The translations under genes were made by a program, and so were the position numbers. From a virus, in IMG/VR virus record IMGVR_UViG_3300044619_001023, positions 1 through 27,876 of that record: a stretch of DNA of 27,876 bases. One strand, given 5' to 3'. This document shows, in pieces, positions 1-27,876 of the stretch. Each line of letters opens with the position of its first letter. The stretch's first letter is position 1. The notes beneath the pieces were generated by a model, which was given only the letters and a program-made list of their open reading frames with translations, was not told the DNA's origin and made no database searches.

Positions 1-41
1 AAAAGCTAAATGAATTAAGAGATAAACAAAGATCTAAATGA
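1..41 (+). CDS. 3' end of an upstream gene (partial)
   Basis: Reading from base 3, an open frame gives KLNELRDKQRSK and ends at a TGA (39-41) that overlaps the next ATG (38-40) as ATGA, a junction also used elsewhere in this window. Both other forward frames stop within the first 13 bases. The visible peptide is charged and probably helical. Nothing can be said about function from 12 residues. Confidence 0.5.
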   Translation, partial: KLNELRDKQRSK

Positions 42-124
42 GTTTAGGTAATACCAAAGACCAGGGTAATAAAGGTAATAACTTTCCTTATCAATTAAGA
101 AATCTTCAACTACTTGCTGCTATA
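38..124 (+). repeat. docking-peptide coding repeat, copy 1
   Basis: The first 29 codons encode a peptide identical at 25 of 29 positions to codons 1-29 of the gene at 3590. Many of the identical residues use different codons (for example acc/aca, gac/gat, cag/caa), so the peptide rather than the DNA is conserved. Confidence 0.85.
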
Positions 125-1630
125 CAAGAGTGTTGTGCAGCAAGTGGGTTATCTTTAGATCAGGTTATTGAGTTACTTACCAATATAAAAGATAATACAA
201 ATACTACCAATCTTATATTACCTAATCTTAATCAAGAAGCTACTCAAGCTTTAGTCTTGAGTACTTTAGGTAATATAAAAAGTAAAACAGATAATTTAGA
301 TGTATTACTTTCTACTAGGTTAGCTGATGCAACTTTTACTTCAAGGATAAATACCTTGGGTCAAAAACCATCTGCTCTTAGTACACCCGTAGTATTACCA
401 TCTGATCAAGTAGTCAATGTAGCAGTAACACCTGCTCCAATGAGTACCGATGCTTTTGGTAGATTAAGAGTATCTGAGCCATTAACATTATTTGATTCTT
501 CTCATAGATACAAAGACAATGGTCTGTGGGCTACATCAACAGCAAGTGGAGGAGCAGCTGTATTTAGTGCAAATGAGGGATTAGTAAATCTAAATGTAAA
601 TACTACTAGTGGATCAGAAGTACTTAGAGAAACCTATAAAGTATTTTCTTATCAACCAGGTAAGTCATTATTAGTATTTGATACTTTTGTAATGGCACCT
701 GCTCAAACAAACTTAAGACAAAGAGCAGGATACTTTGGTACAGAAAATGGTTTATATCTACAACTAAATAATAGCACTTTAAGCTTTGTTGAAAGAAGTT
801 TAGTAACCGGTGTTGTTACAGAAACTGTAGTTAATCAAAGTTCTTGGAATGTAGATACTTTAGATGGAACAGGTCCATCTGGAGTAACACTTGATATCAC
901 CAAAGCTCAAATTCTATTTATGGATATTGAGTGGTTAGGTGAAGGAACTGTAAGATTAGGGTTTGTAATAGATGGAGTATTTATACTTTGTCACAGATTC
1001 AACCATGCTAATCTTATTACTTCTACCTATATTACCACAGCATCTCTACCTTTAAGATATGAGATTACAAATACTGGAGTAACTGCAAATCCTAGCACAC
1101 TAAAACAAGTATGTTCTACAGTAATATCTGAAGGAGGATATGAATTAAGAGGAGCACAACAAGCTGTTGGTACACCTATTACTACTCCAAAAACTTTTGC
1201 TGTAGCAGGAACTTATTATCCAATGGTAGCTATTAGATTAAAGTCTACTAGATTAGATGCTATAATTATAAGTACAGCGGTATCTTTATTAGGATTAGGT
1301 AATGGTAAAAATTATGCATGGAGAATTGTACAATCTGCTATAACAACAGGAGGGTCTTGGGTTTCAGCAGGAGTAGATTCATCTGTAGAATATAACCTTA
1401 CAGGAGCATCTGTTACGGGTGGTAGAGTATTAGCACAAGGATATGTAAATTCATCTAATCAAGGTTCTCCAAGTATTAATATATTAAAAGAAGCAATATT
1501 TGCTAGTCAATTAGAAAGAGATACTTTTACAGGAACTGCTTTTGAATTGGTTATTGAAATGGCTATTGATGCTACAGGAGGAACTTTAGGAGCATATGTT
1601 TCATTAGACTGGGAAGAAGTAAGTAGATAA
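38..1630 (+). CDS. tail-fibre/virion protein with N-terminal docking peptide
   Basis: A 530-aa virion protein, probably part of the tail tip or a fibre. Residues 1-29 (MSLGNTKDQGNKGNN, then FPYQLRNLQLL) are nearly identical to the start of the protein at 3590, which suggests a shared anchor onto the particle. A linker follows (about 30-135) containing TPVVLPSDQVVNVAV. A large beta-rich domain runs from about residue 138, beginning FGRLRVSEPLTLFDS (from residue 140) and later containing DIEWLGEGTVRLGF. This FGRLRVS/FDS plus WLG-G-VR-GF arrangement recurs in structural proteins of large phages. No enzymatic motif or signal peptide is visible. The ATG overlaps the previous stop by 4 nt. The role is inferred; the exact position in the virion is unknown. 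Confidence 0.75.
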   Translation: MSLGNTKDQGNKGNNFPYQLRNLQLLAAIQECCAASGLSLDQVIELLTNIKDNTNTTNLILPNLNQEATQALVLSTLGNIKSKTDNLDVLLSTRLADATFTSRINTLGQKPSALSTPVVLPSDQVVNVAVTPAPMSTDAFGRLRVSEPLTLFDSSHRYKDNGLWATSTASGGAAVFSANEGLVNLNVNTTSGSEVLRETYKVFSYQPGKSLLVFDTFVMAPAQTNLRQRAGYFGTENGLYLQLNNSTLSFVERSLVTGVVTETVVNQSSWNVDTLDGTGPSGVTLDITKAQILFMDIEWLGEGTVRLGFVIDGVFILCHRFNHANLITSTYITTASLPLRYEITNTGVTANPSTLKQVCSTVISEGGYELRGAQQAVGTPITTPKTFAVAGTYYPMVAIRLKSTRLDAIIISTAVSLLGLGNGKNYAWRIVQSAITTGGSWVSAGVDSSVEYNLTGASVTGGRVLAQGYVNSSNQGSPSINILKEAIFASQLERDTFTGTAFELVIEMAIDATGGTLGAYVSLDWEEVSR

Positions 1631-1641
1631 AATATTAAACT

Positions 1642-2187
1642 ATGAAAAAATACACAATAGAAGAGCTTAAAGCTCAATTTCAAAAACACAACTACAGATG
1701 GTTTGACTTTCACTTTGTAGGGATAAGATCTACAGCTAATTTACCAAACCAGTTTGATGACTTGTTTGGCGTTATAGCAGGTGATAAAGTAGAATGGTTT
1801 ACTTGCACTACAAACCCGGGTACACACTGGTTAAAGAACTTGCTTAATCCAAAAGGTGCAGCATTACTTAAAGCTAATCAGTATGTAGATACTTGGCAAA
1901 TAGGTATGCATCAAGGTAAATATGAAGCTTTTTGTCAAGCTAAACCTGTTGATGTATTCCGTGATAAAAACCTTGATGACAAAGCTGAGGAAACAGCTAC
2001 TATAGACAGAGGTTTGTTTGGTATAAATATCCATAGAGCTAATGAAAAGTTTGCTTCTAAACTTATAGACAAGTGGTCAGCTGGTTGCCAAGTTTTAAAT
2101 AATCCTGCAGACTTTGCTAAAGTTTTAGCTGCAGGAAAAGCTACAAAAAATAAGTTTTTTACTTATACACTTTTAAAAGAGTTCTAA
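1642..2187 (+). CDS. putative cell-wall endolysin, L,D-transpeptidase-like
   Basis: A 181-aa soluble protein without a signal peptide or membrane segment. The C-terminal half contains GINIHRANEKFASKLID followed by WSAGCQVL. A His, about 16 residues, then S-x-G-C matches the catalytic His/Cys layout of YkuD-type L,D-transpeptidase folds (usually S-H-G-C; here S-A-G-C). Proteins of this type are common in lysis regions of Bacteroidota phages and prophages, where they probably act on peptidoglycan as endolysins. It lies directly before a membrane-anchored PAS protein and a small holin-like gene, which supports a lysis role. An alternative is a peptidase of another fold with a similar His/Cys pair. 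The family call rests on motif spacing only. Confidence 0.6.
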   Translation: MKKYTIEELKAQFQKHNYRWFDFHFVGIRSTANLPNQFDDLFGVIAGDKVEWFTCTTNPGTHWLKNLLNPKGAALLKANQYVDTWQIGMHQGKYEAFCQAKPVDVFRDKNLDDKAEETATIDRGLFGINIHRANEKFASKLIDKWSAGCQVLNNPADFAKVLAAGKATKNKFFTYTLLKEF

Positions 2188-2193
2188 TAAAAA

Positions 2194-3303
2194 ATGAAAA
2201 ACCTATCTAAAGAAGAGTTATTAAGCAGGCTTGAAGCAATAAACAGAAGCAATGCTATAATATACTTTGACCTAACTGGAATTATAACAGGGGTTAATGA
2301 CATCTTTCTAGAAGCAATGGGTTATGGTAAAGGTAATCATCAAGAGATCATTGGTAAACACCATAGTATTTTTGTGTGTGAAGATTACTCAAGATCACTT
2401 GAATATGAAAAGTTTTGGGATATACTAAGAAGTGGCAAGTATTATCAAGGAGAGTTTGAAAGAAGAAAAAAAGATGGAAAGCTTATTAATCTTCAAGCAA
2501 CTTATAATCCTATTTTTGATGAGGATAATAAGATCACCAAGATAATGAAGATTGCTACTGATATTAGTTTAATTGTCAATAGCAAGAAACAAATAGATGC
2601 AATTAACAGAAGTACAGCACTTATTAGCTTTAATACTGAAGGCTTTATAACAGATGTTAATTCTATATTTTTAGAAACAATGGGCTTTAAAGCCAATGAA
2701 AAAAATAAAGTTATTGGTAAACATCACAGTATTTTTGTTAGTTATGAGTATTCAAAGTCTGATGAGTATGTTAAGTTTTGGGAGAATTTAAGAAAGGGCA
2801 AGTACTTTGATGGAATATTTGAAAGAAAAAAAGTGGATGGTTCTATTGTTTACTTACAAGCATCTTACAACCCTGTATTAGATAGCAAAGGGAATATTAC
2901 TGATGTAGTTAAGATTGCAACTAATGTTACTGAGTCTGTAAACAACAAGAAAAAAATAGATGAGCTCACAAAGACTTTAACAGTAGAGTTAGAAAATTCT
3001 CAAAAACTTAAAAATGCAATAGAGATAGAAAAGGATGTAGCTTTAAATGACTTAGATGTGATGATGAAAAAGAGTCAAAGTGAACTAATAAAAATAATTG
3101 TTAGAGTTGCATTGGCTGTTATAGTTGGAGTTGGATTAGTAACTACAACATTGTATTGGGTAGCTATAATGACAAAGCAGGATACACAAATTATTGGCTC
3201 AACTTGGAGCAATATGTTTAGTGTTTTATTGACAAATGCTTTTTCTATTGTAGGAACAATTATGGGAATTAAATATGCTACACAAGAAAGTAATAAAAAA
3301 TAA
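2194..3303 (+). CDS. tandem-PAS sensor with C-terminal holin-like membrane domain
   Basis: A 369-aa protein with four parts. PAS 1 (about 12-127) and PAS 2 (about 134-248) are duplicates: both keep AINRS, an IIGKHHSIFV/VIGKHHSIFV segment, FW-x2-LR-x-GKY, FER, and QATYNP/QASYNP before a D/N-x-T end. This signature is typical of PAS domains of bacterial chemoreceptor and BdlA-type sensors. A charged coiled coil (about 250-297) leads to two membrane segments (about 299-322 and 341-360) and a short basic tail. No kinase, HAMP, chemoreceptor or cyclic-di-GMP output domain is present. It sits between a probable endolysin and a small holin-like gene, 6 and 19 nt away, so the membrane part may be the output. 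Function is inferred: a sensor that tunes lysis timing, or a modulator of host signalling. Confidence 0.85.
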   Translation: MKNLSKEELLSRLEAINRSNAIIYFDLTGIITGVNDIFLEAMGYGKGNHQEIIGKHHSIFVCEDYSRSLEYEKFWDILRSGKYYQGEFERRKKDGKLINLQATYNPIFDEDNKITKIMKIATDISLIVNSKKQIDAINRSTALISFNTEGFITDVNSIFLETMGFKANEKNKVIGKHHSIFVSYEYSKSDEYVKFWENLRKGKYFDGIFERKKVDGSIVYLQASYNPVLDSKGNITDVVKIATNVTESVNNKKKIDELTKTLTVELENSQKLKNAIEIEKDVALNDLDVMMKKSQSELIKIIVRVALAVIVGVGLVTTTLYWVAIMTKQDTQIIGSTWSNMFSVLLTNAFSIVGTIMGIKYATQESNKK

Positions 3304-3322
3304 CAAATAAAAAAGAAATAAA

Positions 3323-3577
3323 ATGAAACAGTTTTGGACAATGTTTAATGACAACAATAATATCAATGAAAAAGCAGTAGTTGGTTTCATAGCTTTTATA
3401 GTAATGATTATCTTTGCTATTGTAGATATAGGCACTGGTATAGCTAATAAACCTTTACTAGTTAATGAGTTTATTTTTAATTCATTTGAAGTTATAACTA
3501 TAGCATGTTTTGGTATTGCCTCAGTAGACAAATGGATTAATAAAAAACACAATACAGAAGAAGATCAACCCCAATAA
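3323..3577 (+). CDS. small holin-like membrane protein
   Basis: An 84-aa protein with two predicted membrane segments (about residues 17-37 and 48-68) and a charged C-terminal tail (DKWINKKHNTEEDQPQ). Size, topology and position after an endolysin candidate fit a class II holin. The second segment and tail (FIFNSFEVITIACFGI then NKK) resemble the C-terminus of the preceding PAS protein in layout: N-x-F, a hydrophobic stretch, GI, and NKK near the end. It may be a holin, an antiholin, or a partner of the PAS protein. Holins have little sequence signature, so the call rests on topology and context. Confidence 0.55.
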   Translation: MKQFWTMFNDNNNINEKAVVGFIAFIVMIIFAIVDIGTGIANKPLLVNEFIFNSFEVITIACFGIASVDKWINKKHNTEEDQPQ

Positions 3578-3589
3578 ACTTAATATATT

Positions 3590-3676
3590 ATGTCAATAGG
3601 TAATACAAAAGATCAAGGTAATAAGGGTAACAATTTTCCCTATCAGCTTAGAACTCTACAATTATTAAGTTCTATC
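3590..3676 (+). repeat. docking-peptide coding repeat, copy 2
   Basis: This is the second copy of the 29-codon block described at 38-124. The DNA differs at many third positions and at Leu and Ser codons, while the peptide is 25/29 identical. Confidence 0.85.
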
Positions 3677-4915
3677 AATGATGGTATTGCTGCCTTACCA
3701 GGAGTAGATTATGAAACAAGAACTACTACATACCAAGCTGTTTGTACAATTTGTGGTCCAGGTTATTCTACAGGAGATATCATAGTAAGATATGATATTA
3801 TAGATGTAGCTACCTCAACATTAGCTGCAGAAATGTGGTTTAATCAAACTTTACAAACTACTATTACTCCACCACCAGCACCTGGAGATATTACACCAAT
3901 ATCGTCTCCTAGTGGAGTAACGGTACTAAATGGTCCAGCAGGTGCAGCAGTAAATATCCAAGATGGTGGTAACTCTATAACTGTAGATGATGGTGGTACA
4001 CCACTTAATGTTCAAGGAACAGTTGCTGTTAATCTTAGAGATGGATCAGGTATTCCTATTAGTAGTACAGGTGCATCATTAGATGTAAATGTAACCAGTC
4101 CAATATCAGTAAGTGTAATTTTAAATCAATCTACAAGTAGTGTTCAAGTTTATGGATTTGATGGTACAAATAATCAACCAATAGCAACAGATGCTTCAGG
4201 TAATTTACAAGTAGATATTTTATCTATACCTACTGTAGATGTTTCTGGATCAAGTGTTACAGTTAGTGGTACAGTAACTACTGTTCCATCTGGAACACAA
4301 GATGTAAATATTGTTAGTTCAGTAATATTAGATGTATCAGGTTCAAATGTATTAGTTACAGGAACTGTTGCTGTTACACAAGATCTTACATCAAATCCTT
4401 GGATTGTAAGTGGAACAGTTGGAGCAACTCAATCAGGTACTTGGACAATAGATAGTATTACAAATCCTGTTGTAGTAACTGCTTCTGGTCTAGATATAAG
4501 ACAATTAGATTTTTTACTCGACTCTGTAAATGTTAGTGGTTCTAATGTAAATGCTGTTGTAACAGCTAGTGCTTTAGATATCAGATCTTTAACATTTGTA
4601 ACAGATTCAGTAGATGTTAGCAACTCAACTAATGTTGGTGTTACTAATCCAAACTTAGATGCTCAATTATCTACATTAGCAACAGAAGCTACTTTATTAA
4701 ATATTGAAGATAATGTAACATCTAAAATAGATAGAATTAGAGGTGCTGCAGATTATACTAGAGTATTTACATATTATGGTGTAACAAATAATGTTGCAAC
4801 TATTGTGCACACTGGTACAACTAATATAGCTCCTGAAACATTAACAGAAACATTTACTTATCAAAATAACTTAATTGATGGTTCTAATGTAGTAAGTATT
4901 ATTTATTCATTATAA
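3590..4915 (+). CDS. tail-fibre protein with docking peptide and beta repeats
   Basis: A 441-aa fibre-like protein. Residues 1-29 repeat the docking peptide of the protein at 38. A short domain with CTICGPGYSTGDIIVRYDI follows (about 47-65), then a Pro-rich linker (PPPAPGD). The middle is a run of degenerate beta repeats based on VDVSGSxVxVxGTV and TQSGTW. Two clearer copies of TAS(G/A)LDIR-x-L-x-F-x-x-DSV(N/D)VS lie close together about two thirds along. Such Val/Ser/Thr/Gly-rich repeats are common in trimeric phage fibres. The C-terminal ~80 residues look like a small globular domain. No chaperone or enzymatic motif is visible. It probably attaches to the same site as the protein at 38, either as a second fibre or as an alternative one. 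Confidence 0.7.
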   Translation: MSIGNTKDQGNKGNNFPYQLRTLQLLSSINDGIAALPGVDYETRTTTYQAVCTICGPGYSTGDIIVRYDIIDVATSTLAAEMWFNQTLQTTITPPPAPGDITPISSPSGVTVLNGPAGAAVNIQDGGNSITVDDGGTPLNVQGTVAVNLRDGSGIPISSTGASLDVNVTSPISVSVILNQSTSSVQVYGFDGTNNQPIATDASGNLQVDILSIPTVDVSGSSVTVSGTVTTVPSGTQDVNIVSSVILDVSGSNVLVTGTVAVTQDLTSNPWIVSGTVGATQSGTWTIDSITNPVVVTASGLDIRQLDFLLDSVNVSGSNVNAVVTASALDIRSLTFVTDSVDVSNSTNVGVTNPNLDAQLSTLATEATLLNIEDNVTSKIDRIRGAADYTRVFTYYGVTNNVATIVHTGTTNIAPETLTETFTYQNNLIDGSNVVSIIYSL

Positions 4916-4925
4916 ATATTGAAAT

Positions 4926-7622
4926 ATGCCTTATAAAATAAATCCCTTTACAGGTAATCCTGATTATTATGATGCAAGTACCGGAGGCACAGTAACTTCT
5001 ATTACTGCTGGCAATGGTTTAAGTGGTGGAACAATTACCACATCTGGCACTATTGATATTGATGGAACTAAAGTTCCTTATTATGCTTTAGGTCCTAGTG
5101 CAGGTCTTGTACAATGGAATGGATCAGCTTGGGTTATTGATGCTACTAATTATGTAAACAAAGCAGGAGATACTATGACAGGGTTTCTAACTCTTAATGC
5201 AGATCCTAGTTCACCTTTACATGCAGCTACTAAACAATATGTAGATAATCTTGCAACTGGTATAAACTTTCATGCACCAGTAGTTGCTGCTACAGCAGCA
5301 TCTCTACCATTAGTTACTTATAGTAATGGTATAGGAGGAGTAGGTGCAACTCTTATAGCAACAGCTCCCGGAGCACTTACTATAGACACTATAGCTTTTT
5401 TAGGTGGTGGAACAGAAAGAGTATTGATTAAAGATCAAGTATCAGGACTAGAAAATGGTATATATGTAGTAAGTATTGCTGGTGATATTTCAACACCTTT
5501 CCAATTAACAAGAGCAACAGATGCAGATAACTCACCTAGTGGTGAATTAGCTTTTGGTGATTTTTGTTTTGTAGAACAAGGTCCTACTAATGGTGGATTT
5601 GGTTACATATTAAATACAACAGGTACTATTACAGTTGGAACAACTGCGTTAAGTTATGTAATATTTAATGCTGCTCAAGTAGTAACTGCTGGAACAGGTT
5701 TAACAGAAGTACCAACAAATACTTTAAATATTGATACTCTTAAAGTACCATATTATTCAGGAGGCTTTGTTTCTACTGGGTTAGCTAAGTGGGATGGTGC
5801 TAACTGGGTATTTGATAATAGTACTTATCTAGATACTACTACTGCAGCTAGTACATATTTAACTATAACTAATGCTGCTTCAACTTATTATCTTCAAACT
5901 AATCCTGCAGGTTATATTACAAATGCTGCTTTAATAGGATTCTATGTTCCTTACACAGGAGCTACTAATAATGTAGATCTTGGTGCTTTTCAATTAACTA
6001 CTAGTCAATTAAATATATCTAGTGTTACAACAGGTAGTGTATTATTTGCTGGAGTTTCTGGAGCACTAAGTCAAGATAATGCCAATTTCTTTTGGGATGA
6101 TGCAAACAATAGATTAGGTATTGGTACATCTACACCTACACACTCTTTAGATATTAGTGGTACTACTAAAATAAGTGGTAATACAATTTGGCTAAACCAA
6201 GCAAGTCCAAGTGGGGCAAATTATACTATTAAAACAGATGCCTTAAAAACAGAAATAAATGATGTAACAAGATTAAACCTTAATATAAACGCAAACACAA
6301 ATATACAGATAGACCCAAGTTTAATTGCTTTTTCAACGGTAAATTCTGCTGGTGCTGTTAATCAAGATTTTACTTTTGTGTCAGGTTCAAAAGTAAGTTC
6401 TCCTTCAGGTGTTGCTTTCCCAAGTTTTAAATATACACCAGGTTCAAGACAATGGGTTGCTGGAACAATAGCAAATCAGCAAGAAGTACAAATATTATCA
6501 CCATTATACGGTTTTACTTCAGCGTCTACTATAACAAATGCTTATTCTTTATATGTAAATGCTCCCACAGCTGGTACAAATGCTACTATTACAAATAATT
6601 ATGCTTTAGGTGTAAAAGGGCAAGTAGGATTAGAATGGACAAGTGGAGGTGCAACAATGATAATAGGAGATTGGGGTGCTTTTTCAACTTATGGTTGGGG
6701 AATAATAACATCTAATAATTTGTTTAGATTACCAACTACTCTATATATTGGCGATACAAATTTTAGTATAAAGAGGGCAAGTACAACAGGTATAATCGAA
6801 CCTTTTAATAATATAACTTTACAATCTGGTAATACTGCTGGTGGTCAAAAAACATATTTAGCAGGTATTCAATCAACTGGTCATGTAGGTATAGGAACAC
6901 TAACTCCTACAGAAAGATTAGAAGTAAATGGGACAACAAAAATTACAAATGGTGGTCTTCAAGTTCAAGGTGGGCTATCTTCTCCAACAGGTGCAGGTTT
7001 TGAATTAGAATATACTTCTGGGATTGCTTATGTAACTTCATATAATAGGACAACTTCATCGTGGTTGCCTATTCAAATTAGGGGTTCTTCTATATCATTG
7101 AATAACCAATTAACTACAATAGCAACAATAGATGGTAGCGGAATAACTATTGCAGATAATTACAATATCGTTTTAGGTTCAAGTATTGGAACAAAAATAG
7201 GAACAGCTACTACACAAAAACTAGGATTCTTTAATGCTACTCCTATTGTTCAACCTGCTGCTGTTAATACTTTACAAGGTTTAGCAACTGCTTTAGGTAA
7301 TTTAGGTTTAGTAGCATCATCACCTAATGTTTCAGTGTGGAATGTAACAACACAAACTGGTGCTACTTATTCTGCAGCTAACGGGGATTATGTCTTAATA
7401 AATGCTGCAACTCAAACAGTTACACTACCAGCAGCTGTTGCAAATGCAAGAGTAGGTGTAAAAATGATTAATGCTACAGTTACAAATATTCAGGTTAGAA
7501 CTGCAAGTGCTGGTGTTACAATAGATGGTGTTGATAGAAGTTCAACTGGTTTGGGCTTGTTTAATCAATATGATGCTTATGTATTTGTATCAGATGGAAC
7601 TAATTGGTATATTGAATCTTAA
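4926..7622 (+). CDS. large tail-fibre protein
   Basis: An 898-aa fibre protein, the longest of this region. It opens with MPYKINPFTGNPDYYD, a start often seen in phage fibre proteins. A fibre repeat NKAGDTMTGFLTL followed by LHAATKQYVDNLATG lies at about residues 79-115. A segment of about 50 residues around KVPYY and a WNGSAWV/WDGANWV motif occurs twice (about 25-80 and 258-305). Two GIGT-x-TP-x-x-L-x-(I/V)-x-GTTKI motifs at about 398-420 and 654-680 are typical of fibre shafts. The end (DGTNWYIES) is a small beta domain; no intramolecular S74 chaperone is apparent. It likely forms a trimeric fibre that contacts the host surface, and sits between another fibre gene and three small virion genes. 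Confidence 0.75.
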   Translation: MPYKINPFTGNPDYYDASTGGTVTSITAGNGLSGGTITTSGTIDIDGTKVPYYALGPSAGLVQWNGSAWVIDATNYVNKAGDTMTGFLTLNADPSSPLHAATKQYVDNLATGINFHAPVVAATAASLPLVTYSNGIGGVGATLIATAPGALTIDTIAFLGGGTERVLIKDQVSGLENGIYVVSIAGDISTPFQLTRATDADNSPSGELAFGDFCFVEQGPTNGGFGYILNTTGTITVGTTALSYVIFNAAQVVTAGTGLTEVPTNTLNIDTLKVPYYSGGFVSTGLAKWDGANWVFDNSTYLDTTTAASTYLTITNAASTYYLQTNPAGYITNAALIGFYVPYTGATNNVDLGAFQLTTSQLNISSVTTGSVLFAGVSGALSQDNANFFWDDANNRLGIGTSTPTHSLDISGTTKISGNTIWLNQASPSGANYTIKTDALKTEINDVTRLNLNINANTNIQIDPSLIAFSTVNSAGAVNQDFTFVSGSKVSSPSGVAFPSFKYTPGSRQWVAGTIANQQEVQILSPLYGFTSASTITNAYSLYVNAPTAGTNATITNNYALGVKGQVGLEWTSGGATMIIGDWGAFSTYGWGIITSNNLFRLPTTLYIGDTNFSIKRASTTGIIEPFNNITLQSGNTAGGQKTYLAGIQSTGHVGIGTLTPTERLEVNGTTKITNGGLQVQGGLSSPTGAGFELEYTSGIAYVTSYNRTTSSWLPIQIRGSSISLNNQLTTIATIDGSGITIADNYNIVLGSSIGTKIGTATTQKLGFFNATPIVQPAAVNTLQGLATALGNLGLVASSPNVSVWNVTTQTGATYSAANGDYVLINAATQTVTLPAAVANARVGVKMINATVTNIQVRTASAGVTIDGVDRSSTGLGLFNQYDAYVFVSDGTNWYIES

Positions 7623-7624
7623 TT

Positions 7625-8155
7625 ATGGCATATATAGCATCAAATAATGGTTATACATATGGAGTTAAAACTTTAACAGATTTAATTTCTTTAACAGGTA
7701 TGTCTACTGGTGATACTGCTTATTGCACAACTAACAATAGGATTATGACTTATGATGGCACATTTTGGATGTGTGATGATTTTGTTGTAATGGTTAATAG
7801 ACTTGGTGTTGCATTAAATCAATGGAATATAGTAATAGTACAACAAGGAGGTACTTCAACTGAAATTTCTTGCACAACCACACTAACATCGGGGAACCCT
7901 TTAGTAGTTGGTGTTGTTGTCTACCCTGCTGCAAATGGAGCAAATTGTGTTATTGCTATCAAAGGAAATTATAGTGTGCAAGTAACTGGAACTGTAAATT
8001 TAGGTGATCAATTAACAACTTCTGCAACTTCTGGTTTGGCACAAAAAAATACAGGTGGTTTTAGCGAAGGTGTATTTGGTTATGCTACTACTTCTGCTGG
8101 TTCTTTGGGTGGGTTAATAAATTGTATAATAATGCCTAAAAAAGAATTAAATTAA
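7625..8155 (+). CDS. small beta-rich virion protein, family copy 1
   Basis: A 176-aa protein, first of three related neighbours. The N-terminal module (about residues 10-50: YGVKTLTDLISLTGMSTGDT then MTYDGTFW) is a short motif of phage structural proteins: a target label followed by a Y-x-G-x-x-W edge. The C-terminal ~110 residues are Gly/Thr/Val-rich and repeat the pattern VVGVVVYPA...GNYSVQVTGTVNLGDQLTTS, resembling capsid decoration proteins of the DUF2190 type. No transmembrane segment is present. It lies two bases after the large fibre gene, so it may be a fibre-tip or decoration protein. The exact role is unknown. Confidence 0.6.
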   Translation: MAYIASNNGYTYGVKTLTDLISLTGMSTGDTAYCTTNNRIMTYDGTFWMCDDFVVMVNRLGVALNQWNIVIVQQGGTSTEISCTTTLTSGNPLVVGVVVYPAANGANCVIAIKGNYSVQVTGTVNLGDQLTTSATSGLAQKNTGGFSEGVFGYATTSAGSLGGLINCIIMPKKELN

Positions 8156-8156
8156 T

Positions 8157-8663
8157 ATGGCTTATAGAGGTCAATTTGCAAAATATGGAAATAAAACTAC
8201 ATCACAGATTGCAGCTTTAACAGGTATGAGTGTAGGTGATACAGTTTTTAATACTGAGTATGGAATGTTAGAGTTCTATACAGGTCTTGTATGGACTAAT
8301 AATTCTTCTATTTTAATAACTGCTGGTGCAACAATTACTGAGGGGCAAGTTTGCCAAATAAATTCAAGTGGTCAAGCAATTTTACTAAATGGTAGTACAT
8401 CTTCTAATGCTCAGTTTGGTGTGGGTATTTGTCAATATGGTGGTACAGTAGGTCAAACTATAAGTTTAAGAGTGTGTGGTATTGCTAAATGTTTAGTTGG
8501 TGCTTCTACTGTTACATTAGGTCAGTATGCACAATTTTCAGCAACTGCTGGTTCAATATCTTCTACTTCAGCAGCAACTATTGGAACTCTTGGAAGGTGT
8601 TTACAAACAGCAACAAGTGGTAATCTAGCGTATGTAATGCTAACTTTTATAGAAAGGGGATAA
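8157..8663 (+). CDS. small beta-rich virion protein, family copy 2
   Basis: A 168-aa paralogue of the preceding protein. It shares YGNKTTSQIAALTGMSVGDT and the Y-x-G-x-x-W module at about residues 10-47. The second half has ITAGATITEGQVCQIN, FGVGICQYGG and VTLGQYAQFS, the repeated v-x-x-G-x-x-v edges of DUF2190-like decoration domains. The start ATG follows the previous stop by one base. It probably works with its two neighbours as a set of decoration or adhesin subunits. No catalytic motif is visible. Confidence 0.6.
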   Translation: MAYRGQFAKYGNKTTSQIAALTGMSVGDTVFNTEYGMLEFYTGLVWTNNSSILITAGATITEGQVCQINSSGQAILLNGSTSSNAQFGVGICQYGGTVGQTISLRVCGIAKCLVGASTVTLGQYAQFSATAGSISSTSAATIGTLGRCLQTATSGNLAYVMLTFIERG

Positions 8664-8666
8664 ATT

Positions 8667-9446
8667 ATGGGTATTTTAACAAAAGGTCAATATACATTTG
8701 GGAATAAGACCAAAACACAAATTTTACAATTAACAACTGCCCAAAACTTGACGGGTACTGCAGTTATTGGTTTAGGTAGTAATATAATAACTGGGACTGG
8801 AACATTGTTTTTGACAGAACTCTTTGTTGGCGATACAGTTAGGTTTGTAACTACTGGTTTAACCTTTGTTGTTGCAACTATAACTTCAAATACTTCAATT
8901 ACAGTTACAACAAATTCACCACAAACAACTACGGTTCAAACATTAGCATTAGCAAACCCAAAAAGAATTAAACCAGGACAATCAGTTTTTAATATAACTG
9001 ATAGATACCCTATGTATTATTCAGGTGATAATACTGGGGGTTTAACTGCTTGGAGGAAAGGGGAATTCTGTAATGGTCAAGTAGTGCCAATAACTAACGC
9101 TTCTGCAACTACTACAATAACAGAGGGGCAAGTTTTACAAAATAGTTCAACTGCTGCTAAAACAATACAAGCGTATGTTGGTGCTTTAGACACTGCCGTT
9201 GCTGTGTGTTACTACTTATCTTATGGTAGTTCTTGTGTGCCAAGTGCTGTTTGTGGGATACATAATACGGATACAAGTGGTTCAATACCAAAAGGCAACT
9301 TTACACAACCTGCACCTTCTTCACCACTTATTGTTGATGATGGTGTTACGAGTACTGCAGATAACTGTGGTATAGCAGTAACAAGCACAGGAACTCCAAT
9401 AGGTGGAGAAACAGAAATGTTGGTTAATTTCCATGAAAGATTATAA
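8667..9446 (+). CDS. small virion protein, family copy 3, with inserted domain
   Basis: A 259-aa member of the same family. The family opening FGNKTKTQILQLT (about 11-23) is interrupted by an extra module at about 24-100 that contains GSNIITGTGTLFLTELFVGD, a beta element found in many phage tail proteins. The family pattern then resumes with PGQSVFNITDRYPMYYSG and a W, followed by ITEGQVLQNSS. The C-terminal part has five Cys residues. It therefore looks like the same fold with a domain insertion. It closes the fibre region; a promoter for the next unit begins 9 nt after its stop. Confidence 0.6.
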   Translation: MGILTKGQYTFGNKTKTQILQLTTAQNLTGTAVIGLGSNIITGTGTLFLTELFVGDTVRFVTTGLTFVVATITSNTSITVTTNSPQTTTVQTLALANPKRIKPGQSVFNITDRYPMYYSGDNTGGLTAWRKGEFCNGQVVPITNASATTTITEGQVLQNSSTAAKTIQAYVGALDTAVAVCYYLSYGSSCVPSAVCGIHNTDTSGSIPKGNFTQPAPSSPLIVDDGVTSTADNCGIAVTSTGTPIGGETEMLVNFHERL

Positions 9447-9454
9447 AGTTTTAT

Positions 9455-9462
9455 TATATTTG
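9455..9462 (+). promoter_or_regulatory. Bacteroidota-type -7 promoter element (TATATTTG)
   Basis: TATATTTG matches TAnnTTTG of sigma-ABfr promoters. It lies in the 38-nt gap before the 56-aa gene. No clear TTTG or TTG -33 element sits at 19-21 nt upstream, so strength is uncertain. Confidence 0.55.
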
Positions 9463-9470
9463 CAATAATT

Positions 9471-9484
9471 AAAAACCAACAACC
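9471..9484 (+). promoter_or_regulatory. A/C-rich translation leader, copy 1
   Basis: AAAAACCAACAA (9471-9482) ends two bases before the ATG at 9485. The same 12-mer stands at the same distance before the starts at 19000 and 22082. There is no Shine-Dalgarno sequence. Confidence 0.6.
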
Positions 9485-9655
9485 ATGAGTGAACAAATTC
9501 AAATGCCCAAAGAAGAAGCTCTCAAGATTATTCAAAATGTTGCAGCAGCTTTTGTAGGTAATCTTAAAGATCACCAAGCAGTCCAAACAGCTTTAATAGT
9601 AATAGCTAAAGAGCTGGAAAAGACAAGTGAAAAAACATTAGAAAAGGTAGATTAA
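9485..9655 (+). CDS. 56-aa hypothetical protein
   Basis: A short open frame encoding 56 residues (starts MSEQIQMPKEEALKII, ends KTLEKVD). It is charged and looks entirely helical, with a pattern suited to a two-helix or coiled structure. Support for a real gene is strong: a TATATTTG promoter element 22 nt upstream, the AAAAACCAACAA leader next to the ATG, and a hairpin terminator overlapping its stop. It therefore appears to be a single-gene transcription unit. I do not recognise the family; it could be a small regulator or a virion-associated peptide. Confidence 0.75.
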   Translation: MSEQIQMPKEEALKIIQNVAAAFVGNLKDHQAVQTALIVIAKELEKTSEKTLEKVD

Positions 9656-9670
9656 TCTCTGCCTTTTTTT
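9642..9670 (+). terminator. intrinsic terminator after the 56-aa gene
   Basis: GGTAGA (9646-9651) pairs with TCTGCC (9658-9663) across a 6-nt loop, with one G-U pair. The stem is extended by AAAA/TTTT and is followed by seven T. The hairpin overlaps the stop codon at 9653-9655. Confidence 0.6.
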
Positions 9671-9671
9671 G

Positions 9672-9703
9672 TTTGCATTCCTTTGAAATATAAATTATAT
9701 TTG
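9672..9703 (+). promoter_or_regulatory. Bacteroidota promoter, -33 and -7 elements
   Basis: TTTG (9672-9675), a 20-nt spacer and TATATTTG (9696-9703) match the sigma-ABfr consensus (TTTG, 19-21 nt, TAnnTTTG). It lies directly after a terminator and 25 nt before the next ATG. Confidence 0.7.
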
Positions 9704-9728
9704 TTATATTATTATATATTTATTTATT

Positions 9729-10034
9729 ATGCATATGACATTGGAATTAGCAGAAACTATTATGGGTATAGCAGGTGGACTAATAGGAATCCTACTCTTA
9801 ATATTAGGATACTTTTTAAAGATAATCCACGGTGATACCAAAAAAGCAATAGAAGAAGTTGGTAAAAACAAAGGTAGAATAGAGCTAGTAGAACTACAGC
9901 TTAACAGTGATGTAAAAAGATTAGAACAGACTACCCAGTTAGAACTAAGAACACTAGCACAAACAGTGACCAAGCTTTCAGCAAGTGTTGAGCAACTAGT
10001 TCAGATTCAATTACAAGCAGCAGTAAAACACTAA
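9729..10034 (+). CDS. membrane-anchored coiled-coil protein, lysis accessory candidate
   Basis: A 101-aa protein with one N-terminal membrane segment (about residues 8-31, AGGLIGILLLILGYFLKII) and a long coiled coil (about 36-98). No Cys or enzymatic motif is visible. The architecture fits a spanin-like, holin-accessory or XhlA-type lysis protein. The following gene, one base away, is holin-like and shares its transcription unit. A second ATG at 9735 could be the true start; the choice changes only two residues. Function is inferred from topology and neighbour. Confidence 0.5.
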   Translation: MHMTLELAETIMGIAGGLIGILLLILGYFLKIIHGDTKKAIEEVGKNKGRIELVELQLNSDVKRLEQTTQLELRTLAQTVTKLSASVEQLVQIQLQAAVKH

Positions 10035-10035
10035 T

Positions 10036-10269
10036 ATGAAACTAAAAGAAAAATATTGGGCTCCAACTCCTAAGAAATGGAGAAAGATTGGTGATGCTAT
10101 CTTAGCTACCGGGACTTTTATAACAGCAGGTGCTCTATTAGAGTATGATAAGATGAAAGAAATCTTTACAGCTAAAGAGGTAAAAATAATTATTGCTGTG
10201 GCTTTTCTACTAGGTGTAGCCGGCAAATTTATCACAAACTTTTTTACAGAAGATAAGAAAGAAGAATAA
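10036..10269 (+). CDS. putative holin
   Basis: A 77-aa protein with a basic N-terminus (MKLKEKYWAPTPKKWRKIGD), two membrane segments (about 19-37 and 49-66), the phrase GVAGKFITNFF, and an acidic/basic tail. This two-segment form with a Trp/Lys-rich start is common among short phage proteins annotated as holins in Bacteroidota phages. It ends 25 nt before a strong terminator. It is the second holin candidate of the window, the other being at 3323, so one may be an antiholin or act in a different membrane process. Confidence 0.55.
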   Translation: MKLKEKYWAPTPKKWRKIGDAILATGTFITAGALLEYDKMKEIFTAKEVKIIIAVAFLLGVAGKFITNFFTEDKKEE

Positions 10270-10294
10270 TTACTTATTACATATTTTAACTTGC

Positions 10295-10322
10295 TCCCTA
10301 GAGAAATCTAGGGATTTTTTTT
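10295..10322 (+). terminator. strong intrinsic terminator
   Basis: TCCCTAGA (10295-10302), a GAAA tetraloop and TCTAGGGA (10307-10314) form a perfect 8-bp stem followed by eight T. It separates the holin-like unit from the following promoter. Confidence 0.9.
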
Positions 10323-10331
10323 ATTTAACTC

Positions 10332-10362
10332 TTGGAAGTTTAAACTTATCTTATTATATTTG
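10332..10362 (+). promoter_or_regulatory. Bacteroidota promoter driving the packaging unit
   Basis: TTGG (10332-10335), 19 nt, and TATATTTG (10355-10362) match the -33/-7 consensus. It sits directly behind a terminator and 28 nt before the first gene of the unit that runs to the portal. Confidence 0.65.
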
Positions 10363-10390
10363 TCTAAGTTTAATTTAAAATATTATAGCC

Positions 10391-10675
10391 ATGTCAGAAG
10401 AAACCAACGCGCAAGACAGACAAGCAACCCCTGAAGAAATCCAAAAACAAAGGGAAATTATGCTTCAGTTTTATGAAGAGGAAATACCTCTTTTAGAAAA
10501 AAGAAAACATTATGATAACTTACTAGCCGATATTGAAGAAGCTAGATTAAGAAGACTGGTAGCTATTGTTAGAGGTGCAAATTTGACTAATCCTCCTCCA
10601 GCAGAGGTAGAACCAGAGGAAGAAGAGCAACCTGTTGAGCAGGCTCCTAAGTCAAGAAAATTAAAAACTCAGTAA
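10391..10675 (+). CDS. hypothetical acidic helical protein
   Basis: A 94-aa protein, first of its transcription unit. Residues 1-70 are charged and helical (EEIQKQREIMLQFYEEEIPL, then DIEEARLRRL), followed by a Pro/Glu tail (NPPPAEVEPEEEEQPVEQ) and a basic end. No known motif is visible. The low-complexity tail suggests a flexible partner-binding region. It is followed 15 nt later by a winged-helix-like gene. I do not recognise the family. Confidence 0.75.
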   Translation: MSEETNAQDRQATPEEIQKQREIMLQFYEEEIPLLEKRKHYDNLLADIEEARLRRLVAIVRGANLTNPPPAEVEPEEEEQPVEQAPKSRKLKTQ

Positions 10676-10690
10676 TTAAAAATTTTATCA

Positions 10691-11053
10691 ATGCCAAAAG
10701 TTAATCTAGTTGACAAGCGTCAAAAGCTTAATCTCTGGGATATTGTTAAATTTCAGCTGCTTACTCATTGCTATCTTAATAAAATAGTAATGAGTGAGGC
10801 TGAGTTGGATTGCCTTACTCTACTAGGAGTTACAGGTGAATTTGACTTAGCAGATTTTTGCGTACAAGCTTCTAACAAAAAGATTTTTAAAACAACTCAA
10901 TCTGTTAGAAACTGTTTAACAAAAATGGAGAAAACCAGTTTTATTGTAAAAGAAGGTAAAAACAAAAAGAAAATATCATTGAATCCTGAGCTTAAAATAC
11001 AGGCTGATGGTAATATTTGTTTGGATTTTAAATTTGTATACATTGCTGCCTAG
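10691..11053 (+). CDS. winged-helix-like protein
   Basis: A 120-aa protein. The segment LDCLTLLGVTGEFDLADFC then TTQSVRNCLTKMEKTSFIVK (about residues 40-92) has the look of a winged-helix DNA-binding core, with TQSVRNCLTKMEK as the recognition-helix candidate and KEGKNKKKISLNPEL as the wing. It precedes an HU/IHF-like gene, as I recall for similar blocks in crAss-like phages, where both are thought to act on the phage chromosome or its expression. The fold call is by pattern, not search. Its last 47 nt overlap the longest form of the next frame. Confidence 0.5.
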   Translation: MPKVNLVDKRQKLNLWDIVKFQLLTHCYLNKIVMSEAELDCLTLLGVTGEFDLADFCVQASNKKIFKTTQSVRNCLTKMEKTSFIVKEGKNKKKISLNPELKIQADGNICLDFKFVYIAA

Positions 11054-11438
11054 AAAAAGTAATAGTTTTATACCTGAAGTTGCTAAAGAATTTGAGGTAT
11101 CTGAAAATACAGTGCAAGATATAGTTGATATTTATTGGAAGGAAGTAAGAAAAGCGCTAACAGAAACTAAATCTCCTAGAGTTGTAGTTGCAAAATTTGG
11201 ATCTTTTAGGATTAAAGAATCCCTGGTAGAGGAAACCTTGAATATGCATAAAACATTCTTAGAAAATAATAATCCTGAGAATATGACTTTTCTCAAACAT
11301 CAGTGGAAAGTTGAAATAGAAAAGAGATTAGAAAATCTTTTAAAACTTGTAGAAGTTATAAAAGAAGATAAGGTGAAGAAGAAAGAAGTTAAATCTAAAA
11401 AACAAAGTAATGAATCTCATAAAAATTTGGAAGAATAG
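11007..11438 (+). CDS. HU/IHF-family DNA-binding protein
   Basis: A 143-aa frame. The core (IPEVAKEFEVSENTVQDIVD, then YWKEVRKAL and RVVVAKFGSFRIKE) follows the HU/IHF fold: an N-terminal helix pair, then a strand ending at the conserved G-F-G-x-F turn, here K-F-G-S-F. The rest is a charged helical extension instead of the usual DNA-wrapping arm. HU/IHF-like proteins are a conserved part of crAss-like structural blocks. The ATG at 11007 overlaps the previous gene by 47 nt. The first ~12 residues look unlike the family, so a TTG at 11043 (11-nt overlap, protein starting with LLPRKSN) is a likely true start. It probably bends or compacts phage DNA. Confidence 0.7.
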   Translation: MVIFVWILNLYTLLPRKSNSFIPEVAKEFEVSENTVQDIVDIYWKEVRKALTETKSPRVVVAKFGSFRIKESLVEETLNMHKTFLENNNPENMTFLKHQWKVEIEKRLENLLKLVEVIKEDKVKKKEVKSKKQSNESHKNLEE

Positions 11439-11739
11439 AAAACAAATTATAGAGGGTATTAGAAATACTTGGATTAGACATCCTAAGATAGAAAGAATAG
11501 CTTTTGATAGATTAGCTATTTGTGATGATTGTGATTTGATAGACAGGGAAGGATCCAAATGTGTTTTACCAGGAAGCCAACCTTGTTGTGGAAAATGTGG
11601 TTGCAAGCTATCTCTAAAAGCAAGATCCCTAGCATCAGAGTGTCCACATCCTAATGGGCCCAAGTGGAAAGCTCTTATGACTTATGCAGAAGAAGATATC
11701 TATTATACTAAAATAAACTATAATCCTGATAAAGAATGA
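11410..11739 (+). CDS. Cys-rich zinc-ribbon-like protein
   Basis: A 109-aa protein. Cysteines at 38, 41, 51, 59, 60, 63, 65 and 78 form CDDC, then a C-x7-CCGKCGC cluster and a final C-P-H. The stretch PCCGKCGCKLSLKARSL followed by ECPHPNGPKW is typical of a small zinc-binding protein family frequent in Bacteroidota phages. It probably coordinates one or two Zn2+ ions in the cytoplasm; no enzymatic role is evident. The start overlaps the HU-like gene by 29 nt and the stop overlaps the next ATG (ATGA). The function is unknown. Confidence 0.65.
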   Translation: MNLIKIWKNRKQIIEGIRNTWIRHPKIERIAFDRLAICDDCDLIDREGSKCVLPGSQPCCGKCGCKLSLKARSLASECPHPNGPKWKALMTYAEEDIYYTKINYNPDKE

Positions 11740-12035
11740 GTTTTCAAAAATGCCCAATATGCAATGGTACAGGAGACAATCCATTCATGCTAGAATTACC
11801 CAGAGAAGTTTATCCTTGTCCTACCTGTAAAGGTACAAGAATAATAAGTGAATTAACAGGTCTTCCTCCAGTAGTAGAAGAAAAACATAATATCTTTGAA
11901 CCTGTAGATCCTTGTGAATCAGATATCCAACATAAATGGGTATGCGACTTAATGGAAAATAGACATAAAATAACACCAACTCAAACACCAACTCAAAATG
12001 TCAGTAATATTCAAATCAGAAAACCACAAATATGA
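11736..12035 (+). CDS. DnaJ-type zinc-finger small protein
   Basis: A 99-aa protein with two CxxC knuckles: C6-P-I-C9-N-G-T-G and C28-P-T-C31-K-G-T. This is the CxxCxGxG pattern of the DnaJ Cys-rich domain, one zinc site only. The remainder is poorly structured and ends with TPTQTPTQN, encoded by a perfect 12-bp tandem repeat just before the next start codon. The last 38 nt overlap the nuclease gene. It may be a chaperone-like or nucleic-acid-binding accessory protein; nothing more can be claimed. Confidence 0.65.
   Translation: MSFQKCPICNGTGDNPFMLELPREVYPCPTCKGTRIISELTGLPPVVEEKHNIFEPVDPCESDIQHKWVCDLMENRHKITPTQTPTQNVSNIQIRKPQI
11973..11996 (+). repeat. 12-bp perfect tandem repeat before nuclease start
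   Basis: ACACCAACTCAA occurs twice in tandem and ends one base before the ATG at 11998. It encodes TPTQTPTQ in the upstream frame, and its A/C-rich content resembles the translation leaders found elsewhere in the window. Confidence 0.8.
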
Positions 12036-12831
12036 AAGCTTAGATCCTAGTGATCCTACAGATTGGATAAGTGTTACAACATTTATCTCTCAATTTAAAC
12101 CTCAGTTTGATTCAAAAGCTGCAGCATTAAAAGCATCAGGAAATAAAAAATCTAAGTGGTATGGTTTATCTCCAGAAGTTATAGAAACTATATGGGAAAA
12201 AGAAGGTAAAAGAGCTACTGATTTAGGAACCTGGTATCATAACCAAAGAGAAGAAGATACTCTGGGACACAATACTATTAATAGAGCAGGACGGGATCTT
12301 TCAATAATAAGACCTATCTATGAAGGAGATCTTAAGATAGCTCCAGAGCAAAAACTAGTAGAAGGAATTTATCCTGAGCATTTTGCTTATTTAAAATCTG
12401 CTGGTATTTGTGGCCAATCTGATAGAGTAGAAGTAATTAAAAATCTTGTAGATATATACGATTACAAAACCAACAAAGAAATAAAAACAGAAAGTTTTAA
12501 AAATTGGGAAGGTAAAAAAGAAAAGATGCTGCACTGTTGCAACCATCTGGACAATTGTAATTATAATCACTATGCTTTACAGTTGAGTGTGTATATGTAT
12601 ATAATATTAAAACACAATCCGCGATATAATCCTGGTAAAATTCAAATTCATCATATTATCTTTGAATCAGAATCAATTGATGAATATGGTTATCCTGTAG
12701 CAAAAAGAAATGATAAAGGAGAACCAATAGTAAAAGACATTGTTCCATATGATTTACCTTATTTGAAGAAAGAAGTAATTGATATGATCAATTGGTTACA
12801 TGATAATAGAAATAACTTAATTAAAAAATAG
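11998..12831 (+). CDS. PD-(D/E)XK nuclease, RecB/Cas4-like
   Basis: A 277-aa protein with the ordered motifs of this superfamily: G77-T-W-Y-H81, a Glu region (PEQKLVEG, E117/E122), G139-Q-S-D142, D155-Y-K157 (the D-x-K of the active site), and Q195-L-S-V-Y199. These fit metal-dependent exonucleases of the RecB/Cas4 group. An added Cys/His stretch (LHCCNHLDNCNYNHYALQ, about 178-195) could bind a metal. Such a nuclease occurs in crAss-like structural blocks near the terminase, where it may process DNA ends for recombination or packaging. The start overlaps the zinc-finger gene. No N-terminal helicase is attached. Confidence 0.8.
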   Translation: MSVIFKSENHKYESLDPSDPTDWISVTTFISQFKPQFDSKAAALKASGNKKSKWYGLSPEVIETIWEKEGKRATDLGTWYHNQREEDTLGHNTINRAGRDLSIIRPIYEGDLKIAPEQKLVEGIYPEHFAYLKSAGICGQSDRVEVIKNLVDIYDYKTNKEIKTESFKNWEGKKEKMLHCCNHLDNCNYNHYALQLSVYMYIILKHNPRYNPGKIQIHHIIFESESIDEYGYPVAKRNDKGEPIVKDIVPYDLPYLKKEVIDMINWLHDNRNNLIKK

Positions 12832-12834
12832 ATT

Positions 12835-13083
12835 ATGACAGATTTTGAAGTAGTGTTAGAAAACATTAAGCTAAAAGAAGATTTAGGAATAGAACAATTA
12901 ATAATTGCAAATTGCACAATAGACCTATTTAGTGTTATTGCTTATAGAGAATCCTATACAGAAGATGGTGAGCTTGAACCTTATACGATTGTAGTTTTAC
13001 CGTATGGTGTAGCTTATTGTTTAAATATTCCTTATGAAGAATTTAAAATATTACATAACAGAGAAGTAAGAGGTATAAAATGA
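12835..13083 (+). CDS. hypothetical protein
   Basis: An 82-aa soluble protein, acidic, with alternating hydrophobic strands (ANCTIDLFSVIAYRES then YTIVVLPYGVAYCLNIP). It lacks a membrane segment or a known motif. It follows the nuclease by 3 nt and its stop overlaps the next ATG (ATGA), so it is translated with both neighbours. I do not recognise the family. Confidence 0.7.
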   Translation: MTDFEVVLENIKLKEDLGIEQLIIANCTIDLFSVIAYRESYTEDGELEPYTIVVLPYGVAYCLNIPYEEFKILHNREVRGIK

Positions 13084-13220
13084 GCAATGATGAATACCAG
13101 CAACAACAATTTTGGAGAGATAAAATAGAAGATAAAAAATCTAAAAAAGTTTCTTGCCCAACACTAGAAAAACTTAAAAAAGAAAAACATGATAAAACTA
13201 TTCGATATACAAGGAGATAA
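13080..13220 (+). CDS. 46-aa overlapping hypothetical protein
   Basis: A frame of 46 residues (MSNDEYQQQQFWRDKIEDKK...YTRR), very polar and basic. Its ATG overlaps the previous stop (ATGA) and its 3' end overlaps the next gene by 32 nt. Without it there would be a 105-nt gap in an otherwise tightly packed operon, which supports it. It may serve mainly as a translational relay to the gene at 13189. Confidence 0.55.
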   Translation: MSNDEYQQQQFWRDKIEDKKSKKVSCPTLEKLKKEKHDKTIRYTRR

Positions 13221-13701
13221 ACTTATACCAACAGAGCATTGTTATTCCCTTAACTTTTTAAAAGTTATTATGGATAAACATCCTGATGACTATCTCACAG
13301 TTTATAAGTATTTGTTTTATATGAGTTGTAGAAATGAAGATTTAAATCCTTTTTTTAATATGCCGGAAGATGAAAAAGAGGATATGATATTAAAAGAAAT
13401 AGATGCTGATTTTTCTACAGACGAAGATGAAATTGTACAGGCTCTAGAAAAGTGTATTAAGTTATACGAAACTCCTACACTTAGAGCTTATAGCGGGATG
13501 GCCAAGATGATGGACAGACTAGCAGACTACATGGAGAATACACCGCTTACCCATGGTAGAGATGGAAACTTGCCTGCAGTGTTAGCAGCTGCTAAAAACT
13601 TTGAGGCTATACGCAACTCTTTTAAAGGTATCTTTAAGGACTTGCAAGAAGAACAAAAAGGTAGAAACCGCGGTGGCGCAGATTTAGCTTATGATCAATA
13701 A
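13189..13701 (+). CDS. conserved pre-terminase protein
   Basis: A 170-aa soluble, helical protein. It opens with IPTEHCYSLNFLKVIMDKHP and includes KYLFYMSCRNEDLNPFFNMP, then TPTLRAYSGMAKMMDRLADY, and ends with a Gly/Asp tail (RNRGGADLAYDQ). This pattern recurs, as far as I recall, in proteins encoded just before the large terminase of Bacteroidota phages. Position suggests a packaging partner, such as a small-terminase-like subunit, but no helix-turn-helix is evident. The preceding 46-aa frame overlaps its start; the next gene overlaps its end. Confidence 0.65.
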   Translation: MIKLFDIQGDKLIPTEHCYSLNFLKVIMDKHPDDYLTVYKYLFYMSCRNEDLNPFFNMPEDEKEDMILKEIDADFSTDEDEIVQALEKCIKLYETPTLRAYSGMAKMMDRLADYMENTPLTHGRDGNLPAVLAAAKNFEAIRNSFKGIFKDLQEEQKGRNRGGADLAYDQ

Positions 13702-13912
13702 TATGAAAAATAAAAACAACCTCTATGATTGGTTATTTCATTATAACCATATTCAAAATCTTTGGACAGCTTTTAAAAGAGAAGATTCAATAGATTATTT
13801 TAATGGTAAATTAGTAAACAAAATTACTTCCAAAAAACATAGTACTTTAGTGGATATAATTTTGAAGACTAATGGTGATAAAGCTCTCATTAAAAAAATG
13901 ATACATGAGTAA
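13691..13912 (+). CDS. small hypothetical protein before terminase
   Basis: A 73-aa basic protein (MINNMKNKNNLYDWLFHYNH...). The ATG at 13691 overlaps the previous gene by 11 nt. A second ATG at 13703, directly after that gene's stop, would give 69 residues and is as likely. The phrase YDWLFHYNHIQNLWTAFKRE and DYFNG suggest a small helical fold that I cannot name. It overlaps the terminase start by 8 nt, so a role in packaging is possible but not shown. Confidence 0.65.
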   Translation: MINNMKNKNNLYDWLFHYNHIQNLWTAFKREDSIDYFNGKLVNKITSKKHSTLVDIILKTNGDKALIKKMIHE

Positions 13913-16109
13913 TCCTTTTATAGAAGTTCCTACTTGGGAAAACGGTGCCTGGACAACAACATCTTTTGAAACAAGAGATGACTTTAGAGAATTTGTCCAT
14001 ACCTGTTTTAAAGAACCTGGTAAATACGAGTTTGATGAAACATCTTTATTGTTTAATCAACAAGCTAGGAATTTTAATAAAAATGGATTTTATTGTGGAT
14101 CACCTTTTAAAAGCAGAGACTTTATAAACTATTGGGACGATCAAAAAACAAAGTGTAGAAAAGGAGCTATTTATAAAAACAATGGTAAAGTTTGGTATAT
14201 ACCTAGAGACTATTACATGTTCCTTAACTTTTTAAGAATCAATGATAAAGAACAAAAAAAGTTTGACTTTGCTTCTATCAGGGATGCTCAGTATCATATG
14301 GCTCTATATGAGTTATTAGCTGAGTTAAACTATAAGCATGCTGCTATTCTAAAGAAAAGACAGATAGCTTCTTCTTATTTTCATTGTGCTAAACTTATTA
14401 ATACTCTTTGGTTTGAAGAAACGCCTATTCTCAAAATAGGTGCTAGTCTAAAAGATTATATTAATGACAAAGGTTCTTGGAAATTTTTAGAAGAATATAG
14501 ATCTTTTTTAAATCAACATACGGCTTGGTACCGACCAATGAATCCTGGTAAAATGGGTAACTGGCAACAGCAGATAGAAGAAATGAGCACTCAAGGTAGA
14601 AAGTTCTTAAAAGGTTTAAAGGGTGTAATGTCCATGCTAACTTTTGAGAAAGATCCAACAGCTGGTGTCGGTGGACCTTGTACAATATTCTTCCACGAAG
14701 AAGCAGGTATTGCTCCTAAGATGGATCAGACTTATGAGTTCCTTAGACCTGCTCTACAATCTGGTCATATGACTACAGGTTTATTTATTGCAGCAGGATC
14801 CGTGGGTGATCTAGATCAATGTGTTCCTTTGAAAGAGATGATACTTAGACCTTTATCTAATGATATATACGGAGTAGAAACAAATCTACTAGATGATCAG
14901 GGCACTGTAGCAATCACCGGATTATTTATTCCAGAGCAGTGGTCTATGCCTCCTTACATTGATGAGTATGGTAATTCTAAAGTAGAAGATGCTTTGGAAG
15001 CGATAGCTTCTATGAGAAAAGCTTGGAAAAAAGATTTAACTCCAGAAAAATATCAGCTTCGTATATCTCAGCATCCTATTAATATAAGTGAAGCATTTGC
15101 TTATAGAAAAGTTTCTATGTTTCCAATGGAGTTAGTTGGTAGTCATAAAAGAAAAATTCTTGATAAAGACTTTCCATATGAGCTTGTAGAGTTACACAGA
15201 AATCTAATAGATAATAAGATAGAACATAAGCTTACAAATAAAATACCTATATCAGAGTTTCCAATAACTAAAGACACTGAAGACAAAACAGGTGCAATAG
15301 TTGTCTGGGAAAAACCAGATAAAAATGCTGAATGGGGCACATACTATGCATCAATTGACCCGGTATCAGAAGGTAAAACAACTACATCAGAATCTCTTTG
15401 TTCCATCTATGTTTACAAAAGAGCTGTAGAAGTAAAGAGAATTAAAGGAGAATTAGTAGAAACTTTTATAGAACATGATAAAATTGTTGCGGCCTGGTGT
15501 GGTAGATTTGACGATATAAATAGAACCCATGAAAGATTAGAGTTCATAATTGAATGGTATAATGCGTGGACAATCATAGAAAACAATATATCTTTGTTCA
15601 TTCAATATATGATTAGTAAGCATAAACAAAAATACTTAGTACCTAAAGATCAGATAATGTTTCTAAAAGACCTTGGAGCTAATAGAAATGTTTATCAAGA
15701 ATATGGTTGGAAGAATACTGGTGTTTTATTTAAAACACATCTACTTAGTTATCTTATTGAATTTTTAAAAGAAGAGATTGATGTTGAAACTAAGGAAGAT
15801 GGAACAGTGGTAAAAAGAGTATATGGTATATCAAGAATACCAGATGTTATGGCTATGAAAGAGATGGAAGCTTATGATGATGGTGTCAATGTCGATAGAT
15901 TAGTTTCTTTAGCTGCTTTGATTGCTTTTGCAAAGATTCAGCAATCTAATAGAGGTCTAAAGAAAAGAGTTGAACATATACAAACAAAATCTTTGCAAAA
16001 AGAGAATAATTTATATAAATTAGTGAGCAGTCCTTTTCGCCATATGGGGAAGGGGAATTCTATTTCCGGTGGTAAGCCTCCAAGAAATATGTTTAAAAAT
16101 ATAAGATAA
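13905..16109 (+). CDS. large terminase subunit (TerL)
   Basis: A 734-aa packaging motor: ATPase plus nuclease. A degenerate Walker A lies at KKRQIASSY (150-158), comparable to the R-Q-x-x-x-S form of some terminases. Walker B with catalytic Glu is TIFFHEEAG (F262-F263-H264-E265-E266). The C-terminal RNase H-like nuclease starts with YYASIDPVSEG (D485) and ends with VNVDRLVSLAALIAFA (D664), giving acidic residues for metal binding. The length fits crAss-like terminases. It lies immediately before the portal gene, the usual order. In the cell it docks on the portal, cuts concatemeric DNA and translocates it. The start overlaps the preceding gene by 8 nt. Confidence 0.9.
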   Translation: MSNPFIEVPTWENGAWTTTSFETRDDFREFVHTCFKEPGKYEFDETSLLFNQQARNFNKNGFYCGSPFKSRDFINYWDDQKTKCRKGAIYKNNGKVWYIPRDYYMFLNFLRINDKEQKKFDFASIRDAQYHMALYELLAELNYKHAAILKKRQIASSYFHCAKLINTLWFEETPILKIGASLKDYINDKGSWKFLEEYRSFLNQHTAWYRPMNPGKMGNWQQQIEEMSTQGRKFLKGLKGVMSMLTFEKDPTAGVGGPCTIFFHEEAGIAPKMDQTYEFLRPALQSGHMTTGLFIAAGSVGDLDQCVPLKEMILRPLSNDIYGVETNLLDDQGTVAITGLFIPEQWSMPPYIDEYGNSKVEDALEAIASMRKAWKKDLTPEKYQLRISQHPINISEAFAYRKVSMFPMELVGSHKRKILDKDFPYELVELHRNLIDNKIEHKLTNKIPISEFPITKDTEDKTGAIVVWEKPDKNAEWGTYYASIDPVSEGKTTTSESLCSIYVYKRAVEVKRIKGELVETFIEHDKIVAAWCGRFDDINRTHERLEFIIEWYNAWTIIENNISLFIQYMISKHKQKYLVPKDQIMFLKDLGANRNVYQEYGWKNTGVLFKTHLLSYLIEFLKEEIDVETKEDGTVVKRVYGISRIPDVMAMKEMEAYDDGVNVDRLVSLAALIAFAKIQQSNRGLKKRVEHIQTKSLQKENNLYKLVSSPFRHMGKGNSISGGKPPRNMFKNIR

Positions 16110-16110
16110 G

Positions 16111-18885
16111 ATGAAAGTATTAAATGCAATGCAGCTCAAATCAGGAGCTAAAGCTGAGTACAACAGGATGGGTAGTATTACTCAACCTGTTCAATTTATT
16201 CCAAGAAGTGAAAAAGACAAAGAATGGGTGTCTTGGAACATGGACTGGCTTGAGTGGCAAGGTCTTAAGCAAATCAGAAGAAATGCTAGAAGGCTTATGA
16301 AAAATTATAAGCTTGCCAAAGGGATCATTGATAAAACTGATTACATTGTTCAAGAAGATAACGAGATGCGTGATCTGGTTGAGACTTTAACTAAAGATGA
16401 TTCAACAGCTTTGGAGTTAAAGTTTTATCCAATTATTCCTAATGTTATTAATACCATGACAGCTGAGTTTGCTAAAAGAAATAGCAAGATATCATTCACA
16501 GCTGTTGATGAGTATTCTTATAATGAGTTAATGGAGCAAAAACGCGCAGCTATTGAAGCTGTTTTGTTGGAAGATGCTCAGAATATGTTGATAACTAAGA
16601 TGTTAGAATCTGGAGCAGATCCTAATGATCCAGAGATGCAACAGCAGATGCAACAACAATTGGCTCCCGAAAATCTAAAAACATTACCAGAGATTCAAGA
16701 CTTTTTTAGCAAAAGCTACAGAAATGTTGCAGAAGAATGGGCTTCTCATCAGTTAGCTATTGATGAAGAAAGATTTAGAATGGATGAGCTAGAAGAAAGA
16801 GGATTCAGAGATAGCTTAATTACTGATAGAGAATTCTGGCACTTTAGGATGATGGAAGATGATTATGATGTAGAATTGTGGAATCCTGTTTTAACATTTT
16901 ACCATAAATCTCCAGAAGTAAGATATATTTCCCAAGGTAATTGGGTTGGTAAAATTGAGATGATGACTGTTGCTGATGTTATAGACAAGTACGGCTATAT
17001 CATGAACGAGGAGCAGTTGGAATCTATAGAGGCTATCTACCCGGTTAGATCAGCAGGTTATCCTATTCAAGGGTACCAAAATGATGGTGCTTATTACGAT
17101 GCTACAAAAGGCCATGAGTGGAATGTTAATATGCCATCTTTAGCTTATAGACAATTCGTATCCATGTGGGATAACTTTGTTTACAATGGTGGAGATATTG
17201 TTAACTGGATCATGGGTGAATCAGAAGATTACTTTGATATGGGTATGGCTTACATGCTTCGCGTAACTACTTGTTATTGGAAGTCTCAGCGTAAGGTGGG
17301 TCATCTAACCAGAATAACAGAAGCAGGTGAAGTTATCACAGATGTCGTAGATGAAAGTTACAAAATAACAGATAAGCCTGTTTATAATAACATGCTTGTT
17401 AAAAATAAAAACAAAGATACCTTAGTATTCGGAGAACACATAGATTGGATTTGGATTAACCAAACCTGGGGAGGAGTAAAGATTGGTCCTAACCATCCTA
17501 CATTCTGGGGTATGAATAATCCAGGTGGTGTAAATCCTATTTACCTAGGTATTGATAAAAATGTAATTGGTCCACTAAGATTCCAATTCAAAGGTGATAA
17601 TACTTTGTATGGATGTAAATTACCAGTAGAGGGATCTGTATTTGGAGATAGAAATACTAGATCTACAGCTTTAGTAGATTTGATGAAACCTTATCAAATA
17701 GGGTACAATATTGTTAACAATCAGATAGCAGATATCCTGGTAGATGAATTAGGTACTGTGATCATGTTGGATCAGAATGCTTTACCTAGACATTCCTTGG
17801 GTGAAGATTGGGGAAAAAATAATTTAGCAAAAGCCTATGTAGCAATGAAGAATTTCCAAATGCTACCTCTAGATACAAGCATCACTAATACAGAAAACGC
17901 TTTAAATTTCCAACACTTCCAAGTGATGAATCTAGAGCAAACTCAAAGGATGATGTCTAGGATTCAGATGGCTAACTACTTTAAACAACAAGCTTTTGAA
18001 GTTATAGGTATTACTCCTCAGAGAATGGGTCAGCAAATAGGACAAACTGAAACAGCTAAAGGTATAGAACAAGCTGTGGCTGGATCTTATGCTCAAACAG
18101 AGATGTATTTTATACAACACTCTGATTACCTGATGCCTAGAGTACACCAGATGAGAACTGATTTAGCACAGTTTTACCATTCTAAAAAACCTTCTTTAAG
18201 ATTACAATACATGACTAGCAAAGAAGAAAAAGTAAACTTTGAAATAAATGGTACTACTTTATTGCTAAGAGATATAAATGTTTACGCTACAACTAGATCT
18301 AATCATAGAGCATTACTAGAACAAATGCGTCAATTGGCTATGAGTAATAATACAGCCGGTGCAAGTATCTATGATCTTGGTGAAGTTATACAAAGCAACT
18401 CTTTATCTGAGCTTTCTTCTACATTGAAAGGAATAGAAGATAAAGCTAATGCAGCTCGTCAAGAACAAATGCAGCATGAGCAACAGATGAAGCAGATGGA
18501 AGTTGAACAGCGTACCAAAGAAAAACAAATGGAGCTTGATGCTAAAGCTCTTGAAGAAGAAAAGAATAGAAGAAAAGATATCTTGGTTGCTGAGATTAAA
18601 TCTGCAGGCTATGGTGCTATGCAAGATATTAATCAGAATATGCAGAGTGATTTCCAAGATACTCTAGATAAAATTCAACAGTCTAATGAGTTTAATCAAA
18701 TCATGAATTTTGATAAAACTAAAGAGGTTAATAAACAATCCCAGTTTAGAGAAAAAGTAAATCTAGAAAGGGAAAAGTTACAGAATCAAAGAAACCTTAA
18801 AGATGTTGATTTACAGATAGCTAGAGAGAATAAAAACAAGTATGACGAGAAAGCAAAACAAAAAAATAAGGAGAAGAAAAAGTAA
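16111..18885 (+). CDS. portal protein
   Basis: A 924-aa portal, one base after the terminase. The N-terminal region has NMDWLEWQGLKQIRRNARRL, then NYKLAKGIIDKTDYI (about 64-78), a start I associate with portals of crAss-like phages. A large central part carries Trp-rich segments (IDWIWINQTWGGVKIG) of the stem/clip/wing. The final ~150 residues (from about 773) form a Gln/Glu/Lys-rich coiled coil ending in a poly-Lys tail, longer than in typical portals, which may reach into the capsid or contact scaffold. It would form the dodecameric channel for DNA entry and exit. A terminator follows the stop, which ends the unit. Confidence 0.85.
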   Translation: MKVLNAMQLKSGAKAEYNRMGSITQPVQFIPRSEKDKEWVSWNMDWLEWQGLKQIRRNARRLMKNYKLAKGIIDKTDYIVQEDNEMRDLVETLTKDDSTALELKFYPIIPNVINTMTAEFAKRNSKISFTAVDEYSYNELMEQKRAAIEAVLLEDAQNMLITKMLESGADPNDPEMQQQMQQQLAPENLKTLPEIQDFFSKSYRNVAEEWASHQLAIDEERFRMDELEERGFRDSLITDREFWHFRMMEDDYDVELWNPVLTFYHKSPEVRYISQGNWVGKIEMMTVADVIDKYGYIMNEEQLESIEAIYPVRSAGYPIQGYQNDGAYYDATKGHEWNVNMPSLAYRQFVSMWDNFVYNGGDIVNWIMGESEDYFDMGMAYMLRVTTCYWKSQRKVGHLTRITEAGEVITDVVDESYKITDKPVYNNMLVKNKNKDTLVFGEHIDWIWINQTWGGVKIGPNHPTFWGMNNPGGVNPIYLGIDKNVIGPLRFQFKGDNTLYGCKLPVEGSVFGDRNTRSTALVDLMKPYQIGYNIVNNQIADILVDELGTVIMLDQNALPRHSLGEDWGKNNLAKAYVAMKNFQMLPLDTSITNTENALNFQHFQVMNLEQTQRMMSRIQMANYFKQQAFEVIGITPQRMGQQIGQTETAKGIEQAVAGSYAQTEMYFIQHSDYLMPRVHQMRTDLAQFYHSKKPSLRLQYMTSKEEKVNFEINGTTLLLRDINVYATTRSNHRALLEQMRQLAMSNNTAGASIYDLGEVIQSNSLSELSSTLKGIEDKANAARQEQMQHEQQMKQMEVEQRTKEKQMELDAKALEEEKNRRKDILVAEIKSAGYGAMQDINQNMQSDFQDTLDKIQQSNEFNQIMNFDKTKEVNKQSQFREKVNLEREKLQNQRNLKDVDLQIARENKNKYDEKAKQKNKEKKK

Positions 18886-18890
18886 CTTAG

Positions 18891-18931
18891 TGATATAGTG
18901 CGAAATTTTTTCTTTTGCACTATATCATTTT
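18891..18931 (+). terminator. intrinsic terminator after portal
   Basis: TGATATAGTGC (18891-18901) and GCACTATATCA (18917-18927) form a perfect 11-bp stem. The 15-nt loop can pair further (GAAA with TTTT). Four T follow. It lies 6 nt after the portal stop. Confidence 0.8.
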
Positions 18932-18954
18932 AACTATATTAAGTTTAAGTATCG

Positions 18955-18962
18955 TATATTTG
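18955..18962 (+). promoter_or_regulatory. Bacteroidota -7 promoter element before scaffold/capsid unit
   Basis: TATATTTG is placed 24 nt after a terminator and 37 nt before the ATG at 19000. No clear -33 TTTG lies at the ideal distance. Context makes it the probable promoter of the capsid unit. Confidence 0.55.
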
Positions 18963-18985
18963 AGATTATTATAATTGTCAGTAAC

Positions 18986-18999
18986 AAAAACCAACAAAT
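18986..18999 (+). promoter_or_regulatory. A/C-rich translation leader, copy 2
   Basis: AAAAACCAACAA (18986-18997) ends two bases before the ATG at 19000, exactly as at 9471 and 22068. Confidence 0.6.
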
Positions 19000-20283
19000 A
19001 TGGCAGATAACAACAACGGTACAACTACTGTTAGTACAGTAGATGTAGCAGATTTAGACTCGATTTTAGGATCTCCCACAGGAGAAAGTGTGATGGTCCC
19101 AGATCAGGGTGGAAGCAAAGAAGTTAAAAAACCTAACTTGTTTACTTCAAAACCAGTAGATATGACGTTCCTTGATAAGGATGATGATGACGATGATGAC
19201 TCTAGTAGTTCTTCACCAGCATCTACACAAGCAAGTGCTTCAACAACTACTACAAGTGGTGCACCGGCAAGTGATGATGACGATGATAAAAACATAGATG
19301 CATTATTATCACCCGATGGTTCTGATAAAGGTGGTCGTCCTAAGATGGATAAGAATGGTATGTTAGAGCTTGCTAAAAAGCTTATCGACCAGAAGAAGCT
19401 TATTCCATTTGATGATGATAAACCTTTAGAAAAATATACTGTTCAAGATTTTGAAGAGTTATTTGAAGCAAACTTTGAAGAAAGAGAAAGAAAAGCAAGA
19501 GAAGAGATTCCTCTTGAGTTCTTTGATAGTTTGCCGGTAGAATTACAAGTTGCAGCAAAATATGTAGCTGATGGTGGTGCGGATTTAAAAGGTTTATTTA
19601 GAACCCTAGCCCAAGTAGAAGAGGTTAGACAATTAGATCCTTCTGAAGATAATGATCAGGAGCAAATTGTTAGATCTTACTTGCACGCAACCCAATTTGG
19701 TACCGCTGAGGAAATCGAAGAGGAAATTACCAGTTGGAAAGACCGTGATGAGTTAGGTGCTAAAGCTAAGAAATTTAAACCAAAGTTGGATGCTATGCAA
19801 GAACAAGTTGTAGCTAGACAGTTAGCACAACAAGAGCAGATGCGTAAACAACAAGCCGCTCAAGCACAAATGTATATGGACAATGTGTATAAAGTCCTTG
19901 AACCCGCAGAAATTAACGGTATCAAGTTAGATAAAAAAACACAGAGTTTATTATACGCTGGACTAGTACAACCTAATTATCCTTCTATATCAGGTAAGCC
20001 TACTAATATGTTAGGACACCTTTTAGAGAAGTATCAATGGGTAGAACCTAGACATGATTTAATCGCCGAAGCTCTTTGGTTACTAGCTGATCCTGAATCA
20101 TATAGAAACAAAGTAAGAGAAATAGGCAAAAAAGAAGCAACAGAGAAAACAGTTAGAATGTTAAAAACAGAAGAAAAAAATAAGATATCTTCTACAACAT
20201 CTGATGATTTTGATCAGGATAACAAGAGACAGTCTTCTCAACAAAAGCTTCAAAGACCAAGTCAAAACTTTTTTAAACGATAA
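19000..20283 (+). CDS. scaffold-like capsid assembly protein
   Basis: A 427-aa acidic protein between portal and major capsid genes. The N-terminus is disordered: Thr-rich, then seven Asp (61-67) followed by five Ser (68-72), an Ala/Ser/Thr linker and five Asp (92-96). The middle is helical with a Gln/Ala-rich coiled coil (QEQVVARQLAQQEQMRKQQA), and the C-terminus is basic (RPSQNFFKR). Acidic, helical, with a basic tail, and placed before the capsid gene: this fits a scaffolding protein, whose basic end often binds the capsid shell. No protease motif is seen. A minor capsid or internal core protein is the alternative. Confidence 0.6.
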   Translation: MADNNNGTTTVSTVDVADLDSILGSPTGESVMVPDQGGSKEVKKPNLFTSKPVDMTFLDKDDDDDDDSSSSSPASTQASASTTTTSGAPASDDDDDKNIDALLSPDGSDKGGRPKMDKNGMLELAKKLIDQKKLIPFDDDKPLEKYTVQDFEELFEANFEERERKAREEIPLEFFDSLPVELQVAAKYVADGGADLKGLFRTLAQVEEVRQLDPSEDNDQEQIVRSYLHATQFGTAEEIEEEITSWKDRDELGAKAKKFKPKLDAMQEQVVARQLAQQEQMRKQQAAQAQMYMDNVYKVLEPAEINGIKLDKKTQSLLYAGLVQPNYPSISGKPTNMLGHLLEKYQWVEPRHDLIAEALWLLADPESYRNKVREIGKKEATEKTVRMLKTEEKNKISSTTSDDFDQDNKRQSSQQKLQRPSQNFFKR

Positions 20284-20313
20284 TTAATAACAACCTAAAA
20301 CAAAAAACAAAAA

Positions 20314-21939
20314 ATGAGCACTCCAGTTTTAAACAATGGTATTTTCCTAAGAGATACCAACTATCAAGCGAGTTCACATGTTGATTCTTATCACTTAGTG
20401 AATATGCTAAAAAATGCTGAACCTATGGATATGGGTCCAGTAGACATTTGGGCAATGGCACAAAAAGTAGAAATGCCTCTTTACCAATTATCATCTTTTG
20501 GTGGTAAGAACATTATCATGGTTGATAATGCGCGTGGTGAATACAAATGGCAAACTCCTGTGTCACAAGATCTTCCTTTCATTATTGAAGATATTGAGCC
20601 AGAAAACTACAACAAAGGTATTGATGGTACAACCTTCAAAATCAAAATCAGCCGTAGAGAATTTGGTCATGGTGATATCATCACTTATGATAAGTTTAAC
20701 GGTTGCGAGTTGTATATCACAGCTGATGATATCCTTCCAATGAGCGATGGATTTGTCTACACCGTTCAATTAGTTAACAATGATAACTATAAGTTCTTAG
20801 ACAACAAATACTTAACCAATGGAACCAAAATCTTCCGTAAAGGTTCTGCTCGTGGTGAGTATGGCGAAAGATTCTCTGATATCGCAACACGTGCTGGTTT
20901 CCGCGAGTTCTACAACTTCGTAGGTGGAGCTGAAGCACATGTTCACTATTCAGTATCTTCTCGTGCTGATTTAATGACTCGTGGTGGTATGAATGCTGAT
21001 GGCACAGTACCTGTAACTGAGATTTGGAGAAACTTTGATAAAACAATGGATCCATCAATCTCTAAGATTGAAGATATGGTTGCTAAAATGGGTAAAGATT
21101 ATGTTAAGCGTGCTATGGGTAATGGTACTTTAACTCGTACCTTTATGACAACTATGGAAGCAGCTCACTTAACTAAGGTAGCTCAAGATATTGAGACTTA
21201 CTTAATGTGGGGTCATGGTGGTCGCGTTAAGCAAGATGGTCCAGATGATATCCGTTTATCAGTAGGTTTATGGAAGCAATTGGATAACTCTTTCAAACGC
21301 GTATACAACAAATCAGGTTTCTCACTTGAATTGTTCCGCGCTGAGTTATATAACTTCTACGCTGGTCGTGTGGAATTCCAAGGTCCAGATCCTAAGAGAC
21401 AATTAATTGTTCAAACAGGTATGGGTGGTATGAGATTAGTAAATGAGGCTATCAAGCGTGAAGCTGTTAACTCTGGTTTAGTAATCCAAGCTGCATCTAA
21501 CAATGGTATCGGAGCTATCTCTGGTCAAGGTATGGATTTGAACTTCGGATTTGCTTTCACATCTTATGTGATTCCATTCTTAGCAAATGTGAAGTTTGTA
21601 TTGAACCCTGCTTTTGATAACTTACATACCAATGATATTGAGAACCCAATCATAGATGGTAATCCTTTATCATCTTATAGCTTCATCATTTTCGATATCA
21701 CTGATACAGGAAATGACAACATCTTCATGTTGAAGTTATCTTGGGATAATCAATTGAAATGGTGGTATCAAAACGGTACTATGGATTACATGGGCCGTAC
21801 ACAAGGTTTTGCTTCAGTTGGTCAGTTTAATGGATACCGTGTTTATATGACACAGACCATGCCTGCTATCTGGGTAAAAGATCCTACCAAGGTATTGAAA
21901 ATTGTAATGAGAAACCCAATCACAGGTGGATCATTCTAA
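20314..21939 (+). CDS. major capsid protein
   Basis: A 541-aa protein, slightly longer than crAss-like capsid proteins. The position after scaffold, the absence of membrane segments and the mix of helices and beta strands fit an HK97-fold shell protein. Segments such as SRADLMTRGGMNADGTVP and EAAHLTKVAQDIETYLMWG would belong to the peripheral and axial domains. Codon use differs from its neighbours: by my count Arg is mostly CGT/CGC, whereas terminase and portal use mainly AGA, a sign of very high expression. An A-rich leader (AACAAAAAACAAAAAATG) precedes the start. A GC-rich structured region follows the stop. Confidence 0.85.
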   Translation: MSTPVLNNGIFLRDTNYQASSHVDSYHLVNMLKNAEPMDMGPVDIWAMAQKVEMPLYQLSSFGGKNIIMVDNARGEYKWQTPVSQDLPFIIEDIEPENYNKGIDGTTFKIKISRREFGHGDIITYDKFNGCELYITADDILPMSDGFVYTVQLVNNDNYKFLDNKYLTNGTKIFRKGSARGEYGERFSDIATRAGFREFYNFVGGAEAHVHYSVSSRADLMTRGGMNADGTVPVTEIWRNFDKTMDPSISKIEDMVAKMGKDYVKRAMGNGTLTRTFMTTMEAAHLTKVAQDIETYLMWGHGGRVKQDGPDDIRLSVGLWKQLDNSFKRVYNKSGFSLELFRAELYNFYAGRVEFQGPDPKRQLIVQTGMGGMRLVNEAIKREAVNSGLVIQAASNNGIGAISGQGMDLNFGFAFTSYVIPFLANVKFVLNPAFDNLHTNDIENPIIDGNPLSSYSFIIFDITDTGNDNIFMLKLSWDNQLKWWYQNGTMDYMGRTQGFASVGQFNGYRVYMTQTMPAIWVKDPTKVLKIVMRNPITGGSF

Positions 21940-21945
21940 CCATTA

Positions 21946-21989
21946 GCACTCTGCGGGTAGGACTCTCCCACCTACCCGCTACATGGTGC
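21946..21989 (+). ncRNA. GC-rich hairpin after the capsid gene
   Basis: GCGGGTAGG (21953-21961) and CCTACCCGC (21971-21979) form a perfect 9-bp stem around a 9-nt loop. An outer GCAC/GTGC (21946-21949 with 21986-21989) can extend it across an internal loop. No T tract follows, so it is not a standard terminator. It may protect the 3' end of the capsid mRNA or attenuate downstream transcription. Confidence 0.6.
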
Positions 21990-21990
21990 C

Positions 21991-22044
21991 TTTGCCTAGA
22001 TGATGCTTTAAGCATGTAGGATTATAACCTGATCTAGGCGCAAA
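21991..22044 (+). ncRNA. branched three-way-junction RNA element
   Basis: GCCTAGAT (21994-22001) pairs with ATCTAGGC (22032-22039) over 8 bp, and TTT (21991-21993) with AAA (22042-22044) past a 2-nt bulge. Inside, ATGC-TTTAA-GCAT (22003-22015) and AGG-ATTATAA-CCT (22018-22030) form two hairpins. Together they make a three-way junction that ends 24 nt before the leader of the next gene. Confidence 0.5.
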
Positions 22045-22067
22045 TGTCAGACAAAAAATAAACCACC

Positions 22068-22081
22068 AAAAACCAACAAAA
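22068..22081 (+). promoter_or_regulatory. A/C-rich translation leader, copy 3
   Basis: AAAAACCAACAA (22068-22079) ends two bases before the ATG at 22082. It is identical in sequence and spacing to the copies at 9471 and 18986. Confidence 0.6.
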
Positions 22082-23107
22082 ATGAGTAAAACAAACATGA
22101 CAATGGTAGAGTTACCTACCGTATCTGAAAAAGGTAAGATTACAATTAAACCGTTCTTTGATCCTAATGTAGATAACCTAGGATTGCAAAACTATGGAAT
22201 AGCGCTTTTTGATGGCGTATTTCATGAAGAGCAATTAGCTTGTGTAGAAAACAATGGAATTATAAGATACATTACTGGTCTTAATCCTTTTGCTCCAGAT
22301 GTAAAGTTAATTCAAGATCCTGAGAAAAGAGAAGCTAGAATTAGTGAGATTAATAAAGTTGTAGCTAAACTAGAAGCAGAATTAGCAACAAATATCTTAG
22401 ATCCTAAAGATCCAGATTTTTGGAACAAAGTAAAATTGTTATCTCCAAGTAATGAAAGTTTTTGGAGCAAGATTACTGTAAGATGTGGTAATCAGCCTGT
22501 GCCTCTAGATCCTGAAGCTAACTCATATGATTTAATTAAATTATATGCTATTGAAGCTGGTGGATTTTCTATCGTAGCTAAAAGCTATGAAGATGCTAGA
22601 AGCAGAGCTGTATCACCTAAGTTTTATTTAGATAAAGCTGTTACAACAATTGCTACTAAAACAGAAGTTAAGAAACTTAGAAATAAAGCTTTATCTGAAC
22701 TCGAAGCTATATTTAAAAAGAATCCAAGTAAGCTTATGTATGTTGCAAAAGTTGTTGATGGCAACAGTGCTCAATACAAGAAATCTACTCCTTTAGATGT
22801 TATCTATGACAACATGGATAAATATATTACAGGTGAAGGTGTTGAGACTAATTTAAGAAGAGCAGCTGAAACTTTCTTAGAAGCTTGTGAACAAGATGTT
22901 GAAAGTCTTAAGCTAAGAGCTTTGGTAAAAGATGCTAACTTCTATAAATTAATAGCCACAAAATCAGATGGTATGATTTATCATATGGCATCACAATCAA
23001 TGATGGGTCGTAACTCATCAGAGTGTATAGAGTATCTAAAGAATCCTTTAAATGATAAAATACTAGGAGAATTACTATCTAAGATAGAAGGATATTGGAA
23101 AAAATAA
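22082..23107 (+). CDS. conserved virion structural protein
   Basis: A 341-aa soluble protein after the capsid gene. The first ~100 residues (ITIKPFFDPNVDNLGLQNYG, then GIALFDGVFHEEQ) look beta-rich. The rest is helical, with Lys/Glu/Ala-rich stretches and a helical C-terminus (ECIEYLKNPLNDKILGELL). No enzyme motif is visible. A protein of this kind follows the capsid gene in the crAss-like blocks I recall, of unclear role. It may be an auxiliary capsid or internal protein. Arg is mostly AGA, unlike the capsid gene. Confidence 0.6.
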   Translation: MSKTNMTMVELPTVSEKGKITIKPFFDPNVDNLGLQNYGIALFDGVFHEEQLACVENNGIIRYITGLNPFAPDVKLIQDPEKREARISEINKVVAKLEAELATNILDPKDPDFWNKVKLLSPSNESFWSKITVRCGNQPVPLDPEANSYDLIKLYAIEAGGFSIVAKSYEDARSRAVSPKFYLDKAVTTIATKTEVKKLRNKALSELEAIFKKNPSKLMYVAKVVDGNSAQYKKSTPLDVIYDNMDKYITGEGVETNLRRAAETFLEACEQDVESLKLRALVKDANFYKLIATKSDGMIYHMASQSMMGRNSSECIEYLKNPLNDKILGELLSKIEGYWKK

Positions 23108-23123
23108 TTTAAAACTAAATAAC

Positions 23124-23336
23124 ATGGCAGGCACATTAAAAAATCAAAACAAATACCCAGAAGTAGTTAAAAATCCTACTCAGTATAAAGGTGGTATGAA
23201 TTCTTATCCAGAAGTAGTTAGTAATCCAACTCGCTACACTGGTGGTAAAAATACTTATCCTACAGTTGTAACTAATCCAACCCAATACAAAGGTGGAAAA
23301 AATGCTCCAGCTAATACTAATCCTAAATCTTTATAA
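23124..23336 (+). CDS. three-repeat small protein (YPEVV-NPT-Y-GG)
   Basis: A 70-aa basic protein made of three 17-residue repeats at residues 9-25, 26-42 and 43-59. The consensus is N-x-Y-P-(E/T)-V-V-x-N-P-T-(Q/R)-Y-(K/T)-G-G-x. A short Ala/Asn tail follows. No membrane segment or Cys is present. The regular Pro/Tyr/Gly pattern suggests an extended or beta-solenoid-like peptide with one binding site per repeat. It sits between a virion structural gene and several Lys-rich miniproteins, so a virion-internal or capsid-lining role is possible. I do not recognise the family. Confidence 0.75.
   Translation: MAGTLKNQNKYPEVVKNPTQYKGGMNSYPEVVSNPTRYTGGKNTYPTVVTNPTQYKGGKNAPANTNPKSL
23148..23300 (+). 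repeat. three 51-nt coding repeats
   Basis: Three in-frame 51-nt units (23148-23198, 23199-23249, 23250-23300) encode the 17-residue repeats. The DNA copies differ at synonymous positions, so the peptide is what is conserved. Confidence 0.85.
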
Positions 23337-23338
23337 CT

Positions 23339-23467
23339 ATGAAAAAAGCAGTTAAAAAAAATGCTACAGCTACAGTTGTAAAAAAACCAACAGGGAAAGT
23401 TGGTGGTACAAGCACACCTCCAAAAGGTGCTGTGCCTAAAAAAAGAATGGGTGGTAAAGCTTGCTAA
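23339..23467 (+). CDS. 42-aa Lys-rich protein
   Basis: A short frame (MKKAVKKNATATVVKKPTGK...RMGGKAC) with a very high Lys content and Gly/Pro linkers; a single Cys is the last residue. It starts 2 nt after the previous stop and ends 3 nt before the next start, inside a run of similar tiny genes. It probably binds DNA or an acidic partner. I do not recognise it. Confidence 0.65.
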   Translation: MKKAVKKNATATVVKKPTGKVGGTSTPPKGAVPKKRMGGKAC

Positions 23468-23470
23468 GCA

Positions 23471-23620
23471 ATGGCTAAGAAAGGTCTATATGATAATATT
23501 CACGCTAAGAGAGCTCGCATAGCTGCGGGCTCCGGCGAGAAGATGCGTAAACCAGGTAGCAAGGGAGCTCCTAGTAAAAAAGATTTTGTTAATTCTGCTA
23601 AAACAGCTAAGAAAAAATAA
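23471..23620 (+). CDS. 49-aa conserved basic phage protein
   Basis: A short frame with KKGLYDNIHAKRARIAAGSG then EKMRKPGSKGAP and a final AKTAKKK. I recognise this GLY-x-NI-x-AKR-x-RI...GSGE-x-MR-PG-KGAP pattern from small proteins of many tailed phages, where the function is unknown. It is strongly basic. The conserved core argues for a real gene and for a defined binding role, perhaps with DNA or the capsid interior. Confidence 0.75.
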   Translation: MAKKGLYDNIHAKRARIAAGSGEKMRKPGSKGAPSKKDFVNSAKTAKKK

Positions 23621-23625
23621 CCAAC

Positions 23626-23826
23626 ATGGCTAAGAAAAAATCAATAGGAATAAGCATGGATAAAGAGTACCAAGCTCGATGGGATCTTGATACACTAAGA
23701 CAAGCTAAGGAGATTGAAACTAATGCTGCTAGATTAAGAGCGGCTCAGAACTATGCTAAGGAACAAGTTAAAATGTTAGGTAACATAGCTTCTCCTGCTA
23801 AAAAAACAACTTCAAAAAAGAAGTGA
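23626..23826 (+). CDS. 66-aa basic helical protein
   Basis: A frame with a Lys-rich start (MAKKKSIGISMDKEYQARWD), a helical middle (TLRQAKEIETNAARLRAAQN) and a Lys-rich end (PAKKTTSKKK). ATG follows the A/C leader CCAAC. The stop overlaps the next ATG (TGATG). Like its neighbours it looks like a small nucleic-acid- or capsid-binding protein. The family is unknown to me. Confidence 0.7.
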   Translation: MAKKKSIGISMDKEYQARWDLDTLRQAKEIETNAARLRAAQNYAKEQVKMLGNIASPAKKTTSKKK

Positions 23827-24104
23827 TGGCTAAGAAAGTTAAAGTATCAGCTGGTCAAGAAAAACATGAATATGATCTAATTATATATAACGGCAGAGTT
23901 AAAGTATATGTAGATGGTTATGTGATGTTTACTTTTAATCAGATAGACTTTAAAGGTTATTACTCTTATAAAGATGATACAGATTTATATGGTATTGATA
24001 TCTATTTGATGAATGAAAAAGGTGGAGCAACAACTATGGAGATATACTTTAAAACAAAGTATAATTGGTTAAATATACTTAAACTACTAGACAGTAAATT
24101 ATAA
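23826..24104 (+). CDS. hypothetical beta-rich protein
   Basis: A 92-aa protein (MAKKVKVSAGQEKHEYDLII...). It has alternating strands (YNGRVKVYVDGYVMFTFNQI, then YGIDIYLMNEKGG and MEIYFKTKYNWLNILKLL), a small beta sandwich or PH-like pattern. It is the only non-basic, folded-looking member of this run. I start it at ATG 23826, which overlaps the previous stop by 1 nt; a GTG at 23823 is possible but less likely. Function unknown. Confidence 0.7.
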   Translation: MAKKVKVSAGQEKHEYDLIIYNGRVKVYVDGYVMFTFNQIDFKGYYSYKDDTDLYGIDIYLMNEKGGATTMEIYFKTKYNWLNILKLLDSKL

Positions 24105-24105
24105 T

Positions 24106-24354
24106 ATGGCAAAGTCTGCAGCTTGGCAAAGAAAAGCAGGTAAGTCACCTAGTGGTGGACTTAATGCAAAAGGTAGAGCTTCTTATAATAGAGAAACTGG
24201 TGGAAACTTAAAAGCTCCACAACCAGAAGGAGGGCCTAGAAAAAAATCTTTTTGTGCTAGAATGGAAGGGATGAAGAAGAAATTAACTAGTGCTAAAACA
24301 GCCAGAGATCCAGATAGTAGAATTAATAAATCACTTAGAAAGTGGAAATGTTAA
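24106..24354 (+). CDS. 82-aa conserved basic phage protein
   Basis: A basic protein with AAWQRKAGKSPSGGLNAKGR, RASYNRETGGNLKAPQPEGG and SFCARMEGMKKKLTSAKTAR, ending DSRINKSLRKWKC. I recognise this as a small family found in many marine and cyanobacterial phages. It has two Cys and no membrane segment. The role is unknown; its location in the structural gene run suggests a virion or packaging-associated protein. Confidence 0.8.
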   Translation: MAKSAAWQRKAGKSPSGGLNAKGRASYNRETGGNLKAPQPEGGPRKKSFCARMEGMKKKLTSAKTARDPDSRINKSLRKWKC

Positions 24355-24357
24355 AAC

Positions 24358-24522
24358 ATGGCAGCAAAAAAAGGAATGGGCTTTAAAGCAGCTCAAAAAA
24401 GTATTGCAAAAAAATCAGGTGTTAGTATGAAAGCAGCAGGAGCTATCTTAGCTTCTTCTACTAGAAAAGCTTCACCAGCGGCTAAGAAAGCAAACCCAAA
24501 TTTGAAAAAAGTTAAAGGATAA
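24358..24522 (+). CDS. 54-aa conserved Lys/Ala-rich phage protein
   Basis: A short frame with MAAKKGMGFKAAQKSIAKKS, then GVSMKAAGAILASSTRKASP and KKANPNLKKVKG. Similar tiny proteins (iA-x-K-x-G-x-S-x-x-x-A-x-AILA-x-x-TRKAS...NP-L-x-x-VKG) recur in tailed phages. It resembles a histone tail in composition but has one clear helix (SMKAAGAILASST). The stop overlaps the next start (TAATG). Likely DNA- or capsid-binding. Confidence 0.75.
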   Translation: MAAKKGMGFKAAQKSIAKKSGVSMKAAGAILASSTRKASPAAKKANPNLKKVKG

Positions 24523-25226
24523 TGAACAATCAAACCATATATCTTAAAATAAAACAAAGGCTTAATAAGCTTGCTAGTAATGACTATGATAATATAGAAT
24601 GTTGGCAAGTTGTTGAAGCTTTTAATAAGGGTATGGTTGAGTGGTGTCGCCGTAACTTGCATGGTATTAACCAGAAGCAAGAAGGTGATGAGCAATCCAA
24701 AAGAAGAATTGATGATTTGCAAAAGCTAATGGTTACAGAAACTATAACCATGAGTAACAAACAATTGTATTATGAATCATCAGTTTTACCAACAAATTAT
24801 TTAGAATGGAAAAGAGTATCTGCTAAATCTAAAAATAATTGTTGTGAAGATCCTCGCCGGATGGTTATCTACTTGGCAGAAGAAGCTAATGTGGATGAAC
24901 TACTCAGGGATAAGAACAAACAACCAAGCTTTGAATGGGCAGAAACTTTTGTAACATTAATTGATAATAAATTTAGAATATACACTGACAACAAGTTCGA
25001 AGTTCAAGATGTTGTCTTAACATATTATAGACAACCTGTAAGAATACAAATACTAAACTGTGTAGATCCTTATACACAATTAGCATCTACTCAAGAAGTA
25101 GAATGCGAGTTTAAAGATGACTTAGTAGAGTTATTTGTAGATGAGGCTGTTAAAATTTTAGCTGGTGATATTGAATCAATGAATCAATATACTAGAGCTC
25201 AACAATCAGTAGAAGGAAATAACTAA
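24522..25226 (+). CDS. head-tail connector/tail adaptor-like protein
   Basis: A 234-aa protein: a helical N-terminus (TIYLKIKQRLNKLASNDYDN), then YYESSVLPTNYLEWKRVSAK, VVLTYYRQPVRIQI, and a helical C-terminus (FKDDLVELFVDEAVKILAGD). This layout fits adaptor proteins that bind below the portal, such as P22 gp4-like ring proteins, which exist in crAss-like phages. It overlaps the previous small gene and is followed 8 nt later by a Dps-like gene. The exact ring assignment cannot be made. Confidence 0.6.
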   Translation: MNNQTIYLKIKQRLNKLASNDYDNIECWQVVEAFNKGMVEWCRRNLHGINQKQEGDEQSKRRIDDLQKLMVTETITMSNKQLYYESSVLPTNYLEWKRVSAKSKNNCCEDPRRMVIYLAEEANVDELLRDKNKQPSFEWAETFVTLIDNKFRIYTDNKFEVQDVVLTYYRQPVRIQILNCVDPYTQLASTQEVECEFKDDLVELFVDEAVKILAGDIESMNQYTRAQQSVEGNN

Positions 25227-25234
25227 TTTATATA

Positions 25235-25675
25235 ATGGAAAAACCAAGATTGTTACAAAGAACAAATGCAGAATACAGTGCCCCTGCTAGTGGTGGATTA
25301 GATACTATGGTAAGTGCTTGCGTATCTGAGCTTATGAATGCAGCAACATCTATTCATAAGTTACACCTTAAAGTAACTGGTGCAGGATCATATGCTGCAC
25401 ACAAAGCTTTGAATGAATTATATGATGCTTTACCAGGACATGCTGATGATTTAGCAGAAGCATTTCAAGGAGCCTCAGAAAAATTATTAGAATATAAAGA
25501 TGTAGCTCCAAGACAATTAGGATCAGTAGCTGATGCTATTGCTTATCTTAGAGAGATGACTCAGATGGTATCTAACTTACAAGCTAAGATGCCTTATAGT
25601 GAAATAGTAAATGACCTAGACACTATTAAGAGCACTATAAATTCTGGTAAGTATAAGTTACTTTTCTTAAAATAA
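25235..25675 (+). CDS. Dps/ferritin-like protein
   Basis: A 146-aa helical protein. H44, H56, D71 and E75 fall in SIHKLHLKVTGAGSYAAHKA then DALPGHADDLAEAF. Spacing is 12, 15 and 4 residues, exactly that of H51, H63, D78 and E82 of the E. coli Dps ferroxidase site; the fifth ligand (D67) is N60 here. The G-A after the first His also matches. The length is close to Dps (167 aa) without its N-terminal tail. Known Dps proteins are 12-mers that oxidise iron and bind DNA. Ferritin-like families exist in phages, with unknown function. It sits in the structural block, so it may be packaged or protect DNA. Iron activity is inferred only. Confidence 0.65.
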   Translation: MEKPRLLQRTNAEYSAPASGGLDTMVSACVSELMNAATSIHKLHLKVTGAGSYAAHKALNELYDALPGHADDLAEAFQGASEKLLEYKDVAPRQLGSVADAIAYLREMTQMVSNLQAKMPYSEIVNDLDTIKSTINSGKYKLLFLK

Positions 25676-25680
25676 ATTTG
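25673..25680 (+). promoter_or_regulatory. possible -7 promoter element (TAAATTTG)
   Basis: TAAATTTG matches TAnnTTTG, overlaps the stop of the Dps-like gene and lies 64 nt before the next ATG in an AT-only leader. No -33 element is evident. The long leader of the 523-aa gene supports an extra promoter here. Confidence 0.35.
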
Positions 25681-25744
25681 CATTTTTTTATTTATAATAT
25701 TATTTTTAGACATTATTTATTTATAAACCCAAAAACAAAAAACA

Positions 25745-27316
25745 ATGGCTTATTTTAATCACGCGTTTACAAAACGCTTCTTGGCCAACGGGCCAACACT
25801 AACACCAGCAGCTCCAAATGCTCAGAATCCTGCTACGGATTATGGTTTTATTACTACTAAAGGTGTTCCTTCTAGCTATATTGCTACAATGGGATACTCT
25901 ACACCAGGTGGATCTTATCAAGGTTACATTGGAATTATTAATCCTAAAACTTATGTTACAGATAATTCTGCAGATTGTCCATTTATAATTGCAGGATCTT
26001 CTCTTTTAAGAAGAGATAAAATTGGTCCTTTCCATGGTGGATATCAAGAGTCTAACAAATCTAAGGTAATCAATCCTAAGTATGTTAGTCAAGTTTATGG
26101 TGTAGAAGCATGTACTCCTCAGCAAACAGTTGTTTCTGTTGGAAACACTCCTTATACTGATGATCAAGCTATTACAGCAGTTTTAGATAATGATGGTGCA
26201 AATTTATTAAATGGTACATTTAACGATGTAGCTTTAATTGGCGGATCAGGTTCAGGTGCTACTGGTAACTTTATAGTATCTGGTGGTGAAGTTGTTTCAT
26301 TTACATTAGTAGATGAAGGAACAGGTTACGCTAATGGTGAAACTTTAACAGCTGATTTACAAGGTAATGGTGGCGCAGCACCAGTTATTCCAGCTACAGT
26401 AGAAATTACTGTTGCAGGTCAAGCTGCAGGTTGCTGCTATCAGTTCTTATGCGGTGAGACTTACTACTTAAGAATTGATGTTAAAGGTTCTCCTGCTTTG
26501 CGTTACTTAAATCACAACGCTTACCAAACACTTGATGCTTACACAGGATGTTGCGAAGGTCCTACTCCAACTGCAGTAGATTCTACTTTAGTGTTTATTA
26601 AGTGGGCTGAGAGATTAAAAGAAAATCAATATATCAATCCATTCATCTTCCCGGTTGTTTATGATCAGACTGGTAATGCTTGGTATGCTCCAGGAACTAC
26701 TGTAGATCCATTAGGAGTATCTGTATCTGCTTCAAGATGGTGGACTAACTACGTATCTCCAGGATATGAAGAAGGAAAATGTGGTGGTTTAAGATTATTT
26801 GGAGCATATGTTGAAACTAAGTTCTTAACATGTTCTTTCCAAATCACTGATTTCTTCGAAAAAGAACCAGTTAAAATCTTAGCATCAATGGTTGATTACA
26901 CTGGAGATCCTTGTACTTTTGAAGGAATCTGTGTAGTAACTGAGTGTCCTGCTTTAATGGGTAATGGATTTGGTGAGCAAGTATTACGTGATGTAATCTT
27001 AGCACAATCTTACTTACAAAACTATGTACACAGCGATATTCGTATCAGGGAGATTACTCAAGGTAATGATATCTTGGATGCTGTAGATCGTAACTTCTTG
27101 TATACTCGTTACTATATCTTGCACAATGTGCCTCGTTTCAACAACCCAACTGGTGTGTTTGATAATGATCAGTACTTAGTAGAAATCATCACTAGTGTTA
27201 GAATTAGCGATTTAGAAGATTTCCTTACTGAAGTAGCTAAAGCTGCTGGCAACTGTGAAGAGTTTGTAGTATATACTTGCAACCCTTGCGATATTATCCC
27301 TACAAATCCTGATTAA
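25745..27316 (+). CDS. large Cys-rich virion structural protein
   Basis: A 523-aa protein, starting MAYFNHAFTKRFLANGP. Residues about 145-210 contain a Gly-rich beta insertion (GSGSGATGNFIVSGGEVVSF then DEGTGYANGETL), a module often carried by phage virion proteins. There are 15 Cys, including CCYQFLC, CCEG, CTFEGIC and CNPC. The C-terminal third (LAQSYLQNYVHSDIRI, then RNFLYTRYYILHNVPRFNN) is helical and conserved-looking. Arg codons are about half CGN, so expression is likely high. It has its own long leader and a terminator, consistent with an abundant tail or capsid-accessory protein. I cannot assign the role; tail tube or sheath is possible. Confidence 0.6.
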   Translation: MAYFNHAFTKRFLANGPTLTPAAPNAQNPATDYGFITTKGVPSSYIATMGYSTPGGSYQGYIGIINPKTYVTDNSADCPFIIAGSSLLRRDKIGPFHGGYQESNKSKVINPKYVSQVYGVEACTPQQTVVSVGNTPYTDDQAITAVLDNDGANLLNGTFNDVALIGGSGSGATGNFIVSGGEVVSFTLVDEGTGYANGETLTADLQGNGGAAPVIPATVEITVAGQAAGCCYQFLCGETYYLRIDVKGSPALRYLNHNAYQTLDAYTGCCEGPTPTAVDSTLVFIKWAERLKENQYINPFIFPVVYDQTGNAWYAPGTTVDPLGVSVSASRWWTNYVSPGYEEGKCGGLRLFGAYVETKFLTCSFQITDFFEKEPVKILASMVDYTGDPCTFEGICVVTECPALMGNGFGEQVLRDVILAQSYLQNYVHSDIRIREITQGNDILDAVDRNFLYTRYYILHNVPRFNNPTGVFDNDQYLVEIITSVRISDLEDFLTEVAKAAGNCEEFVVYTCNPCDIIPTNPD

Positions 27317-27337
27317 TTAATTAACTTATTAAACAAT

Positions 27338-27376
27338 AAAAAGGAGAGTAGAGTGTAGACTCTTCTCTCCTTTTTT
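27338..27376 (+). terminator. intrinsic terminator
   Basis: GGAGAG-T-AGAGT (27343-27354) pairs with ACTCT-T-CTCTCC (27359-27370) around a GTAG loop with one T/T mismatch. AAAAA and TTTTTT flank it, so it could work on both strands. It lies 21 nt after the 523-aa gene. Confidence 0.85.
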
Positions 27377-27399
27377 GTTTATATTAGCAGAAAAAAATT

Positions 27400-27876
27400 A
27401 TGGCAAGACATGTATTAAGTTTAGAGGTGCCGGATACTATGAATAAAAGTATTCTGCGTATTATGGATACTAGCATCTATGCACCAAACTTAGATGTTAA
27501 GTGCCAATTATTGCAAGTTACTCTACCGGGATTTGCAGTTCCAGAAAATTTTGAATACCCACAAATAGAAGAAGGATTTGCTTTAAATTTAACAGCTTGT
27601 GATTTTGGTGTTCAAACTACAGAGTGTGGAACTAATTACTGGGATTTATCTGATGGAATCTATATTATAAAATATAGTGTTTCACCAAATGAATTAGTAT
27701 ATGTTGAATATAATCACTTGAGAATCACTCAAGCTCTTTGGAGATATAATAATTTACTATGTGAGATGGATTATCCTTCTTGCGAGCCATCTGCAGAGAT
27801 GAAAGATAAATTGAATAAGTTAAGATTAATAAAAACTTATCTTGATGCGGCTAAAGCCAAAGTAGAATATTGTCAT
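27400..27876 (+). CDS. virion structural protein (partial, cut by window end)
   Basis: A frame of at least 159 codons open to the window end (MARHVLSLEVPDTMNKSILR...). It contains IMDTSIYAPNLDVKCQLLQV, LTACDFGVQTTECGTNYWD and the phrase DGIYIIKYSVSPNELVYVEY, followed by a helical, Cys-containing end. I associate this DGIY-x-IKYS-x-SPN pattern with conserved structural proteins of Bacteroidota phages. It has six Cys so far, like the preceding gene. The start lies 23 nt after a terminator; no good promoter is seen in between. Confidence 0.7.
   Translation, partial: MARHVLSLEVPDTMNKSILRIMDTSIYAPNLDVKCQLLQVTLPGFAVPENFEYPQIEEGFALNLTACDFGVQTTECGTNYWDLSDGIYIIKYSVSPNELVYVEYNHLRITQALWRYNNLLCEMDYPSCEPSAEMKDKLNKLRLIKTYLDAAKAKVEYCH

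Follow-up and report, generated by a model that had tools for sequence, protein, structure and literature searches.

The window, meaning the whole stretch of 27,876 nt (27.9 kb) analysed here, is a fragment of a crAss-like phage, based upon a Crass_capsid match (1.5e-30) and matches to portal and terminase PHROGs. The phage from which the gene described below derives is aquatic. The genes and features discussed are:

1642..2187, plus strand: endolysin-like protein, 181 aa (PHROG 3000; PHROG 33083, endolysin)
2194..3303, plus strand: PAS-PAS-coiled coil-2TM protein, 369 aa (Pfam, AlphaFold2, hydropathy)
2251..2562, plus strand: PAS domain 1, about residues 20-123 (Pfam PAS_3, AlphaFold2 strands and helices)
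2614..2925, plus strand: PAS domain 2, about residues 141-244 (Pfam, AlphaFold2; 53% identity with PAS domain 1)
2929..3084, plus strand: long helix or coiled-coil linker, about residues 246-297 (AlphaFold2 helix 246-327)
3097..3174, plus strand: transmembrane segment TM1, about residues 302-327 (AlphaFold2, hydropathy, alignment)
3184..3282, plus strand: TQIIGSTWSNMFSVLLTNAFSIVGTIMGIKYAT, short loop and TM2, residues 331-363 (invariant among PAS-fused relatives)
3323..3577, plus strand: 84-aa two-TM protein, holin candidate (hydropathy, gene neighbourhood)

The reading frame of the 369-aa protein starts 6 nt after the stop of the endolysin-like gene and is followed, after a further 19 nt, by the gene for the 84-aa protein. 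Pfam detects PAS_3 twice (whole-protein E-value 3.3e-23), with PAS_9 and PAS also over the cut-off, and Foldseek relates the protein to MmoS (E-value 8.2e-16). The two PAS domains are 53% identical across 119 aa. An AlphaFold2 model (mean pLDDT 81) comprises PAS, PAS, a helix spanning residues 246-327, and a second helix at 332-364, while hydropathy indicates two TM segments in this protein and two in its 84-aa neighbour. The first-pass annotation had proposed duplicated PAS domains, a coiled coil and two C-terminal TM segments, encoded between an endolysin-like gene and a small two-TM gene, and both architecture and location are borne out. The PAS structures of MmoS, Aer, and NifL, all flavin-binding, share a tryptophan that in alignments is replaced by Tyr84 and Phe205, so flavin binding is unsupported; other PAS ligands, such as heme, are possible.

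The upstream neighbour matches PHROG 3000 (3.5e-35) and endolysin PHROG 33083 (2.7e-19), yielded no Pfam family match, and has relatives in Bacteroides and crAss-like phages. Its HxxN...SAGC motif suggests a YkuD-like fold. The 84-aa protein matched no family in profile searches of Pfam, PHROG, and NCBIfam. The lysis genes are flanked by reading frames at 38-1630 and 3590-4915 with near-identical starts, MS[LI]GNTKDQGNKGNNFPYQLR, as if an N-terminal part had been duplicated. At 6 kb from the PAS gene, 9729-10034 and 10036-10269 encode small membrane proteins resembling TM88/TM79, the genes for which adjoin the PAS gene upstream in crAss-like relatives (e.g., L073).

A scan of IMG/VR returned 163 relatives of the 369-aa protein, the best 80 of which are 83-98% identical, ruling out chance or artefact as the source of the reading frame. 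Contigs of these relatives are incomplete fragments, and their genes were called mechanically. In whole-record searches, the PAS-hairpin gene was accompanied by a crAss-type capsid on some contigs (L002, L017, L073, L074, L078, and, in single-PAS form, L222) and by a T4-type Gp23 capsid on others (L052, L059, L063, L066, L288); the gene is therefore common to unrelated tailed-phage lineages. The coiled-coil and hairpin region, the 84-aa partner, and the receiver introduced below had no match in a phage collection of 50,697 records. Scans of genome contigs for the whole protein and for the aligned hairpin, using strict patterns that may miss distant relatives, found none in cellular genomes, and a cellular origin of the gene is not supported by these scans. 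A stretch of a human faecal phage scaffold that carries no annotation (MT836939.1; L305 920-1627) is 41% identical to the PAS pair along residues 13-250, and the hairpin does not match there. Two 10-kb unannotated records of Listeria phage LM 4-14-1 (OR848229.1, OR848218.1) match the PAS part at 32%; the origin of these records appears doubtful.

The C-terminal hairpin is highly conserved in its second segment. Residues 331-360 are unchanged in 62 distinct PAS-fused proteins, and synonymous codon differences at identical residues peak over the same stretch (0.40-0.42 versus 0.23-0.39 elsewhere in these 62 proteins), which rules out conservation at the nucleotide level. Because the scan patterns that fetched this set excluded TM2, its invariance is not a search artefact. 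TM1 is variable apart from one conserved set of residues (I302, V303, A306, L307, I310, G312-G314, T317, T318). Among a wider set of 184 distinct hairpins, mean column identity was 0.91 for TM2 and 0.74 for TM1, the TM2 value being biased because part of TM2 had served as a search pattern. One face of TM2 is made up of N, S, T, and G residues, with a moment reached by 1% of shuffles (p about 0.01). Such a one-sided polar helix would fit either the lining of a pore or tight helix packing.

Single-PAS proteins (about 248 aa) bear the same hairpin, as do PAS-less proteins (about 180-228 aa) that combine a small head (motif LEGN) with a long coiled coil. In the first sets of PAS-less loci, a 145-aa receiver gene lies directly upstream in 41 of 42 cases and a histidine kinase comes next in 38 of 38; in a more divergent set, the receiver is within five genes at 81 of 88 loci. 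Pfam identifies Response_reg in the receiver (1.3e-8) and HATPase_c in the kinase (1.9e-14). The H, N, G1, and G2 boxes are conserved at 97% or more in 37 kinases, and the receiver active-site residues (DD, D, S/T, K) in 36 of 36 receivers, and on these residues the split form is assigned as a putative two-component system. Sensor regions of the kinases vary, consisting of GAF and PAS, PAS alone, or an N-terminal region without a Pfam-detected PAS.

The fused and split forms are partitioned among loci. A receiver lies within four genes of PAS-fused forms at 0 of 93 loci and is found in none of 12 PAS-fused records (up to 272 kb, possibly fragments), and it is present in both two-component records. 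The fused PAS domains reach 56% identity with those of the kinases, and in a tree the fused forms make up one clade (75/76, support 0.996). In the window gene, a phage two-component system and its membrane effector appear to be fused into one component; on the simplest reading, the sensor would have been joined directly to the effector, making kinase and receiver unnecessary. Since the hairpin is the only component common to both forms, it is the likely effector, and with the invariance of TM2 this lends support to the earlier proposal that the membrane part of the protein is its output. Alternatively, the order of kinase, receiver, and hairpin genes might reflect a receptor complex in which the hairpin is not the effector.

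Linkage to lysis genes was scored as a lysin or holin-like gene no more than four genes away on the same strand, with controls at least nine genes away on the same contigs. Lysin and holin clusters were defined from the neighbours first and named by profiles afterwards. A lysis gene is near 66 of 70 PAS-fused loci (controls 3/124), 24 of 30 two-component loci from the first sets (controls 2/128), and 26 of 62 divergent two-component loci (control genes 0/30). A holin-like gene specifically is near 50 of the 70 PAS-fused loci, as called with a simple longest-ORF gene caller that sometimes chose an antisense ORF over the 84-aa gene (e.g., L067, L003). At least four kinds of lysin adjoin the gene (PG-binding/YkuD-like of PHROG 3000, PG-binding/GH19, M15_3, and GH24), and the PAS-fused gene can precede or follow the lysin. 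In most two-component cassettes from the first sets, the hairpin gene immediately precedes the lysin. Holin-like partners belong to the 84-aa family, the membrane protein that most often accompanies the PAS gene, to PF05105, or to PF23987; ten two-component cassettes with a lysin have the hairpin protein as their sole small TM protein within four genes.

The setting in a lysis cassette thus recurs in other phages. The first-pass annotation had counted homologues outside lysis cassettes, with another partner, as evidence against its reading. The PAS-less form answers to this in part: its partners are a kinase and receiver, and 36 of the 62 divergent loci lack any recognised lysin or holin in the four-gene range (several of these lie beside structural or other genes), while the PAS-fused form stays close to lysis genes.

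Because the hairpin gene is linked to lysis genes, control of lysis timing is the best reading of the locus. From architecture, conservation, and linkage we infer, with moderate confidence, that the 369-aa protein works as a sensor-gated switch in the membrane and determines when the host lyses. The cytoplasmic PAS pair would read some state of the host cell, perhaps through a bound ligand, the long helix would pass the resulting change on to the membrane, and the two-TM hairpin, with its invariant one-sided polar TM2, would act there as effector. Known holins occur in many of the cassettes, so the module need not be required for the hole. About two thirds of the weight we give to the switch goes to a hairpin that triggers or restrains the holin of the cassette, and about one third to a hairpin that forms the lesion itself. 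In the split version, comprising a kinase, a stand-alone receiver, and the coiled-coil hairpin protein, the phosphorylated receiver may signal through the helix to the hairpin. We put forward more tentatively, at slightly under even chances, the broader hypothesis of phage-borne lysis signalling in which one hairpin, driven either by fused PAS domains or by a phage kinase and receiver, opens a pore or releases a holin.

Direct formation of a hole or ion channel by oligomers of the hairpin, as a ligand-gated holin or pinholin, is a sub-case of the switch that we regard as unlikely. Class II holins have two TM segments and a lysine-rich C-terminus, and the hairpin protein resembles them in both respects. 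It also has an endolysin neighbour, a lysin lying within four genes in 63 of 70 cases, and the N/S/T/G face of TM2, the position before the lysin in most two-component cassettes of the first sets, and the ten cassettes with no other small TM protein close by all suit a holin. However, many cassettes also carry PF05105, PF23987, or the 84-aa family, the module matches no holin family in Pfam, PHROG, or NCBIfam, and its homology to the 84-aa protein is not supported (hhalign probability 0.7%). A pinhole by itself would not release the endolysin in the window, for which no signal anchor is evident. The earlier suggestion that the protein itself is the holin is not supported, given these co-occurring holins, and since many divergent loci stand apart from lysis genes as well, a sensor-holin is only partly supported.

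A phage membrane signalling module with a job other than lysis, such as taking over the host, excluding superinfection, or controlling a host membrane protein, is possible, although we place it on the unlikely side; its position would then reflect the tendency of phages to insert accessory genes into the lysis region. We retain this reading because of the 36 divergent loci without a lysis gene and because binding to a conserved host protein could underlie the invariance of TM2, which would fit its constancy across phages with differing holins and lysins. The sharing of the gene between crAss-like and Gp23-type phages also agrees with it. Against it stand the linkage of the PAS-fused form to several unrelated lysin types, with the gene before or after the lysin, and the enrichment that persists in the divergent set. 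That the hairpin merely tethers a PAS dimer to the membrane is very improbable. Two TM helices without a recognised fold are what a tether might look like, and when folds were compared, the PAS-less form matched only generic helical hairpins such as DgkA, MscS, and FadA, none of them prominent. Membrane anchors tolerate substitution, however, whereas TM2 is invariant just where synonymous sites vary most, and proteins with another head domain use the same hairpin. We reject a plain anchor, which the first-pass annotation had named as evidence against its own view, on the former ground.

Known systems resemble parts of this module. The T4 antiholins RI and RIII and the ICP1 proteins TeaA and ArrA act in antiholin-based lysis inhibition; for RI, the signal is believed to be superinfection, perceived in the periplasm (PMC8385771, PMC7182436). 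These are the closest systems in function: as in our proposal, lysis is timed at the membrane by a phage protein that responds to a cellular condition. No PAS, kinase, or receiver is described in those systems. MmoS, Aer, NifL, DosP, and FixL share the PAS fold, in tandem in MmoS, DosP, and FixL, but feed kinases, transcription factors, chemoreceptors, or enzymes, whereas in the 369-aa protein the PAS pair leads into a coiled coil and TM hairpin. The split form has the HATPase_c kinase, Response_reg domain, and usual conserved residues of bacterial two-component systems with a stand-alone receiver, but it is phage-encoded and tied to a coiled-coil, two-TM protein without a database family. Unlike class II holins, the module either carries a sensory N-terminal region of 245 aa or is partnered by a kinase. 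The Rec domain of jumbo phages is tied to NAD systems and is said never to occur with histidine kinases, and is for these reasons a different thing (PMC7824862).

Lysis timing by environmental sensing has been described for few phages, namely the T-even phages and ICP1. We know of no described phage system that times lysis by PAS or kinase sensing of the cell. Literature searches on PAS with holins or lysis, on crAss-like phages with PAS, and on phage kinases and receivers, covering few subscription papers and preprints, returned no description, and a link of PAS, kinase, or receiver to phage lysis appears new as far as this literature and general knowledge reach. In several phage lineages, a single conserved membrane effector appears to be connected, either in cis or in trans, to ordinary bacterial signalling parts. 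If this is true, the module would allow the reading of cell state by phages to be tested directly, would provide fused and split forms for comparison as a natural genetic experiment, and would add a new family of membrane effectors.

Other small genes accompany these cassettes. One encodes a 202-aa protein that looks GAF-like and has a TM segment at its N-terminus (L332 10438-11046; a cluster of 17 loci, nothing over the Pfam cut-off). In many two-component cassettes this gene follows the endolysin at a distance of a few genes, and in L033 and L057 it adjoins the PAS gene. At many divergent loci, tiny membrane proteins of 62 and 52 aa (L486 5111-5299, L427 4850-5008) are encoded directly before the kinase.
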